Assembly: GCF_025153525.1 (NCBI RefSeq)
Contig: NZ_JANZNR010000006.1
Location: 186,001-250,000 of the forward strand
Direction of reading: 5' to 3'
From: Psychroserpens sp. SPM9
Lineage (GTDB): Bacteria; Bacteroidota; Bacteroidia; Flavobacteriales; Flavobacteriaceae
Length of the DNA stretch: 64,000 nt
Made by a program: the position numbers and the translations under genes. A model generated the notes under the pieces. It saw nothing but the letters and a program-made list of their open reading frames with translations. It was not told the origin of the DNA and searched no databases. Below are positions 1 through 64,000 of the stretch, in pieces (position 1 is the first letter of the stretch; the number at the start of each line of letters is the position of its first letter).

Positions 1-23
1 AAAAGTCACAAACTCCAAAGATT

Positions 24-977
24 CTAGAGTTGCTCTATCTGTGCTTTCTCTTCTGTAAAGACCTCAATTTTTGGCAAGTCGGCAATTGCTTTATTAATCC
101 ATTTTAAAGCACTTTCCTTTTGGCTTTTATTTTTATAAATCTGAGCCAATCTGTAATAGGCCCAAGCCTTTGGCACACCATCTTTTGCTGAATAGTTTTC
201 GATATAGACCAACAAGCATTTTTCACCCTTTTCTAACTGAATATTATACTCTGCACATACTTTTCCTATTTGGTAGTGCATGGCATTTCGCTGGTGTTTT
301 TCGCCTGAGGCTTCTAAATTTCCAATAGCTTTTTCAGGCTGATTTTCTTTTTCGTACAAATTGGTTAACTTATCAAAACAGGTTAATGAGCCGCCAACAT
401 TAATCGCCAGTTTATAATACTTTTCGGCTAATTCTGGTTCATCATCATATTCGTAAATATAGCCTTTAGCCAAATAGCCATCAACTTTTGACAAGGCTTC
501 CAATTCATTGGCATACTTGAGGGATTTGCGCTTACTACCTCCAACAATTCCTGGTAATTGCATATACAATTCAACGAGCGCCCAGCGTGTATCAATGTGT
601 TTTGGGTCGAGTTCTGCAGCTTTTAAAAACGCCTCTTTAACATCACCAATAATTCCTAAAGCTTTCAGTTTACTAACGCTTAGTGCTTTCATCCCTAAAG
701 CGCCTCCATATTTGTAATGGTAATTAGCATTGTTTGGCTTGCGTTCCACTAATTTCTTATACTGATCTATAGCTTCATCCCATTTTTTTTGATGACCATA
801 GGCATCGCCAAAAAGTTCTATTCCAGTCAAATCATTTTGATGGCTTTGAACATAGCTTGACAAGAGCGTTTCGGCCTTTTTAAATTGCTGTTTTGCAATG
901 AGAGATTTAGCCGTATCGATTGTTGACTGACCAAAGGTCAAAACAGGTAGAAAAAAAAGGAAAATTAAATACCTCAT
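24..977 (-). CDS. Secreted tetratricopeptide-repeat protein
   Basis: 317 residues. The N-terminus (residues 1-16, hydrophobic, ending in FGQS) looks like a Sec signal peptide, so the protein is probably periplasmic. The rest is helical with TPR-like units, for example a 34-residue unit around residues 60-95 with the typical W...A...Y and P-N-N pattern, and another near the C-terminus. TPR arrays are protein-protein interaction scaffolds; no catalytic motif is visible. It is transcribed divergently from the alpha-2-macroglobulin gene, with about 190 bp between them. The partner is unknown. Confidence 0.85.
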   Translation of the reverse strand: MRYLIFLFFLPVLTFGQSTIDTAKSLIAKQQFKKAETLLSSYVQSHQNDLTGIELFGDAYGHQKKWDEAIDQYKKLVERKPNNANYHYKYGGALGMKALSVSKLKALGIIGDVKEAFLKAAELDPKHIDTRWALVELYMQLPGIVGGSKRKSLKYANELEALSKVDGYLAKGYIYEYDDEPELAEKYYKLAINVGGSLTCFDKLTNLYEKENQPEKAIGNLEASGEKHQRNAMHYQIGKVCAEYNIQLEKGEKCLLVYIENYSAKDGVPKAWAYYRLAQIYKNKSQKESALKWINKAIADLPKIEVFTEEKAQIEQL

Positions 978-1168
978 ACTAATAGTTACGCAAAATAGGT
1001 GCCTTTAGTTTTTTAACCATACACTATGGTATTGTTTTTGATTTTAAAGAAACAAAGATAGGTACTTTACTATTAAAATTATTAACTTCACTCAACCAAA
1101 CGACACAATGACTCATTTGTTGTTTTTTCGATTGATTTTAAGATTTAAATTATCCGAAAATTGAAATT

Positions 1169-4100
1169 ATGAAGCCAATTATAAGCGTATTAATGATTAT
1201 ACTTTTTGCCAATTTTACAACTGCTCAAACTCCTGAAGATTTTTCTGAACTTTGGAAAAAAGTCAGTGATTTTGAAAGTGAAGGTTTACCAAAATCGGCA
1301 TTAGAGATTGTTAAATCTATTGAAAAGAAAGCGAAAGCCAGCAACAATACACCTCAAGAAATCAAAACCCTACTCTACCGAAGCAAATACGCTTTAACCC
1401 TAGAGGAAGATGCACAATTAAGCATTTTAAACGAATTTAAAGCTGCCATTTCTAAAAGTGAAACACCTACTAAAAATGTGCTTCAAAATATATTGGCGAC
1501 TTTATATTGGCAGTATTTTAACCAAAACAGATGGAAATTTTATAATCGAACCAAAACTGCTGAAAAAGTTGATAAAACCGATTTTAGAACTTGGGATTTA
1601 GAAACCTTATTCGAAACAATTCAAACGCATTATCAAGCTTCATTAGAAAACGGACTCCTTCTTCAGCAAACGAGTTTAGACACCTATGATGCGCTATTGA
1701 TTGAGCAAACTAATTCTAAAATCTACAGACCTACACTTTTTGATTTATTGGCTCATAATGCGCTTCAGTTTTATAAAACCGATGAGAATACGATAACCAA
1801 ACCTGCTTATAAATTTGAAATTGACACGCCAAAACTATTAAACTCGGCCGCCAATTTTGCAACTATGCGTCTGACTTCTAAAGATTCAACATCTTTACAA
1901 TTACAAGCTTTAAAATTGTATCAGGATCTGATAAAATTTCATTTAAAAGACACCTCACCTGAAGCCCTCGTTGACGTCGACATTGAACGTTTAAAATTTG
2001 TAAATCAAAATGCCATTTTCGATAATAAAGAAGAACTCCTTGTAAAAGCTTTAAAAGCCGAAAGCATGCAATACAAAGCCGCTAAAGAAGCGGTGTCTGG
2101 GCTTTACGATTTTGAAATTGCTCAAATCTATCAAAACCAAGGACAAGGTTATCAGCCAAAAACGAATGAAACTAACCGATGGAAATCAAAAGAGGCGCTT
2201 GCCATTTGCGATGCTGTCATTGCCGATTATCCTAAGCATAAAGCTGCCGAAAAATGTCGCATTTTAAAAGAGCAAATTCTTGCACAAACATTACAAATTG
2301 TCGTTGAAAGTAATAACTCAATACAAACAAACGGATTGCTACTTATTAGCTATAAAAATGTTGCTGAAATCAATTTTAAAATAGCGAAGGTCAATAACTA
2401 TCAAATAAGTACACTTCGGGCTTACAGAGAGAACAGATCCGAAGAACTCAAAATGCTTGAAAACCTTAAAGCTATTCATCACTGGACTTCGACACTCAAA
2501 AATGAAGGCGACTATCAAAAACACAGCACAGAAATTGCACTTCCAAAATTAGATAATGGTCGCTATGTGATTTATGGAAGTGTAAATAACGAAAGTAATA
2601 CTTACGTTTTTAAGGAGTTTCAGGTCACCAATATTGCCTACATTCAAAAAGAAAACAACGAGCATATAACTTACCAAATTATCAACAGACTTACCGGACA
2701 ACCAATTACTAATGCTCAGGTAAAGTTCTCGTATATCAAAAATTATCAAGGGGATTACAAATCTGAAACTTATAAAACAGATGCTTATGGCGAATTCACT
2801 ATCTCAAGAGTGAAATACAATCGCACACAGGTAAAACTTGAAATTACAGCCAATAATGAAACAGCCTATTTTGAAAATATAAACGTTAATCGCTATTACA
2901 ATTACAATTCTGATTCGGATACTAAAACCCGTTATAGCGGATTCTTATTTTCAGACCGAAGTATTTACAGACCAGGGCAAACGCTTTACTTTAAAGGTAT
3001 TATTCTGAAAAAGAAGGCTCATAAAACTGAAATCGTCACCAATGAAACTGTAGAAGCAAAACTATATAATACCAATAACGAAGAGGTCGCTAAACTGGAA
3101 TTAAAAACGAACGATTATGGTTCTGTTTCAGGAGAATTTATCTTACCTGATAGCGGACTTACCGGAAATCATTACCTACGAATCACTGGAAGCAATAACT
3201 TAAACATATATCATGGCGTTTCCGTAGAAGAATATAAGCGTCCGAAATTTGAAGCCGAATTTAATCCCGTCACTAAAACCTATAAAGTCCATGATACACT
3301 CACCGTAAAAGGTGAGGCTATTGCTTATGCCGGAAGCGCCATTACCGATGCTAAAGTCGTGTATCGCGTACACCGAAAAGTGCAATATCCAGGATGGTAC
3401 TATTGGCGCAGGCCGTACTTTAACAGTGAACCACAAGAGATAACACATGGTGAAACTCTTACGGATGCTTCAGGTCATTTTGAGATTAATTTTAAAGCCA
3501 TTCCCGATGAAAGTGTCGATAAATCTACACTGCCAACCTTTAGTTACGAAGTCACCGCAGATATTACCGATATTAATGGTGAAACACGAAGCGCAACCAC
3601 TATTGTAAATGTGGGCTACCACGCATTAACGGCTTCTATTGGTGTTGCCAACCGCATCGACAAAACGGCAAAAAACCATCAAATTTCCATTGACACCCGA
3701 AACCTTAATGGAGAATTTGTACCAGCAAAAGGTACCATCAAAATCTATAAATTAATAGCGCCAAACGAAGTGTTAAGACCACGTCCATGGAATGCTCCAG
3801 ATTATCAAGAATTTTCTAAGACGGAATTTAAATCCCTATTTCCACATGAGGCTTATGATAATGAACACGATAGTAGAAACTGGGATCAAGGAGAATTGGT
3901 ATTTTCTGAAACATTTGATACCGAACAATCCAAAACACTTGATTTAGGAAAACTAAAACGTTGGGCCTCTGGAAGCTACCGCATCTTACTCGAAACTAAA
4001 GATCGTTTTGGTCAAACTGTAAAAGACGAAGCGCAGACTCATTTATATAGTGATGCTGATACAACACTTGCCGACAACACACTATTTAGTATCACAACCA

Positions 4101-7100
4101 GTGCGTTGGAATATAAAACCAATGAAACAGCTCAGGTCACCTTAGGCACTTCCGCTAAAGATCTGTTTGTTACGCTCGCTATTGAAAAAGATCACAACAT
4201 CGTAAGCAAGCAGATTATAAATCTGAGCAACTCTAAAAAAACGATACAAATCCCTGTTACTGAATCTGATTTAGGAGGTTTCGTTGTACATTATACTTAT
4301 GCTTTTCAAAATAGTTTTAGCAGCGGCCGCCTGGCTATTTCTGTTCCTTATCCTAAAACCGATTTGGAAATTGAAACCATGACGTTTAGAGACAAATTGC
4401 AACCTGGAACCGATGAAACCTGGCGTTTTAAAATCAAAGGTCCCAAAGGCGAACAAGTTGCAGCCGAGTTACTCGCCAGCATGTATGATGCGTCCTTAGA
4501 TCAATTTAAATCACATTCGTGGAATTTCCATCCTATTCAATTACCTATATATTATTCTAATTACCGCTTGAATTCCGGACAAAGTTTTAAAACTCAGAAT
4601 CTCACGATACGAAACTTAACCTATGGCCGTACTCCTTACGCTGTTCAAGGCTATGACCAATTGAATTTCTTCGGATTGAATTTTGGGTATGGAGGAAGAT
4701 ATAAGAATTACATGTTCAATCGATCCACTAGATCTGAAGCATTCTTAGTAGAAAATGATTCAGTTGAAAAAAAGCTTTCAACTGCTCCTGGTGTAGCTAA
4801 TGAATCCGAAATATCATTTGGATATGATCAATTAGGTTCAGATTTAGACGAAAACTTCAGAGATGGTGATACTCCCTCACAACAAGAGAACAAAGAAAAT
4901 GAAGATTTCGGTGCTGTGAAAATCCGTAAAAACCTTCAAGAAACCGCCTTTTTCTTTCCACAGCTACAAACTGATAGTGAAGGCTATGTGAGTTTTAATT
5001 TTACAACACCTGAAGCCTTAACCAAATGGAAACTTCAGTTATTAGCACATACCAAAACTTTAGAAAGTGCTACAACAACTTTAGAAACAGTGACTCAAAA
5101 AGAGTTAATGGTTATTCCTAATGCGCCACGTTTTTTAAGAGAAGGAGACCAAATAACAATAAGCACAAAAATTGCCAATCTTACCGAAAAGAAACTCTCG
5201 GGTCAGGCAAAATTAATCTTAACCGATGCCATTTCTGGAGACGATATCACTGAGCATCTTGGTATTTTACCTACTGGAGAAACAGCATTATTTTCAGTAG
5301 ATCCAAAAGGAAACACACAAGCCTCCTGGACTTTAACCATTCCGTTTGATGTCAATGCTGTTCAATATAAAATACTGGCAAAAGCTGGGGATTTTAGTGA
5401 TGGTGAACAAAATGCCTTACCTGTGTTAAGCAACCGCATGTTGGTTACCGAAACCTTGCCTATGTGGATAAGAAGCAATGAATCAAAGACTTTTACCCTT
5501 GATAAGCTAAAAAATGTGTCGTCGTCTACCTTAAAACATCATCAGCTGACTTTAGAAATGACTTCTAATCCGGCCTGGTATGCTGTTCAAGCGCTGCCTT
5601 ACTTGATGGAATATCCATACGACTGCAACGAGCAAACTTTTAGCCGTTATTATGCAAATGCTTTAGCAAGTCATATTGCAACTAGCAATCCGAGAATTCA
5701 AGAGGTATTCAATCAATGGAAAACCACAGATGCTTTACTAAGTAATTTGGAAAAAAATCAAGAATTAAAATCGATTTTAATTCAGGAAACACCTTGGCTA
5801 CGTGATGCGCAAAGTGAAACTGAACAGAAAAAACGAATCGCCTTATTATTCGATCTAAACAAAATGAATAACGAGTTGCAATCGGCAAAGCGCAAACTTA
5901 AAAATGGTCAAATGGCCAATGGCGCCTGGCCTTGGTTTAATGGCGGACGACCAAATCGTTATATCACACAACACATTATTACGGGATTTGGACATCTTGA
6001 TAAACTCAATGTCATTGAAAGTGACAGCGAAGAATCTATGATTAAAAAAGCAATTGCTTACTTAGACGCCGAGTTTATTGAAGAGTACAACAACATCAAA
6101 AAATACAATCCTGATGCCGATTTATCCAAAGACCATTTAAGTTATACCCAATTACATTATCTGTATATGCGTAGCTTTTTTCCGCAGATAAAAGCCTCAA
6201 AAGAAGTTGAAGAAATCACCAAGTATTACCATACGCAAATCCAGAAATACTGGCTAAGTCGTTCACTTTATGCTAAAGGACTGATGACTTTAGTGGTTGA
6301 TAGAATGGATGACAAAACCACTTCAGCAAAGATTTTAAAGTCCTTACGCGAGACGAGTATCACTTCGGAAGAATTAGGTATGTACTGGAAAGAAAACACG
6401 AATTCCTGGTATTGGTATCAAGCACCAATTGAAACCCATGCTTTGATGATTGAAGTGTTTACTGAAGCTGGTGACGTCATTCAAAGTGAAGCTAAAAATC
6501 TAGAAGATATTGACAACTTAAAAATATGGTTATTAAAAAACAAACAAACCAATCGTTGGTCTACAACTAAAGCCACAACAGATGCTGTATACGCCTTACT
6601 TTTACAAGGCAGTGATTGGTTGAGCGTTACAGAGATGGTTGCTGTAGTTTTAGGCGGAAAAAACATTGACCCTTCAACATTAGAAGACGTTAAAGTTGAA
6701 GCTGGAACTGGCTATTATAAAACCTCTTGGTCTTCAGCTGAAATCAAACCAGAAATGGCAACCGTTAAGCTTACCAAGAAAGGTGATGGTATTGCTTGGG
6801 GCGCTTTATACTGGCAGTATTTTGAAGATTTAGATAAAATCACTTCTGCTGAAACACCACTTTCATTAAAAAAGAAGTTGTTCAAAAAAGTTTATACCGC
6901 TAAAGGAGAAGAAATGACCGAAATCACCTCAGATACCAATCTAAAAGTTGGTGATTTAGTTAGAGTGCGCATCGAGTTACGAAGCGATCGTGCTATGGAA
7001 TTTGTTCATATGAAAGATATGAGAGCCGCTGGACTCGAACCTATTAACGTCTTATCACAGTACAAATGGCAAGATGGCTTAGGTTATTATGAAAGCACAA

Positions 7101-7279
7101 AAGATGCCTCGACAAATTTCTTTTTTGATTATTTACCAAAAGGCATTTATGTTTTCGAATACGATTTAAGAGTGAATAATGCAGGCCATATGAGTAATGG
7201 CATTACTACTATACAAAGTATGTATGCGCCTGAATTTAGTAGTCATAGCGAAGGCGTTAAGGTTTCGGTTGAAAACTAA
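1169..7279 (+). CDS. Bacterial alpha-2-macroglobulin family protein
   Basis: 2036 residues with an N-terminal signal peptide (about residues 1-20, ending TTAQT). An MG2-type segment (SIYRPGQTLYFKG) lies near residue 595, and the central A2M domain (FFPQLQTDSEG) near residue 1260. The thioester region reads YDCNEQ, with Cys1486 and Gln1489 keeping the CxEQ thioester pattern. A terpenoid-cyclase-like alpha/alpha domain follows. Known bacterial homologues (YfhM type) are periplasmic protease traps. Here no penicillin-binding protein 1C gene is adjacent, unlike in E. coli. Two short in-frame repeats are embedded in the C-terminal part (6010-6037 and 6475-6501). The family call is firm; a trapping function is inferred from the retained thioester. 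Confidence 0.93.
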   Translation: MKPIISVLMIILFANFTTAQTPEDFSELWKKVSDFESEGLPKSALEIVKSIEKKAKASNNTPQEIKTLLYRSKYALTLEEDAQLSILNEFKAAISKSETPTKNVLQNILATLYWQYFNQNRWKFYNRTKTAEKVDKTDFRTWDLETLFETIQTHYQASLENGLLLQQTSLDTYDALLIEQTNSKIYRPTLFDLLAHNALQFYKTDENTITKPAYKFEIDTPKLLNSAANFATMRLTSKDSTSLQLQALKLYQDLIKFHLKDTSPEALVDVDIERLKFVNQNAIFDNKEELLVKALKAESMQYKAAKEAVSGLYDFEIAQIYQNQGQGYQPKTNETNRWKSKEALAICDAVIADYPKHKAAEKCRILKEQILAQTLQIVVESNNSIQTNGLLLISYKNVAEINFKIAKVNNYQISTLRAYRENRSEELKMLENLKAIHHWTSTLKNEGDYQKHSTEIALPKLDNGRYVIYGSVNNESNTYVFKEFQVTNIAYIQKENNEHITYQIINRLTGQPITNAQVKFSYIKNYQGDYKSETYKTDAYGEFTISRVKYNRTQVKLEITANNETAYFENINVNRYYNYNSDSDTKTRYSGFLFSDRSIYRPGQTLYFKGIILKKKAHKTEIVTNETVEAKLYNTNNEEVAKLELKTNDYGSVSGEFILPDSGLTGNHYLRITGSNNLNIYHGVSVEEYKRPKFEAEFNPVTKTYKVHDTLTVKGEAIAYAGSAITDAKVVYRVHRKVQYPGWYYWRRPYFNSEPQEITHGETLTDASGHFEINFKAIPDESVDKSTLPTFSYEVTADITDINGETRSATTIVNVGYHALTASIGVANRIDKTAKNHQISIDTRNLNGEFVPAKGTIKIYKLIAPNEVLRPRPWNAPDYQEFSKTEFKSLFPHEAYDNEHDSRNWDQGELVFSETFDTEQSKTLDLGKLKRWASGSYRILLETKDRFGQTVKDEAQTHLYSDADTTLADNTLFSITTSALEYKTNETAQVTLGTSAKDLFVTLAIEKDHNIVSKQIINLSNSKKTIQIPVTESDLGGFVVHYTYAFQNSFSSGRLAISVPYPKTDLEIETMTFRDKLQPGTDETWRFKIKGPKGEQVAAELLASMYDASLDQFKSHSWNFHPIQLPIYYSNYRLNSGQSFKTQNLTIRNLTYGRTPYAVQGYDQLNFFGLNFGYGGRYKNYMFNRSTRSEAFLVENDSVEKKLSTAPGVANESEISFGYDQLGSDLDENFRDGDTPSQQENKENEDFGAVKIRKNLQETAFFFPQLQTDSEGYVSFNFTTPEALTKWKLQLLAHTKTLESATTTLETVTQKELMVIPNAPRFLREGDQITISTKIANLTEKKLSGQAKLILTDAISGDDITEHLGILPTGETALFSVDPKGNTQASWTLTIPFDVNAVQYKILAKAGDFSDGEQNALPVLSNRMLVTETLPMWIRSNESKTFTLDKLKNVSSSTLKHHQLTLEMTSNPAWYAVQALPYLMEYPYDCNEQTFSRYYANALASHIATSNPRIQEVFNQWKTTDALLSNLEKNQELKSILIQETPWLRDAQSETEQKKRIALLFDLNKMNNELQSAKRKLKNGQMANGAWPWFNGGRPNRYITQHIITGFGHLDKLNVIESDSEESMIKKAIAYLDAEFIEEYNNIKKYNPDADLSKDHLSYTQLHYLYMRSFFPQIKASKEVEEITKYYHTQIQKYWLSRSLYAKGLMTLVVDRMDDKTTSAKILKSLRETSITSEELGMYWKENTNSWYWYQAPIETHALMIEVFTEAGDVIQSEAKNLEDIDNLKIWLLKNKQTNRWSTTKATTDAVYALLLQGSDWLSVTEMVAVVLGGKNIDPSTLEDVKVEAGTGYYKTSWSSAEIKPEMATVKLTKKGDGIAWGALYWQYFEDLDKITSAETPLSLKKKLFKKVYTAKGEEMTEITSDTNLKVGDLVRVRIELRSDRAMEFVHMKDMRAAGLEPINVLSQYKWQDGLGYYESTKDASTNFFFDYLPKGIYVFEYDLRVNNAGHMSNGITTIQSMYAPEFSSHSEGVKVSVEN
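6010..6037 (+). repeat. Short repeat inside the macroglobulin gene, copy A
   Basis: This 28-base segment matches the segment at 6475-6501 at about 23 of 28 positions, and both are read in the same frame (starting V-I-E-S and V-I-Q-S). It resembles, from memory, a short repeat (GTCATT...GCGAAGAATCT) that is frequent between genes in flavobacteria. That link is recollection and was not tested. Confidence 0.45.
6475..6501 (+). repeat. Short repeat inside the macroglobulin gene, copy B
   Basis: A 27-base segment similar to 6010-6037 with one base missing; the reading frame of the host gene is kept. It encodes V-I-Q-S-E-A-K-N-L just before a conserved-looking LKIWLLKNKQT stretch, so it probably lies in a surface loop. 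Confidence 0.45.
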
Positions 7280-7391
7280 TAGGCTTTTATTAAAAAATGG
7301 AAGTATCTATTACAACTGACTTGTATACAAGGTCTAACCCATAATTTGAATTATTACACTCCCAAAGCAATTCGTTTTCAGAGTAAAAAAA

Positions 7392-7420
7392 AGAGGCTTA
7401 AATAAAGCCTCTTTTTTTTT
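7392..7420. terminator. Bidirectional terminator
   Basis: The 8-bp stem AGAGGCTT/AAGCCTCT has a 5-base loop (AAATA). It is flanked by an A run on the left and a T run on the right, so it works on both strands. It sits between the convergent macroglobulin and DinB-like genes and touches the stop codon of the latter. Confidence 0.85.
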
Positions 7421-7967
7421 AGATACGTTTTACAATAAGCGCCAATTGTCCCATATGGTTAGCTTGATGTTCCATGACATGAAACCAAGCCCAATGTATA
7501 TTCATTGTTCCTATTTTTTCTTTAAACCATGCATCATCTTTTGTTTTTAATAAGGCTTTTGTTTTAGCCCTTACTTCATCATAAATCTCCAAATAATACG
7601 AAATTGGTTTTCCTTTAAACTCTTGTCGGGCTTTGTCTCCAAGATTCAAAGCCGTATCCCATTTTCTACGTTCTTCGGCATTAAATCCGCGATTTTCAAT
7701 CGTATAAACCTGGTAATAGGCTTCGGTTGCTGCTAAGTGATAAATAATTGCTCCCGGACTATTAGCATGGTCATCTAAAAGAAAATCTGTGCCGTTTTGG
7801 TCCAGATTTCTAACATTTCGTTCGACACGTGCTTTTAAATTATCTAACATCGATATCATTTGTCCGATATCATCAGAATAGCCTTTAGGAACTTCGATCA
7901 CAGATTGCTGAGCAAAAACCGAGCTACAGGCCAAGAACAGTACGAGTAATAGTGATGTGATTTTCAT
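7419..7967 (-). CDS. DinB-like protein with signal peptide
   Basis: 182 residues. Residues 1-20 form a signal peptide (ending SVFAQQ), so this DinB-fold protein is exported. Histidines in GAIIYHLAATEAYY and in HVMEHQANHMGQL fit the three-His metal site of the DinB/YfiT four-helix bundle. Family members include metal-dependent thiol transferases, but most exported ones have no assigned reaction. It stands alone; its stop codon lies in the T run of the terminator shared with the macroglobulin gene. Confidence 0.85.
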   Translation of the reverse strand: MKITSLLLVLFLACSSVFAQQSVIEVPKGYSDDIGQMISMLDNLKARVERNVRNLDQNGTDFLLDDHANSPGAIIYHLAATEAYYQVYTIENRGFNAEERRKWDTALNLGDKARQEFKGKPISYYLEIYDEVRAKTKALLKTKDDAWFKEKIGTMNIHWAWFHVMEHQANHMGQLALIVKRI

Positions 7968-8053
7968 AGTTGTTGATTTAAATTCTTTTAAAAATAAAAC
8001 AACGTCTGCACACCAATACTAGGGTTAACAAGACCTTAACGCAAACTAAAGCT

Positions 8054-8578
8054 CTAATTTGATTCTGGCGGAAAGCCTTCAAGTACTTTTTCTACGATAG
8101 CAACAAACTGTGCTTCTTTTTTTTCGGGAGAGGCCTTAGGTTTATAATTTGATTCAGAAACTGCTTGCCAAAAGAGGCCGTTTTTATTCTCATCAACAAA
8201 TTCAAAGACTATTTCGCGTCCAAGCTGACTTTGTCCAATGGGCAATCCAATTGAAATGCCACCACCCACATTTCTACCAGTGCCTCCTACTCCAACACCC
8301 ACATTATTGTTGCGTTGTTGCTGAAATTCTAGGCTTTTTATATCGATAAAAAAATCTGGGTTTTCGGCTAAAGTATAACCTCTTCGTTGCATGGCTTGAT
8401 CGATGGCTTCAAGTAAGCGTTTATCGTCGAGCTCACTCATTCCTGTATTGAGATTAGCGTAGTAATTATAGGTTTTATAAGCCGTAAAGTCGGTCGTTTT
8501 TTCGTAATCATAATTAACACGAATGGAAGCACAAGACGTTACTACAACTAGGGTAAGTAATAGGCATAAGTATTTCAT
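8054..8578 (-). CDS. DUF4136 family lipoprotein
   Basis: 174 residues. The start (MKYLCLLLTLVVVTSCAS) has a lipobox ending in VTSC, so it is probably a lipoprotein anchored at Cys16. The body has the DUF4136 pattern: an early YDYEKTTDFTAYKTYNYY segment, then a glycine-rich stretch (VGVGVGGTGRNVGGGISIG) and a conserved LGREIVFEFVD-like strand. The function of the family is unknown. It appears monocistronic. Confidence 0.85.
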   Translation of the reverse strand: MKYLCLLLTLVVVTSCASIRVNYDYEKTTDFTAYKTYNYYANLNTGMSELDDKRLLEAIDQAMQRRGYTLAENPDFFIDIKSLEFQQQRNNNVGVGVGGTGRNVGGGISIGLPIGQSQLGREIVFEFVDENKNGLFWQAVSESNYKPKASPEKKEAQFVAIVEKVLEGFPPESN

Positions 8579-8630
8579 TGCTTTTTTATTTTAAAGATAA
8601 TGAAAAATCATTCTAAACATATAAATTTAA

Positions 8631-8736
8631 CGTTAGCAGTTGCGTTAGCGATTGTAGAGAAAATCCTTTTTGCAAAAAAGATTGCAACGTAAAGCGCGAC
8701 CATTTGTAGCCTAAGCGAAGAATGGTAACGCCCCAA
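8631..8736. repeat. Probable flavobacterial intergenic repeat
   Basis: This gene-free stretch is richer in G+C than the surrounding intergenic DNA. It contains a small hairpin (CTTTTTGCAAAAAAG) flanked by GCGTTAGCGATTGTAGAG on the left and GCAACGTAAAGCGCGACC on the right. The wording matches, from memory, a repeat found between genes in many flavobacterial genomes. Only one copy is visible here, so repeat status cannot be shown from this window. Confidence 0.35.
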
Positions 8737-9450
8737 TTAATCATCGGATTCTTTTTTATCAATAGAGGTTGTCAAGGCAGATGAAATAATTCCTGTAGGA
8801 ATGGCCACAATACCCAAACCAATCATCAAAATAAAAAAGGTAAAAACTTTGCCTCCAACTGTGATGGGATATACGTCACCATAACCTACAGTTGTTAAGG
8901 TAATTATGGCCCACCACAAGCTATCAAAAATAGATGAAAAATGTTCTGGTTGCGCTTCATTTTCAAAGTAATAAATCCCGATGGCTGCAAAATAAATTAA
9001 GATAAGTGTGATAAAAATAAACAAGAAAATTTGTTCTTTAGCTGAAGCGATGGCATTGGTAAAATGGTTGATAGCCTTATTATAGCGTACCAGTTTAAGG
9101 ATTCTAAATAACCTTAAAAATCTTAAGGCTCTTAAAGACCTTAAGTCGACTCCAAACGACAAATAAAACGGAAGAATGGCAAGGAAATCTATGATTCCGA
9201 AAAAACTAAAAATAAATTTCAGTTTGTGATTTGCTACATAAATACGCAGCAGGTATTCTATAGTAAAAACAATCACACAAAAGACTTCAACAGATTGAAG
9301 TATGGTTCGGGTTTGTGGTTTTAAATCAGGAATTGTTTCTATCGAAAACGTGATGATAGAAATTAAAATTAAAACCTGGATAAAAATTGAAAAGTAGCGA
9401 CTCTTCTTATTATTGTTGATTTCGACAATGCTTTTGATGTATTGTTTCAT
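8737..9450 (-). CDS. Voltage-gated-type potassium channel (ion transporter)
   Basis: 237 residues in the inner membrane with six predicted helices. The S4-like helix carries arginines at about every third position (LRSLRALRFLRLFRILKLVR, residues about 103-122). The pore loop contains the K+ selectivity filter TTVGYGD (near residue 190). The final helix is followed by a short cytoplasmic tail ending KKESDD; there is no RCK/TrkA domain. This is the small Kv-like bacterial channel architecture. Whether it is truly voltage-gated cannot be told from sequence. Confidence 0.92.
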   Translation of the reverse strand: MKQYIKSIVEINNNKKSRYFSIFIQVLILISIITFSIETIPDLKPQTRTILQSVEVFCVIVFTIEYLLRIYVANHKLKFIFSFFGIIDFLAILPFYLSFGVDLRSLRALRFLRLFRILKLVRYNKAINHFTNAIASAKEQIFLFIFITLILIYFAAIGIYYFENEAQPEHFSSIFDSLWWAIITLTTVGYGDVYPITVGGKVFTFFILMIGLGIVAIPTGIISSALTTSIDKKESDD

Positions 9451-9554
9451 TATGTTGGCTGGCTGTGAATTTCAAATTTACATCTTAGTCTTTAAAAAAC
9501 CAACACTCTAAAAATCAAACTTCTATAAATTATTTTAGATGAGAATTGTAAAAC

Positions 9555-10553
9555 TTACTCGTTTAATAGTTTCCAGAGTTTGTCTTTTAACTGGGTAATG
9601 CCTTGCTGTGCGACCGAAGAAATAAACATGTATTCTATAGGAAGTATTTTATCTAATTCTAATTTAAGTTCGGCTTTTAATTCGTCATCTAGCATATCGC
9701 TTTTAGATATCGCAATCATGCGTTCTTTGTCCAACATTTCAGGGTTGTAACGTTTGAGTTCGTCGAGTAATATGTCGTATTGTTTACGAATATCATCGGC
9801 ATCTGCAGGAATTAAAAACAGTAAAATTGAGTTCCGTTCAATATGTCTTAAAAAGTAATGCCCAAGACCTTTTCCTTCGGCTGCTCCTTCGATAATTCCA
9901 GGAATATCGGCCATAACAAAAGTTTGAAAATCGCGATATTCGACGATTCCTAAATTGGGTTTTAGTGTGGTAAATTCATAGTCGGCAATCTTAGGTTTTG
10001 CAGCTGTGATGACCGATAATAACGTTGATTTTCCAGCATTTGGAAAACCAACTAAGCCCACATCGGCTAAGATTTTAAGCTCAATAGTAATATGTTTCTC
10101 TTCGAGGTCTTCGCCAGGTTGTGCGTAGCGTGGCGTTTGATTACGTGAATTTTTAAAATGCCAGTTACCTAAGCCTCCTCGACCACCTTGAGCTACGATT
10201 TGCTCTTCACCATCTTGCGTAATTTCAAATAAAACTTGATCGGTTTCGGTATCTTTTATCACAGTTCCTAAAGGCACTTCTAAATACACATCTTCGCCAT
10301 CGGCTCCTGTGCTTCTACTTTTACTTCCGTGGCTACCATGACCTGCACGTGCATGACGTTTAAACTTTAAATGTAATAACGTCCATAGATTAGAGTTTCC
10401 GCGGATAATAATATGACCACCACGACCACCATCACCTCCATCTGGGCCTCCTTTTTCAATAAATTTCTCACGGTGTAAATGCGCCGAACCTTGTCCGCCC
10501 TTTCCAGAAGACACATGCATTTTAACGTAATCTACGAAATTCCCTTCAGTCAT
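9555..10553 (-). CDS. obgE: Obg family GTPase
   Basis: 332 residues. The N-terminal glycine-rich Obg fold covers residues 1-160 ([28 protein letters not shown]). The G domain follows with G1 GFPNAGKST (about 167-175), the G2 Thr in [12 protein letters not shown]3 DIPG, and G4 as SKSD in place of NKxD. There is no C-terminal OCT domain, as in other short forms. Obg binds the 50S ribosomal subunit and acts in ribosome assembly and stringent control. It lies about 200 bp downstream of the HPRT-Adk gene on the same strand, as in many Bacteroidota. Confidence 0.97.
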
Positions 10554-10727
10554 TTTGTTTTGTTATTTGATTTGTTGTGGCGCTTAGCTGATACACTACT
10601 TTATCAATTAAGATTTTTCACGTTGTAGCATTTCTAATTCATTGACAAAAAATGCTGGTATGTCCATAAGAAAGCGCTAGCCGTGAAGCATCATAATTTA
10701 AAATACCTATTGCCTTTTATTAAAAAG

Positions 10728-10745
10728 TGCCTGTAGAAGCAGGCA
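10728..10745 (-). terminator. Terminator after HPRT-Adk gene
   Basis: The 6-bp stem TGCCTG/CAGGCA has a 6-base loop. On the minus strand it is followed by CTTTTTA, about 10 bases past the stop codon of the fused gene. It separates that gene from obgE. Confidence 0.6.
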
Positions 10746-10755
10746 AACATTTCAA

Positions 10756-11865
10756 TTAAAGCTTATCTATCACATTATTAAGTCGCTCAGTGATTTCGTT
10801 AATGCTTCCAACGCCATCAACACCATAATATTTATCTTGAGCAGCATAATAGTCTTTTAAAATTGCTGTTTTTTTGTAGTATTCTGTGATGCGATTTCTA
10901 ATGATTGATTCGTCGGCATCATCTTTTCTTCCGCTGGTTTTTCCACGTTCTAAAAGGCGTTCTACTAAAACTTCATCATCAACTTCGAGCGCAATCATCG
11001 CATTAATTTGCGAATCTTTATCCTCCATTAACTGATCTAGAGCTTCGGCTTGTGCATTCGTTCTTGGAAATCCATCAAAAATAAAACCTTTAGCATCGGC
11101 ATTTTTTTCAACCTCAGCGTTAAGCATGTCGATGGTTACCTGATCTGGAACTAATTCGCCTTTGTCCATAAAAGACTTTGCGAGCATCCCTAGAGCAGTT
11201 TCATTTTTTATATTAAATCGAAACACATCTCCGGTTGAAATATGAATCAGATTGTATTTTTCTTTTAAAAAATTGGCTTGTGTTCCTTTTCCTGCTCCTG
11301 GAGGTCCAAATAGCACTAAGTTAGTCATGTGTTGTGTTGTTTTTAATTGATATATAGCTGGCAAGTCACGTCCTAATCCGTTGTAATCTAATCCGTAGCC
11401 AACAATAAATTTATTAGGAATTTCTAATCCGATATAATGTAACTTATAATCTTTTTTATAAGCTTCTGGCTTGTAAAAGAGCGTCGCGATTTTTAACTCA
11501 TCAACCATTTCATTTTCAAAAATGCGATGAATGGCCTCCAAAGTATTCCCAGAATCGATAATATCTTCCAGAATAACGACTTTTCTGCCTGATAAGTCTT
11601 GAGTTAAACCGATGAGACGTTGAATATCTTCGGAAGACTTTAAACCTTCATACGATGCTAATTTTATAAAAGTCACCTCGCAAGGTTTAGGATATTTTTT
11701 TACAAAATCGCTCACAAACATAAACGACCCATTTAAGATCCCAACAAACACAGGCACTTCGTCTTGTAAGTCGTTTGCAATCTCATCTACCATTCGCTGA
11801 ACAGCAGTATCAACTTCCTGTTCAGAAATAAAAGATTTAAAGTATAAATCGTGTAGTTTAATCAA
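10756..11865 (-). CDS. adk: Hypoxanthine phosphoribosyltransferase-adenylate kinase fusion
   Basis: 369 residues in one uninterrupted frame. Residues 1-178 are an HPRT with the PRPP-binding loop VVILEDIIDSGNT (about residues 92-104). Residues 180-369 are an adenylate kinase with P-loop GPPGAGKGT, the DGFPRT motif and a LLERGKTSGRKDD lid lacking zinc cysteines. HPRT salvages hypoxanthine/guanine to IMP/GMP, and Adk equilibrates AMP, ADP and ATP, so both steps of purine salvage are on one chain. Residue 180 is an internal Met exactly where free Adk would start, so a separate Adk product by internal initiation is possible. Similar fusions occur in flavobacteria, from memory. Confidence 0.93.
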   Translation of the reverse strand: MIKLHDLYFKSFISEQEVDTAVQRMVDEIANDLQDEVPVFVGILNGSFMFVSDFVKKYPKPCEVTFIKLASYEGLKSSEDIQRLIGLTQDLSGRKVVILEDIIDSGNTLEAIHRIFENEMVDELKIATLFYKPEAYKKDYKLHYIGLEIPNKFIVGYGLDYNGLGRDLPAIYQLKTTQHMTNLVLFGPPGAGKGTQANFLKEKYNLIHISTGDVFRFNIKNETALGMLAKSFMDKGELVPDQVTIDMLNAEVEKNADAKGFIFDGFPRTNAQAEALDQLMEDKDSQINAMIALEVDDEVLVERLLERGKTSGRKDDADESIIRNRITEYYKKTAILKDYYAAQDKYYGVDGVGSINEITERLNNVIDKL

Positions 11866-11958
11866 TTGATTTTGATTTTAAAAAGGCAAAGATAATGATT
11901 TGATTTTCGATTGACGATTTTCAATTTATGATTTTAGAATTTTGTTATGGATTTAGTG

Positions 11959-11966
11959 TATTTTTG
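11959..11966 (+). promoter_or_regulatory. Putative -7 box for purK
   Basis: TATTTTTG fits the Bacteroidota -7 consensus TAnnTTTG and lies about 60 bp upstream of the purK ATG. No convincing -33 element was identified. Confidence 0.45.
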
Positions 11967-12025
11967 TGTCACAAAAGCAACATTAAATCTAAAAAAGGTT
12001 TCTATTTTCACAGAAACAACCTAAG

Positions 12026-13183
12026 TTGATGAACTATTTTTCTTCTAATTTTAAACTCGGTATTCTTGGTGGTGGCCAATTAGGCAAAATGATGCTCTAC
12101 ACCACAAGACAATTTGATATCACCACTCATGTTATGGATGCCAGCAACGAAGCGCCTTGTAAAATTGCTTGTAATCACTTTGTCTTGGGAGACTTAATGG
12201 ACTTTGATGCGGTTTATAACTTCGGAAAGCAAGTTGACCTCCTTACCTTTGAAATTGAAAATGTAAATGTCGATGCTTTAGAGCAACTGGAAAAAGAAGG
12301 GGTTCGTGTATATCCTTCGTCGAAAACCTTACGAACCATTCAAAATAAGGCCACACAGAAATTGTTTTATCGAGATCATAATATCCCAACTTCAGAGTTT
12401 ACCCGATTTGCTTACCGTTCTGAAATTGAAGATGCTATTGATAATGGCGGACTCGAATTTCCTTTCGTTTGGAAAGCCGCACAATTTGGATATGATGGGA
12501 ATGGCGTTAAAATAATTCGTCAGTTATCCGATTTAGAGAATCTGCCCAAAGGCGAATGTATTGCAGAAGATTTAGTTCCTTTTAAAAACGAACTAGCCGT
12601 TATTGTTGCCAGAAATAAAGCTGGAGATGTCAAAACATATCCCGTTGTAGAAATGGAGTTTCATCCAGAAGCCAATCAAGTAGAATATGTGATTTGCCCT
12701 GCCAGAATTGAAGATGCCGTCGCAAAAAAAGCAAGAGCAGTTGCCATGAATGTATCCCAAGCATTTAAACATGTAGGTTTATTAGCCGTGGAAATGTTTC
12801 AAACAAAAAATGATGAGATTCTGGTCAATGAAGTGGCACCGAGACCACACAATTCTGGGCATCAAACCATTGAAGCAAGCTATACATCGCAATTTGAACA
12901 ACATATTAGAGCGATTTTAAACCTTCCTTTAGGTAAAACTGAAAGCAAAGTGGGTGGCATTATGGTAAATCTGGTAGGAGCCGAAGGCCATACAGGTGAT
13001 GTTCATTATGAACATATAGAAGACATTATGCAACTAGAAGGTGTAACACCACATATCTACGGAAAAAAACAAACCCGACCTTTCCGAAAAATGGGACATG
13101 TTACTATTGTTAACGAAGATATTAACGAAGCAAGAAAAACTGCCGAAACTGTAAAGAAAACTATTAAAGTGATAAGCCAATAA
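12026..13183 (+). CDS. purK: 5-(carboxyamino)imidazole ribonucleotide synthase
   Basis: 385 residues, cytoplasmic ATP-grasp enzyme that uses ATP and bicarbonate to convert AIR to N5-CAIR in purine synthesis. The N-terminal motif LGILGGGQLGKMM (residues 11-23), the ATP-grasp core (FVWKAAQFGYDGNGVK) and the catalytic NEVAPRPHNSGH block are all present. Its length is usual for the family. It is followed by purE after a 2-bp gap, the usual PurK-PurE pairing. The first ATG is doubled by codon 2 (MMN), so the start is uncertain by one residue. Confidence 0.97.
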   Translation: MMNYFSSNFKLGILGGGQLGKMMLYTTRQFDITTHVMDASNEAPCKIACNHFVLGDLMDFDAVYNFGKQVDLLTFEIENVNVDALEQLEKEGVRVYPSSKTLRTIQNKATQKLFYRDHNIPTSEFTRFAYRSEIEDAIDNGGLEFPFVWKAAQFGYDGNGVKIIRQLSDLENLPKGECIAEDLVPFKNELAVIVARNKAGDVKTYPVVEMEFHPEANQVEYVICPARIEDAVAKKARAVAMNVSQAFKHVGLLAVEMFQTKNDEILVNEVAPRPHNSGHQTIEASYTSQFEQHIRAILNLPLGKTESKVGGIMVNLVGAEGHTGDVHYEHIEDIMQLEGVTPHIYGKKQTRPFRKMGHVTIVNEDINEARKTAETVKKTIKVISQ

Positions 13184-13185
13184 CT

Positions 13186-13665
13186 ATGAGTAAAGTAGCC
13201 GTAATCATGGGAAGCAAAAGCGATCTTCCTGTCATGCAAGATGCCATAGACATCTTAAACGAATTTAAAATTGAAGTCGAAGTTGATATTGTTTCTGCTC
13301 ATAGAACTCCTGAAAAATTATTTGAGTTCAGTAAAAATGCACATTTAAAAGGAATTAATGTCATTATTGCCGGAGCTGGTGGCGCTGCACATTTACCAGG
13401 CATGGTCGCCTCATTATCACCGTTACCTGTTATTGGTGTCCCGGTAAAAAGCAGCAACTCTATTGATGGTTGGGATTCTGTGTTATCAATATTGCAAATG
13501 CCTGGTGGAGTTCCTGTAGCAACAGTAGCGCTTAATGGTGCAAAAAACGCCGGAATCTTAGCTGCTCAAATCATTGGAGCCTCAAATAGCGATGTGCTAA
13601 ATACAATAATCGATTATAAAGAAAGTTTAAAAGCTAAAGTGATTGAATCTTCAAAAAATTTGTAG
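13186..13665 (+). CDS. purE: N5-carboxyaminoimidazole ribonucleotide mutase
   Basis: 159 residues, class I PurE, which rearranges N5-CAIR to CAIR. The GSKSDLPVM phosphate-binding loop (residues 9-17), SAHRTPEKL with the catalytic histidine, and GAGGAAHLPGM are all visible. It is co-transcribed with purK and followed by a strong terminator. Confidence 0.97.
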   Translation: MSKVAVIMGSKSDLPVMQDAIDILNEFKIEVEVDIVSAHRTPEKLFEFSKNAHLKGINVIIAGAGGAAHLPGMVASLSPLPVIGVPVKSSNSIDGWDSVLSILQMPGGVPVATVALNGAKNAGILAAQIIGASNSDVLNTIIDYKESLKAKVIESSKNL

Positions 13666-13681
13666 GCAAACAACCACAAAA

Positions 13682-13707
13682 AAAACCTCGCTTTTACACG
13701 AGGTTTT
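13682..13707 (+). terminator. Terminator after purKE
   Basis: A 9-bp perfect stem (AAAACCTCG/CGAGGTTTT) with an 8-base loop starts 17 bases after the purE stop codon. The 3' arm ends in four Ts. Confidence 0.8.
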
Positions 13708-13858
13708 AGAGCTATTAATCAATTCTTACTAAATCTTAAAAATATAAGCTTTAATAATACCGCAAAAGTAAGCATTAATCTCACATCATGGTCTTAATGT
13801 TTAGTTAATGAAATAGAAACATTTAATCATAAAAATCCTACATAATACATTCATTTCA

Positions 13859-14695
13859 ATGAAAAACATCTCTGGTATCTTCTTACTTTTTCTAGTGTTT
13901 AACTGTACTTCTAATCCGCATTTAAAGACCTATACTGCTGAAATTTCAGCATTAAAAACCGAATCAGACAAAGAACAATACTGGAAAAAGCTACATCATT
14001 TAGATCAAACCGTCTACCTTAAGGAAACAAAAGGCGCCATGGCTGGTGATTCTATTTCATTGACCAATATGATGCGAACAGCTTTAATGTTTGAAATTCA
14101 TGGTGACGAAGTGTATAAGTTGCACAACTTAGTTCCTATATTAAACTTTACACACAACTACATTGGAGATTCTAACCTTGCGTTTTGGCCAATCATTCTA
14201 AAATGCAAAAATGTTGGTGGCTCTATCGATCAATTTGGTGGTGGTTTTCCAGCGTATCAGCTCGAAGGCATGTCGATGAGTTTTTATGATTATTCTCTGT
14301 CTGGTAAAGATTCAGAATTTCCACGTTTATTAAAAAAGCTGGAGGATAAAGTTTATCCAAAAGTGAGTATCGAACTTGCCAAAATTTACGAAGAACAGTT
14401 CGCCTTAAGTTCACTGAAAGAAAAGAAAATTATTGGACAATGGAATCGTCAACCTGCCAAAAACTTTGAAGATGGCGGACCTTTTGAATTTGTAAACATG
14501 TCTGATGGTAATTTGTATATCAGACATAGACATCGGCTTCAAAAATTGATTGAAATTTCAAAAACCGATACCATAACAACCTACAAAATTAAGAACGAAC
14601 CCTTTGATTGGACTTATCAACTATCAAATCATACCTTACGCTTGGTTGACGATTTAAATACCACATTAATCACCTACAATACGTTTAAAAAATAA
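13859..14695 (+). CDS. Uncharacterised lipoprotein
   Basis: 278 residues; I do not recognise the family. The N-terminus (MKNISGIFLLFLVFNCTSN) is a lipoprotein signal with a probable lipidated Cys16. The body is mixed alpha/beta. The C-terminal 80 residues (GQWNRQPAKNFEDGG..., with several YxI/RxR strands) resemble a small beta-barrel of the kind that reports on degradation products. The stop codon overlaps the start of the M3 peptidase gene (TAATG), so the two are translationally coupled. It may work with the peptidase, but nothing in the sequence shows that. Confidence 0.75.
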   Translation: MKNISGIFLLFLVFNCTSNPHLKTYTAEISALKTESDKEQYWKKLHHLDQTVYLKETKGAMAGDSISLTNMMRTALMFEIHGDEVYKLHNLVPILNFTHNYIGDSNLAFWPIILKCKNVGGSIDQFGGGFPAYQLEGMSMSFYDYSLSGKDSEFPRLLKKLEDKVYPKVSIELAKIYEEQFALSSLKEKKIIGQWNRQPAKNFEDGGPFEFVNMSDGNLYIRHRHRLQKLIEISKTDTITTYKIKNEPFDWTYQLSNHTLRLVDDLNTTLITYNTFKK

Positions 14696-16731
14696 TGAAC
14701 ATACTTAATTCTAAATTCGACACACCTTATCATACAGCGCCTTTTTCTAAAATTAAAAATGAAGATTATTTACCTGCATTTAAAAAAGCCATTGAAAAAG
14801 CACGAGCAGAAATAGATGCGATTACATCAAATACTGAAGTGCCAACCTTTGAAAACACCATTGAAGCTTTAGATTTTTCTGGTGAAGAATTAGACCGTTT
14901 ATCTAGTATCTTTTTTAATCTGAATAGTGCCGAAACCAACGAAACCATTCAGAAGATTGCACAAGAAGTATCGCCACTCCTTTCAGAATTTAGCAACGAC
15001 ATCACTTTAAATGAAGACTTATTTAAACGTGTCAAAACGGTTTACGACCAAAAAGCAGATTTAGATATAACAGTTGAACAAAAAACCTTACTCGATAAAA
15101 AATATAAAGGCTTTTCCCGAAATGGAGCTAATCTTTCCGAAGCTAAGAAAACGCGACTTCGAGCGATCGATAAACAATTGAGTCAACTGAAACTCAAATT
15201 TGGTGAAAATGTATTAGCTGAAACTAATAAGTTTGAATTGCATCTTACCAATGAGGCAGAGCTTTCTGGCTTACCTGAAGGCGCTAAAGAAGCAGCACAA
15301 CAATTAGCCGAATCTAAAGGTAAAGCGGGTTGGTTGATTACCTTAGATTATCCGAGTTATATTCCGTTTATGACCTATGCAGACAATCGTAAACTCAGAA
15401 AACAATTAGCCATTGCGGCAGGTGCAAAAGCTTTTAAAGATGACGCACTAGACAATCAAGACAACGTGCTTCAAATTGCCAAATTACGTCATGAACGTGC
15501 TAACTTACTAGGTTATAAAACCCATGCACATTTTGTATTAGAGGAACGTATGGCCAAAACACCCGAAACCGTTGAAAATTTCCTGAATGAACTTTTAGAC
15601 AAAGCAAAACCCGCTGCAGAACGTGAGTTTCAGAATTTAGAACGTTTTGCTAAAGATTTAGATGGGATTGATCATCTTGAAAAATGGGATGGTGCTTATT
15701 ACTCTGAAAAATTAAAACAGAAGCTTTTTAGTTTAGATGACGAACAACTCAAACCGTATTTTAAATTAGAAAACGTAATTGATGGCGTATTTACTATAGC
15801 TGAACGTTTATACGATCTCAAATTTGAAGCTATTGACAACATCGACAAGTACCATGACGATGTACTAACGTATAAGGTTACAGATCTTAAAGGAGAATTA
15901 GTGGCTATTTTCTATGCAGATTTCTTTCCTAGAGCAGGCAAACGAAATGGGGCCTGGATGACGGTTTACAAACCACAGTACATTAAGAATAACGTAAATG
16001 ACAGACCTCATATTTCTATCGTTTGCAACTTTACAAAACCAACAAAAACAAAACCATCGCTGCTCACCTTTAATGAGGTAACCACTTTATTTCACGAATT
16101 TGGCCATGCTTTACATGGGATGCTTGCCAATACGACTTATCCGAGTTTATCAGGAACAAGTGTATACTGGGATTTTGTAGAATTACCATCTCAAGTATTA
16201 GAAAACTGGTGCTATGAAAAAGAAGCTTTAGAATTATTCGCTACACATTATGAAACCGGAGAAGTGATTCTTATGGAACTTATCGAAAAAATAAAAGCCT
16301 CAGCAACTTTTCATGAAGGAATGCAAACTTTGCGACAGATTAGTTTCGGATTATTAGATATGTCCTGGCATGGACAAGATCCAACAGCGATTACCAATGT
16401 AAAAGCACAAGAGTTACAAGCTTTTGAAAACACAAAACTGTATCCTGACGTCGCAGAAAATTGTATGAGTACTTCATTTTCTCACATTTTTCAAGGTGGA
16501 TACAGTTCGGGATATTACAGTTATAAATGGGCTGAAGTTTTAGACGCTGATGCCTTTGAATACTTTTTAGAACAAGGTGTTTTTGATAAAGACGTGGCGA
16601 CTAAATTTAAAAATCATGTGCTATCTCAAGGCGGTATTGAAGATCCAATGACCTTGTACAAACGATTTAGAGGAAAAGAACCACAACCTGATGCTTTATT
16701 GAAACGTGCTGGACTCATTGAAAAAGCTTAA
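14695..16731 (+). CDS. M3 family metallopeptidase (oligopeptidase A / Dcp type)
   Basis: 678 residues with no signal peptide, so cytoplasmic. The zinc motif HEFGH is at residues 467-471 inside FHEFGHALHGML, with the third ligand Glu in the following WDFVELPSQ segment. The substrate-loop block SFSHIFQGGYSSGYYSYKWAEVLDADAF near residue 600 is typical of OpdA/Dcp. Such enzymes cleave short peptides during protein turnover. It overlaps the upstream lipoprotein gene by one base. The distinction between oligopeptidase A and dipeptidyl carboxypeptidase cannot be made safely here. Confidence 0.95.
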   Translation: MNILNSKFDTPYHTAPFSKIKNEDYLPAFKKAIEKARAEIDAITSNTEVPTFENTIEALDFSGEELDRLSSIFFNLNSAETNETIQKIAQEVSPLLSEFSNDITLNEDLFKRVKTVYDQKADLDITVEQKTLLDKKYKGFSRNGANLSEAKKTRLRAIDKQLSQLKLKFGENVLAETNKFELHLTNEAELSGLPEGAKEAAQQLAESKGKAGWLITLDYPSYIPFMTYADNRKLRKQLAIAAGAKAFKDDALDNQDNVLQIAKLRHERANLLGYKTHAHFVLEERMAKTPETVENFLNELLDKAKPAAEREFQNLERFAKDLDGIDHLEKWDGAYYSEKLKQKLFSLDDEQLKPYFKLENVIDGVFTIAERLYDLKFEAIDNIDKYHDDVLTYKVTDLKGELVAIFYADFFPRAGKRNGAWMTVYKPQYIKNNVNDRPHISIVCNFTKPTKTKPSLLTFNEVTTLFHEFGHALHGMLANTTYPSLSGTSVYWDFVELPSQVLENWCYEKEALELFATHYETGEVILMELIEKIKASATFHEGMQTLRQISFGLLDMSWHGQDPTAITNVKAQELQAFENTKLYPDVAENCMSTSFSHIFQGGYSSGYYSYKWAEVLDADAFEYFLEQGVFDKDVATKFKNHVLSQGGIEDPMTLYKRFRGKEPQPDALLKRAGLIEKA

Positions 16732-16737
16732 CAATTA

Positions 16738-16761
16738 AACCGAAGTGTAACAGCTTCGGTT
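16738..16761 (+). terminator. Terminator after M3 peptidase
   Basis: The 8-bp stem AACCGAAG/CTTCGGTT has an 8-base loop. It is followed by AATTTTT, seven bases past the stop codon. Confidence 0.7.
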
Positions 16762-16773
16762 AATTTTTAAAAA

Positions 16774-16801
16774 TAAACTTTCAATAATTATTGAAAGTTT
16801 A
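16774..16801. promoter_or_regulatory. 28-bp perfect palindrome, probable GbsR/MarR operator
   Basis: Both 14-base arms are perfectly complementary around the centre at 16787/16788. The core is ACTTTCA-N8-TGAAAGT. It ends 10 bases before a -7 box TATATTTG (16812-16819) and 41 bases before the start codon of the regulator, so it covers the -33 region of that gene's promoter. The same core recurs at 17363-17384. Autoregulation is inferred. Confidence 0.75.
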
Positions 16802-16842
16802 AAATATTTTATATATTTGCCATATCAAACACATTAATCAGC

Positions 16843-17346
16843 ATGAATTACAACGAAGCCAAAATAAAATTTGTAAGTACCTGGGGAAGCTTAGGTTCGC
16901 TTTGGGGTATTAATAAAGCAATGGCTCAAATTCAGGCCTTACTCTTTATTTCTACCAAGCCTTTATCTATGGAAGATATCATGGAAGACTTAAAAATTTC
17001 GCGTGGTAATACGAGTATGAACTTACGACAGTTAATGGATTGGGGCATTGTTACTAAAGAGATCATTCCTGGGGAACGTAAAGAATATTTTACAACCGAA
17101 AAAGATGTACAGGAATTAGCAAGAATCATTGCAAAAGAGCGTAGCCGTAGAGAAATTCAGCCTGTCATCAAAGTTTTAAAGGAAGTTTCTTCTATTAAAG
17201 ATGACGGCACAGAAAAAACAAAAGAACTCATCAAACAAACCAAAGCCTTACACGATTTAACTGAAACCGCAGATGATATGATTAATAAAATAGTGAATCA
17301 AAAACAAAACTGGGTTACCAAGTCATTACTCAAACTTATTAAATGA
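16843..17346 (+). CDS. GbsR/MarR family transcriptional regulator
   Basis: 167 residues. A winged helix-turn-helix occupies residues 30-90: LSMEDIMEDLKISRGNTSMNLRQL is the recognition region, followed by the wing GIVTKEIIPGERKEYF. A helical C-terminal dimerisation part follows. GbsR-type proteins are usually repressors that respond to small molecules such as choline; the ligand here is unknown. The gene lies between two copies of one dyad (16774-16801 and 17363-17384) and heads an operon of small membrane and lipid-related genes, so it most likely controls both itself and that operon. Confidence 0.92.
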   Translation: MNYNEAKIKFVSTWGSLGSLWGINKAMAQIQALLFISTKPLSMEDIMEDLKISRGNTSMNLRQLMDWGIVTKEIIPGERKEYFTTEKDVQELARIIAKERSRREIQPVIKVLKEVSSIKDDGTEKTKELIKQTKALHDLTETADDMINKIVNQKQNWVTKSLLKLIK

Positions 17347-17362
17347 AAAAATTTTAAATCAT

Positions 17363-17384
17363 ACTTTCAATTTTTTCTGAAAGT
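17363..17384. promoter_or_regulatory. Second copy of the ACTTTCA-N8-TGAAAGT operator
   Basis: It has the same 7-base arms and 8-base spacer as the core of the palindrome at 16774-16801, but a different spacer sequence. It lies 18 bp upstream of the next start codon. Conserved arms with a free spacer are what a dimeric regulator site should show. Confidence 0.7.
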
Positions 17385-17402
17385 TTAATAACTATACAAA
17401 TC

Positions 17403-17708
17403 ATGAAAATTTTATTAAATATCTCACGCTTCATTAATGTTATAGCATTACTATTTTTAATTCTTGGACCTTATGGTATTGCAATCACAGGCTTTTTACA
17501 ACTTATAGCTGCTCTTATATTTTTAATTGTCTTTCCTAAAAACATTTTAATCTATATCTACTTTGCGGTAGTTGGCTTGTTCTTTTTACTTTGGAATCGT
17601 GAGCTTGACACTTGGTTATTTATAATTCCTATTCTCTTGATATTCTACTTAAGCTATCTCATTCATTGGAACAAACCTATTAACACTTTAAACACTTTAA
17701 AATCATGA
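17403..17708 (+). CDS. Small membrane protein, unknown
   Basis: 101 residues, almost wholly hydrophobic with about three to four membrane helices (residues 8-28, 30-50, 50-65 and 69-87) and a short polar tail. No family is recognised. Its last codon and stop overlap the next start by four bases (ATGA), so it is coupled to the following gene. Membership of the GbsR-controlled operon is the only clue to its role. Confidence 0.75.
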   Translation: MKILLNISRFINVIALLFLILGPYGIAITGFLQLIAALIFLIVFPKNILIYIYFAVVGLFFLLWNRELDTWLFIIPILLIFYLSYLIHWNKPINTLNTLKS

Positions 17709-18133
17709 ACATTCAAATTCCGAACTGGCTTATTATCTTAGGAGGCTGCGGACAAATTTTCACAGCTCTCATCTACCCTTATATTCGTCACCAAGTTTTC
17801 GATTGGTATAATGATGTTAAAAAATTAAAGCCTTTAAATCAAGAAATAGCCAAAACTTATGGCCGTTACATTCAAGGTTTAAATTTCGCTTTCGGTCTGA
17901 TCGCTATTCTGATTCCTAACGAATTAAAAAACCAAAGTAGTTTAGCGATAGCGCTTACAGGTCTCATCGCTGCATATTGGATAGGAAAAGTTGCAACGCA
18001 AATTGCCTATTACCCTATGTACGACATTCCAAAAAAACAACTTTTTAAAATAGGAGGAATAGGTATGAATATCCTATTTGTGCTCTTTGCTCTGGTTTAT
18101 TCATGGCTCTTAATTTTTAATCTGAATTTATAA
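17705..18133 (+). CDS. Membrane protein of unknown function, 142 aa
   Basis: Four predicted membrane helices (about residues 8-26, 58-74, 80-98 and 115-138) with a conserved-looking polar loop (DWYNDVKKLKPLNQEIAKTYGRYIQG) between helices one and two. The family is not identified. It overlaps the upstream gene by ATGA and is followed 19 bp later by the methyltransferase gene. It is likely part of the same envelope-related operon. Confidence 0.8.
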   Translation: MNIQIPNWLIILGGCGQIFTALIYPYIRHQVFDWYNDVKKLKPLNQEIAKTYGRYIQGLNFAFGLIAILIPNELKNQSSLAIALTGLIAAYWIGKVATQIAYYPMYDIPKKQLFKIGGIGMNILFVLFALVYSWLLIFNLNL

Positions 18134-18152
18134 TCTTTTTACACTCAATATT

Positions 18153-19028
18153 ATGAAAACAATAACCCTAGAACAACAGCTATCAGAAGATAATCGCATC
18201 GAAATGATCGATTTTTATAACGAAGCTACCGAAGATTATAAATTTTGGAGCCACGATTACAATATGCATTTTGGATATTTCATTCCGTTTAAAACCAATC
18301 CGTTTAAAAGGGATACCATGCTCAATCAAATGAATGCTCAGGTAATTAAACGCTTAGGCATCAGTAGTTCCAAAAACAGACTTATCGACTTAGGTTGTGG
18401 TATGGGAGCAACTATGCGTTATGCATTAAAGCAGTATACTAATGTGATTGCTTATGGTGTGACCTTGTCCGATTTTCAGCTAAAACAAGGAAACAAACTA
18501 CTGCAAGGGAAAAATGGCATCATTATTAAAGAAAATTATAACGATACGTCCTTTCAAACCAACGCTTTCGATTCTGCAGTTGCCATTGAAAGTTTCTGTC
18601 ATTCGGGTCACAGTTCACTTTCATTAAAAGAAGCACATCGCATTTTAAAACCTGGAGGACGTCTAGTTATTGCTGATGCATTCTTAAAAAAAGACAAAAC
18701 TCAATTATGTAAAGGTGCTAAGCATGCTTATCAAAATTTATGTAATCATTGGAGCTTAGAACAATTAGCAAACATTAATGATTATAAACAAAATCTCAAA
18801 AACTTAGGCTTTACTACTATTAAAATTGAGGACGCCTCTTTTAAAGTAGCACCATCTGTACTTCATGTTCCCTTTGCAATTATAGGTTTTATTTTAAAAA
18901 AATTGCTGCGATTTAAATCCATTAAACGGGAAAGCCTACATAATCTAAAAGGATCATTTTATGCTCTGTTTTCGGGTTTACACATGAAAAGCTTTGGTTA
19001 TTATATCATCACAGCTACTAAAAACTAA
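18153..19028 (+). CDS. SAM-dependent methyltransferase (class I, cyclopropane/lipid-type)
   Basis: 291 residues. Motif I LIDLGCGMGAT lies near residue 75, motif II-III (FDSAVAIESFCHS) near 135, and the HRILKPGGRLVIADAF block typical of small-molecule methyltransferases near 160. The N-terminal YKFWSHDYNMHFGYF segment resembles the cyclopropane-fatty-acid / sterol methyltransferase group. Substrate is unknown. Its position between membrane proteins and the TIGR01777, DUF2071 and ECF sigma genes suggests a lipid or pigment modification under stress control, which is inference. Confidence 0.88.
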   Translation: MKTITLEQQLSEDNRIEMIDFYNEATEDYKFWSHDYNMHFGYFIPFKTNPFKRDTMLNQMNAQVIKRLGISSSKNRLIDLGCGMGATMRYALKQYTNVIAYGVTLSDFQLKQGNKLLQGKNGIIIKENYNDTSFQTNAFDSAVAIESFCHSGHSSLSLKEAHRILKPGGRLVIADAFLKKDKTQLCKGAKHAYQNLCNHWSLEQLANINDYKQNLKNLGFTTIKIEDASFKVAPSVLHVPFAIIGFILKKLLRFKSIKRESLHNLKGSFYALFSGLHMKSFGYYIITATKN

Positions 19029-19050
19029 CACGATTTAGACTTCAAAACTT

Positions 19051-19950
19051 ATGAAAACAATAACTATAGCTGGTGGTAGCGGATTTCTGGGTCAAGTCTT
19101 AGAAAAGTATTTTGTAGATAAAGGACATAGTATATACATGTTAACACGTACACCAAAACGTGATAATGACATCTATTGGAATGCTAAAGATTTAGGGAAA
19201 TGGACGCAAATTTTAGAGCAAACTGATGTCCTTATCAATCTTACCGGAAAATCTGTAGATTGCAGATATACTGATGCCAATAAAAAACTTATTTACGAAT
19301 CCAGAATAGATGCTACTGAAGTTTTAGGATTAGCGATTAATTTATGTGAAAATCCACCAAACCTTTGGTTTAACTCCTCTACAGCTACCATTTACAGACA
19401 TTCAACAGACATAGAAATGACTGAAGCAACTGGAGAAATTGGTGATGATTTCTCTATGAATATAGCTAAGTCCTGGGAAAAAGCCTTCTACTCTATTAGC
19501 AACCCAAATACCAGAAAAATTGCTCTGAGAACGTCTATAGTCATGGGTAAAAATGGAGGCGCTGTACAACCGTTAAAAAACTTAGTTAAATTGGGTTTAG
19601 GCGGCAAACAAGCTTCAGGGTTGCAAAAAGTTAGCTGGATTCATGAACTTGATTTTGCAAGAGCGATCGCATTTTTAATAGACCATGAAGCCCTTGATGG
19701 CAACTTTAATCTATCGGTGCCTAATCCTACCAATAACAAAACGCTTATGAAAAGCTTCAGAAAAGTAATGAATATTCCCTTTGGCATTTCACATCCAGAA
19801 TGGCTTATTAAACTTGGTGCAAAATTAATAGGCACAGAATCCGAATTGGTTTTAAAAAGCAGAAATGTGATTCCGAAACGTTTGTTGGATAACGGATTCA
19901 AATTTAAATACACTAATATAGAACTCGCCTTAACTAATTTAATACATTAG
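19051..19950 (+). CDS. TIGR01777 family NAD(P)-dependent epimerase-like protein
   Basis: 299 residues. A Rossmann fold with ITIAGGSGFLGQVLEKYF at the N-terminus, LINLTGKSVDCRY (near residue 68), the RTSIVMGKNGGA block and KLGLGGKQASG followed by the C-terminal DUF1731-like segment define the family. It is an atypical extended SDR; the reaction is not known. The gene lies 22 bp after the methyltransferase. A second paralogue is at 50916-51824, with moderate similarity in the same blocks. Confidence 0.92.
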   Translation: MKTITIAGGSGFLGQVLEKYFVDKGHSIYMLTRTPKRDNDIYWNAKDLGKWTQILEQTDVLINLTGKSVDCRYTDANKKLIYESRIDATEVLGLAINLCENPPNLWFNSSTATIYRHSTDIEMTEATGEIGDDFSMNIAKSWEKAFYSISNPNTRKIALRTSIVMGKNGGAVQPLKNLVKLGLGGKQASGLQKVSWIHELDFARAIAFLIDHEALDGNFNLSVPNPTNNKTLMKSFRKVMNIPFGISHPEWLIKLGAKLIGTESELVLKSRNVIPKRLLDNGFKFKYTNIELALTNLIH

Positions 19951-19954
19951 CGCT

Positions 19955-20653
19955 ATGACCTTCTTAAATGCTTACTGGAAAAACCTGATGCTCATCAATT
20001 ATGAGATCGATCCTAACTTATTAAAACCATTTGTTCCTAAAGGAACTGAGCTTGATTTTTTTAACGGTAAATGTAACGTAAGTCTCGTAGGTTTTATGTT
20101 TATGAATACTAAAGTTTTAGGACTTAAATTACCTGGTCATATCCATTTTGAAGAAGTTAACCTTAGGTTTTATGTCAAGCACAACGACAAGAGAGGCGTT
20201 GTGTTTATTAAAGAGATAGTCCCAAAACCATTAATTACTTGGGTTGCTAATACTTTATATCACGAACATTATGAAACACACCGCATGCGTCATCGCTGGA
20301 TCGAGCATGAAACACATAAAGAATTTGAATACCAGTGGAAACTCAATCAAAAATGGCAATCGATTTCCGTATCTACCGATAAAGTGGCTTCAGATATCAC
20401 AGAAGATTCTGAAGCACAATTCATTACAGAACATTATTTTGGTTACACCAAGCATCACCATACAACATTTGAATATGAGGTTGAACATCCAACTTGGCGT
20501 CAATTAAAAGTAAAAGACTTTAAAATTGATGTTGATTTTTCCGCAAACTATGGTTCAACTTTTGATGTTCTAAATCGTGTCGAACCCACTTCGGTTATTC
20601 TTGCTGAAGGTTCAAAAGTTAGTGTCAAAAACAAAAAAACCATAGCACGCTAA
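19955..20653 (+). CDS. DUF2071 (YqjF-like) protein
   Basis: 232 residues, cytoplasmic. The pattern WKNLMLINYEIDPNLLKPFVPKGTELDFFNGKCNVSLVGF at the N-terminus and the later VNLRFYVKHNDKRGVVFIKE strand are typical of DUF2071, an acetoacetate-decarboxylase-like fold. No catalytic lysine can be assigned with confidence. It starts 4 bp after the TIGR01777 gene, so the two are co-translated. Confidence 0.9.
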   Translation: MTFLNAYWKNLMLINYEIDPNLLKPFVPKGTELDFFNGKCNVSLVGFMFMNTKVLGLKLPGHIHFEEVNLRFYVKHNDKRGVVFIKEIVPKPLITWVANTLYHEHYETHRMRHRWIEHETHKEFEYQWKLNQKWQSISVSTDKVASDITEDSEAQFITEHYFGYTKHHHTTFEYEVEHPTWRQLKVKDFKIDVDFSANYGSTFDVLNRVEPTSVILAEGSKVSVKNKKTIAR

Positions 20654-20711
20654 AACTTTAGATAAAATCATTTTTTTACGTTATTTTTGAAATAAATTTT
20701 CAGAAAAAGAA

Positions 20712-21263
20712 ATGCCAAAACACACCATCGATCCTAATCAGTGGATAACCTTGTATTCCGATTATCTCTTCAATTATACCATCACACGTGTAAATGATAG
20801 AGAGATTGCTAAAGACATTGTCCAAGATACTTTTGTTGCTGGTTTAAATTCTATGAAGAATTTTAAAGGTGAAGCGAGCGAACGCACGTGGCTCATTTCA
20901 ATTTTAAAACGAAAAATTATAGATTATTACCGTAAAATCAATTCTAACAAAGGTAAAGCCGAAGTTAGGATGAGTTACAGTAGTGATGAAAATGAAGGTG
21001 ATTGGCTAGAAGAACGTGTTGCAGACCCTTTTGATAAGACTGCTGAAGACTCTATAGAAAACACCGAATTAGGTCTAGCAATCGATAATTGTTTAGAAAA
21101 ATTACCTCAAAAACAAGCACAAGTATTCGAAATGAAAACTATTTTAAATTACGATACTGAAGCGATTTGTAATGAATTAAATATAACTGCGTCTAACCTA
21201 TGGGTTATCATCCATAGAGCGAGAACAGCTATGGCGGCATGCCTTGAAAAAAATTGGTTTTAA
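20712..21263 (+). CDS. ECF-type RNA polymerase sigma factor
   Basis: 183 residues. Region 2 (YLFNYTITRVNDREIAKDIVQDTFVAGL, then WLISILKRKIIDYYRK) and region 4 (CLEKLPQKQAQVFEMK... ASNLWVIIHRARTAM) are both present with a charged linker. It resembles the TIGR02943 sigma-70 subgroup. The next gene, 3 bp downstream, encodes a protein with an HxxxCxxC zinc motif, the usual anti-sigma arrangement. It probably activates the methyltransferase/TIGR01777/DUF2071 group upstream, as in ChrR-ECF11-like stress systems; that target assignment is inference. Confidence 0.93.
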   Translation: MPKHTIDPNQWITLYSDYLFNYTITRVNDREIAKDIVQDTFVAGLNSMKNFKGEASERTWLISILKRKIIDYYRKINSNKGKAEVRMSYSSDENEGDWLEERVADPFDKTAEDSIENTELGLAIDNCLEKLPQKQAQVFEMKTILNYDTEAICNELNITASNLWVIIHRARTAMAACLEKNWF

Positions 21264-21266
21264 ATT

Positions 21267-21521
21267 ATGAGTAACAAATTTTTTATTCCTTGCAAAGAAG
21301 CAAACCATGTATGTGACAAAACACAATACAAGGAGGCTACATTATGGGAAAAAATTAAACTAAACATACATTTATTGTATTGTAGAGCTTGTAGAAAATA
21401 CACCAAAAACAATGCAAAATTAACTAAACTGGTAACTAAAAAACCAATTCCGTTAGATGCAACTTCAAAAGAAAGTTTACAAGCTGCTTTTGAAAAAGAA
21501 TTAGCGAAACACCAGCAATAA
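21267..21521 (+). CDS. Small zinc-binding anti-sigma factor (ZAS-like)
   Basis: 84 residues. The central HLLYCRAC matches the HxxxCxxC motif of ZAS-type anti-sigma factors, with extra Cys/His (CKEANHVC) upstream as additional ligands. It has no membrane helix, so it is a soluble, possibly redox-sensing inhibitor. It follows the sigma gene after 3 bp. Proteins like this are sometimes mis-annotated; the motif and neighbour make the anti-sigma call reasonable. Its 3' end overlaps the convergent membrane-protein gene by 21 bp. Confidence 0.8.
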   Translation: MSNKFFIPCKEANHVCDKTQYKEATLWEKIKLNIHLLYCRACRKYTKNNAKLTKLVTKKPIPLDATSKESLQAAFEKELAKHQQ

Positions 21522-22334
21522 TGCCATCCATAAAATTGGGATGCTCTCTACCCAAAACGCACTGTAATACTTCGTCTGATGCTCTCTCGAAAACAGCAAC
21601 AATACTAGTGTAATTACAATAATTACCATCTGAACCCAAAAAAACACACCGGTAGTTTCTTCTTTAAAAAGATCCAAACACAAAAACATCACTAATAATA
21701 CAACACCTAAAATTTTAGTCCGTAAGACACCTATTTTCTGCGGAATGGTAGACAGCCTAATACTATCATAACTCAAGTCCCGTACTTCAAAAGGCAACAT
21801 CAACACGATAACAAAAATAAAGCGCTGAATCGCTGACAAAATAACATCATTTGAAATGGTATAATCACCATTCAGTAAGGGCAAAAATACCGTCACACCA
21901 CTCCAAACAAAGGCAATAACATAAACTTTGAGTCCGCTAATACTCCTGAGGTTTTTCTTTTTGTCAATAAATATCGTTTTGGGCACCATCGGAATGGCAT
22001 ATAAAAACGTAATCAAACTAAAAGCACCAATATATATCATGGTTTTGGTTTCTAATTTGAATGCGTAATAACACAGCGCCAAGAAGCAAATAAATGAAAA
22101 GACCTGTATCGCTTTCAACCAAATAGCTAAACTGCGATGATGAAATTTAGCCAGTCCAAAATACTTCACAAAATTATATCCCGTAATTGTAGAGAAAAAA
22201 ATAAAAAACAAGATACTTTCATCATACTTTAAATCAAATTCTAACAAAGTCACCCAAGACAAAGCAAAAACTGCTAAAGCTACGTGAATACTGCTATTGA
22301 TATAAAAGTCAACTATGTTTTTTAGAGCACGCAT
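21501..22334 (-). CDS. UbiA-like integral membrane protein
   Basis: 277 residues with eight to nine membrane helices. The layout is that of UbiA prenyltransferases: a first polar cluster after helix 2 (GYNFVKYFGLAKFHHRS, where NDxxDxxxD would stand) and a second (FEVRDLSYDS, keeping a D...D pair) after helix 5. The first aspartate-rich motif is degraded, so prenyl transfer is doubtful. It is convergent with, and overlaps by 21 bp, the anti-sigma gene. A short intergenic region separates its start from gcvP. Confidence 0.72.
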   Translation of the reverse strand: MRALKNIVDFYINSSIHVALAVFALSWVTLLEFDLKYDESILFFIFFSTITGYNFVKYFGLAKFHHRSLAIWLKAIQVFSFICFLALCYYAFKLETKTMIYIGAFSLITFLYAIPMVPKTIFIDKKKNLRSISGLKVYVIAFVWSGVTVFLPLLNGDYTISNDVILSAIQRFIFVIVLMLPFEVRDLSYDSIRLSTIPQKIGVLRTKILGVVLLVMFLCLDLFKEETTGVFFWVQMVIIVITLVLLLFSREHQTKYYSAFWVESIPILWMALLLVFR

Positions 22335-22420
22335 ATTACAAAAATAGACAAACTGTTAATAACCGATTCAAATGGTTGAAAAGTTTCATTTGCGTTAACA
22401 ATTTAAGGTCAATATTTCCT

Positions 22421-22428
22421 TAATTTTG
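22421..22428 (+). promoter_or_regulatory. Putative -7 box for gcvP
   Basis: TAATTTTG fits TAnnTTTG and lies 28 bp upstream of the gcvP ATG. Confidence 0.5.
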
Positions 22429-22456
22429 CAGCAATAAAATTCAACACAACTTTTTA

Positions 22457-25309
22457 ATGAATACAGCAGATTTTTCACTTCGTCATATTGGTCCGAGAGA
22501 CGCAGACCAAAAGCAAATGTTAGACACCATTGGTGTTAATTCTATGGAGCAATTAATCAATGAAACCATTCCTGATGGTATTTTATTGGCTTCCGATTTG
22601 GATCTTGACGAACCGATGAGCGAACAAGAATACTTGTTGCATATTTATGATTTATCTAAAAAGAATAAAGTTTTTAAAACCTACATTGGTTTAGGCTATC
22701 ATCCAACCATTATGCCTGCTGTAATTCAGAGAAATATTCTGGAAAATCCAGGTTGGTATACAGCGTATACACCTTATCAAGCCGAAATAGCGCAAGGTCG
22801 TCTGGAAGCATTATTAAACTTCCAAACCATGGTTACAGACCTTACAGGTATGGAAATAGCAAACGCTTCACTGCTTGACGAGAGTACTGCTGCTGCCGAA
22901 GCAATGAGCTTATTATTTTCGGTTCGTGAACGCGATCAGAAAAAAGCAGGAATCAACAAGTTTTTTGTTTCAGAAAACTGCCTTCCGCAAACTATTTCTT
23001 TATTACAAACCAGAGCAAATCCTATAGGTATTGAACTCGTAATTGGTGCTGAAGATACCTTTGATTTTTCTGAAGATTTCTTTGGAGCACTTTTACAATA
23101 TCCAGGAAAACACGGTCAGGTTACCAATATTGAATCTTTTATTGAAAACGCAAATGCATCCCGAATTAAAGTTGCCGTTGCTGCCGATATCATGAGTCTT
23201 GTTAAACTGGAAGCACCTGGTAAATTTGGAGCTGACGTTGTCGTTGGAACCACACAGCGTTTTGGAATCCCAATGGGTTATGGCGGCCCTCATGCAGCTT
23301 ATTTTGCTACAAAAGAAGCCTATAAGCGTGACATTCCCGGACGTATCATTGGTGTTACCAAAGACGCCAACGGAAACCGAGCATTACGTATGGCGCTTCA
23401 AACACGTGAACAACATATAAAACGCGATAAAGCGACTTCCAACATTTGTACTGCACAAGTATTATTAGCGGTTATGGCTGGAATGTATGCGGTATATCAT
23501 GGTCCGAATGGTTTAGAGTTTATTGCTAATAACATTCATCATAAAGCGGCAACGCTTGCTAAAACACTACAAGATTTAGGTTTTGAACAAACCAACACCT
23601 CTTTCTTTGATACCTTACATGTTAAAGGTGATGCCAAAGCGATTCAGAAGATTGCCTTGAAAAACAAAATGAATTTTTACTATCCGAGTGACGATGAAAT
23701 TGTTATGTCTTTAAATGAAACAGCAACCATTGCAGATTTAAATAAAATAGTTTCCATTTTCGCCAAAAGTATCGGGAAAGACCCTATCACAATTTCTAAT
23801 ATTTCTGAAGGTAATCATATCGATAACAGCTCAGTGCGCCAAACCTCTTTCTTACAAGAACCTGTTTTTAATTCGCATCACTCTGAAACTGAATTAATGC
23901 GTTACATCAAAACCTTAGAACGTAAGGATTTGGCATTAAATCATTCGATGATTTCTTTAGGATCGTGTACGATGAAATTAAATGCTGCTGCCGAAATGTT
24001 ACCGTTAAGCTGGTTTAAATGGGGAAAAATTCACCCTTTTGTACCCGCAGAACAAGCTAAAGGCTATCATGCTGTATTAAAAGCTTTAGAAGATCAATTA
24101 ACTGAAATTACTGGTTTTGCAGGGACCTCATTGCAACCAAATTCTGGTGCTCAAGGAGAGTTTGCTGGTTTAATGGTTATTAAAGCCTATCACGAATCTC
24201 GTGGAGATCACCATCGAAATATTTGTATTATACCGTCGTCTGCTCATGGAACAAATCCTGCAAGTGCTGTTATGGCTGGGATGAAAGTCGTAGTCACAAA
24301 ATCTACTGATGAAGGTAATATTGATGTTGACGATTTACGCGAAAAAGCTGAATTACACAAAGAGAATTTATCGGCCTTAATGGTTACTTACCCATCTACT
24401 CACGGTGTGTACGAATCGGCAATTAAAGAAATTACGAAAATTATTCATGATAATGGCGGACAAGTATACATGGATGGTGCGAATATGAATGCGCAAGTAG
24501 GTTTAACCAATCCTGGTAATATTGGTGCAGATGTATGTCATTTAAATCTCCATAAAACATTCGCAATTCCTCATGGTGGTGGTGGACCTGGTGTTGGACC
24601 AATTTGTGTTGCCAAACAATTAGTACCATTTTTACCTGGAAATCCTTTAGTAAAAACCGGAGGAGATCAAGCAATTACAGCCATTTCGGCAGCTCCATTT
24701 GGCTCGTCTCTTGCCTGCCTTATTTCTTATGGTTATATCAAGATGCTTGGTGCTTCAGGATTGAAAAAATCTACAGAAATGGCCATTCTTAATGCCAACT
24801 ACATTAAAAAACGCCTCGAAGGTGCTTTTGACACGCTTTATTCTGGAGAACGCGGACGAGCTGCTCACGAAATGATTGTCGATTGCCGACCTTTTAAAGC
24901 CCATGGTATTGAAGTTGTTGATATTGCAAAGCGTTTAATGGATTACGGTTTTCACGCACCAACAGTATCCTTTCCAGTTGCCGGAACAATGATGATTGAA
25001 CCTACGGAAAGTGAAAGTAAACAAGAAATGGATCGCTTCTGTGATGCTATGATTTCAATTAAACATGAAATTGATGCACTAAGTAAAGACGATGAAAACA
25101 ATGTCCTAAAAAATGCGCCTCACACTTTAGATATGGTGACTAGTGATGAATGGTTATTGCCATATACACGTCAGCAGGCAGCATTTCCTTTAGACTATGT
25201 TAGAGATAATAAATTTTGGCCAAGTGTTCGTCGTGTTGACGATGCCTATGGTGACCGAAACCTTGTCTGTACTTGCGCTCCAATAGAAGCTTATATGGAG
25301 GAAGCCTAA
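22457..25309 (+). CDS. gcvP: Glycine dehydrogenase (decarboxylating), P-protein
   Basis: 950 residues, the full-length single-chain P-protein of the glycine cleavage system, which decarboxylates glycine and passes the aminomethyl group to GcvH. The PLP lysine is Lys700 in [18 protein letters not shown]. The N-terminal half is an inactive duplicate of the fold (ends near residue 430). The C-terminal [13 protein letters not shown] is usual. No gcvT or gcvH is adjacent. The length matches the family. Confidence 0.98.
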
Positions 25310-25416
25310 TTTTAATGGCTTTGAACATCGTATAAATTGATTCTAGGAAACTAACATTTACATTTAATGTTAGTATATTGCCATGTTCGATTGTTTACCG
25401 AAAAAAGAAATCATAT

Positions 25417-26475
25417 ATGAGTATAAAGATCACAGGTACTGGAAGTTTTATTCCTAGCTGTATTGAAAAGAACGAGAATTTCTATAATCACGAATTTTTA
25501 AATGCAGATGGCTCAACCATAAATAGCACGAATGAAGTTATTGTTGATAAATTTAAAGCTATAACAGGAATTCAGGAAAGACGTTATATAAAACCCGAAT
25601 TGCTAAATTCTGATATTGCTTTTTATGCTTCGGAAAAAGCGATTGCTGATGCCAATATTGATAAAGAAACTTTAGATTATATTATCGTTGCCCATAATTA
25701 TGGAGACGTAAAACACAATACCGAGCAGAGCGATACGGTTCCTAGTATAGCCTCACGAGTTAAGCATTTATTAAAAATTAAAAATCCAAAATGTGTTGGC
25801 TACGATTTACTCTTCGGATGTCCGGGTTGGATTGAAGGCGTGATTCAAGCTAAGGCATTTATTGCTTCCGGACTTGCAAAACGATGTTTGGTTGTAGGCT
25901 CTGAAACCTTATCACGTGTTGTAGATAAGCATGACCGTGACTCTATGATTTATAGTGATGGTGCAGGCGCTGTTATCGTCGAAGAATCAACTGAAGAAGG
26001 TGGCATTATAACACACGACTCCGCTACTTTTGCCTTAGACGAAGCACATTTTATTTACTTCGGTGAAACTAATCATCCTGAAATAACAGATCAGCGCAGA
26101 TACATAAAAATGTATGGCCGTAAAATTTATGAATTTGCATTAACCAATGTACCACTAGCCCTTAAAGCTTGTTTAGAAAAAAGTGGACATCCAATTACTG
26201 ATGTCAAAAAAATATTGATTCATCAAGCTAATGAAAAAATGGATGAAGCGATTGTTAAGCGTTTTTACAAACTTCACGATATGGAAATGCCTGAAGGTGT
26301 GATGCCTATGACAATAAACTTACTGGGTAATTCGAGTGTCGCGACCGTTCCTACGCTTTTTGATATGATTTTGAAAGGAGAACTTGACAATCAGGAAATT
26401 AATAAAGGGGATGTGATTATGTTTGCTAGTGTTGGTGCAGGTATGAATATTAATGCGATTGTTTATCAGTATTAG
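25417..26475 (+). CDS. 3-oxoacyl-ACP synthase III family protein
   Basis: 352 residues from the ATG at 25417 (MSIKITGTGSFIPS). A TTG 39 bp upstream is in frame but adds an unlikely N-terminus. The catalytic triad is visible: Cys in LLFGCPGWIEG, His in IHQANEKMDEA, Asn in NLLGNSSVATVP. KAS III enzymes condense acyl-CoA with malonyl-ACP, but members linked to a methyltransferase and a glycosyltransferase often make special lipids. It shares a TAG-TG junction with the next gene. The exact product is unknown. Confidence 0.92.
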   Translation: MSIKITGTGSFIPSCIEKNENFYNHEFLNADGSTINSTNEVIVDKFKAITGIQERRYIKPELLNSDIAFYASEKAIADANIDKETLDYIIVAHNYGDVKHNTEQSDTVPSIASRVKHLLKIKNPKCVGYDLLFGCPGWIEGVIQAKAFIASGLAKRCLVVGSETLSRVVDKHDRDSMIYSDGAGAVIVEESTEEGGIITHDSATFALDEAHFIYFGETNHPEITDQRRYIKMYGRKIYEFALTNVPLALKACLEKSGHPITDVKKILIHQANEKMDEAIVKRFYKLHDMEMPEGVMPMTINLLGNSSVATVPTLFDMILKGELDNQEINKGDVIMFASVGAGMNINAIVYQY

Positions 26476-26477
26476 TG

Positions 26478-27005
26478 ATGTACGAAAACACGTTTCCTAA
26501 TAAACGCTTTAAACATACGGTTGAGTTTTTAAAAAAACACATACAGTCTTCAGAATCTATTTTGGATTTAGGAGTTGAAAACCCTTTATCAGAAATTCTT
26601 AAAAAAAATGGATATGCAGTCGAGAATACCTCTGGAATTGATTTGGATTTAGATACTTCCGAAATTGAAAATTCTTCAGCAAATGTAGTGACCGCTTTCG
26701 AGATTTTTGAACATCTCCTCTCGCCTTTTACCGTATTAAAATCTATAAAAGCAGATAAACTGGTAGCTAGTATTCCGCTTAAATTATGGTTTGCTTCGGC
26801 CTACAGAAGTCAAACAGATATGCGTGACAGACACTATCACGAATTTGAAGATTGGCAATTTGACTGGCTCCTTGAGAAATCAGGCTGGAAAATAATTGCT
26901 TCTGAAAAATGGACAAATCCGACGAAAAAAATAGGCATCAGACCACTTTTAAGATGGTTTACGCCTCGCTATTATATCGTTTATGCTGAACGAATTTCAG
27001 AATAG
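26478..27005 (+). CDS. Class I SAM-dependent methyltransferase-like protein
   Basis: 175 residues from the ATG at 26478, immediately after the ketosynthase stop. It has a methyltransferase fold with motif I SILDLGVENPLSEIL, then VVTAFEIFEHLLSPFTVL, where the FEIFEH block stands for motif III. It is shorter than usual and lacks the typical GxGxG loop (GVENP), so SAM binding is plausible but not certain. Its place between KAS III and a family-2 glycosyltransferase suggests a joint role in lipid or cell-surface chemistry. Confidence 0.78.
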   Translation: MYENTFPNKRFKHTVEFLKKHIQSSESILDLGVENPLSEILKKNGYAVENTSGIDLDLDTSEIENSSANVVTAFEIFEHLLSPFTVLKSIKADKLVASIPLKLWFASAYRSQTDMRDRHYHEFEDWQFDWLLEKSGWKIIASEKWTNPTKKIGIRPLLRWFTPRYYIVYAERISE

Positions 27006-27042
27006 TACATACACTTCCATTTTGAATTATTAAAGTTTAACT

Positions 27043-27912
27043 TTGGACTTTAAATTTAGACCTTTGAATTTCTACATCATCATTCCTGCACATAACGAAG
27101 CTAAGGTTATAGCCAAAACTTTAAGGTCGCTGGTTAATCAAACCTTGCCTGCCAAAAAAATTGTGGTTGTCAATGATCATTCTACAGACGATACTAAGGC
27201 TATCGTTGATGATTTTGTAGCGAAACATTCCAATATTGCGGTCGTTCATACAGTATCTTCAGATGAACATTTGCCTGGTTCAAAAATCATTAATGCCTTT
27301 TATAAAGGTTATGAGACTCTTGACGATGCTTATGATGTGATTTGTAAATATGATGCCGATTTAATCTTTCCGAAGCATTATTTAGAACAGTTAGCCTCTC
27401 ATTTTAATAAAAATGAACGCTTAGGAATGGCTGCCGGATTCTGCTATATCGAGAAAAACAATAATTGGGTCTTAGAAAATCTAACGCGGAAAGATCATAT
27501 TCGTGGTGCACTTAAAGCCTATCGTAAATCCTGTTTTTTAGACATTGGCAAACTAAAATCTTCAATGGGCTGGGATACGGTTGACGAGCTTCTGGCTAAG
27601 TATTATGATTGGGAATTATTAACAGATGAATCGCTGCATGTTAAGCATTTAAAACCTACTGGTATAAGCTATAATAAAGCTTCAAAATACTTGCAAGGTG
27701 AAGCTATGTATAAATTGCGCTACGGATTTACAATCACTTTGATTTCGGCACTAAAACTCGCTTATAAAAAAAGAAGTTTTACGCTTTTTAAGGATTATAT
27801 GTCGGGTTATTTCAGAGGACAACGACATAATTTAGAACAATTAGTCACCGAAGACCAAGGACGTTTTATCCGACAATTACGTTGGAAAGGCATGCTGGGG
27901 AAATTGAAATAA
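27043..27912 (+). CDS. Family 2 glycosyltransferase
   Basis: 289 residues. The GT-A start FYIIIPAHNEAKVIAKTLRSL, the VVNDHSTDDT nucleotide-binding stretch and the DxD motif (CKYDADLIF) are present, followed by a membrane-proximal C-terminus rich in K/R. There is no ATG; the start is a TTG at 27043 or a second in-frame TTG at 27064 (just before NFYIIIP). It probably transfers a sugar to a lipid or envelope acceptor, with the two upstream genes. Confidence 0.88.
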   Translation: MDFKFRPLNFYIIIPAHNEAKVIAKTLRSLVNQTLPAKKIVVVNDHSTDDTKAIVDDFVAKHSNIAVVHTVSSDEHLPGSKIINAFYKGYETLDDAYDVICKYDADLIFPKHYLEQLASHFNKNERLGMAAGFCYIEKNNNWVLENLTRKDHIRGALKAYRKSCFLDIGKLKSSMGWDTVDELLAKYYDWELLTDESLHVKHLKPTGISYNKASKYLQGEAMYKLRYGFTITLISALKLAYKKRSFTLFKDYMSGYFRGQRHNLEQLVTEDQGRFIRQLRWKGMLGKLK

Positions 27913-27938
27913 TTACTACCTAATACTTTTAGATAATG

Positions 27939-27965
27939 AGATCCTGAAACAAGTTCAAGATGACG
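27939..27965. repeat. Possible degenerate intergenic repeat
   Basis: The short segment AGATCCTGAAACAAGTTCA followed by AGATGACG sits in the 60-bp gap between the convergent GT2 and nuclease genes. It resembles, from memory, a common flavobacterial intergenic repeat. It can form a small TGAA/TTCA hairpin. It is seen once in this window. Confidence 0.35.
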
Positions 27966-27972
27966 ATTCTTA

Positions 27973-28782
27973 TTAATTGAAACTCCAGTCTTTATAACTA
28001 CTCGATGCCTCTAATTGATTTTCTATAGCATCTTCCAATTCGGGAAAGAAGTCAATTCCGGTGAGTGCTTCCACCTCATCAACCGACACTACAAATTCGT
28101 AAAGGGGTTTATTAGAATCCTGATGTGGCATTAAAAAAGCAATCACTTTTGTTTTTCCAGAATTAGCATCGATTAAAACTTTATAAAACTGATTAGGCAC
28201 GCTTACTTTCTCATCGCCAATAGTTTTCATTTGTCCGTTTAAAACACCACCTGTAACAACATAAACACCATCATACTTACTGGCCCAGTAACGGACTTTC
28301 TGTTCGAGAGTATTCCAGATTCCGGAATTAAAATTGTGTTCTTGCGGACTAATATTACTGGTCAAGAATGTTTCGTCATGGGCTTCTTGACTGTACTTCC
28401 TATCACCTGCCGGACATAAATGTCCGCGATCATAACCCGAATTTTTATAATTTCTCCAATGTGCAGCTTTGGTTTTAACCGCTTTATCAATTTCAAAATA
28501 TGGACGTTTAAAATTGGTGTTAGACAAATGTGTTTTTTTGAGTTCGTAAGCCACCCATTCGGCTTGTTCGTGAGGTTCGCTATAAGATAGTGAATACCCC
28601 TCATGGTGCACTATTTGGCCTGTGGTGCTTGTTGGCAAAAAATATTCATTAGTATTGGTTTTAACAACTTGACCTTTCTGAATGGTTTGAGCAGATTCTT
28701 CTTCTTTTAAAAAATATTCATAGCCAAAAACACCAAGAATAATAACAATGGCAATAAGAGAAGAGATTGTTTTTTTAGTCAT
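27973..28782 (-). CDS. Membrane-anchored or exported DNA/RNA non-specific endonuclease
   Basis: 269 residues. An uncleaved-looking N-terminal hydrophobic segment (residues 5-24) anchors or exports it. The nuclease domain carries the catalytic DRGH motif in GYDRGHLCPAGDRK, and the metal-binding Asn in NISPQEHNFNSGIWNTLE. NucA/NucG-type enzymes cut DNA and RNA with Mg2+. Its start overlaps the end of the TPR/anti-sigma gene by 8 bp, so it is the third gene of a sigma-controlled operon. A role in nucleic-acid scavenging or toxicity is open. Confidence 0.92.
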   Translation of the reverse strand: MTKKTISSLIAIVIILGVFGYEYFLKEEESAQTIQKGQVVKTNTNEYFLPTSTTGQIVHHEGYSLSYSEPHEQAEWVAYELKKTHLSNTNFKRPYFEIDKAVKTKAAHWRNYKNSGYDRGHLCPAGDRKYSQEAHDETFLTSNISPQEHNFNSGIWNTLEQKVRYWASKYDGVYVVTGGVLNGQMKTIGDEKVSVPNQFYKVLIDANSGKTKVIAFLMPHQDSNKPLYEFVVSVDEVEALTGIDFFPELEDAIENQLEASSSYKDWSFN

Positions 28783-29578
28783 TTGGTAAGTCGTTTAACA
28801 AGGCTTTTGCTTTTTCATGATTGTCATAAGAATTAGAAATAATAGTATTTAAAACCTGTTTAGTCTCCTCAGTTTTTTCTTGTTTGAGATACAATAAGGC
28901 TTTATACCAATGGCCTTTTTCAGCATCAATTAAATCACTACTAATAAGTAAATTGAAAGTTTCTTCAGCACTTTTATATTGACTTAATTCCGTTTGAGAC
29001 AATCCTATATAAATATAGATAGAACCTTTTTCATTAGAGGCATTCAAACTTGTTTGAAATATATTCAAAGCTTCCTCGTAATGTTTATTTTTAAATAGTG
29101 TCTCGGCATTAGCCAGTTGTATCTCAGTATTATTACTTCTACTTACAAATGAGGGCAAGTTAGAATAATCTGAATATTCGCTGTACAATTCTTCCTGCGA
29201 TGTGCCAAAATTAAAGACAAATGAAATTCCTAAAAACAACATCAAACAAGCAGCTATAACATAGTAATAATATCTAGCATTTAATACTTTTACTTGCCCT
29301 TGAGACTTACTTATATTCTCGATGAGTCGTTTTGTTTGTTGTGCCTCATCACTTTTTATATAATCTTCTATTGCATTAAGATCTTCTGATTCTTTATTTT
29401 TAGCAAACAACCAATTACTTTCATCGAAGCTATCATTCATCTGGCTACTAATTTCCAGATAGTCTCTAAGTTCAATATTAGTTTTCAAATCATTCTCAAA
29501 AGCTAAAGTTTCCTCTTCATCAAGAGAACCATTGAGATAGTCTTCAACTTGTTTTATTTGACCTTCGGTTAGATTCAT
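28775..29578 (-). CDS. Membrane TPR protein, probable anti-sigma factor
   Basis: 267 residues. The N-terminal 90 residues (GQIKQVEDYLNGSLDEEETLAFENDL) have the look of a cytoplasmic anti-sigma domain. A single membrane helix follows (about residues 103-123), then a periplasmic TPR region (NAETLFKNKHYEEALNIFQ). It overlaps both neighbours by a few bases: ATGA with the sigma gene and 8 bp with the nuclease. This placement and topology fit a transmembrane anti-sigma factor sensing through TPRs. Direct evidence for sigma binding is lacking. Confidence 0.82.
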   Translation of the reverse strand: MNLTEGQIKQVEDYLNGSLDEEETLAFENDLKTNIELRDYLEISSQMNDSFDESNWLFAKNKESEDLNAIEDYIKSDEAQQTKRLIENISKSQGQVKVLNARYYYYVIAACLMLFLGISFVFNFGTSQEELYSEYSDYSNLPSFVSRSNNTEIQLANAETLFKNKHYEEALNIFQTSLNASNEKGSIYIYIGLSQTELSQYKSAEETFNLLISSDLIDAEKGHWYKALLYLKQEKTEETKQVLNTIISNSYDNHEKAKALLNDLPND

Positions 29579-30138
29579 ATACTTTTCAAATGGCTATATT
29601 TATTGTCAGATTTTATTAATTCTATAAGTTTGTTTTTGCATTTAAAAACTCTTTGTCTTACTACATTTTCAGAATTATACCCTAGTTTTTCAGCAATATC
29701 CTTATTAGGAATTTTATTAAAAAAACACTCCAGAATTTGTTTACAATTATCTGATATTAACTTAAGCTTATTTTGAAAAAACTCCCATCGTTCTTGCTCA
29801 AGTATGCTTAAAGCTAAATCGCGTTCTTCAGTTACATGTTCAAAAACATAATCATTTGTTACCTCTTTTTTCTTTTTATTTAATTCTCTTCGCCATAAAT
29901 TTTTACAGGATACAAATAAAAAGGCTTGAAACGATGACTTAATAGAAAAAGGTCTAGTTTTTGCGCGAACCATGATTTGCATTAAAGCTTTTTGAAAAAT
30001 ATCATCAGCATCTGTTCGCTGTCCTTTATTATTAGAAATAAAACTTAAGACTTGACGATAAGAACTTTTATAAATTTCTCTAACAATACGCTCGTCATTA
30101 TTAATAAGTCCGTTTAGGAAATAATTTGAGTCTTCCAT
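29575..30138 (-). CDS. ECF-type RNA polymerase sigma factor, Bacteroidota group
   Basis: 187 residues. Region 2 (YKSSYRQVLSFISNNKGQRTDADDIFQKALMQIMVR) and region 4 (LISDNCKQILECFFNKIPNKDIAEKLGYNSENVVRQRVFKCKNKL) are clear. It heads the sigma / TPR anti-sigma / nuclease operon and is divergent from the lipoprotein and CHAT genes, with only about 60-90 bp between them. It may therefore drive both sides, including the peptide-export cluster, which is inference. The start is the ATG at 30138. Confidence 0.93.
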   Translation of the reverse strand: MEDSNYFLNGLINNDERIVREIYKSSYRQVLSFISNNKGQRTDADDIFQKALMQIMVRAKTRPFSIKSSFQAFLFVSCKNLWRRELNKKKKEVTNDYVFEHVTEERDLALSILEQERWEFFQNKLKLISDNCKQILECFFNKIPNKDIAEKLGYNSENVVRQRVFKCKNKLIELIKSDNKYSHLKSI

Positions 30139-30226
30139 ATAGTTTTCGAGTAACTTAAAAATTTTCTTTTTTTATGGGTAACAAATATATATATTTATGA
30201 ACAGATGGCTAAAAACTATTAATATT

Positions 30227-30928
30227 ATGAAAACACAAACATTTAAATTATTTACCGTTTTAGCTTTGATGCTATCAATGAGCTGCTCTGTTGACAATCT
30301 TAATGAAGATTACGAAAATGAAATATTTGAAAAAGCGATTGATTTAGAAGTGCAAAAAGACTCAAAATCAGATAAAAATGAGTATAACCAACAACGTATG
30401 GGTAATCCAGCCCCAACTTACAACCCTAACTTAACTGAACTGTATCCAATTCCTAACGGAACGCACGTCGTTGGTATGTATATTGATATGGATTTTATAG
30501 AGTCTGGGTATCCTAACCCTTATACGGGTTCGTTTAATTTGCATTTTAGAAATGAAATGTTAACTCATTTTACTATTTATTCTATAGAAACTGCTGCAAG
30601 CGATGATTGTGGTAATATTGAATTGTGGATTATTAATGTTGAGGAATATAATGATTACATGATTACACAAGGAGGCACATTAATAGAAAACGACATTCAT
30701 ACTGGAGGTGGCAATACAAGTAATACTAATAGCGCAACACTTGGTAATGTTGATAAAGACAAAAAAGATCCTAATAATCCCGATCCAAACGATACAGACA
30801 ACCCAAACGACCCTGTAGAAACTGATCCTGATTTAGAACCAGAAATGGTAATAGAGCGTTTTTATATTTCACCTTTTGGACTGATAAGTTTGGTTGAAGG
30901 CTGTTTTGAATCTGAAATCATTGACTAA
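30227..30928 (+). CDS. Uncharacterised lipoprotein with Asp/Asn/Pro-rich stretch
   Basis: 233 residues from the ATG at 30227; an upstream ATG at 30197 would only put ten residues before the signal peptide. The signal MKTQTFKLFTVLALMLSMSC has a lipobox ending in SMSC. The mature part contains a YIDMDF...SFNLHFRNEMLTHF beta-like region and a low-complexity DPNNPDPNDTDNPNDP segment near residue 180. The family is unknown. It lies between the sigma factor and the CHAT gene and is cut off from CHAT by a terminator, leaving only 33 bp for any CHAT promoter. Confidence 0.78.
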   Translation: MKTQTFKLFTVLALMLSMSCSVDNLNEDYENEIFEKAIDLEVQKDSKSDKNEYNQQRMGNPAPTYNPNLTELYPIPNGTHVVGMYIDMDFIESGYPNPYTGSFNLHFRNEMLTHFTIYSIETAASDDCGNIELWIINVEEYNDYMITQGGTLIENDIHTGGGNTSNTNSATLGNVDKDKKDPNNPDPNDTDNPNDPVETDPDLEPEMVIERFYISPFGLISLVEGCFESEIID

Positions 30929-30931
30929 TAG

Positions 30932-30963
30932 AAAAGGGTAGTATTATAACTACCCTTTTTTTT
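30932..30963 (+). terminator. Terminator between lipoprotein and CHAT gene
   Basis: A 10-bp perfect stem (AAAAGGGTAG/CTACCCTTTT) with an 8-base loop and an 8-T run follows the lipoprotein stop by three bases. The next gene starts only 33 bp later, so partial read-through is a plausible control. Confidence 0.85.
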
Positions 30964-30996
30964 ACGCTTATATTCTCATTAAGATTTTTACGTAGC

Positions 30997-33744
30997 ATGA
31001 ACAAAAACATCATTCCATTTATTGTATTTTTTATTAGTCTTACCGTTTTTTCTCAAGAGCCCTCTCCTATCTTTAAAGACATCTTAGAAAGCGATTTATC
31101 TATACATGAAAAAAACCACAAATTTGATTCATTACTCCTTTCACATAAAAAAAATGATAAATTAGATCAGTTATTCATTGATCGCTATGAAATTTTAAAG
31201 TGGTACAAAAAACATAGAAACTTACAAAAAGCTATAATTCTTAATAAACAAAATATCCACCAAATGGATTCTGTTAATTATGATAATAATGCTATTTACC
31301 GAAAAAATTTATACAGTTTAGGGTTTTATGAAAGGCAAGATAACGCTATTGAAGATGCCACTTCGACACTTAAACGTTTATTGATTTATGATGAACCTGA
31401 TAAGTATGCAATATCAGGCGCCTTTTTGTTAGCCGAAATTTATTTCTTTTCCTATAATCAATACCACACTTCAAAAGAATATTTTGAGCTCAGTAAAGCC
31501 ATCGCAAAACGCCTAAAAAACAATACATTCATTGCTAGAAATGATGTTGGTATAGCTCAATCATGCAAGCTTATTAACACTAGTAAAAGTCTAAAACATG
31601 GTGAAGATTTATTATTATCGACACTAGAATTTGCGCATCGCGTAAATACTGATAATGATGATAAAAATGATATTCGAGAAGACATCATGCATTCCATCTA
31701 TAATCAACTAGGAAATATTTATATAGATAGACTCACCGGTCATGATTTTGTTAATGGAAAAATTTATTTAGAGAAAGCGCTTTCTATTGCTGAAAAATTA
31801 GAGAGCACTAAACTACTTACGAATACTTTAAATGATATGGGCGTTTTATATCTTAAAGAAAATAAAAAAGAAGCAGTTGATTATTTTGAAAGCGCATTAA
31901 GTTACAAGCCTAATAGTGTAATGAAATCTGTCATACATAGAAACTTAAGTATTCACTATTTATTTTTCAAAGATTATGATAAAGCGTTAGAACATGCACA
32001 AACTGCTATAGCAAAACTTGTTGATTTAGACACATCAAATGTTAATAATCTACCATCAAAATCAGACTTGAGCGATTCTAGTGTACAATTTCAGTTGATA
32101 TCAGCGCTCATTGATAAGGCGATGGTTTGGATTGAAATTGCAGAAAACACTTCAGATAATAAAAATTATATTGATCAAGCATTAAAGACTTTTGAGTTAG
32201 CCGATTTTCTTGTTGAAAAAGCTAGATTGGATAGCAAAGAATTTAAATCGAAGTTATTTTGGAGAAAGACTGCAGCCGAAATTTACACAAGTGCCACTAA
32301 GGCCAGTTTTTTAGCTAATAATCCTGAAAAAGCATTTTATTTTATTGAAAAAAATAAAGCGTTATTGTTACTAGAGGATGTTTCGCTTAAAATATCTCGG
32401 AAGAACTCGAGCATTCCAAAAGAAATTAGCAAACAAGACTCAATCTTTAAACATAAAATCACCAAACTTGAAACCCTTTTGGCCTCTAAAAAAACGGATT
32501 CCATTCAAAATTTACTATTATTAGCAAAAGATGATTATAATGAATTCATTAACGCTCTAAATCCTAATTACCGTCTCTATTTTAAAACTCACAAACCTGC
32601 TGAAGTTATAGATTTAAATACTTTCAAATCTACATTATTAGAAGATGGCAATGCCTATATTGAATATATCTTGAACAATGAAGAAGGTTACGGCATAGTC
32701 CTTACCAAAGATGCCACAGAATTATTTGAAATAAAAGATATCGAAAACCTTAAGAAGTCTACGCAGCTTTATAGAAACCTTATAGAACATCCATTTTTAG
32801 ACAAAGCTGCAATTGAAGATTATAATGTAGTTTCAAATACTATTTATAAAACATTATTTCCGGAGCATATTCAAACATTAATCAAAGGAAAAAAATTAAC
32901 CATTTTGGCCGATTCATATTTGCAGAACATTCCTTTTGAATCGCTCCAAACTTCAGTCACAGCAAAAAGCTATCTCATCTATAAACATGAAATAAGTTAT
33001 GCCTATTCGCTATCGTTTCTGAATGAAAACAATAAAATTAAAAGAGCGAATATTCATAATCTGGTGGGGTTTGCTCCTATTGAATTTTCGCAAGATTTGG
33101 TAGATTTACCTAATACTGAAGAAGAACTTAATTTAATACATGACTTATTTCGTTCAAAAATATTCTTAAGAAAAAAAGCCAGCAAAGAACGTTTTTTTAA
33201 AGATAGTAAAAACACTAAAATTATACATATTGCCTCTCATGCCGATGCTAATGATAGTATAAGTCCGTGGATTGCCTTTCACAATTCCAAAGTAGATTTA
33301 AAAGAACTTTATAGCTTTAATAACACTGCAAACTTAGTCGTATTAAGTGCTTGTAATACTTCACTTGGAGAGTTAAATAAAGGAGAAGGTGTTATGAGTT
33401 TATCGAGAAGTTTTTTCAATACAGGAGCGCACAGCGTATTACCAACACTTTGGGAGGTTAACGATAAAGCATCTGTAGAATTATTACGTTCGTTTTATTC
33501 AAATCTAGAAGAAGGACAAAACAAATCATTGGCACTACATAACGCCAAATTAACGTACTTAGAGTCTAATTCATTAAGCCAATCTTCCCCATATTATTGG
33601 TCGTCATTTATTCTTATTGGCGATACCGGACTCATTGAATTTAACAATAGCTGGCCAACATATTACTACTTTATTTTTATAGCTATGGTATTAATAATCA
33701 CAACCATAATACTGCGAATAAAAAAAATTAAACTTTTAGGGTAA
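30997..33744 (+). CDS. Exported TPR-CHAT caspase-like protein with C-terminal membrane anchor
   Basis: 915 residues. A signal peptide (1-20, ending VFSQ), TPR repeats (about 100-450), a helical linker (450-530) and a C-terminal CHAT domain (about 600-880) are followed by one membrane helix (886-908) and a basic tail. The predicted catalytic dyad is His748 in HIASHADAND and Cys786 in VVLSACNTSLGE. This places the CHAT peptidase on the periplasmic side. CHAT proteins are caspase-like cysteine peptidases; the substrate here is unknown. The next gene starts 9 bp downstream, so it is linked to the disulfide and export genes. Confidence 0.92.
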   Translation: MNKNIIPFIVFFISLTVFSQEPSPIFKDILESDLSIHEKNHKFDSLLLSHKKNDKLDQLFIDRYEILKWYKKHRNLQKAIILNKQNIHQMDSVNYDNNAIYRKNLYSLGFYERQDNAIEDATSTLKRLLIYDEPDKYAISGAFLLAEIYFFSYNQYHTSKEYFELSKAIAKRLKNNTFIARNDVGIAQSCKLINTSKSLKHGEDLLLSTLEFAHRVNTDNDDKNDIREDIMHSIYNQLGNIYIDRLTGHDFVNGKIYLEKALSIAEKLESTKLLTNTLNDMGVLYLKENKKEAVDYFESALSYKPNSVMKSVIHRNLSIHYLFFKDYDKALEHAQTAIAKLVDLDTSNVNNLPSKSDLSDSSVQFQLISALIDKAMVWIEIAENTSDNKNYIDQALKTFELADFLVEKARLDSKEFKSKLFWRKTAAEIYTSATKASFLANNPEKAFYFIEKNKALLLLEDVSLKISRKNSSIPKEISKQDSIFKHKITKLETLLASKKTDSIQNLLLLAKDDYNEFINALNPNYRLYFKTHKPAEVIDLNTFKSTLLEDGNAYIEYILNNEEGYGIVLTKDATELFEIKDIENLKKSTQLYRNLIEHPFLDKAAIEDYNVVSNTIYKTLFPEHIQTLIKGKKLTILADSYLQNIPFESLQTSVTAKSYLIYKHEISYAYSLSFLNENNKIKRANIHNLVGFAPIEFSQDLVDLPNTEEELNLIHDLFRSKIFLRKKASKERFFKDSKNTKIIHIASHADANDSISPWIAFHNSKVDLKELYSFNNTANLVVLSACNTSLGELNKGEGVMSLSRSFFNTGAHSVLPTLWEVNDKASVELLRSFYSNLEEGQNKSLALHNAKLTYLESNSLSQSSPYYWSSFILIGDTGLIEFNNSWPTYYYFIFIAMVLIITTIILRIKKIKLLG

Positions 33745-33753
33745 CAAAACTTA

Positions 33754-35403
33754 TTGCGAAGGAACAGTAGAGAAACATTAAATCTCGAAACTGTGAAAGA
33801 CGCATTAAGTTACTTAGTTCAGCAATTATTAAAAAAAAATAAAATAAATGTCGATTTTGATGAATTAGCATTTCAAATACAAAGTCACCCCACCTACCCA
33901 AGTCTTCATGCTATTACAGGAGTATTAGACCATTTTAATATTGAAAATTTAGCGATTGATGTTCCAAAAACAAATGAAGTAGTTCAACAATTACCTAATA
34001 CCTTTTTAGCTCAAATAGACATTGACTCCCAAAAACAATTCGCTATTGTCACGAAGCTAAAAGATCGTTTGAAATTGATTTTGAACTCAAAAGACAAAAA
34101 AGTTCTTTCTCAATCAGAATTCTTAAATCAGTTTACAGGTATTGTATTAGCTGTTGACAAAGAAGATACTCAACTAAATACACCTACATCTCATGTAAAA
34201 TCAATTGTAGTAAAAAGCGCCTTTGTTCTTTCTATACTATTAATTGGCTTTTTGTTTTTAAAAACGAATCCCAACCTTATAAGTACATTATTTTTCCTAC
34301 TGTCTCTAATAGGACTTTATGTAACCACCAACATTATTAAACAAGAGCGAGGAGAAGTGTCTGTACTTGGTGATGCTTTTTGTGCTACTGTTACCGAAAA
34401 AAAGAATTGTAATGCTGTCTTATCCTCTAAAGGAGCAACAATAATAAAAGATGTAAAACTAAGCGATTTGAGTCTTATTTATTTTACAGCTTTAGCGCTA
34501 TCAACATTCTTACTAAGCCTTAACAACAACACGATTTTTATTCCGAAACTAATCGGTTTACTTGCTTTACCGATAACACTATTCTCATTGTATTACCAAG
34601 TTGCAGTTATAAAAAAATGGTGCTATTTATGTCTTGCAATAGTCGGCATAATCTGGATACAAGCTGGGCTTTCGTTAACTCACTTCACACCAAATTATGA
34701 GCTAACGAGTATACTTATAACAAGCCTTTCATTTACAAGTATTACTGCCTTTTGGTTACTAGAATCACAAACCCGCAAAGACAACAAATCACTTCAACAA
34801 ACAAAAGTTTCTTACTTTAAATTTAAAAGAAATTTTGAAATATTCTCTGATCAATTACTCAAATCTAAAGTGATTGACACTCACATAAATGATCTTTCAG
34901 AAATTGTATTTGGTAATCCAAAAAGTAATTTAAACATTACTATTATAACCAACCCATTATGTGGCCATTGTAAACAGGTACACACACTCCTTGAACAGAT
35001 TATACATCGCTATCCACAATCTGCTAAATTAACCGTAAGGTTTAATATTAATCCCAAAGACCCTGAAGCTATTACCACTAAAATTACATCTCGCCTTTTA
35101 GAAATTTACAATAATGATGGTGAACTAACGTGCTTGAAAGCTATGCACGACATTTATGGAGATTTCTCAACCGAAGCATGGTTAACAAAATGGCACCAAT
35201 GTACCGAACCTCAAACCTATATCTCCATTTTACAAGAAGAATACTCTTGGTGTATGAAGCATGCTATCAACTTCACACCAGAATTATTAATAAATGGTCA
35301 GTCTTATCCTAAAGCCTTTGATCGCGATGACCTTATCTATTTTATTGAGGACTTACAAGAACAATTAGAAAACACAGAGCAGCATTCAATGCTAAAAATA
35401 TAA
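33754..35403 (+). CDS. VKOR-thioredoxin fusion with C39-like N-terminal domain
   Basis: 549 residues from a TTG at 33754 (a GTG at 33793 is the alternative). Residues 1-130 look like a C39 peptidase fold (HPTYPSLHAITGVLDHFNIE) but contain no cysteine, so a substrate-binding role is likely. Five membrane helices (about 147-345) form a VKOR domain with Cys210/Cys219 and the CxxC Cys290-Cys293 (KKWCYLC). The C-terminal thioredoxin fold has CGHC at 403-406. VKOR proteins oxidise thioredoxin partners using quinone to make disulfides. It sits next to genes for six-cysteine peptides and probably folds them. Confidence 0.9.
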   Translation: MRRNSRETLNLETVKDALSYLVQQLLKKNKINVDFDELAFQIQSHPTYPSLHAITGVLDHFNIENLAIDVPKTNEVVQQLPNTFLAQIDIDSQKQFAIVTKLKDRLKLILNSKDKKVLSQSEFLNQFTGIVLAVDKEDTQLNTPTSHVKSIVVKSAFVLSILLIGFLFLKTNPNLISTLFFLLSLIGLYVTTNIIKQERGEVSVLGDAFCATVTEKKNCNAVLSSKGATIIKDVKLSDLSLIYFTALALSTFLLSLNNNTIFIPKLIGLLALPITLFSLYYQVAVIKKWCYLCLAIVGIIWIQAGLSLTHFTPNYELTSILITSLSFTSITAFWLLESQTRKDNKSLQQTKVSYFKFKRNFEIFSDQLLKSKVIDTHINDLSEIVFGNPKSNLNITIITNPLCGHCKQVHTLLEQIIHRYPQSAKLTVRFNINPKDPEAITTKITSRLLEIYNNDGELTCLKAMHDIYGDFSTEAWLTKWHQCTEPQTYISILQEEYSWCMKHAINFTPELLINGQSYPKAFDRDDLIYFIEDLQEQLENTEQHSMLKI

Positions 35404-35410
35404 TAACAAA

Positions 35411-35426
35411 GCCCTTAAAAAAGGGC
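35411..35426 (+). terminator. Hairpin after VKOR gene
   Basis: The 6-bp stem GCCCTT/AAGGGC with a 4-base A loop lies seven bases after the VKOR stop. The T run behind it is weak (CTTGTATTG), so it may be an attenuator or a processing hairpin rather than a full terminator. Confidence 0.5.
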
Positions 35427-35444
35427 CTTGTATTGAACATTATT

Positions 35445-35466
35445 CTCTCGCGAAGAATAGACACAA
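35445..35466 (+). repeat. Truncated copy of the 49-base element, before the exporter
   Basis: The first 22 bases (CTCTCGCG...AGACACAA) match the left half of the three full copies with one change (AAG instead of AGG). The right half is unrelated. A 10-bp stem (ATTGAACATT with AATGTTCGAT, one G-T pair) encloses it. It lies about 65 bp upstream of the exporter start. Confidence 0.7.
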
Positions 35467-35531
35467 CTAAAGCTGAGCCAAATGTTCGATGCAAATATAA
35501 TTTTAAATAATTACAACAAAAAAGGACTTAA

Positions 35532-37721
35532 TTGAAACGGAAATTTCCAACATATAAACAAACAGAAGCCAAAGATTGTGGTCCAACATGTATTAAAATT
35601 ATTGCTAAGTATTACGGCAAAACCATAAATACTCAAGAGCTTAGACAATTAAGCGAAACCACTCGTCAAGGCAGTAGTTTAATGGGTTTGAGTGATGCCG
35701 CAGAGTCGATAGGATTTCGCTCTTTGGGTATTAAATTGGCTTTTAAAAAACTAAGGGAAGCACCGCTTCCTTGTATTCTACATTGGAATAATGATCACTA
35801 TGTTGTGCTCTATAAAATCAAAAATGATACTATTTACATTTCTGATCCTGCTCACGGACATATAACTTACACTAAGCAAGAATTCATAAAACATTGGATT
35901 GGAGCTAATGCAAATGAACATACTGAAGAAGGCATCGCCTTAATGATAGAACCCACTCCAAACTTTTATCAATCAGAATTTGATGATGACGAGAAGTTTG
36001 GTTTCAGTTTTATTTTTAAATATTTATTTAAATACAAGAAGTTTATAATTCAGTTGATTATTGGTTTACTTGCTGGAAGTCTCCTACAGCTCGTGTTACC
36101 ATTCCTTACACAAAGCATTGTAGATATTGGGATTCAAAATCAAGACCTTAATTTCATTTACTTAATCCTATTTGCTCAATTAGCCCTTTTTGTTGGTAAA
36201 GCTTCTCTCGAAATCATTAGAAGTTGGATTTTATTACATCTAAGCACACGAATTAATATCTCATTAATATCTGATTTCTTTATCAAATTAATGAAACTTC
36301 CCATCGCTTATTTCGATGTACGAATGACCGGAGATTTATTGCAACGTATTAATGATCACAAACGTATTGAACGCATCCTAACAACCTCATCGTTAACCAT
36401 ATTGTTTTCATTTTTCAACCTTATTATTTTCAGTTTTGTTCTCGCCTATTATAGCCTACAAATATTTGGCGTCTTCTTATTGGGTAGCATTTTATATATC
36501 ATCTGGGTGCTATTCTTTTTCAAAAAACGTAAAGAGCTGGATTATAAACGCTTTTCTCAGGTAAGTGAAGAACAAAGTAAAGTTATTGAGCTTGTCAACG
36601 GTATGCAGGAAATTAAACTGCATAATGCTGAACGTCGCATGCGCTGGAACTGGGAGTATGTTCAGGCAAAATTATTCAAAATCGCATCAAAAAGTTTAGC
36701 CTTAGAACAAACTCAAAGTGTTGGTTCCAGTTTGATAAATGAACTGAAAAATATGTTCATTACTATTTTATCAGCAACCTTAGTTGTTGAGGGTGATATT
36801 ACTTTAGGGATGATGATGGCGATTAGTTACATGGTAGGGCAACTCAATGGGCCAATTATGCAACTTATCAACTTTATGAGAGAAGTTCAAGATGCAAAGA
36901 TTTCGATTGAACGTTTGGGTGAAATTCATAATATGGAAGATGAAGAAAAACCTGAAGATCACAAAATCACAAGAATTCCAGATCAAGCCGATTTAAAACT
37001 CAATAATGTCTCATTTCGTTATGTTGGTGGTTTAGATCCCGTAATAAAAAACTTGTCACTTATTATACCAGCAAACAAAACAACTGCAATAGTTGGCACA
37101 AGTGGAAGTGGCAAAACCACTTTAATGAAACTGCTGTTGCGTTTTTATGAGATAGATCAAGGCGATATCCATATTGGGAACTTTAACCTCAATAACATCT
37201 CTCAACGTGCATGGAGAGCTAATTGTGGAGTCGTCATGCAAGAGGGCTATATTTTTAATGACACCATCGCCAATAATATTGCTGTAGGAGAAGATTACAT
37301 CGATATTGACCGCTTAAAACATGCTATTGATGTGGCTAATATTTCAGATTATATAGAGCAATTACCCTTAAGCTACAATACAAAAATTGGTGGTGAAGGT
37401 ATAGGGCTTAGTACAGGGCAAAAACAACGCTTACTTATAGCGAGATCTGTTTATAAGAATCCTAAATTTCTATTCTTTGATGAAGCCACCTCAGCATTAG
37501 ATGCTAACAACGAAAAAGTGATTATGGAAAAACTAAATGCATTTTTTAAAGACAAAACAGCTGTGGTCATAGCCCATCGTTTAAGTACCGTAAAAAACGC
37601 TCATCAAATTGTAGTGCTAGAACAAGGAAAAATTGTAGAAGTAGGAAACCATCAACAATTGATAAAAAATAAAGGCAATTACTATAACCTAGTTAAAAAC
37701 CAATTAGAACTGGGCAATTAA
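35532..37721 (+). CDS. C39-peptidase-containing ABC transporter (double-glycine peptide exporter)
   Basis: 729 residues. An N-terminal C39 peptidase has Gln10, Cys16 (DCGPTC), His89 and Asp105, so it is catalytically complete. A six-helix ABC membrane domain (about 165-440) and an ATPase domain follow, with Walker A GTSGSGKTT (522-530), signature LSTGQKQR and Walker B FLFFDEATSALD. PCAT exporters cut leaders after Gly-Gly and export the core peptide. The start is TTG at 35532, with AAAGGA six bases upstream, a rare recognisable ribosome binding site here. Three substrates with GG leaders are encoded next to it. Confidence 0.97.
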   Translation: MKRKFPTYKQTEAKDCGPTCIKIIAKYYGKTINTQELRQLSETTRQGSSLMGLSDAAESIGFRSLGIKLAFKKLREAPLPCILHWNNDHYVVLYKIKNDTIYISDPAHGHITYTKQEFIKHWIGANANEHTEEGIALMIEPTPNFYQSEFDDDEKFGFSFIFKYLFKYKKFIIQLIIGLLAGSLLQLVLPFLTQSIVDIGIQNQDLNFIYLILFAQLALFVGKASLEIIRSWILLHLSTRINISLISDFFIKLMKLPIAYFDVRMTGDLLQRINDHKRIERILTTSSLTILFSFFNLIIFSFVLAYYSLQIFGVFLLGSILYIIWVLFFFKKRKELDYKRFSQVSEEQSKVIELVNGMQEIKLHNAERRMRWNWEYVQAKLFKIASKSLALEQTQSVGSSLINELKNMFITILSATLVVEGDITLGMMMAISYMVGQLNGPIMQLINFMREVQDAKISIERLGEIHNMEDEEKPEDHKITRIPDQADLKLNNVSFRYVGGLDPVIKNLSLIIPANKTTAIVGTSGSGKTTLMKLLLRFYEIDQGDIHIGNFNLNNISQRAWRANCGVVMQEGYIFNDTIANNIAVGEDYIDIDRLKHAIDVANISDYIEQLPLSYNTKIGGEGIGLSTGQKQRLLIARSVYKNPKFLFFDEATSALDANNEKVIMEKLNAFFKDKTAVVIAHRLSTVKNAHQIVVLEQGKIVEVGNHQQLIKNKGNYYNLVKNQLELGN

Positions 37722-37727
37722 AATATT

Positions 37728-37776
37728 CTCTCGCGAGGAATAGACACAACCCTTGGGTGTCTTTAAATGACCAAGG
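37728..37776 (+). repeat. 49-base element copy 1, possible H-type pseudoknot
   Basis: Starts 7 bp after the exporter stop. Stem 1 is AGACAC (37742-37747) with GTGTCT (37757-37762). Stem 2 is CCTTGG (37751-37756) with CCAAGG (37771-37776). The loop of stem 1 contains the 5' arm of stem 2, so both together form a pseudoknot. It also carries the palindrome CTCGCGAG at the left end. There are 28 bases to the start codon of peptide 1. Confidence 0.8.
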
Positions 37777-37804
37777 TTTTTAACAATTATTAAATAATTT
37801 AATT

Positions 37805-38074
37805 ATGAAAAATTTATTAAATCTAGGAAAAACATTAAACAAATTTGAACAAAAAGAAATTTTTGGAGGACATAAACTAACCCATTACGATCCTAATTGT
37901 GATGATACCGAAGGTTATGTGAGTCCTGGTTGTGCATGCTTTGCAGATTCTCAATGTGCTAATATGCAAAATCCAGATCATAATCAAGGACCTTTTGATC
38001 CTACAGGAGGACCAAATCAAAATGGCTCAGTATTCGTGCAAGGGTCTTGCATAAATGGTGGTTGCGTTGCCTAA
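37805..38074 (+). CDS. Double-glycine leader peptide 1, six cysteines
   Basis: 89 residues. The leader MKNLLNLGKTLNKFEQKEIF ends in Gly21-Gly22, the cleavage site expected for the adjacent C39 exporter. The 67-residue core has six cysteines, many Asp/Asn/Gly/Pro and no long hydrophobic stretch. This is the GG-leader 'bacteriocin-like' precursor type of Bacteroidota. The core has no recognisable family. Three disulfides are likely, given the VKOR-thioredoxin gene upstream. Bactericidal activity is not shown; a signalling or adhesion role is equally open. Confidence 0.88.
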   Translation: MKNLLNLGKTLNKFEQKEIFGGHKLTHYDPNCDDTEGYVSPGCACFADSQCANMQNPDHNQGPFDPTGGPNQNGSVFVQGSCINGGCVA

Positions 38075-38083
38075 TCAAAAGTA

Positions 38084-38120
38084 ATAATCAAGAGGTTGTT
38101 ATCAGCAATCTCTTGATTAT
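38084..38120 (+). terminator. Strong hairpin between peptide 1 and HlyD gene
   Basis: A 15-bp stem (one G-T pair) with a 7-base loop lies ten bases after the peptide 1 stop. It is followed by CTATTCTTTAG, not by a clear T run. It probably stabilises or partly ends the peptide transcript while letting some read through to the adaptor gene. Confidence 0.65.
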
Positions 38121-38165
38121 CTATTCTTTAGAAAAAGAAATAATTTTAATAGAACAACAATCGCA

Positions 38166-39458
38166 ATGGAGACAAATGATAAACATATAGAACTCAGAAG
38201 CGAGCACATTCAAGAGCTCTTAGAAGCTGTTCCAAACTGGATGATTCGCTATGGCAACCTTCTAATATTAATATTTATTTTGATGTTTTTAATGCTATCC
38301 TATTTTATAAAGTATCCTGATATTATAAGCGCTGAAGCTCAAATTACAACCAAGCTTCCACCACAAAAAAAATATGCTCAAATAACTGGTAAGTTAGATT
38401 CGATATTTGTTAGCGATAATAAAAATCTAAAAAAGAACACAAGCATTGCCGTACTTGAGAACACAGCAAATTTCGAACATGTACAATTGCTCAAATCAAT
38501 AGTAGATACGATAAAACTTAATAACAATAATTTTTCTTTCCCTATTGATGAACTTCCTGTTCTATTTCTTGGTACTATAGATTCTGAATATGCCCTTTTT
38601 GAAAACAGCTATATCCAATACCAATTAAACAAAGAATTACAACCTTTTTCTAATGAATTTCGAGCTAATCAGATGTCTACATCCCAATTGTATTCCAGAT
38701 TAAAAACTTTGGAAGCTCAAAAACGTATAAATGCCTCTGAACTTGCCTATCAAAAGAAAGACTTAGAACGACAACAACAATTATTTAACAAAGGGGTCAT
38801 TGCCAAACAAACGCTTGAATCGAAAGAACTCACCTACCTCCAAGCCGAACGGAATTACGCCAATATGGATGCTTCTATTTCTCAAATTCACGAGGCCATA
38901 GGAAATGCTAAAACTAATAAAGTAAGCACATCAATTAAAAAAACAAAAGAAGAAATCAGCCTTCTAAAAACAGTAATTCAATCCTTTAATCAGCTGAAAA
39001 GAGCACTCAAAGATTGGGAAATGACTTATTTAATAACTTCAGATATTGACGGACAAGTAGCTTATGCAAAACTGTGGACAAAAAATCAAACTGTAAATCA
39101 AGGTGATTTAGTATTTACTATTATTCCTGAGCAAAACTCATCCTATATCGCCAAATTGAGGACGCCAGCTCAAAACTCTGGTAAAATTAAAACAGGACAA
39201 ACCGTCAACATTAAACTTGAAAATTATCCTGACAATGAATTTGGAACACTCAAAGGTAAAATAGAATCCATTTCGCTTCTTACTGATGAAGATGGGTTTT
39301 ATTTAATAACCGTTAGACTTCCTTCTAAACTCATTACTTCTTATAACAAAGAAATTTCATTTAGACATGAAATGCGTGGACAGGCAGAAATAATTACTGA
39401 AGACTTAAGATTGATTGAACGCTTCTTTTACCAATTAAAAAATGTATTTAACAATTAA
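38166..39458 (+). CDS. HlyD-family secretion adaptor
   Basis: 430 residues. A short cytoplasmic N-terminus, one membrane helix (about residues 32-52), a lipoyl-like half (YAQITGKLDSIFV), a coiled-coil hairpin (about 170-280, SRLKTLEAQKRI...KDLERQQQLFNKGV) and the second lipoyl/barrel half (ITSDIDGQVAYAKLW) form the usual periplasmic adaptor. It links the inner-membrane exporter to an outer-membrane TolC-like channel, which is not encoded here. It lies between peptide genes 1 and 2. Confidence 0.93.
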   Translation: METNDKHIELRSEHIQELLEAVPNWMIRYGNLLILIFILMFLMLSYFIKYPDIISAEAQITTKLPPQKKYAQITGKLDSIFVSDNKNLKKNTSIAVLENTANFEHVQLLKSIVDTIKLNNNNFSFPIDELPVLFLGTIDSEYALFENSYIQYQLNKELQPFSNEFRANQMSTSQLYSRLKTLEAQKRINASELAYQKKDLERQQQLFNKGVIAKQTLESKELTYLQAERNYANMDASISQIHEAIGNAKTNKVSTSIKKTKEEISLLKTVIQSFNQLKRALKDWEMTYLITSDIDGQVAYAKLWTKNQTVNQGDLVFTIIPEQNSSYIAKLRTPAQNSGKIKTGQTVNIKLENYPDNEFGTLKGKIESISLLTDEDGFYLITVRLPSKLITSYNKEISFRHEMRGQAEIITEDLRLIERFFYQLKNVFNN

Positions 39459-39463
39459 AAAAT

Positions 39464-39512
39464 CTCTCGCGAGGAATAGACATAACCCTTGGATGTCTAT
39501 AAATGACCAAGG
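39464..39512 (+). repeat. 49-base element copy 2, possible H-type pseudoknot
   Basis: Starts 6 bp after the HlyD stop and differs from copy 1 at three of 49 bases. Stem 1 is AGACAT (39478-39483) with ATGTCT (39493-39498): a C-G pair of copy 1 is here T-A, a compensatory change. The stem can extend to 8 bp. Stem 2 is unchanged (39487-39492 with 39507-39512). There are 28 bases to the start codon. Confidence 0.8.
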
Positions 39513-39540
39513 TTAATTTAATTTTTTAAATATTTTAATT

Positions 39541-39762
39541 ATGAAAAATTTATTAAATCTCGGAACAGCTTTAAACAAAGCTGAACAGAAAGTTGTATTT
39601 GGCGGAAACCCTCCAAATCGTTTAAAACATGAAGGGGATGATGGTGGTTGCTCTTATGAACATCGTGATGTATGCACTAATGGAACTCCATGTGATCCGT
39701 TTGACCCTGACTCGTGTGGTGTTATGAGTGCTGGATGCGGTCATTGGGTTATGGTTTGTTAA
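39541..39762 (+). CDS. Double-glycine leader peptide 2, six cysteines
   Basis: 73 residues. The leader MKNLLNLGTALNKAEQKVVF plus GG (residues 21-22) is nearly the same as in peptides 1 and 3. The 51-residue core is unrelated in sequence and has six cysteines, the last one being the final residue, and a DPFDPDSCG turn-like stretch. It is followed by a strong terminator. It is expected to be cut and exported by the C39 transporter and oxidised by the VKOR protein. Confidence 0.88.
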   Translation: MKNLLNLGTALNKAEQKVVFGGNPPNRLKHEGDDGGCSYEHRDVCTNGTPCDPFDPDSCGVMSAGCGHWVMVC

Positions 39763-39785
39763 TTTTTAATTAACAACTAGCAATT

Positions 39786-39834
39786 ATAGGTCGTCATTGG
39801 TAAATGGCGACCTATTTAAGATGCTATTTTTTTT
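39786..39834 (+). terminator. Terminator after peptide 2
   Basis: A 13-bp stem (ATAGGTCGTCATT with AATGGCGACCTAT, one T-G pair) and GGTA loop at 39786-39815. It is followed within about ten bases by a nine-T run. This is one of the clearest terminators in the window. Confidence 0.88.
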
Positions 39835-39917
39835 TAAAACTGATTTATAAAAATTTATGGATACAAAACTATTAATTCTATCCTTATATGATAAGAAGAA
39901 AATATTTCTAAAAAAAT

Positions 39918-39966
39918 CTCTCGCGAGGAATAGACATAATCCTTGGGTGTCTAAAAATGACCAAGG
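39918..39966 (+). repeat. 49-base element copy 3, possible H-type pseudoknot
   Basis: Stem 1 is AGACAT (39932-39937) with GTGTCT (39947-39952), a T-G wobble at the pair that varies in copies 1 and 2. Stem 2 is 39941-39946 with 39961-39966. It lies 27 bases before the peptide 3 start and after a terminator, so here it must work from its own transcript or as DNA. Confidence 0.8.
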
Positions 39967-39993
39967 CTAATTTAATTTTTAAATAGTTTAATT

Positions 39994-40206
39994 ATGAAAA
40001 ATTTATTAAATCTCGGAACAGCTTTAAACAGAGCTGAGCAAAAATCTATTTTAGGTGGAACTCCAATAAGACACGCTTGTGACGATGTCCCAGGTGACCA
40101 ATGCTGTTACACAAATTTAGTACATATAACTCCTTGCCCATTCGGTGGAGCAAGTGATTCAGGCTGTTGGGTAGAGGAAACCGTTTGTACAGGTGGGCTT
40201 AATTAA
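39994..40206 (+). CDS. Double-glycine leader peptide 3, six cysteines
   Basis: 70 residues. The leader MKNLLNLGTALNRAEQKSIL plus GG is followed by a 48-residue core with six cysteines, two of them adjacent (DQCC), and a tail ending CTGGLN. Leader identity with peptide 2 is about 18 of 22 while the cores differ, the usual sign of cassette-like diversification. It lies behind the third full element and before a bidirectional hairpin. Confidence 0.88.
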   Translation: MKNLLNLGTALNRAEQKSILGGTPIRHACDDVPGDQCCYTNLVHITPCPFGGASDSGCWVEETVCTGGLN

Positions 40207-40233
40207 ACACCCTATATCATAATTCCATTTTAT

Positions 40234-40261
40234 AAAGCTGTCTTTTTTAAGAGGCAGCTTT
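40234..40261. terminator. Hairpin between peptide 3 and pafA
   Basis: AAAGCTG pairs with CAGCTTT, with an inner TCTT/AAGA stretch and a T loop. It lies between the convergent peptide 3 and phosphatase genes. Confidence 0.65.
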
Positions 40262-40263
40262 AT

Positions 40264-41952
40264 TTAATCCATCACATAGCCCAATGGTTGTCCTGTGGCA
40301 GCATTAGGAAAACTAATCCCTAACAAAGCAGAAATCGTTGGCGCAATATCAGGGATTACTGTTTTTTGATAAGTCTCACCGTGAGTAATACCCTTTCCGA
40401 AGAATAACAAGGGCACATGTGTATCATAATTTAAGCCGCTCCCATGCGTCGACCCTGTTTTTCCGTAAGAAATATAAGCAGGATCTGCTACCAAAATAAT
40501 ATCTCCGGATCGCTTTTGGTTGTATCCATTTTGCAATAAAGATTCTATCCCATTTGTAAAATTGGAAGTGGTCATCGTATGTGCTGAAAATACTTTTTCA
40601 ACATGCGTATAAGTAATCAATTCATTTACAATAGATTCTTGAACCATATTGATATTTAAACCTATACTGTCAATATAAGTTCTATTTAAGAAAATTTGAT
40701 CATTGCTAATATTTTCAATCAAATCTGAAGACTTAAATTTTGCATTTAAATAATCGGTAAAACGTGTTCTTGTCTCTGTATTATTTAAATATCCTGAAGG
40801 GATTTTCATACTTTGTAAAAATGCAGGTACTTCAACGGCTCCATGATCGGCTGTAAGAAATACCGTATAATTTCCTGTACCTACCTGAGTATCTAAAAAC
40901 TGAAAAAAACGCTCTAAATCTTTATCTAATCTTATATAAGTGTCTTCAATTTCTTTAGAACTTACTCCAAAATTATGTCCAACATAATCGGTTGCCGAAA
41001 AACTTACAGCTAAAACATCAGTAATAGCATCTTGTCCTAAAGCTTCTCCTTTTATAGCTTCCATTGCAAAATCTACGGTTAAACTATTACCATAAGGTGT
41101 TGCCTTGAGTATATCAAATCCTCTGTTCTCATCTTTTAATGCGGCTAAATCATAAGGAAATGTCGCTTTTTCTTTTCCTTTGAATCCGCCTTCAAAAGCA
41201 TTCTCATCTGGTCCACTTTCAGTATAGGTCGAAATATCATAATAGGTATCCCAAGTTTTGAAATATGATTCTGCTGCTTTAGATGTATTAAAATTTGACA
41301 CCCATGTTGGTAATTCATTCATATAAAATGTACTGGAAATCCAAACACCTTCATCTCTTCCGTGAAACCAATACGCCGCATTTGCTGTGTGTCCTGCAGG
41401 TAGAATTGCACCTCTGTCTTTTAAAGAAATCCCTATTGTTTTACCTTGCATTTGTGTAAACAATCTGTTTTCGTCACTAAATGTAGTGGTCTTCATACGG
41501 TTTGGAGACATTTTTCCGGCATCATCAGTCGTTCCAACAGATAATACATTATCATCCTGAGCACAATACACCATCGTTTGTATCTCTTTATCATACCAAT
41601 TGTTGCCAATAATCCCATGGTATTTTGGTGTGGTTCCTGTGTACACAGAAGCGTGTCCCGGACCAGTATAAGTAGGCACATAATTGAAATGATTGTTTTT
41701 ACAATTAAAGCCTTCGTTAATCATGCGTTTAAATCCGCCATCTCCATATTTCGCATAAAACCGTGTGAGGTAATCGTATCGCATTTGATCGACTACAATT
41801 CCAACGACCAGTTTAGGTGCATCTTGATCATAACTATTTGTTTGACCTTTAGATGTAAAATCTTCTGTTTCAGATACTGCAACCTTTTTTTGAGATTGAC
41901 AAGACATCATAAAAGCGAATGTAAAAATTAGGAAGAGACTCTGTTTTATCAT
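40264..41952 (-). CDS. pafA: PafA-type alkaline phosphatase lipoprotein
   Basis: 562 residues. The signal peptide MIKQSLFLIFTFAFMMSCQS ends in a lipobox (MMSC), so it is probably a lipoprotein. The metal and nucleophile sites fit the calcium-stimulated PafA family: VVDQMRYDYL, Thr nucleophile in YTGPGHASVYTG, the Lys/Arg of KDRGAILPAG, SATDYVGHNFG and TADHGAVEVP. These enzymes hydrolyse phosphate monoesters outside the cytoplasm to supply phosphate. It is convergent with the peptide cluster and probably unrelated to it. Confidence 0.94.
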   Translation of the reverse strand: MIKQSLFLIFTFAFMMSCQSQKKVAVSETEDFTSKGQTNSYDQDAPKLVVGIVVDQMRYDYLTRFYAKYGDGGFKRMINEGFNCKNNHFNYVPTYTGPGHASVYTGTTPKYHGIIGNNWYDKEIQTMVYCAQDDNVLSVGTTDDAGKMSPNRMKTTTFSDENRLFTQMQGKTIGISLKDRGAILPAGHTANAAYWFHGRDEGVWISSTFYMNELPTWVSNFNTSKAAESYFKTWDTYYDISTYTESGPDENAFEGGFKGKEKATFPYDLAALKDENRGFDILKATPYGNSLTVDFAMEAIKGEALGQDAITDVLAVSFSATDYVGHNFGVSSKEIEDTYIRLDKDLERFFQFLDTQVGTGNYTVFLTADHGAVEVPAFLQSMKIPSGYLNNTETRTRFTDYLNAKFKSSDLIENISNDQIFLNRTYIDSIGLNINMVQESIVNELITYTHVEKVFSAHTMTTSNFTNGIESLLQNGYNQKRSGDIILVADPAYISYGKTGSTHGSGLNYDTHVPLLFFGKGITHGETYQKTVIPDIAPTISALLGISFPNAATGQPLGYVMD

Positions 41953-42035
41953 CGAATTAAAATTTAGAACTTCAAAAATACAGATTTTAATTCATCATCT
42001 TTTAAAGTTAAGGTTAAGAACTCGTCTTAATTTTT

Positions 42036-42043
42036 TACTTTTA
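42036..42043 (+). promoter_or_regulatory. Putative -7 box for mlaE
   Basis: TACTTTTA agrees with TAnnTTTG at seven of the eight positions and lies 17 bp upstream of the mlaE start codon. Confidence 0.35.
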
Positions 42044-42060
42044 CCATAACAAATTTTACT

Positions 42061-42798
42061 ATGCAATACCTTCATAATATTGGTGCTTATTTTATAATGA
42101 TTGCCGAAATGTTTCGCAAACCAACGAAATGGTCGGTTATGCGGACATTAATTTTTAAAGACATTGATGATTTAATTATTGGCTCTTTGGGCATTGTTGC
42201 CTTTATTTCATTCTTTGTTGGTGGTGTAGTTACCATTCAAACAGCATTAAATATTAGTAACCCATTAATTCCGAAATATCTCGTAGGATTCGCAACACGT
42301 CAATCGGTTATTTTAGAGTTTGCGCCTACATTTATTTCCATAATTATGGCTGGTAAAGTGGGTTCATTTATCACATCAAGCATTGGAACCATGCGTGTTA
42401 CCGAACAAATCGATGCATTAGAAGTAATGGGAATCAATTCCCTCAATTATTTAGTGTTTCCAAAATTTATCGCCTTGATGTTATATCCTTTTGTAATATC
42501 TATTGCTATGTTTTTAGGTATTTTAGGCGGATTGATTGCTGCTGTATATGGTGGCTTTGGAACTTATGAAGATTTTGTATTAGGTGTACAAACCGATTTC
42601 ATTCCGTTTCACATAATTTATGCCTTTATAAAAACGTTTGTCTTTGCATTTGTATTGGCTACTATCCCCTCCTTTTATGGCTATTATATGAAAGGTGGCG
42701 CCTTAGAAGTTGGAAAAGCGAGTACAACATCTTTTGTTTGGACGAGTGTGGTAATTATTCTTCTCAATTATATTTTAACACAACTCCTGCTAAGCTAA
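42061..42798 (+). CDS. mlaE: MlaE-type ABC transporter permease
   Basis: 245 residues with five to six membrane helices and the family core (GTMRVTEQIDALEVMGINSLNYLVFPKFIALMLYPF) that contacts the ATPase. Mla transporters move phospholipids between the two membranes to keep the outer membrane asymmetric. The stop overlaps the start of the ATPase gene by one base (TAATG). No mlaD substrate-binding gene is adjacent. Confidence 0.95.
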   Translation: MQYLHNIGAYFIMIAEMFRKPTKWSVMRTLIFKDIDDLIIGSLGIVAFISFFVGGVVTIQTALNISNPLIPKYLVGFATRQSVILEFAPTFISIIMAGKVGSFITSSIGTMRVTEQIDALEVMGINSLNYLVFPKFIALMLYPFVISIAMFLGILGGLIAAVYGGFGTYEDFVLGVQTDFIPFHIIYAFIKTFVFAFVLATIPSFYGYYMKGGALEVGKASTTSFVWTSVVIILLNYILTQLLLS

Positions 42799-43562
42799 TG
42801 ATACAAGTTAATAACATCCACAAATCATTTAAAGACGCTCATATCTTGAAAGGTGTGTCGACCACATTTGAAAAAGGAAAAACGAGTTTAGTTATTGGAC
42901 AAAGTGGCTCAGGTAAAACTGTGTTTTTAAAATGCCTTTTAGGGTTATTTTCTCCTGAAGAAGGGACAATTGCTTATGATGGTAATATCTATTCCGAGTT
43001 GACCGATGACCAAAAGCGAAATCTCAGAGCCGAAATGGGTATGGTATTTCAAGGTAGTGCGCTTTTTGACTCAATGACAATTCAGGAAAATGTCATGTTC
43101 CCGTTACGCATGTTTACCAAACAAAGTAAAAGTGAAATGGAAGATCGTGCTGATTTTGTTCTGAAACGAGTAAATCTTGAAGGTGCGCATCATAAAATGC
43201 CAAGTGAAGCATCTGGTGGTATGCAGAAACGTGTTGCCATTGCCAGAGCAATTGTTAATAATCCGAAGTATTTGTTTTGTGATGAACCAAATTCAGGATT
43301 GGATCCCAAAACAGCCATTGTGATTGATAATCTTATTCAAGAAATCACCGATGAATACAACATCACAACAGTCATCAATTCGCACGATATGAATTCCGTC
43401 ATGGAAATTGGTGAAAAAATTGTGTTTTTAAAAGACGGACTCAAAGCATGGGAAGGCTCTAAAAACACGATTTTTAAAACCGATAATGAAGTCGTAACCG
43501 ATTTTGTGTATTCTTCAGAATTATTTAAAAAAGTACGCAAAATGTATCTGGAAGAAAACTAA
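42798..43562 (+). CDS. mlaF: MlaF-type ABC transporter ATPase
   Basis: 254 residues from the ATG at 42798, which overlaps the mlaE stop (TAATG). An in-frame ATG 60 bp upstream lies inside mlaE and is unlikely. Walker A is GQSGSGKT (near residue 36), the Q loop MVFQGSALFD, the signature ASGGMQKRVAIARAI and Walker B YLFCDEPNSGLD. It powers lipid transport by MlaE. Confidence 0.95.
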   Translation: MIQVNNIHKSFKDAHILKGVSTTFEKGKTSLVIGQSGSGKTVFLKCLLGLFSPEEGTIAYDGNIYSELTDDQKRNLRAEMGMVFQGSALFDSMTIQENVMFPLRMFTKQSKSEMEDRADFVLKRVNLEGAHHKMPSEASGGMQKRVAIARAIVNNPKYLFCDEPNSGLDPKTAIVIDNLIQEITDEYNITTVINSHDMNSVMEIGEKIVFLKDGLKAWEGSKNTIFKTDNEVVTDFVYSSELFKKVRKMYLEEN

Positions 43563-43567
43563 TACTT

Positions 43568-45043
43568 TTAGTTCCTCTGAATAACAATTGTATCTACCTG
43601 AAGCGTTTTTTGCAACCACTCTCTTAAATCTCGCTCTCTGGATAAAACAATACTATCGTTGAGCTCAACTTTCCATCTTACATTAGCCACAGTTACTGTA
43701 TCAATATTTATAAAATCTTTAGACTCTAACATTTTAGAATAACCAAAGTATTCTAAATCGTCAAAACGCACTTTTGCATCACGAGATAAGTTGGTAAAAG
43801 AAACAGTCCCTTGCGCATTTTTTGATTCTATCTGCTTATTTAAGTTTGTAATATTAGCTTTAAGATCTTCAATTTGTTCTTGAAGTCCAGATATGATTAA
43901 ATCTTTTTGATCCAGGTCTCTAATAGCTCTGTCATAAGCATCAGAAATTTTATCAAAACTCCGATTCCTATTCCCTTTTATCTCCAGCTCAAAATCTTTG
44001 ATTTTATCATAGGTTTTTATTTTATTTTCCAAATTGGCGACGATTTGATCAGAAACTTCGCCATTAAAATAAAGTGTAATGTGTTTGTCATTCCAATTTG
44101 GCGTTCCTTTTTGTAGCCACAACTCATTATTAGAATCAATTTCTTCAGCTATAAAACTGTTATAATCCCCTTCAAACCCTTTTTGAATGATAAAGTTATA
44201 AAAAGTCCAAATTGCAGGAGCCATCACTAAAATGGCAACCAAAGATGCAAACTGTGCTGTTCGTTTACGCTTTTTTGAATTGGCATATTTGAGCATTGGA
44301 AAGCGCAATACTTTTAACACCAAAAATGTAGCTAAGGCTATAAAAATGGTATTGATTGTAAACAAGTACATCGCACCAACAAAAATCTCCCAGTCATGAG
44401 CTAAACCGTAACCTGCAGTACATAATGGTGGCATCAACGCCGTTGCAATAGCCACACCAAATATCACCGAAGCAATAGTTCCTTTTTTAGTTCGTGCAAT
44501 GATAAGTGCAGCACCACCAAAAAACGCGATTAATACATCTCTAAGATCGGGTTTGGTACGACCAAATAACTCGTTCGTCATCAAGTCTGCCGTAGGAAAA
44601 AATTTAAAAAATAAATACGCTGTCATTAAACTCAGCACAATCATGGTTGCTAAATTTATGAGTGATTTTTTGAGCGTATCGATATCATTGACTGCAATTG
44701 AAAATCCAATTCCCAAGATAGGTCCCATTAATGGCGAGATTAACATGGCACCAATAACAACGGCTGTCGAATCTGCATTTAAACCTACAGAAGCCACCAT
44801 AATCGAGCATACTAAAATCCAGGCTGTTGCTCCTTTAAATGGTATGTCATTTTTGATAGCTTCAATCGTAGCATCACGATCGGTATCGTCACGAAAATCT
44901 AATAATTCATTTAAAAATCGTTTGATACTTTGCCAAAGACCTGAAGCGTCTTTTTTTACCGCTTCTTTCGATTCTTCTACCGCTTTTTCTTTATTTACCT
45001 GAGCTTCCTCTTCAGAGAAATTAAATTTATTTTCGTCACTCAT
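43568..45043 (-). CDS. DUF389 family membrane protein
   Basis: 491 residues. The DUF389 core (residues about 65-265) has about seven helices with the diagnostic GLNADSTAVVIGAMLISPLMGPILG block. A C-terminal soluble part (290-491) has a long coiled coil (about 360-410, IISGLQEQIEDLKANITNLNKQI). Function unknown; some members are linked to transport. It is the last gene of a probable operon with sprT-like and manC genes, starting 3 bp past the manC stop. Confidence 0.9.
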   Translation of the reverse strand: MSDENKFNFSEEEAQVNKEKAVEESKEAVKKDASGLWQSIKRFLNELLDFRDDTDRDATIEAIKNDIPFKGATAWILVCSIMVASVGLNADSTAVVIGAMLISPLMGPILGIGFSIAVNDIDTLKKSLINLATMIVLSLMTAYLFFKFFPTADLMTNELFGRTKPDLRDVLIAFFGGAALIIARTKKGTIASVIFGVAIATALMPPLCTAGYGLAHDWEIFVGAMYLFTINTIFIALATFLVLKVLRFPMLKYANSKKRKRTAQFASLVAILVMAPAIWTFYNFIIQKGFEGDYNSFIAEEIDSNNELWLQKGTPNWNDKHITLYFNGEVSDQIVANLENKIKTYDKIKDFELEIKGNRNRSFDKISDAYDRAIRDLDQKDLIISGLQEQIEDLKANITNLNKQIESKNAQGTVSFTNLSRDAKVRFDDLEYFGYSKMLESKDFINIDTVTVANVRWKVELNDSIVLSRERDLREWLQKTLQVDTIVIQRN

Positions 45044-45046
45044 ATA

Positions 45047-46126
45047 CTATCCGTATTGTTCTCCAAATTTGTCCTTGACATCTTGAAGTACTTTTTTAAT
45101 ATCTTGTTCTTTTGCCTTCGGAAAGATAAGCAAAACTTCGTCCTTATCAACAATAATATAATCTTCAAGACCATCAATTACTACCACTTTTTTAGCCTTG
45201 GTTCTAATCATATTTCCTGAAGCATCTTCAGTGAGAGTTTCGGCATTTACAACTGCATTTCCACTGGCATCTTTGTCCAGTTTATCGTATAGACTTCCCC
45301 AGGTTCCTAAATCATTCCAATCAAAAGTAGCTGGAATCACATACACATTTTTTGAGTGTTCCATAACGGCATAATCCACAGAAATATTTTCAGCCTTTCT
45401 ATAATTATCTCTAATAAAATCATCTTCAAAGTCGGTATTATAAACCTCATATCCTGAATCAAATAAACGGTACAATTCAGGTTGATTATTTTCAAAAGCC
45501 TTTAAAACACTTTTTACACTCCACATAAAAATACCAGCATTCCATAAAAAATTTCCTTGAGCAAGAAACTGTTTTGCCGTTTCATAATCGGGCTTCTCTC
45601 TAAACTGATTAACACTCTTAATATTATTTTGAGCCGATGTATCAAATTCAATATAACCGTATCCTGTATTTGGAAATGTTGGCGCAATACCTAAAGTCAT
45701 CAATGCATCATTCTGAGCACAAAAATTAAAAGCTTCTTTAACGTTATTTGTAAAGGCAACTTCATCTTCAATCCAATGATCGCTTGGTGCAACAATCATC
45801 ATGGCATTTTCATTTTCTTTCTTAATCTTTAAGGCTGCATATAAAATACAAGGTGCTGTATTACGCATTGCTGGCTCTAAAACAACTTGACGTTTGGTAA
45901 CTTCTGGCAACTGTTCAAATACCAAATCATTATAACGTTCATTGGTAAGAATAAATATATTTTCCTTCGGAATTACCTTCGAAAGTCTATGAAAAGTTTT
46001 TTGAATCAAGGTGTCTCCGGTTCCTAACATATCGTGAAACTGCTTAGGAAAATCTACAGTACTTACAGGCCAAAACCTCGATCCTACACCTCCTGCCATG
46101 AGTATGGCATAATAATTTTTATTCAT
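45047..46126 (-). CDS. manC: Mannose-1-phosphate guanylyltransferase
   Basis: 359 residues. It makes GDP-mannose from mannose-1-phosphate and GTP for polysaccharides and glycoproteins. The nucleotidyltransferase signature ILMAGGVGSRFWPVS (residues 8-22), the VAPSDHWI sugar-phosphate motif and FREKPDYETAKQFL are present; the C-terminal beta-helix is short and lacks an isomerase cupin domain. It is 1 bp from the SprT-like gene upstream. Confidence 0.95.
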   Translation of the reverse strand: MNKNYYAILMAGGVGSRFWPVSTVDFPKQFHDMLGTGDTLIQKTFHRLSKVIPKENIFILTNERYNDLVFEQLPEVTKRQVVLEPAMRNTAPCILYAALKIKKENENAMMIVAPSDHWIEDEVAFTNNVKEAFNFCAQNDALMTLGIAPTFPNTGYGYIEFDTSAQNNIKSVNQFREKPDYETAKQFLAQGNFLWNAGIFMWSVKSVLKAFENNQPELYRLFDSGYEVYNTDFEDDFIRDNYRKAENISVDYAVMEHSKNVYVIPATFDWNDLGTWGSLYDKLDKDASGNAVVNAETLTEDASGNMIRTKAKKVVVIDGLEDYIIVDKDEVLLIFPKAKEQDIKKVLQDVKDKFGEQYG

Positions 46127-46127
46127 T

Positions 46128-46727
46128 TTAATCTTTTAATAATTCTACCTCTGCATTGGGATTGAACAGGTATAATCTTCTTGTACTCAACTCAACACAT
46201 TCATATCGGGTGCGTCGTTTTGCTCCTTTCTTAAACACCCGACCATTGTACAATTTAAATGTACTATGCAAAGGTAATTCAAATATATAGGTTTTACCGT
46301 TTGGTTCATCAAATTGCTTTAAGGCATAAGCCAATGGAATATCTGTATCACTAGATGCTTTCGGATTTTTAAAATGTTTGGCTAGCAGTGGCAACAGATT
46401 TGGAGGGAACACTTCCGGATTTAAAAAGGGCAGCATTAAATACTGAAATGTGTGCTTCCATTCTTTACCATGAGGTTTAATAGTGTTCCCAAAGTTTTTA
46501 TAAGCTTCAAAATGTGCTATTTCATGAATAAGTGTGATTAAAAAACGATAGATATTTAAATTTGAATTTACAGTAATTTGATGTTTTCCATTAGGTAAAC
46601 GCTTATAATCTCCATGTCGTGTTTTACGTTCTTTTTTGATTTTAATACTCAAATTATCATGATCTAAAAGCGCACTAATTTTCGGAATGGCCTGCTGCGG
46701 AATATACGTCTGAAGTGTTTGTTGCAT
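46128..46727 (-). CDS. SprT-like zinc protein
   Basis: 199 residues. The HExxH zinc motif lies in LIHEIAHFEAYKNFG (residues about 66-80) with a third His in IKPHGKEWKHTF, the SprT/Spartan pattern. In other organisms Spartan-type proteases cut DNA-protein cross-links; bacterial SprT proteins are poorly understood. It lies 5 bp after the haloperoxidase gene and 1 bp before manC. Confidence 0.88.
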   Translation of the reverse strand: MQQTLQTYIPQQAIPKISALLDHDNLSIKIKKERKTRHGDYKRLPNGKHQITVNSNLNIYRFLITLIHEIAHFEAYKNFGNTIKPHGKEWKHTFQYLMLPFLNPEVFPPNLLPLLAKHFKNPKASSDTDIPLAYALKQFDEPNGKTYIFELPLHSTFKLYNGRVFKKGAKRRTRYECVELSTRRLYLFNPNAEVELLKD

Positions 46728-46732
46728 AAAAT

Positions 46733-49700
46733 TTAATCTTTAATAACCAGCATTTTTGACTCGTTATTAATATTTAAAAAGTACAAACCTGCCGAAGTTC
46801 CTTCAGGAATTTGCAATTTAGTAATACTTCCGAAGGCATTAAATTCACGACTAAGAATATTTACTTGTCGGCCTCTAATGTCAAATATTGAAATCACATC
46901 ATCAGCAGATGTATTGGTAATATAGACTTCACTATTGGTAACAGGATTCGGATAAATGATTTGTTCCGTTTGTTCAGGAACACTAACGTTTCCGCTGAAA
47001 TAAGGTACTGCAAAATCAAAGGCATCATGCCCCACTTTCTCACCAATTAATCGCCCTGGAATATCATCAGCTGGTGGATGAATGCCTCCCCAAATTCGTG
47101 ATAAACTTGTTTGATCGGATGCATCTCTATAAGTTGCCCATTGTAATTTTACATCTACTGAAGGACCTTGCTCGAAGACTAAAAAGTCATTTTGCTTTGC
47201 AACAAATTCACCCATTCCTCCAGGAAAAAACGGACTGCCCGTAATTTTTGTCAAAACTTCGGAAGCTGCACGTGAAAAAGTGGAATGCCCAGACACATAA
47301 CCTGCAAAAGGTGGTGTCACAAAAGTTGGACGTTGATAAGGCCACCAATTTTCAGCAAGTATCCACCCAACACCAGCGATATCGGTAGTTTCATCATCAA
47401 TATAATCGGGACCTTTCCAAGTAAATAGTTTTATTTTACCCACATGCTCTCCTGAATCACCTCTCAAAGGGTCGCTTAAACCGACAACCTCTATTAAACC
47501 ATCCAATAATGGAATACCAGCAACATGATAATTATCTAAAGTGTCGTCGGTACTTTGTCCTAAAAGTGCCATGTTCCGAATGGCAGATACTGGTCGCACA
47601 TAATCATACCAACCCTTGATACTCCATGCCGATATTGCCGAATCATGCATCGCACCACCTAAGATAAAATACGATTTCACATCCCATTGTAAATCGTCTA
47701 ACAGGTCACCTTCACCTTCAAATCTTTTCTCTAAATCTGGATGTTCATTGACATAATTTAAAATAGTAAACCAATGCCCTGGTGGTGTTTCAGAATCGGG
47801 ACCATCTGCCCAAAACTCAGCTAAAACTCTGGTATAATCGCCTCGCGGGACGAATTGTGATTCATAAGCTTGTCCGGTAACTGGATTCATAGCATGACCT
47901 GTACCAATATCACCACCTTCAATCACATTATAGAAACTTGGATAATCGTTGTAATTGGTTGGAAATGTTGAAATATCAGTATTACCAATAGCGCCTGGAG
48001 AAATGTCCCAAAGTACACCATCATTTGGATCTAGATGCGAGCCCCAAATAGACACCATTGAAAATCCTAATTTATAGGCATCACTAGAGGCATCATGAGT
48101 ATTTAAATTTAAATAAGGCGGATCATTCGGGTCATTATAAACTTGATAGGTATTGCCATCACGTTGAAATGTATGTCGATCATCATCAGTCATTGCAAAG
48201 GCATGTACATTTCCCCATTCCGGACTTAAAAAAGCGACGGTTGAACCCGGAATCAAATTTCCGCTTTGATCAATAAACGTATTTAAACTTAGTGGTTGCC
48301 ATCGATTAGGATCGAACATCAATGTTTCGGTTGGTATATTTGGTGCCAAAGGTTCATTAACTGGCGTATAGTAAGCATTCTCAAACGCTTCTAATTCTCT
48401 GGAGCCATCGCCATTTCCGTAGCTAATTAACACTTGAGCTACATAATTCCCTAATGCGGCGGCGTTTCCAAATTGATATAAGGTAGTGACAGCAAATTCG
48501 GTTTCATAGCCCAATTGCTCCATAATTAAATCGAATAATCGTTGTGACTCTTCAGCATTTGGCGAATTTTGGAATCGGTAACTCAATAACCGATACATGG
48601 CATAACTAATCGCTTTTTTTCTGGAATCTTCATCATTTTCCAAAGGAATAAACTCGAGTAACTCTGTCGTAAAATTATTGACTGTATTTCCGATAAGATA
48701 AGGTCTGGCTTCGTCGTCATAAATCGCCCAAATATCATACATGGCAATACTAGAATGAAACAAATTTCTGGCGTGAACTGTTGGTCTGGCGAAATCATTT
48801 CGAATGGCATGCAACAAAACTTCATTCCATAGTCGTGCGATAGATACATCTTCGGGGATATTGTTAGCATTTAAAGACACTTCCAGCTGTTGTTCTTCAC
48901 TAAAACAAGTGCCATCATTTTCTCTTAAACTTAAGGTTCCTGTTTCATTCAATCCCCATTTTATGCTTATAGTATCTGTCCCTTGACCTTCAATAATTTC
49001 ACCTCCTGACACACTCCAGTTGGCCGTAGAGCCCTCAGTAATAGGATAGGTATACGTTTCTACTCTAAAAAAACCAGAAGTGGTATTGCCCGAAATTTGA
49101 TGAGCTGTTAAATAAGAACAGGTGCCGTCATCTAGCGTGGCATTGGGGTTATAAGTACAGGAAAACGGATCGGTACAACCGTATATTTTTTGACTCGGAA
49201 GGATATCTAAATCTGTAAACGATTCGCCTTCAATCGCAAGAAACGTTCTGTTGACACCTATCGTTTGAAATGTTTCAATAAGACCTGATGGCCATTTAAT
49301 TTCTAATTCCTGAAGTTGCGTGTTTTGTGGCAAACCAAAATGAACCGCTTGCAAGCTTTGAGATAAAAACCCAACACCTGTATAGTATCTTTTAAAAGTT
49401 CCAGATGTTGTGGTTAAGGTTAAGGTTGTTCCGATGGCATCACGATTAGAAACCGTTCCTTGCAACATAATTTTTAGCCAGAGTAATGCACTTTCTTCAT
49501 CAAAATTGAGAAGTTTATTTTCATACAAAATTGATTGCTCATTAGCATTTGTTACATAAATATCTAAATCCCCATCATTGTCATAATCAAAATCTACAGC
49601 TTCCACACTAACGGTTAGCGCATTAAAATTTACATTTCCGGAAACATCTTCAAAACCTGTTCCTCCTTCAGCTATTAAGTTTTTATAATACACATTTTGT

Positions 49701-50767
49701 TCTGTAGAGCGCTCTTCAAATTCAAATCCGTTAGCAATAATTAAATCTTCGTCACCATCTAGGTCAAAATCTGCAAAACGTGTTCCCCAAGCCCAGCCGG
49801 TTCCGGTCAAATTATTAGCAGCACCAGCAAAACTAAACGTATTAGCACCATTATTTTGGAGCAGTGCATTTTCATCAATAGCAGTAATAAATATATCGAA
49901 GGCACCATCGAGATTAAAATCGGCATAGGCCATCCCCATGTCATCAAACATATTATCTAAGCCATAGGTTTCGGCATCTTCAACAAATGAGGTACCGTTT
50001 TGATTGATAAACAAACTATTAGGGTCGTTAAAATCGTTGGTGACATATAAATCCATCCAGCCATCCTCATTGATATCAATAGGAAGTGCTGTATAACTTG
50101 CCAACGTATCAGTGGTGAGCATATTAGTACTTACGGTAACATTGGTAAAAGTCCCGTTGCCATTATTGCGATAAAGTGAATTGGTTCCGCAAAAATCCCA
50201 ATCGTTGATATACAAGTCTAAAAAACCGTCGTTATTATAATCAAACCAAGTTGCTCCCGTATGGCGACATTCACTGCTTTGTGTAAGTCCGGCACCTTCA
50301 GTCACTTCAGTAAACACACCTTCCTGATTGATAAATAATTGGATTCTTTCAGAATTTGTAAAGAGAATATCAGGATAGCCATCATTATTATAGTCGCCCC
50401 AGGACACGCCATGCTTAAAACCTTTAAGTCCGAAGAACGCATCTAAATCCTCATCAAAAGGTAATAAATTAGCGAGTCCGACTTGATCGGTGACATCGGT
50501 AAATGATCCATCATTATTATTTCTATAGAGCTTACTATGTGTTGCTTCTTCACCATCAACATCCTGGTTTAGTGCTACGACAAATATGTCTAAATCAAGG
50601 TCGTTATCATAATCGGCTACCGCTACTCCGTTATTATGCTTTAAATCTCCTAATCCTGAAATGACTTGAACTTGCTCAAAAATTTGAGCAGATAGTCTTG
50701 TTGATCCCAATGAAACAATTATAATGAAAGTGTATAAAAGTTGGTGAAAGGGTACTGTTCTTTTCAC
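46733..50767 (-). CDS. FG-GAP/ASPIC repeat protein fused to a vanadium haloperoxidase-type domain, T9SS cargo
   Basis: 1344 residues. A signal peptide (1-27) is followed by seven or more FG-GAP/VCBS-like repeats (Asp-rich calcium loops such as DYDNDLDLDIF, WGDYNNDGYPDILF), an ASPIC/UnbV domain (about 440-520), a short Cys-containing linker (YGCTDPFSC...DDGTC), a PAP2/vanadium-haloperoxidase-type domain (about 640-1240) and a C-terminal T9SS sorting domain. The haloperoxidase signatures are YVSGHSTFSRAA with His1161 and SRIWGGIHPPADD with His1230, the likely vanadate ligand. It is probably secreted to the cell surface. Peroxidase versus phosphatase activity cannot be decided by sequence alone. 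Confidence 0.9.
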   Translation of the reverse strand: MKRTVPFHQLLYTFIIIVSLGSTRLSAQIFEQVQVISGLGDLKHNNGVAVADYDNDLDLDIFVVALNQDVDGEEATHSKLYRNNNDGSFTDVTDQVGLANLLPFDEDLDAFFGLKGFKHGVSWGDYNNDGYPDILFTNSERIQLFINQEGVFTEVTEGAGLTQSSECRHTGATWFDYNNDGFLDLYINDWDFCGTNSLYRNNGNGTFTNVTVSTNMLTTDTLASYTALPIDINEDGWMDLYVTNDFNDPNSLFINQNGTSFVEDAETYGLDNMFDDMGMAYADFNLDGAFDIFITAIDENALLQNNGANTFSFAGAANNLTGTGWAWGTRFADFDLDGDEDLIIANGFEFEERSTEQNVYYKNLIAEGGTGFEDVSGNVNFNALTVSVEAVDFDYDNDGDLDIYVTNANEQSILYENKLLNFDEESALLWLKIMLQGTVSNRDAIGTTLTLTTTSGTFKRYYTGVGFLSQSLQAVHFGLPQNTQLQELEIKWPSGLIETFQTIGVNRTFLAIEGESFTDLDILPSQKIYGCTDPFSCTYNPNATLDDGTCSYLTAHQISGNTTSGFFRVETYTYPITEGSTANWSVSGGEIIEGQGTDTISIKWGLNETGTLSLRENDGTCFSEEQQLEVSLNANNIPEDVSIARLWNEVLLHAIRNDFARPTVHARNLFHSSIAMYDIWAIYDDEARPYLIGNTVNNFTTELLEFIPLENDEDSRKKAISYAMYRLLSYRFQNSPNAEESQRLFDLIMEQLGYETEFAVTTLYQFGNAAALGNYVAQVLISYGNGDGSRELEAFENAYYTPVNEPLAPNIPTETLMFDPNRWQPLSLNTFIDQSGNLIPGSTVAFLSPEWGNVHAFAMTDDDRHTFQRDGNTYQVYNDPNDPPYLNLNTHDASSDAYKLGFSMVSIWGSHLDPNDGVLWDISPGAIGNTDISTFPTNYNDYPSFYNVIEGGDIGTGHAMNPVTGQAYESQFVPRGDYTRVLAEFWADGPDSETPPGHWFTILNYVNEHPDLEKRFEGEGDLLDDLQWDVKSYFILGGAMHDSAISAWSIKGWYDYVRPVSAIRNMALLGQSTDDTLDNYHVAGIPLLDGLIEVVGLSDPLRGDSGEHVGKIKLFTWKGPDYIDDETTDIAGVGWILAENWWPYQRPTFVTPPFAGYVSGHSTFSRAASEVLTKITGSPFFPGGMGEFVAKQNDFLVFEQGPSVDVKLQWATYRDASDQTSLSRIWGGIHPPADDIPGRLIGEKVGHDAFDFAVPYFSGNVSVPEQTEQIIYPNPVTNSEVYITNTSADDVISIFDIRGRQVNILSREFNAFGSITKLQIPEGTSAGLYFLNINNESKMLVIKD

Positions 50768-50915
50768 GTATTCAATTTTTTATAAATATAAGAATTAATA
50801 AAAATTCTATAGTATTCGCTACTAATTATATCTATAAAACAACTTAAGTTACTTTAATCCGAATAAAATTAACGGAAAAGCCTCCCAACATCTGTGTAAA
50901 GAGAACATCACAAAC

Positions 50916-51824
50916 TTAGCTGAAGAGTTCTAAAAGTGCAGGCTCAAGGTGATGATATTCAAAATTAAAGCCTTCTTCTTCAATTTTTGAAGCACTCACT
51001 CTTTGGCTTTCAAAAAGTAAAATATGCATCTCACCTAATACTAGTTTCATAGCCAATTTTGGAATGTTTGGTAAAATTAAAGGCCTGTGAAGTACTTTAG
51101 CTACAGCTTTAGTGAGTTCATTATTGGTTACAGGGTTTGGAGCCACAGCATTATAAACACCTTCAAGTTTTTGAGTTACAGCAAACACAAACAATTGGGC
51201 TAAATCCTGAATGTGAATCCATGACTGCCATTGTTCACCAGTTCCAAAAGCTGCTCCAGCACCAAAGCGAATAGGTTTTGCTATTTCAGGTAAAGCGCCA
51301 CCTTTTTCAGAAAGCACTAAACCGATTCTGATTTTAGCGACTTTTATACCAAGTTGAGAAAACGCATCGACAGCCGCTTCCCATTGTTGAACCACATCAC
51401 CCAAAAACGAACTAGAAGTCTCGGTTTCGTCTTCTTCATAATAATTGGTTAAAGAATCTGGATACACGCCAATGGCACTCGCCGAAACAATTTGTTGTAC
51501 AGGAAACTTATGTGCTGCTATGGTTTCCTTGAGAAGCTTTGCGGTTTGCGTCCGACTTTCAACAATGGTTTGTTTGTAATCATCTGTCCACCGTTTAGAA
51601 ATCGTAGCACCAACCAAGTTGATAATGGTATCGACACCTTCAAAGCAATTGCTATCAATTTTGTCATTATTAGGATTCCAATAAAATCCTTTATAATTAG
51701 GGCTTGTACTGAGTTTTTTTTTGGATGTGGATAGGTAATGAACTGTAAGATTTTGATCATGACAAACCTTCACAATCTCTTGCCCAATTAAACCTGTCGC
51801 ACCTGTAATTAATATCTTTTGCAT
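50916..51824 (-). CDS. TIGR01777 family epimerase-like protein, second paralogue
   Basis: 302 residues. KILITGATGLIGQEIVKV at the N-terminus, TIINLVGATISKRWTD near residue 68, VVQQWEAAVDAF, the RIGLVLSEKGGALPEI block and the C-terminal VLGEMHILLFESQRVS segment match the family. Compare the protein at 19051-19950, which has the same blocks. This copy is in a housekeeping context rather than the sigma-linked operon. Reaction unknown. Confidence 0.92.
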   Translation of the reverse strand: MQKILITGATGLIGQEIVKVCHDQNLTVHYLSTSKKKLSTSPNYKGFYWNPNNDKIDSNCFEGVDTIINLVGATISKRWTDDYKQTIVESRTQTAKLLKETIAAHKFPVQQIVSASAIGVYPDSLTNYYEEDETETSSSFLGDVVQQWEAAVDAFSQLGIKVAKIRIGLVLSEKGGALPEIAKPIRFGAGAAFGTGEQWQSWIHIQDLAQLFVFAVTQKLEGVYNAVAPNPVTNNELTKAVAKVLHRPLILPNIPKLAMKLVLGEMHILLFESQRVSASKIEEEGFNFEYHHLEPALLELFS

Positions 51825-51878
51825 AGCATTACAAAGTTACTGAAATCCATGACCAAGCCTATTGCTTTTAGTAAGGGT

Positions 51879-52553
51879 TTAACGTTTAACAGCTCTGAGC
51901 ATGTGACGCTTTCCTGGAGGTCCTTGAAGGCGTTCTACTTCAAAACCTAAAGACTTCAGGGTGCGACGCACACTTCCTATTGCCGCATAGGTGGTGAGCA
52001 CACCATTAGGTTTTAAAGCTTTGTACATGATTTTAAAAATATCTTCTGTCCAGAGTTCGGGTTGAACACGAGCGCCAAAAGCATCAAAATAGATAACATC
52101 ATAAGTGTTTTCTTCGGAAATTTCTCTGAAAAATTTCTGTTGTTTGGTGAGTGTAAACAGTTTCGAGATTTGAACCGGTTTCTCCCAGTCAACGCTGTGA
52201 AGTCTTTCAAATGTTTCAGTATCTGTTTGTAATTGCGACGGATAATTGAGTTGTGTTATTTCTTCCGAAGTAATAGGAAAAGCCTCCACACCTACGTAAT
52301 GAATTAAGCGTTTTAAGGATTCAGCCTTTGTTAAAGTTAACAAAGCATTTAAACCTGTTCCGAATCCAATTTCTAAGATTGAAATCGGGCTTTTAGAATG
52401 CGGACTTAATTCAGAATAAAAAAGCAAACCATGCTTAATATACACATGATTTGCTTCTTGTATGGCACCATGAACAGAATGGTATTGCTCGTTCCAATCT
52501 TCAATTTGAATGGTTTTTGAGCCATCTGCAGTGGTGATGATATGACGTTGCAA
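51879..52553 (-). CDS. mnmD: tRNA 5-methylaminomethyl-2-thiouridine methyltransferase
   Basis: 224 residues, a stand-alone MnmD without the MnmC1 oxidase domain. It has the DUF752-type pattern: residues 22-45 (YHSVHGAIQEANHVYIKHGL), SILEIGFGTGLNALLT as motif I, VIYFDAFGARVQPELWTEDIF, and the C-terminal PPGKRHMLRA. It completes the mnm5s2U wobble base in tRNA by methylation. It starts 1 bp after the DUF4920 stop. Confidence 0.93.
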   Translation of the reverse strand: MQRHIITTADGSKTIQIEDWNEQYHSVHGAIQEANHVYIKHGLLFYSELSPHSKSPISILEIGFGTGLNALLTLTKAESLKRLIHYVGVEAFPITSEEITQLNYPSQLQTDTETFERLHSVDWEKPVQISKLFTLTKQQKFFREISEENTYDVIYFDAFGARVQPELWTEDIFKIMYKALKPNGVLTTYAAIGSVRRTLKSLGFEVERLQGPPGKRHMLRAVKR

Positions 52554-52554
52554 T

Positions 52555-53082
52555 TTATTTTGCTTTTAGCAGAACACCATCGGCTAAAAATGAATAAGTT
52601 TTTTTAGGCTCGGTAATTTTTGCAATTTCCTCTGGAGTTGCACCACCATCTTCAGCATAGTGACGTTGTTCATCTACAGGAACTTCATTAACAAAGGCTT
52701 TTCCGTTGATGATGACTTCTTTTCCTGAAATATCTTTTGGCATAAAAAAACCATAATCTTTAAACTTCACCATAACTTGTTCACCATCTGGCAAATCAAG
52801 TTTCATCCAACACCCTTTAGCCTGACATACCTCATCTACTTTTGCAATCATTTTGGCATCTATAGAATCTCCAACAGTCATACTAGCATAATGTACAGCC
52901 ATACGCTTTGCAGGTAAGGCATCTTTAGCTGTAATTTCTTTACCGAAAGATTTATAATTGACATCTTGAGTTTCGACTTGCGCAATGGCATCAGAATCAT
53001 TTAGAGAATCTGTATTTTTAGTTTCTTCTTTACACGATACTAGTATTATAGCGACCAGTAGAATTGAAAATATATGTTTCAT
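52555..53082 (-). CDS. DUF4920 family lipoprotein
   Basis: 175 residues. The signal peptide MKHIFSILLVAIILVSCKE has a lipobox ending LVSC. The mature domain (KSFGKEITAKDALPAKRMA, ... VDEVCQAKGCWMKLDLPDGEQVMVKFKDYGFFMPKDISGKEVIINGKAFV) is the DUF4920 beta domain with two cysteines (CQAKGC). It may bind a metal or a small ligand; function unknown. Confidence 0.9.
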   Translation of the reverse strand: MKHIFSILLVAIILVSCKEETKNTDSLNDSDAIAQVETQDVNYKSFGKEITAKDALPAKRMAVHYASMTVGDSIDAKMIAKVDEVCQAKGCWMKLDLPDGEQVMVKFKDYGFFMPKDISGKEVIINGKAFVNEVPVDEQRHYAEDGGATPEEIAKITEPKKTYSFLADGVLLKAK

Positions 53083-53168
53083 TTTAATCTTGATTTTTTT
53101 TGTAATTTAAGTTGTAAAGTTACGTATTTTTTGTAAAACATTATCTTTTATAACCCATGAAAAATGAC

Positions 53169-53176
53169 TAAATTTG
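53169..53176 (+). promoter_or_regulatory. Putative -7 box for ilvE
   Basis: TAAATTTG is an exact fit to TAnnTTTG and lies 22 bp upstream of the ilvE start codon. Confidence 0.5.
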
Positions 53177-53198
53177 CAAAACTAAATCACACCAAATA

Positions 53199-54272
53199 AT
53201 GTCAAATATTTATACTAGTAATTTACACATTGAAAAAGCTGCAACCTCAAAAATTAATGATGTTGACTTTAACAATTTGCCTTTTGGAAGAATCTTTACA
53301 GACCACATGTTTATTTGTGATTATGTAGATGGAAGCTGGCAACAGCCAAAGATCGTGCCTTATCAGGCAATGTCTATGGAACCTTCTGCTCGTGTATTTC
53401 ATTATGGTCAAGCTGTATTTGAAGGAATGAAAGCCTACAAAGATGATCATGGTGATGTATTTTTATTTAGACCTGAAGAAAATTTCAACCGTATTAATAA
53501 ATCCTGCGCACGCTTAGCGATGCCTGAATTCCCAAAAGATTATTTTTTTGAAGGATTAACAACTTTATTACAACTTGATAATGCTTGGGTACAACCTGGT
53601 GTAGGAAACTCATTATATGTAAGACCATTTGCTATTGCCATAGATTCTGCCATTGCTGCTGCACCTTCTAACGATTATCGTTTTATGATTATTTGTGCAC
53701 CAGCAAAAGCCTATTACAAGGGCACTGTTAAGGTTTTAATTGCTGAAGAATTTAGCCGCTCGGCCAATGGTGGTGTTGGATATGCTAAAGCTGCCGGAAA
53801 TTATGCCGCTCAGTTTTACCCAACTAATTTAGCACAGCAGAAAGGCTATCAGCAAGTGATTTGGACCGATGCAGATACGCATACACTTTTAGAAGAAGCT
53901 GGAACAATGAATGTGTTTTTTAGAATAAACGACACCTTAATTACGGCTCCAACCAGTGATCGTATTTTGGATGGTGTGACTCGTAAGAGCTTAATTCAGT
54001 TAGCTAAAGATAATGATATCACTTGTGAGGTGAGACCAATCAAAGTAAATGAAATTGTTGAAGCTTCTAAAAACGGAAGTTTAAAAGAGATTTTTGGAGC
54101 TGGAACCGCTGCAGTTATTAGTCCGATAGAAGGTTTTGAATATAAAGACACCTATTATGAGCTTCCAGAAATTGGAGCCCATTCGTATTCTAGTGTTTTG
54201 AAGAAAAAAATGCTAAACATTCAGCATAATTTAGCTGAAGACAAGCACAACTGGAGATACCAAGTTAAATAA
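53199..54272 (+). CDS. ilvE: Branched-chain amino acid aminotransferase
   Basis: 357 residues, cytoplasmic PLP enzyme of fold type IV that interconverts leucine, isoleucine and valine with their 2-oxo acids. The PLP lysine lies in YAKAAGNYAAQFYPTN, preceded by the EFSRSANGGVG stretch; FEGMKAYKDD, the phosphate-binding LEEAGTMNVFF and GAGTAAVISPI blocks are present. The size and pattern are those of the long IlvE/BCAT subgroup. A bidirectional terminator follows. Confidence 0.96.
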   Translation: MSNIYTSNLHIEKAATSKINDVDFNNLPFGRIFTDHMFICDYVDGSWQQPKIVPYQAMSMEPSARVFHYGQAVFEGMKAYKDDHGDVFLFRPEENFNRINKSCARLAMPEFPKDYFFEGLTTLLQLDNAWVQPGVGNSLYVRPFAIAIDSAIAAAPSNDYRFMIICAPAKAYYKGTVKVLIAEEFSRSANGGVGYAKAAGNYAAQFYPTNLAQQKGYQQVIWTDADTHTLLEEAGTMNVFFRINDTLITAPTSDRILDGVTRKSLIQLAKDNDITCEVRPIKVNEIVEASKNGSLKEIFGAGTAAVISPIEGFEYKDTYYELPEIGAHSYSSVLKKKMLNIQHNLAEDKHNWRYQVK

Positions 54273-54275
54273 AAT

Positions 54276-54299
54276 AAAAAGAGCCAAATGGCTCTTTTT
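54276..54299. terminator. Bidirectional terminator between ilvE and MazG-like gene
   Basis: The 10-bp stem AAAAAGAGCC/GGCTCTTTTT has a 4-base loop. It lies between the two convergent genes and its A and T arms serve both strands. Confidence 0.85.
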
Positions 54300-54300
54300 T

Positions 54301-54687
54301 TTATGACTCTAAAATGGCTTTAATATGAGGTTTAAAATAATTTGGACCTTTTAAAACTTTGCCATCTTCTCTATAGATAGGTTCACCATCTTCACCAAGT
54401 TTACTCATATTGCTACGTTGAATTTCATCGAATACCTCTTCTATTTTATGTTGCAATCCATGTTCAATAATAGTGCCGCACAAAATGTAGAGCATATCCC
54501 CTAACGCATCGGCAACTTCTACCAAATCATTAGCGTTAGCTGCTTCCAAATATTCTTCATTCTCTTCACGCATCAATTTATAGCGCAGCATATTTTTTTC
54601 TATGCCTAAATCGGCTTTTGGCGTTTCTCTATGACCAATTTTAAATGCGGTATGAAATGCTTTAACAGCTTCTATTTTATTCTTCAT
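54301..54687 (-). CDS. MazG-like nucleoside triphosphate pyrophosphohydrolase
   Basis: 128 residues, small all-alpha NTP-PPase. The ExxE (REENEEYLEA) and ExxD (EVADALGDMLY) magnesium motifs near residues 40 and 58 and the C-terminal KPHIKAIL are typical of the phosphoribosyl-ATP-pyrophosphohydrolase-like subgroup. These enzymes hydrolyse nucleotides, often non-canonical ones, to the monophosphate. It is monocistronic. Confidence 0.88.
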   Translation of the reverse strand: MKNKIEAVKAFHTAFKIGHRETPKADLGIEKNMLRYKLMREENEEYLEAANANDLVEVADALGDMLYILCGTIIEHGLQHKIEEVFDEIQRSNMSKLGEDGEPIYREDGKVLKGPNYFKPHIKAILES

Positions 54688-54721
54688 TTTAATTGTATTA
54701 ATTTTGCATAAAAATAGCTAT

Positions 54722-54907
54722 ATGTTCAGTAATGGTCAATTGATTTTTGGAATTTTATTCGCGTTAGTGTTTGCTGTCATCATTTTTTTTGCATATCGCA
54801 AAGACCTCAAGCTACATAAAAAGTATTATAAAGGAAGTGTTTGGATTTTGATTGCCTTTATAGTTTTTATTGCGGCAATAGCTCTTATTAAATTTGCATT
54901 TGCTTAA
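54722..54907 (+). CDS. Small membrane protein, 61 aa
   Basis: From the ATG at 54722 (MFSNGQLIFG); an in-frame TTG at 54704 is less likely. Two membrane helices (residues 6-24 and 39-58) flank a basic loop (YRKDLKLHKKYYKGS). I do not recognise a function. Proteins of this kind are common in flavobacteria next to ilvE or MazG genes, from memory. Confidence 0.7.
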   Translation: MFSNGQLIFGILFALVFAVIIFFAYRKDLKLHKKYYKGSVWILIAFIVFIAAIALIKFAFA

Positions 54908-54973
54908 TTGTTTTAAGCCCAAAGTGGCAAATCGCTACTTAAATCTCCTTTTTTTTGTAACTTAATGCTTAAT

Positions 54974-54991
54974 ATACCTAGTAATGGGTAT
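54974..54991. promoter_or_regulatory. Predicted regulator site 1 (ATACC-N8-GGTAT)
   Basis: An 18-bp dyad with arms ATACC and GGTAT and 8-bp spacer TAGTAATG. It lies 22 bp upstream of a -7-like box CATCTTTG (55014-55021) and 60 bp before the start of the lipoprotein gene that heads the two-component operon. Its reverse complement matches site 4 (58949) at 17 of 18 positions. Confidence 0.72.
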
Positions 54992-55050
54992 GTTTTGATG
55001 TCGTCCTACGTGGCATCTTTGAGCTATTAATTAACCAAAAACCCTTTATT

Positions 55051-55701
55051 ATGAAAACTAAAATTTTAAACGCAAGTATTGCCTTATTACTCTTGTTTAG
55101 TATATCATCATGTGACGATAAAAAGGAATCGACACCAGTTGTTACTGATAGTGACTGTATTGATTTATCTGTATTAGATACTATCCCTAAATATGATTTA
55201 ACCGATGGCACAAAACTGTATTTCAATCTGGATTTATCTTATAAAGATTTTCAAGTGATCCATCTTAGTTCAGATTTAAGGTATACACCTTTTGTTGTGG
55301 TTTGCAAAGTGAACGCTAACCCAGACCCACAAGAAACTGATAAGTATGTAATTAATAAGTTTGAATTAGGTGTTAGATCTATCAACAAAAATCCTGAGAC
55401 GTACTATCATTTTAAATCTGATGCTGAGATTACAAACTTTACTGAAGACAATTATAAATATAAAATTTCTGCCAATATAGATGTCAATACGACCCAACCC
55501 AGATTATCTGTTGCAAGGATTGCTTCCGATTTAAAAAAAGTAAGTAGAGGCGATAAAATGGAGGTCAAAATTGACCCAAAAATACTTCTCAATTCTCTTA
55601 ATGCTATTAATGCAGAAAACGATAAGGCATTACATCGCTTTATTGAAGACATGAACATATGTTGTGACGGAGCGATTTGTAGTTTAAGACTTGTATTTTA
55701 A
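55051..55701 (+). CDS. Uncharacterised lipoprotein heading the two-component operon
   Basis: 216 residues. The signal MKTKILNASIALLLLFSISSC has a lipobox ending SSC. The body, rich in beta strands (DLTDGTKLYFNLDLSYKDF), has no family I recognise. The next gene, the histidine kinase, begins 2 bp after its stop, so it may be the sensor's extracytoplasmic partner or the main target of the regulator. A predicted site lies 60 bp upstream. Confidence 0.75.
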   Translation: MKTKILNASIALLLLFSISSCDDKKESTPVVTDSDCIDLSVLDTIPKYDLTDGTKLYFNLDLSYKDFQVIHLSSDLRYTPFVVVCKVNANPDPQETDKYVINKFELGVRSINKNPETYYHFKSDAEITNFTEDNYKYKISANIDVNTTQPRLSVARIASDLKKVSRGDKMEVKIDPKILLNSLNAINAENDKALHRFIEDMNICCDGAICSLRLVF

Positions 55702-55703
55702 AT

Positions 55704-57569
55704 ATGTCAAGACAGTCGTTTGTAATTCTTATCATCGTATTAAGTGCAAATCTTGTATCTGCACAAAGTGATTCTGAACTTCAGTTTATCAACGACTTTA
55801 TCATTCCGTTAAAGACACATCAAATTGAACATCTGGAGCACAAGAAAGAATCCTTGACGGATTCTTTCTTGACTTTATATGTCACGTGTCAACTTCAGAA
55901 TATAAAATTCAAAAAAATAGAAACTGCTACGTTTCAAAAATTCGAAGCCTTAAAAGATAGTAGCGCCTTTAAAAAAATTCTTTACCACATTAACAAAGGA
56001 GATTACATTTTAAATAGTGAGCGATTTGCCGATTCAAAAGCTATTGTCCAGTATGAACATGCACTCAATTTATCCAAACAAATCGAAAATGAATATCTAT
56101 TATGTGAAGCTATACGACGTAAATGCGCTTATGAATTTAAAACTCAGCAAAGCACAGCTGAACTAGGAAATTCCTTATCACGATACAAAGCCCATGCTTA
56201 TGATACCTACGAAACATTTTCGGTGGATTTTTTTCAACTTGGTCATCAAATGCAAAAGGAAACACGCGATACCACAGTTATTAAAATAGATGCTTTTTAC
56301 GATTTAATAAAAACATCTAAAGAAACAAATAGTCGTATCGCAGTTGGAGAAGCTTATCAATTAACAGGTGTGTATTATATGCTGTTTGCAAAAAATATTG
56401 ACAGCACGTTGCTTTATTTTAAACTGGCAAAAGAAAAATACAATACCTATACTACAGCATTTTCAAAAATCAAATCCATTGGTATTGAAATTAATAACTC
56501 TTTACTGTTACAGAAAAAAGGCGAATACGAAGCATCTTTAACAAAACTAGACAGCATTAAAAAACTAGAGATTCCCAATCAAAACCTTAGAGAACAACTC
56601 AGTATTTACAGATTTTTAAAAAATGCCTATCTCAATATAAATGCTTACGAGACCGCTTACGAAATGCAATCCATAGAAAAATCTATTGAAGATAGTTTAG
56701 ACCTTATCAAACACAAAATATCTATTGCCGATATTGAAACATCGTATAAAACAAAAGAAAAAGAACAAGAAAACAAGAAATTAAAAACCGATAAAAAAAA
56801 CCTCATCTACACGGCGAGTAGTATTTTTCTCTTTGGCACCATCATCGCATTTCTTCTTTTCAAAAACACCAAACGCAAGCAAAAACTCGCCGAACGCGAA
56901 AAAGAACTCGAAACCCAAAAACTAGCCACAGTACTCAAAGAACAAGAGCTCACTGCAATAGACGCTATGATAGAAGGTCAGGAAAAAGAACGTCAACGCA
57001 TCGCTAATGATTTGCATGATGATTTAGGCGGACTCATGGCTACTATAAAGCTCCATTTTAATGCTTTAAAAGAAAAGCATACACCAGAACTATACACAAA
57101 AACCAATACGCTTATCGATGAAGCTTACCAAAAAGTAAGAACGGTTGCCCATGCCAAAAACTCAGGTGTTATAGCCAAACAAGGGCTCTTAAAAGCTATC
57201 AATGAAATGGCTGATAAAATTTCTGTAGCAAATACTATGACTATTGAGGTTATTGATCACGGATTGGAAAACAGACTTGAAAATAGTTTGGAGTTAACCA
57301 TTTTTAGAATTGTGCAAGAACTCATAACCAATGTGATTAAACATGCCAATGCCACCGAAGTGAGCATCCATATAACCAACCATGACGACTCCCTAAATAT
57401 AATGGTAGAAGATAACGGAAAAGGGTTTAACCCAAGTCAGATAACCAAAACCAATAAAGGCATGGGTATAAGTAGTATTGACAAACGTATAGAACATTTA
57501 AATGGCAAAATGACCATTGAATCTGAAGAACTAAAAGGAACAACCGTAATTATAGATATCCCATTATGA
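55704..57569 (+). CDS. TPR sensor histidine kinase (HisKA_3 type)
   Basis: 621 residues. A signal peptide (1-20), a periplasmic all-helical TPR-like sensor region (about 25-350), one membrane helix (about 369-389), a coiled coil (395-430), and a HisKA_3 / HATPase_c kinase follow. The phosphoacceptor is His438 in ANDLHDDLGGLM. The N box is ELITNVIKHANATEV and the G box VEDNGKGFNP. This is the NarX/DegS-type kinase. It overlaps its response regulator by four bases (ATGA). Confidence 0.94.
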   Translation: MSRQSFVILIIVLSANLVSAQSDSELQFINDFIIPLKTHQIEHLEHKKESLTDSFLTLYVTCQLQNIKFKKIETATFQKFEALKDSSAFKKILYHINKGDYILNSERFADSKAIVQYEHALNLSKQIENEYLLCEAIRRKCAYEFKTQQSTAELGNSLSRYKAHAYDTYETFSVDFFQLGHQMQKETRDTTVIKIDAFYDLIKTSKETNSRIAVGEAYQLTGVYYMLFAKNIDSTLLYFKLAKEKYNTYTTAFSKIKSIGIEINNSLLLQKKGEYEASLTKLDSIKKLEIPNQNLREQLSIYRFLKNAYLNINAYETAYEMQSIEKSIEDSLDLIKHKISIADIETSYKTKEKEQENKKLKTDKKNLIYTASSIFLFGTIIAFLLFKNTKRKQKLAEREKELETQKLATVLKEQELTAIDAMIEGQEKERQRIANDLHDDLGGLMATIKLHFNALKEKHTPELYTKTNTLIDEAYQKVRTVAHAKNSGVIAKQGLLKAINEMADKISVANTMTIEVIDHGLENRLENSLELTIFRIVQELITNVIKHANATEVSIHITNHDDSLNIMVEDNGKGFNPSQITKTNKGMGISSIDKRIEHLNGKMTIESEELKGTTVIIDIPL

Positions 57570-58189
57570 TACGATTAGCTATAGCCGAAGACCATCAATC
57601 ACTAATTGATGGCATCAAATTACTTTTAGAATATGAGGAAGATATCACTATTGTAGGCACAGCAAATGATGGTGAAGCCCTTTTAAAAATTGTAAAATTA
57701 AAACGGCCAACAGTAGTTTTAACTGATATAAGAATGCCAAAACTTGATGGCATTGAAGCAACCAAACATATCAAGAAAGCTTATCCGCATATCAACATCT
57801 TAGCCTTCTCAATGTTTGACCAAACTGATGCCATACAACAAATGTTAGATGCAGGAGCTACAGGCTATATTTTAAAAAATTCTGCGCTTTCTGAGGTTTT
57901 ACATGCTATTCGTACAGTTGCAAAAGGAGCTGCTTATTTTGATGCCAATATAAATACTAATGCTTTAGCTTCGGAAAATAAAACCAAAAAGAAAGGCTTA
58001 TTAACAAAACGCCAAATTGAGATTTTAGAGCTTATTGCCTTAGGAAAAACTTCACGGGAAATCGCAGACGAACTGTTTATTGGTGTTCATACCGTAGACA
58101 CACACCGTAAAAACATGGCCCGAATTTTAGGGCTTCAAGGTAAAGGCGAATTGATGCGCTATGCCTTAGAAAAAAAATACCGCTTTTAA
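57566..58189 (+). CDS. NarL/FixJ-type response regulator
   Basis: 207 residues. A receiver domain with the phosphoacceptor Asp54 in LTDIRMPKLDG and Lys103 in YILKNSA-like context, then a LuxR-type HTH (about 142-205: LTKRQIEILELIALGKTSREIADELFIGVHTVDTHRKNM). It pairs with the kinase immediately upstream. Five copies of an ATACC/GGTAT-type site lie before genes of this locus, so it is the best candidate to bind them. Confidence 0.95.
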   Translation: MIRLAIAEDHQSLIDGIKLLLEYEEDITIVGTANDGEALLKIVKLKRPTVVLTDIRMPKLDGIEATKHIKKAYPHINILAFSMFDQTDAIQQMLDAGATGYILKNSALSEVLHAIRTVAKGAAYFDANINTNALASENKTKKKGLLTKRQIEILELIALGKTSREIADELFIGVHTVDTHRKNMARILGLQGKGELMRYALEKKYRF

Positions 58190-58191
58190 AA

Positions 58192-58209
58192 TTACCTAGT
58201 ATTGGGGAT
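58192..58209. promoter_or_regulatory. Predicted regulator site 2
   Basis: TTACC-N8-GGGAT, a weaker dyad with spacer TAGTATTG. It begins just after the response-regulator stop. A -7-like box TAGGTTTA (58232-58239) lies 22 bp downstream, the same spacing as at sites 1, 4 and 5, but the nearest annotated gene starts at 58405. Confidence 0.55.
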
Positions 58210-58352
58210 TTTTTAGCCTGCTCAACTTCATTAGGTTTATACCAATATTAAGTCAAATCACAAAACACCTTATAATAACAAATTGTTTGCTATAATTTTG
58301 GCTGGTTATGCTATTATTCATAGGGAGAATTAAACCATCCAGTCACTTAAAA

Positions 58353-58370
58353 ATCCTCATTATTGGGGAT
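58353..58370. promoter_or_regulatory. Predicted regulator site 3
   Basis: ATCCTCATTATTGGGGAT shares the right half with site 2 (ATTGGGGAT). A -7-like box TACTTTTC (58393-58400) follows 22 bp later and the LuxR-HTH gene starts at 58405, right behind the box. The left arm is imperfect. Confidence 0.5.
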
Positions 58371-58404
58371 TTTTTCGTATTAATTTATCTTTTACTTTTC
58401 TCAA

Positions 58405-58812
58405 ATGAAAGACCATTCAAAAACTGCCGAACAACAATTAATTCAACTTATTAAACACCTTGAAACAACCAATAATACACTTAATACTACTGAGTTGTTT
58501 TCAGTATTAAAGGCTACTAAAACCATTTATGAGAATGATTATTTTATTGATTTTATAATTCAGTCCTTTAATACACTCAGTCATACACCTCAACAGGCAA
58601 CCAAAACACTGACAAAGCGTGAAAAACAGGTAGTTTTACTCATAGGTAAAGGCTTACAAAACACTAGTATTGCATTAGAACTTGGATTGCGTAAATCGAC
58701 TGTTGAAACACACAGAAAAAATATTAGAAAAAAACTAAAACTTAACGGAACAGACAATCTGTTTACTTTTTCGTTTTTATACCAATTACAGAATCAAATG
58801 TCTCAATCTTGA
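58405..58812 (+). CDS. Small LuxR-type HTH protein
   Basis: 135 residues. An N-terminal helical half of unknown type and a C-terminal LuxR-like helix-turn-helix (LTKREKQVVLLIGKGLQNTSIALELGLRKSTVETHRKNI, about 70-110). It lacks a receiver domain, so it is not a standard response regulator. It may be a second regulator of the same sites, like the HTH of the response regulator before it. Start ATG is 5 bp after its -7-like box, so the transcript may be nearly leaderless. Confidence 0.85.
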   Translation: MKDHSKTAEQQLIQLIKHLETTNNTLNTTELFSVLKATKTIYENDYFIDFIIQSFNTLSHTPQQATKTLTKREKQVVLLIGKGLQNTSIALELGLRKSTVETHRKNIRKKLKLNGTDNLFTFSFLYQLQNQMSQS

Positions 58813-58948
58813 TGACCTTTTGGCATTTTTACGATACTAATTAAAACAACACTTATGTTAGTCTTAATAATTCTTTTAGCGATTAATATGCTGTTATTGA
58901 AATTCAGTGTAAATAATAATAAATAATCGCAGAACACAATTTTAAACA

Positions 58949-58966
58949 TACCCATTATTAGGTATG
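58949..58966. promoter_or_regulatory. Predicted regulator site 4 (longest dyad)
   Basis: ATACC-CATTATTA-GGTAT; the dyad extends to 8-base perfect arms (58946-58953 and 58962-58969, AACATACC with GGTATGTT). A -7 box TAACTTTG (58988-58995) follows 21 bp later, and the Lgt-like gene starts at 59037. Confidence 0.75.
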
Positions 58967-59036
58967 TTATCATGCGGATTGGAATCATAACTTTGATGGT
59001 CATCATGTTTTTGCTGACTTGTAAATCTAATTCGTT

Positions 59037-59819
59037 ATGCACTCAGAGTTATTCCAGTTTCAACTTCCCGAGTTTTTAAAGGCCTTATTTCAAGTTAACA
59101 CAATTACCATTTATGCCTATCCCATATGTATTTTAATAGGCAGTTTGTTAGCAATTTATATCCTTCGGAAAAAAGAAAAAGCCAGTCAGCATTACTTTTT
59201 CTCCTACCAATTATTATTGATAGTTCTAATTGCTGCTTTTATTGGCGGTAAACTATTTTTATTTTTTGAAACGCCTCTTAATTATATCAAACATCCCGAA
59301 CATATTACCAAAATTATTTCGGGTGGTTATGTGTTTTATGGTTCTTTTATCACTTGCACAATAAGCCTTATACTCTACCTGAAAATTCATAACATCGCCA
59401 TTTTAAAATCTTTAGACATCATTGTTTTAAGCACTACCATTCTACACGCTTTTGGCAGAATAGGTTGTTTTATGGCTGGATGCTGTTATGGTCAAGCCTT
59501 TGAATTTGGTATGATGTTTCCTAAATCCTATCCTCATAAAGTACATCCCACCCAATTGTACGAAGCTGCCTTTCTTCTTTTAGTTTTTTTACTTCTGAAT
59601 AGAAGGTATAAAACCAAACACTTTCATGGTGAAGTGTTTAGTCTCTATTTGTTTTGCTACGCTGTTGGGCGATTTATTATTGAGTTTTTTAGAGGTGACC
59701 ATCGAGGTACTATCATGGATGGATCTGTATCGCATTCGCAGTTTATAGCTTTTATTTTGTGTCTTCTATCGTCTTTTTTATTCCTAAAATTAAAACGAAA
59801 TTCTCCAAGCACAGATTAA
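59037..59819 (+). CDS. Lgt-family (prolipoprotein diacylglyceryl transferase-like) membrane protein
   Basis: 260 residues with seven membrane helices. GGYVFYGSFI, the signature-like FGRIGCFMAGCCYGQ and RGDHRGT are in Lgt positions. The canonical signature has GRIGNFxNGE; here Asn/Glu are replaced by Cys residues (GCF...CCYG), so this is a divergent paralogue. Lgt adds diacylglycerol to lipoprotein cysteines; this one may act on a special substrate such as the lipoproteins beside it, but that is inference. It is preceded by regulator site 4. Confidence 0.82.
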   Translation: MHSELFQFQLPEFLKALFQVNTITIYAYPICILIGSLLAIYILRKKEKASQHYFFSYQLLLIVLIAAFIGGKLFLFFETPLNYIKHPEHITKIISGGYVFYGSFITCTISLILYLKIHNIAILKSLDIIVLSTTILHAFGRIGCFMAGCCYGQAFEFGMMFPKSYPHKVHPTQLYEAAFLLLVFLLLNRRYKTKHFHGEVFSLYLFCYAVGRFIIEFFRGDHRGTIMDGSVSHSQFIAFILCLLSSFLFLKLKRNSPSTD

Positions 59820-59821
59820 AT

Positions 59822-59839
59822 ATACCCGCTAATAGGTAT
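59822..59839. promoter_or_regulatory. Predicted regulator site 5
   Basis: ATACC-CGCTAATA-GGTAT. It starts three bases after the Lgt-like stop. A -7 box TAAGTTTG (59862-59869) follows 22 bp later and the next gene starts at 59894. Confidence 0.7.
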
Positions 59840-59893
59840 TTACTTCGATAGGCTTAATAGCTAAGTTTGAGTATTAATCAAATCTTACTTCTT

Positions 59894-60688
59894 ATGAAAT
59901 ATTTACACACATTTAAACGGCTATTGAGTATGGTTGGTATTGTTGTCATATCGGTTTTCTCCATCACAACAAATCTCTCATGCGAAGACGATCTTTGTGA
60001 TGCCATAGCATTGGCAGATCTTACTATCCCTGTGGTCGCAGATTTATTTGATCAATTTGGAAATCCGATTATAGATCAAAATACTGGACAAATCATTCAA
60101 GGGCTTAACGAATTGTATCACAACAGACGAACAGGTGAAGTTTTTAATAATCAATTTCCTCCAAGTCAAGGTGTTTTAGTTGGTGACGTTATCGATATGG
60201 CCACTAGTATCTATAATGTTTTTTCGGCAACAGATTGTGAATTAGGGAACACTGCTGGGCCTTCAACTACAGCACCAAAACTAACCATTGACGGTCCGCT
60301 TTATAGTGGCGAACAACCTTTAGAAGGCATGTTTACACCTCAAATTCCTGCTAATAATAAAGTCTTTACTGCAACGACATTTCAAGTATTGACGCCTGGA
60401 TTTTATTCAGTAGATTTTAATGCCAATGCGCCACGGAATGTCCCTGAGCACAGTTTTGACAACAATTTTTATTTTGGCAATAACGGAAATTACAGTCGTA
60501 AAAGTCCGGCATTCGAAGTCAGAGAAAATCCGAATCGTTTGAGTAATTCCCAAGGAACTTTTGAGATTAAAAAGAATTTAGCTCCCAAAACTATGGAAGC
60601 CATGAAAAATATGGAATTCTATAAGTTTTTAACCTCCGAACAACTTGGTGCTTGGTATCAGGAAAAACTGAGCCAAAAACAGAAGTGA
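59894..60688 (+). CDS. Uncharacterised exported protein, lipobox-like signal
   Basis: 264 residues from the ATG at 59894; an upstream in-frame TTG at 59867 overlaps the -7 box and is unlikely. The signal region (LLSMVGIVVISVFSITTNLSC) ends in a lipobox-like NLSC. The mature part has a repeat-poor beta region (FYSVDFNANAPRNVPEHSFDNNFYFG) and a lysine-rich C-terminus. No family is recognised. It is the last target of the ATACC/GGTAT site set and ends at a strong terminator. Confidence 0.75.
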   Translation: MKYLHTFKRLLSMVGIVVISVFSITTNLSCEDDLCDAIALADLTIPVVADLFDQFGNPIIDQNTGQIIQGLNELYHNRRTGEVFNNQFPPSQGVLVGDVIDMATSIYNVFSATDCELGNTAGPSTTAPKLTIDGPLYSGEQPLEGMFTPQIPANNKVFTATTFQVLTPGFYSVDFNANAPRNVPEHSFDNNFYFGNNGNYSRKSPAFEVRENPNRLSNSQGTFEIKKNLAPKTMEAMKNMEFYKFLTSEQLGAWYQEKLSQKQK

Positions 60689-60696
60689 CCACAAAT

Positions 60697-60734
60697 AAAA
60701 AGCAGCATATCAAATAAACGATATGCTGCTTTTT
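60697..60734. terminator. Bidirectional terminator
   Basis: A 15-bp stem (AAAAAGCAGCATATC with GATATGCTGCTTTTT) and 8-base loop with T runs on both strands. It separates the exported protein gene from the convergent DPP III gene. Confidence 0.88.
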
Positions 60735-60753
60735 TTTATGATAAGACTGTAGC

Positions 60754-62799
60754 TTACATTTTCACATTTACCGGAAGAAAACTATAGTGCTTACTATAAC
60801 TTAACATTTGTCCGTCAAACGATTCAGGCTGTGTTACTTTAACAGCAGTAATATCACCATTCTCATCTTTTTCAGCAACAAGAACCGGATTCACAAAACC
60901 GCTATATGGTGCAGATGTAAATTGCTTGTTACGCTCTAAAACTTCAGCATGAATAGCTTGATCTACTTTAACACCGTAACCTTCTACAAGAGCTTCAACA
61001 GCTTTATAATCACCTTCAGATTTGATACGTTGCGTTTCTCTTAGTAATTGTCCGAATAACTCATGAAGCTTTTCATAATCATTAATATTGAAATAGGTTT
61101 TTCCATCTCTAGTCACCTTTTCAATTACATTATCGGCTTTACCTTTTTCAAAAGCCCAAGCAGAAACCCATTGTCTGTTAACCATATGCGCTTCTTCAAC
61201 ATCATCACCTAAATTTAATCGAATTAATTGTGTCATCAATCCGTTTCTGATATAGCCATCATAAGCTGCTTTACCAACAGATTTCCAATCGTCTACAAGA
61301 CCCAATTCTTGCAATTTAGGGTTGTATAAATAGTATAATCCAACCAAATCTGCACGCCCTTCTTCAAGAGTAGAAGCATATTTTTTAAGTGTTTCTTTAG
61401 TTTCACCAACACCAGGATTTAATTGACCTGAAGCATGACCAATCACTTCGTGAAGTGCGGTATGTAATTTATCGGCCAATTGTCCATATTTTTCTTCCAA
61501 CTCAAACTCTTCGTCATCATGTACAAACTCTTTTAAACGACCTGTGCTTCCAGCATTATTGTATGAATGAATTATGTTTCCTAGAGACACAGACTTACTT
61601 CCTACTGCAGCACGAATCCAGTTCGCATTTGGTAAGTTTACACCAATTGGCGTGCTTGGCGATGCATCACCAGCTTCACCTGCAACATTTACAACTTTAT
61701 AAGTGACACCTACAACGCTGTCTTTTTTATGAGCATCCATTAGCGGAGAGTTATCTTCAAACCACTGCGCATTTTCAGATAAAACAGACATTTTCTCAGA
61801 CATATCAAAGTCTTTAATCTGTACGATAGTTTCGTAAGAACCTCTGTAACCAGCTGGATCGTTATAGACTTCAATAAAACTATTGATATAGTCAATATTT
61901 CCTTCGGTAGCTGCAGTCCACGCCACATTATAATCATCCCAAGTTTGCAAATCTCCAGTTTTGTAATATTCAATTAGTAAACCGAGAGCATCCCCTTGAG
62001 CTTTATTTTCAGCAACACCTTGAGCTAATTCTAACCATTTTACGATTTCATCAATAGCTTCACCATACAAACCTCCCGATTTATAAACACGTTCTTTTAA
62101 AACACCGTTTTCTTTTACTAACTGTGAATTAAGTCCGTATGACAGCGGTTTATCAGGGTTTGGAGACTTTTTCTTCTTATAGAAATTTTCCACATCAGCG
62201 GTTGTAACGTCTGGACCATAGAAATTTACTGCGGAAAGTAAGACGTTATCAACATCTTTAGTTAGATTAACTTTTTTAGCATCTTTATCATTAAAAATAA
62301 CGTCAAAAGCTTCACCTTCTAAAACAGAGTTCGTTTCAGCTAAGAGTCCTTTAAGATATGCCGAAGAAAATCCTGGCTTTATCTTATCGTTTGAGTAATG
62401 GTGGTGAATTCCGTTAGAAAACCAAACACGTTTTAAATACGTCTCGAAAGCTTTCCAATCTTCAGTTGTTTTATCGCCTGTGTATTTGGTATAAACATTC
62501 TCTAATGCTTGTCTGATTTTCAAGTTATGTCTGTAATTTTGATCCCACATAATGTCGCGTCCAGACAAACCAGCCTGTGTCAAATAGTAGACTAACTTTT
62601 GTTCTTTAAGCGTTAAGTTTTCCCATCCCGGAATTTGATAACGTAACACTTTGATGTCTGCAAATTGTTCAACATTATAGTCAAATTCTTTTTGCTCTTG
62701 AACGGTTGCAGTATCTTCAACTACCTCCTTTTGATCCTCTTTACAAGAGAACATAAAACCCGTTATTATTGCTAATACCAGTATAAATTTTAATTTCAT
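60754..62799 (-). CDS. Dipeptidyl peptidase III-type metallopeptidase, lipoprotein
   Basis: 681 residues from the ATG at 62799; an upstream ATG at 62847 would place 16 residues before the signal peptide and overlap its own -7 box. The signal peptide is MKLKFILVLAIITGFMFSCKE with a lipobox (MFSC). The M49 zinc motif HEVIGH lies in ALHEVIGHASGQL, and LEEGRADLVGLYYLY carries the second (EExxAD-type) ligand set. DPP III removes dipeptides from short peptides. Being an exported lipoprotein, it probably digests peptides in the periplasm or at the surface. Confidence 0.93.
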   Translation of the reverse strand: MKLKFILVLAIITGFMFSCKEDQKEVVEDTATVQEQKEFDYNVEQFADIKVLRYQIPGWENLTLKEQKLVYYLTQAGLSGRDIMWDQNYRHNLKIRQALENVYTKYTGDKTTEDWKAFETYLKRVWFSNGIHHHYSNDKIKPGFSSAYLKGLLAETNSVLEGEAFDVIFNDKDAKKVNLTKDVDNVLLSAVNFYGPDVTTADVENFYKKKKSPNPDKPLSYGLNSQLVKENGVLKERVYKSGGLYGEAIDEIVKWLELAQGVAENKAQGDALGLLIEYYKTGDLQTWDDYNVAWTAATEGNIDYINSFIEVYNDPAGYRGSYETIVQIKDFDMSEKMSVLSENAQWFEDNSPLMDAHKKDSVVGVTYKVVNVAGEAGDASPSTPIGVNLPNANWIRAAVGSKSVSLGNIIHSYNNAGSTGRLKEFVHDDEEFELEEKYGQLADKLHTALHEVIGHASGQLNPGVGETKETLKKYASTLEEGRADLVGLYYLYNPKLQELGLVDDWKSVGKAAYDGYIRNGLMTQLIRLNLGDDVEEAHMVNRQWVSAWAFEKGKADNVIEKVTRDGKTYFNINDYEKLHELFGQLLRETQRIKSEGDYKAVEALVEGYGVKVDQAIHAEVLERNKQFTSAPYSGFVNPVLVAEKDENGDITAVKVTQPESFDGQMLSYSKHYSFLPVNVKM

Positions 62800-62824
62800 T
62801 GTTAAATATTTAATTGTTGTCCCA

Positions 62825-62832
62825 CAAATGTA
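62825..62832 (-). promoter_or_regulatory. Putative -7 box for the DPP III gene
   Basis: On the minus strand this reads TACATTTG, an exact TAnnTTTG match, 25 bp before the start at 62799. Confidence 0.5.
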
Positions 62833-62861
62833 ATCATTTATAGACATCTCCTAAAATTGAT

Positions 62862-62869
62862 TATCTTTG
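62862..62869 (+). promoter_or_regulatory. Putative -7 box for the SRPBCC gene
   Basis: TATCTTTG is an exact TAnnTTTG match, 33 bp before the ATG at 62903. With the box on the other strand it forms a compact divergent promoter region. Confidence 0.5.
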
Positions 62870-62902
62870 ATTACCTAATTAATTTAACATCAAAAAACGA
62901 CA

Positions 62903-63922
62903 ATGAAAGCACTTAAGTATATTCTTTTTTTGCTCATAATATTATTTATTGGTGCCTCAATTTATGTAGCTGTTCAACCTAATTCATTTGAAGTCACACG
63001 CACAAAAACCATTAACGCTCCCGCAAGTGTTGTATATGAGAATGTTATAGATTTTAAAAACTGGGAAGCCTGGTCTTCTTGGGTTGAAGCTAAGCCTGAA
63101 ACCAAAATCACTTTGGCCGAACAAACAAGAGGAATTGATGGTTCGTATTCTTGGGAAGATGAGGATGGCGTTGGCAGGATGAAAACTGTAGACACCAAAT
63201 TGAATGAAATTATTGTCCAGGAAATGCAGTTTGGTGAGTTTCCTAAATCGGATGTTAAATGGCAACTAAACCCTATCGAAAAAGGCAAAACAGAAGTCAC
63301 ATGGACGATTTCTGGAAAGGATCTTCCGTTTCAGGTTAAAGCGTTTTCAGCCTTTATGGGTGGCATGGAAAAACAAATTGCTCCACACTTTGAAAGAGGT
63401 TTAGAAAAACTGGATAGCGTTCTGGTTGCAGATATGAAAGCCTACAATATAACTATTGAAGGTATAACTCAACATAGTGGCGGATTTTACTTATACAATA
63501 CAACGTCTTGTAAAATGGAAGATTTACAATCTAAAATGCAAGAAATGATGCCAAAAATTGGAGGATATGCTCTGGCAAACAACATTACTATGGCTGGAAA
63601 ACCTTTTGTGATTTACCATAAGTGGGATACCGATAACAATACGGTTATGTTTTCGTATTGCATTCCAACAACATCAAGAATACTTACTAATGACCCAGAA
63701 GTTTTAACAGGACAATTAGACCCTTTTAAAGCTGTAAAAGTAGTATTGAAAGGCGGTTATGAAAACCTTGAAGAAACCTGGGAAAAGGCAATGGCTTATA
63801 TCCAAGCTGAAGAACTGGTACAACCAACAACTGGTATCGCTTTAGAGTCGTATGCGGTTGATGAAAACACAAGTCCTAACCCAGCCCATTGGATTACCGA
63901 AATCTATCTGGAAGTTGAATAA
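62903..63922 (+). CDS. SRPBCC (polyketide-cyclase-like) and GyrI-like two-domain protein
   Basis: 339 residues. An N-terminal membrane or signal helix (residues 4-22), an SRPBCC hotdog-like domain (about 30-180, FEVTRTKTINAPASVVYENVIDF) and a C-terminal GyrI-like/effector-binding domain (about 185-339, KPFVIYHKWDTDNNTVMFSYCIP). It may bind a hydrophobic ligand and another small molecule; there is no HTH, so it is not a classical regulator. The next gene, crcB, starts 16 bp downstream. Confidence 0.87.
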   Translation: MKALKYILFLLIILFIGASIYVAVQPNSFEVTRTKTINAPASVVYENVIDFKNWEAWSSWVEAKPETKITLAEQTRGIDGSYSWEDEDGVGRMKTVDTKLNEIIVQEMQFGEFPKSDVKWQLNPIEKGKTEVTWTISGKDLPFQVKAFSAFMGGMEKQIAPHFERGLEKLDSVLVADMKAYNITIEGITQHSGGFYLYNTTSCKMEDLQSKMQEMMPKIGGYALANNITMAGKPFVIYHKWDTDNNTVMFSYCIPTTSRILTNDPEVLTGQLDPFKAVKVVLKGGYENLEETWEKAMAYIQAEELVQPTTGIALESYAVDENTSPNPAHWITEIYLEVE

Positions 63923-63938
63923 CCATCAAAACGAGTAA

Positions 63939-64000
63939 ATGAAACAACTTCTCCTTGTATTTTTAGGTGGTGGCTTTGGAAGTGCTTTACGTTATCTTTT
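63939..64000 (+). CDS. crcB: CrcB fluoride channel, first 20 codons (cut by window end)
   Basis: The reading frame begins MKQLLLVFLGGGFGSALRYL and runs to the window edge. The hydrophobic GGGxGSxxRY start is typical of CrcB/Fluc fluoride exporters. Only the first twenty codons and two bases are visible, so the call rests on that pattern. Confidence 0.75.
   Translation, partial: MKQLLLVFLGGGFGSALRYL

Follow-up and report, generated by a model that had tools for sequence, protein, structure and literature searches.

We observed that three short peptide genes in the window, i.e. the whole stretch of 64,000 nucleotides of Psychroserpens sp. SPM9 DNA that was analysed, are each preceded by an H-type pseudoknot that recurs in relatives. 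Sequence comparison indicates that the element is a cis-acting structured RNA, which changes in sequence while its fold is kept, and that it apparently forms a new RNA family. It probably helps ribosomes to start on the peptide messages, or protects those messages.

The initial annotation described three 49-nt copies (37728-37776, 39464-39512 and 39918-39966) which differ at three or four positions and end 28, 28 and 27 nt before the ATG. We obtained the same distances on re-measurement, and pairwise differences at 3, 4 and 3 positions. Stem 1 (AGACAY with RTGTCT) and stem 2 (CCTTGG with CCAAGG) were each paired at 6/6 positions in 3/3 copies. Linkers of 3, 0 and 8 nt were recovered in all three, and the variable pair of stem 1 was exactly C-G, T-A and T-G in copies 1, 2 and 3. 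The pseudoknot of copy 1, based on pairing and covariation, occupies 37742..37776 (stem 1, 37742-37747/37757-37762; stem 2, 37751-37756/37771-37776; loop L1, 3 nt; loop L3, 8 nt), and an A/U-rich linker of 28 nt (37777..37804) joins it to the start codon. The pseudoknots of copies 2 and 3, based on pairing, are located at 39478..39512 and 39932..39966, with linkers at 39513..39540 (28 nt) and 39967..39993 (27 nt). These features and all those given below for this locus are on the + strand. A 47-nt consensus with up to 3 mismatches matched exactly three times in the window and not once in 100 dinucleotide shuffles. Single-sequence folding of element and linker gave z = -0.23, -1.04 and -1.03, and no two copies folded alike; the method cannot form pseudoknots, the knot is invisible to it, and we rejected it as a test of the knot. 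The three window copies alone provide nothing statistically compelling, and the support comes from relatives elsewhere. The earlier observation of a paired element was correct, and it was understated.

Homologous elements were collected by the covariance-model search that the initial annotation had proposed, and relatives were found across the same family. The model built from the three window copies matched at least 30 of 299 genomes of that family, its own genome included, at 88 or more places, with up to 20 places counted in a single genome. The best 14-20 candidates per genome were scored in the model searches, so these counts are lower bounds. Both stems were kept in 135 of 144 distinct places, and 109 of the 135 had the exact architecture. 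The element is a 35-nt H-type knot with a 6-bp stem 1, a 3-nt A-rich L1, a 6-bp stem 2, no L2 and an 8-nt L3, whose consensus is UUAAAUGU. Stem 2 was fully exchanged between copies and still paired (CCTTGA/TCAAGG, CTGTGA/TCACAG, CTTCAA/TTGAAG, CTGTAC/GTACAG). Two-sided changes were found in 16 of 18 pairs, those of a 5' hairpin included, among 78 sequences selected for pairing. The two interleaved helices thus carry the compensatory changes that define an H-type pseudoknot.

It had also been stated that a lack of covariation in a larger alignment would speak against the RNA reading. We assessed this with a custom test, not R-scape, in which a G statistic with product correction was compared with changes randomly placed on a FastTree tree of the same short sequences. 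Among 59 sequences not selected for stem 2, 4 of 1711 column pairs were significant, and 4/4 were in stems 1 and 2; with 60 nulls, the E-values are coarse. Both pseudoknotted stems covaried above the tree-based null, and this covariation of interleaved stems supports the reading as an RNA element. Stem 2 covaried freely. Positions G+2 and C+4 of stem 1 were conserved in ~100% of copies (n = 105), A+7 of L1 in 99%, and A+24, A+25 and G+28 of L3 in 98-100%.

A non-functional repeat, i.e. three recent duplicates that spread along with the peptide gene, would fit the 92-94% pairwise identity of the three window copies and the alike first codons of their peptide genes. It is refuted by the covariation, since compensatory changes occur across genera. 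The frequent exact architecture and a copy recovered by searching for leader codons alone (locus L178) also stand against it, and we regard it as extremely unlikely.

Model R2 matched at least 12 of 395 genomes of the phylum, with only the window's own family among the matches listed, and at least 22 of 395 genomes of the order. Six of the latter are outside the family: one (family f7) and two (f5) look real, and three, in very small f16 genomes, are chance-like. With a pattern of stem 1 and L3, matches were obtained in 12 of 395 phylum genomes. Six of the 12 do not belong to the window's family; these six had at most 4/6 stem-2 pairs, a reversed control pattern matched about equally often, and we rejected them. 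In Rfam 15, at gathering score, the whole window matched only Flavo-1 (RF01705), at 8631-8705, away from the elements. Flavo-1 resembles the element as a structured RNA of Flavobacteriaceae (PMC9723704) and differs from it in having no match at the element sites. With permissive settings, 37600-40300 yielded 4 matches that look like chance, none on an element, and 12 loci with diverse copies matched no Rfam 15 family. We found no description of the element in the published literature, as judged from titles and abstract openings. For F. psychrophilum, 64 structured leaders were reported (PMC9723704), and the section of that paper on 5' RNAs names no peptide gene of the GG-leader kind. Because Rfam 15 gave no match where searched and the literature no description, the sequences apparently represent a new family.

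The genes behind the three copies encode peptides of 89 aa (37805..38074; MKNLLNLG...FGG), 73 aa (39541..39762) and 70 aa (39994..40206), without an NCBIfam or Pfam match at E <= 0.001. A double glycine is present at residues 21-22 of peptide 1 and near the same place in peptides 2 and 3. The same operon contains a VKOR/thioredoxin-like/C39-like protein (33754..35403; Pfam VKOR, Thioredoxin_4, Peptidase_C39), an ABC exporter with a C39 peptidase for GG-leader processing and export (35532..37721; Pfam Peptidase_C39, ABC_membrane, ABC_tran; NCBIfam relatives score below their cut-offs) and its HlyD-type adaptor (38166..39458; Pfam HlyD_3). Double-glycine leader, Peptidase_C39 exporter and HlyD adaptor together identify the products as GG-leader, C39-processed peptides. 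The downstream gene was a short GG-leader peptide gene in 115 of 135 copies, with several leader types (MKNLxxLG, MLKNILxLEG, MKKLSLKNLxL). The other 20 were not ribosomal-protein-like by eye, and a ribosomal-protein leader was rejected. Five copies were counted before non-GG genes, one of them at 54 nt, and a few lie before lipoprotein-like genes. GG genes without an intact element also occur (L118 and L129; L179 retains 10/12 pairs).

A decayed fourth element precedes the ABC-transporter gene at approximately 35404..35493, as seen from weak model matches (R1, E 0.032; R2, E 4e-4) and from alignment with Psychroserpens and Winogradskyella flava. It keeps an upstream stem-loop and the 5' hairpin (P0), has lost both knot stems, and no peptide gene stands behind it. 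Two further loci (L034, L036) are alike, without a peptide gene, with both knot stems gone and the hairpin retained.

The element is very probably present in RNA, because copies 1 and 2 start 6 and 5 nt behind the stop of the gene that precedes them and none of 127 linkers contains TAnnTTTG, the consensus of the Bacteroidota -7 box. The exact box was also rare further upstream, with 10 occurrences and no peak in the 140-nt stretches that precede stem 1 in 135 copies, and no start site was placed.

Among the 130 copies with an ATG ORF, 101 had the ATG 26-29 nt behind the end of the knot and 124 had it at 22-31 nt, whereas the stop of a long open frame on the upstream side lay anywhere from -15 to 247 nt away. 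The linker has ~10% G+C and is hardly conserved in sequence (28-nt linkers 51% identical, preceding knots 73%). Around the start codon, A-3 was present in 90%, A-12 in 87% and A-11 in 83% of 125 copies. The start region (-20..+9) had a mean unpaired probability of 0.63, predicted with the knot left out of the model, which is only moderate openness. In Flavobacterium johnsoniae, A-3 and A-12/-13 are positive determinants, and the phylum lacks Shine-Dalgarno sequences (PMC6847099).

We propose, with a probability of about 0.4 for the whole model, that the knot would act in translation initiation as a docking site for the 30S subunit, with bS1 as the probable contact, and would thereby replace Shine-Dalgarno pairing. 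The knot, which we take to lie immediately beyond the stretch of mRNA that the 30S subunit covers, would be joined to the AUG by the A/U-rich linker, in which positions -3 and -12 are A. Such docking could serve peptides that are needed in large excess over the exporter of the same operon, and their translation could be switched off by a regulator that covers the knot or unfolds it. We favour this model because the ATG distance is fixed while the linker sequence is less conserved than the knot, both stems covary, and the A-3/A-12 context matches the F. johnsoniae determinants. Further reasons are the element's occurrence before several leader types and the loss of the knot, with the hairpin kept, where the peptide gene is absent.

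The model also draws on analogy, since protein S1 binds H-type pseudoknots tightly, and both S1/30S binding and translation of tisB mRNA depend on a pseudoknot at its 5' end, which is supported by compensatory mutations (PMC7708055). The tisB +42 standby element of E. coli is alike in being an H-type knot in the leader of a small-protein gene with an adjoining unstructured stretch (PMC7708055), and here too a knot and a region predicted to be single-stranded (the linker) lie upstream of the start. The tisB knot differs in dimensions (stem 1 = 9, stem 2 = 5, L1 = 0, L2 = 2, L3 = 3, against 6/3/6/0/8 for stem 1, L1, stem 2, L2 and L3 here), and it acts in one gene, ~100 nt from a sequestered ribosome-binding site (PMC7708055). 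The flavobacterial element, in contrast, is 28 nt from the start of dozens of genes in a phylum without Shine-Dalgarno sequences, and sequestration of the start region is not predicted. H-type knots bound by S1 are also known from rpsO and S1-SELEX, and the binding in rpsO docks the mRNA on the 30S platform (PMC7708055); this likeness is by description alone, and rpsO is a ribosomal-protein gene, unlike the peptide genes here.

Several observations speak against docking in translation initiation. An AUG is present inside L3 in 90 of 127 copies, which is odd for a pure enhancer. The frames of this AUG are distributed 42/25/23, and the excess in one frame follows from the 28-nt distance; no conserved frame was evident, and an upstream ORF was rejected. 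The A-3/A-12 context occurs throughout the phylum and does not set the peptide genes apart, and the constant spacer may in part go back to the shared ancestry of a cassette. The non-GG downstream genes, the GG genes without an intact element and the only moderate openness of the start region count against it as well, as does the possibility that the decay of the fourth copy happened just once in evolution. The sequence of stem 1 is conserved far beyond what unspecific binding by bS1 would call for, and this points rather to a specific protein, a ligand or tertiary contacts.

A switch, in which a dedicated RNA-binding protein or a small ligand reads the conserved surface of stem 1, L1 and L3 and toggles the whole peptide regulon, would account for the near-invariant nucleotides beside the freely covarying stem 2. 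A regulon is also suggested by the presence of numerous copies in one genome in front of various peptide genes, and of a few in front of lipoprotein-like genes. The preQ1-I, SAM-II and SAM-V riboswitches likewise have a small H-type knot in the 5' leader. The element differs from them in giving no Rfam match and in preceding genes for exported peptides, not for metabolite enzymes or transporters. In preQ1-I type translational riboswitches the knot reaches with its 3' strand into the ribosome-binding region; here the 3' arm is clear of it, given the knot-to-ATG distance, and this type was rejected. Stem 2 lies clear of the start region, an unsystematic look revealed neither a terminator nor an alternative pairing to serve as the switch, and with stacked helices and no L2 a pocket is not evident. 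We consider a switch unlikely.

Often a weaker hairpin, whose loop is palindromic, lies 5' of the knot. In copy 1 it lies at 37725..37741 and has a lower stem, a bulged U and a palindromic CTCGCGAG apex, as seen from fold and alignment; in copies 2 (39461..39477) and 3 (39915..39931) it is weaker. Double changes occurred in 6/6 of its pairs, none was significant against the tree null, and we regard it as a likely helix. A stem-loop of -10 kcal/mol or lower was found at -70..-22 in 35 of 135 copies (11/135 in an upstream control stretch), with a T run behind it in only 2 of the 35. Hairpin and stem-loop, the latter in about a quarter of copies, may be a separate operon-junction module, perhaps for RNA processing. 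If the operon mRNA were cut right before the hairpin, hairpin and knot could shield the 5' end of the peptide mRNA and the stem-loop the 3' end of the transporter mRNA, with more peptide than exporter as the outcome. This explanation draws on the persistence of hairpin and stem-loop where the peptide is lost, on the activation of tisB mRNA by cleavage (PMC7708055), and on the frequent closeness of another open frame, since 103 of 135 copies have, no more than 250 nt before them, the end of a same-strand stop-to-stop frame with 60 or more codons (a raw count without chance control). However, protection of a 5' end does not require a fixed 28-nt distance to the ATG, 100 of 135 copies lack so strong a stem-loop, a few stem-loops resemble plain terminators (L090, L114), and some copies have a promoter-like box just upstream (e.g. 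L058:2314, TACATTTG). We consider a role in processing and stability unlikely.

The palindrome at the left end had been suggested as a possible DNA site. It is real and over-represented: a perfect palindrome of at least 8 bp was present in the 26 nt before stem 1 in 82 of 135 copies, compared with ~14% of shuffles and 16/135 in a control stretch. The reading as an operator fits poorly, because the palindrome lies in the loop of an asymmetric hairpin with an offset bulge and its sequence differs within one genome (CTCGCGAG, TTCGCGAA, CTTGCAAG and TCGCGCGA in G059). Tandem rows of element and peptide units in some genomes, G059 among them, could also suit a DNA element, be it an operator, part of a promoter or a single-strand recombination site. 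Nevertheless, the interleaved stems covary in a single-strand manner, gene orientation and distance are fixed, and the linkers lack the -7 box; a DNA role is very unlikely. The palindrome pairs rank right below the knot pairs in the covariation test (E 0.17 and 0.30, not significant). Self-complementary hairpin loops could pair copies of one polycistronic message, and a combined version, in which a portable knot recruits 30S at a fixed start-codon distance, mainly for exported GG peptides, and such loops pair, seems doubtful to us.

In summary, these results describe a conserved and well supported RNA family without an Rfam 15 match that is linked to a class of exported peptides. The element can mark exported-peptide genes that family models may miss, and its fixed spacing provides a testable handle on start-site choice and boosting in bacteria that are free of Shine-Dalgarno sequences.

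We observed three 49-nt elements in the window (37728-37776, 39464-39512 and 39918-39966), each before a GG-leader peptide gene and at the positions reported in the initial annotation. Each element holds a 35-nt H-type pseudoknot, the knot, preceded by a 5' hairpin. The genes form an export operon in the order VKOR/thioredoxin-like protein, C39-peptidase ABC exporter, peptide 1, HlyD adaptor, peptides 2 and 3. Copy 1 starts 6 nt after the exporter stop codon and copy 2 starts 5 nt after that of the adaptor. The consensus matched only these three places in the window (shuffles with a match, 0/100), and the conserved 5' half with up to three mismatches returned the same three copies only from the whole SPM9 genome. 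Directly upstream of the operon, at 29575-33744, a minus-strand gene for an ECF-type sigma factor is divergent from an unassigned 243-codon ORF and a TPR-CHAT protein gene. The window also contains a Flavo-1 RNA (RF01705) at 8631-8705 on the plus strand (51.3 bits, E = 3.7e-08).

A covariance model built from the three window copies with stem 1 as its only annotated structure (R1) matched at least 88 places in at least 30 of 299 Flavobacteriaceae genomes, SPM9 included (E <= 0.01), with at least 20 places in the richest single genome. Pattern scanning of named genomes detected the element in two Psychroserpens and one Winogradskyella flava. Run over 62 sources, R1 gave 99 matches, and a second model with the hairpin and stem 2, stem 1 being left out (R2), gave 157 over 94 partly overlapping sources. 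Removal of duplicates left 144 places. Both stems were kept in 135, meaning at most two unpaired positions overall with small spacing changes tolerated, and 109 of these had exactly the 6-3-6-0-8 architecture (stem 1, loop 1, stem 2, no loop 2, loop 3). The nine excluded were three decayed copies, three matches in very small genomes, one truncated by the locus end, locus L029, and locus L094, a real-looking copy dropped by the sequence filter of the script. One copy, that in genome G288, was detected via its peptide alone (L178).

Both stems varied in sequence. Stem 2 occurred as CCTTGA/TCAAGG, CTGTGA/TCACAG, TTGTGA/TCACAG, TCGTGA/TCACGG and, among others, CTTCAA/TTGAAG, TCAAGA/TCTTGA, CTGTAC/GTACAG and CTATGA/TCATAG; stem 1 occurred as AGACAC/GTGTCT, GGACAC/GTGTCC, TGGCAT/ATGCCA, GGACCG/CGGTCC, AGACTC/GAGTCT, AGACAG/CTGTCT and AGTCAT/ATGACT. 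In an alignment of 78 sequences, both-sided changes were present at 16/18 pairs, hairpin included, and 200 double-change cells were observed vs 71.5 in shuffled and 13-39 in slid controls. These sequences had been selected for fixed spacing and at least 5/6 pairs in each stem, which makes the paired share of both stems partly a matter of construction. A set free of this selection comprised the R1 matches of exactly 49 nt (64/99, 59 distinct), found with no use of stem 2 pairing. Stem 2 formed 5 or 6 of 6 pairs in all 59, with 12 distinct left arms. Under a null in which the observed change count of each column was scattered randomly over the tree of sequences, 4/1711 column pairs had E < 0.05, two in each stem, and 105 distinct standard copies again gave two in each. 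Taken individually, the remaining eight pairs of the knot and every pair of the hairpin fell short of significance under this null. The initial annotation had named lack of covariation in a larger alignment as evidence against the fold; since the significant column pairs fall in stems 1 and 2, this objection is answered.

The hairpin has standard apical pairs in 79/135 copies, 66 of them with a self-reverse-complementary loop tetramer (CGCG 56, GCGC 5, TGCA 4, CATG 1). Perfect palindromes of at least 8 bp occurred within 26 nt before the knot in 82/135 copies, vs approximately 14% of shuffles and 16/135 in a control stretch. In most copies the hairpin-loop palindromes (CTCGCGAG, TTCGCGAA, CTTGCAAG and TGCGCA types) lie in the 24-nt stretch ahead of stem 1 (e.g. 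window 37730-37737), and they vary among copies of one genome; the loop is possibly a self-pairing (kissing) loop. Because 40/135 copies have no hairpin of at least 1 kcal/mol there, we regard the knot as the core of the element. A strong stem-loop just upstream of the hairpin was detected in 35/135 copies vs 11/135 in the control stretch, with a T run behind it in only 2/35, and might be a 3' protector or a processing junction. Examples of these stem-loops, each separated by only a few bases from GAACAATATTC and the element that follows, are at L052 (approximately 1045-1093) and ahead of the copies in L041, L014, L025 and L067.

Decayed elements lie before ABC exporters, with no peptide gene, at window 35404-35493, L034:1225-1353 and L036 6785-6945 (minus strand). 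In the window, the stretch from the VKOR-like gene to the exporter start holds a stem-loop, a fully kept hairpin and a knot with both stems gone, and two Psychroserpens genomes match it in all three respects. The equivalent site of W. flava has an intact element with its peptide and no exporter behind, and continues with two more units and a phosphatase-like gene. Thus the knot decayed where the peptide gene is absent, whereas the hairpin and stem-loop did not; these sites may represent a single event.

In 115/135 copies the next gene encodes a peptide no longer than 120 aa that has GG at residues 15-40, and GA or GS replaced GG in five more. These peptides are rich in glycine, and 29% of their shuffled versions would also pass the GG rule. 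The other 15 included four leader-like by eye (L047:3201, L049, L058:1471, L095) and five without an ORF. Five more of these 15 precede, by eye, lipoprotein-like, secreted or membrane-protein genes (L036:2922 on the minus strand, L065:1671, L081:916, L082:1501, L117:2248), as if the regulon were wider; behind the L060:3476 element there is no clear gene. In the reverse direction, leader codons alone gave 28 matches in the 299 genomes. Among the 27 listed, 24 were GG leaders, 22 of which had a knot at 18-34 nt by a strict rule; L179 had a knot with 10/12 pairs and L118 kept only stem-2-like arms. A wider leader search of ten genomes picked for carrying the element (33 matches, 30 fetched) found it at 24/26 GG leaders, one a broken gene, and not at L118 and L129. 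Among seven non-GG genes caught by one or other of the two leader patterns, one passed the knot rule (L177, a low-scoring, unrelated sequence).

An ORF that starts with ATG and has at least 25 codons follows 130/135 copies, and distances were counted for these. The gap between the stem 2 end and the ATG was 28 nt in 43 copies, within 26-29 nt in 101 and within 22-31 nt in 124. The five copies with no such ORF mostly precede seemingly broken peptide genes. Intact or near-intact elements stand before broken-looking genes at L054:1427, L023, L061:1563 and L067:1625, the apparent damage being an early stop codon, a frame shift or a lost ATG. The linker to the ATG has approximately 10% G+C, and its length is better kept than its sequence, since distinct 28-nt linkers are 51% identical on average vs 73% for the preceding knots. 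A long upstream open frame is present in 103/135 copies, at a free distance to its stop (-15 to 247 nt). The start context (125 copies) was A-3 in 90%, A-12 in 87% and A-11 in 83%; initiation in F. johnsoniae is reported to be tuned by A-3 and A-12/-13 (PMC6847099).

In tisB, an H-type knot is required for S1 and 30S binding (PMC7708055); by likeness, the knot would here dock 30S/bS1. The fixed AUG distance, the adenines of the A/U-rich linker and the tisB precedent favor this docking, our best single guess, with a probability of about 0.4. Stem 1 and loop 3 are strongly conserved in sequence, which points beyond bS1 to something more specific and keeps a regulon-specific factor as a less likely alternative. 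A role in processing or stability is given the same, lower probability.

No Rfam 15 family matched at the elements, and no description was found in open PMC full text, judging by titles and abstract openings and leaving aside Table S7 of PMC9723704, where 64 structured leaders of F. psychrophilum are tabulated. In summary, these results establish the structure of the element, its place and the class of genes behind it. We class it as a new cis-acting leader RNA family, and we infer that it acts in translation.
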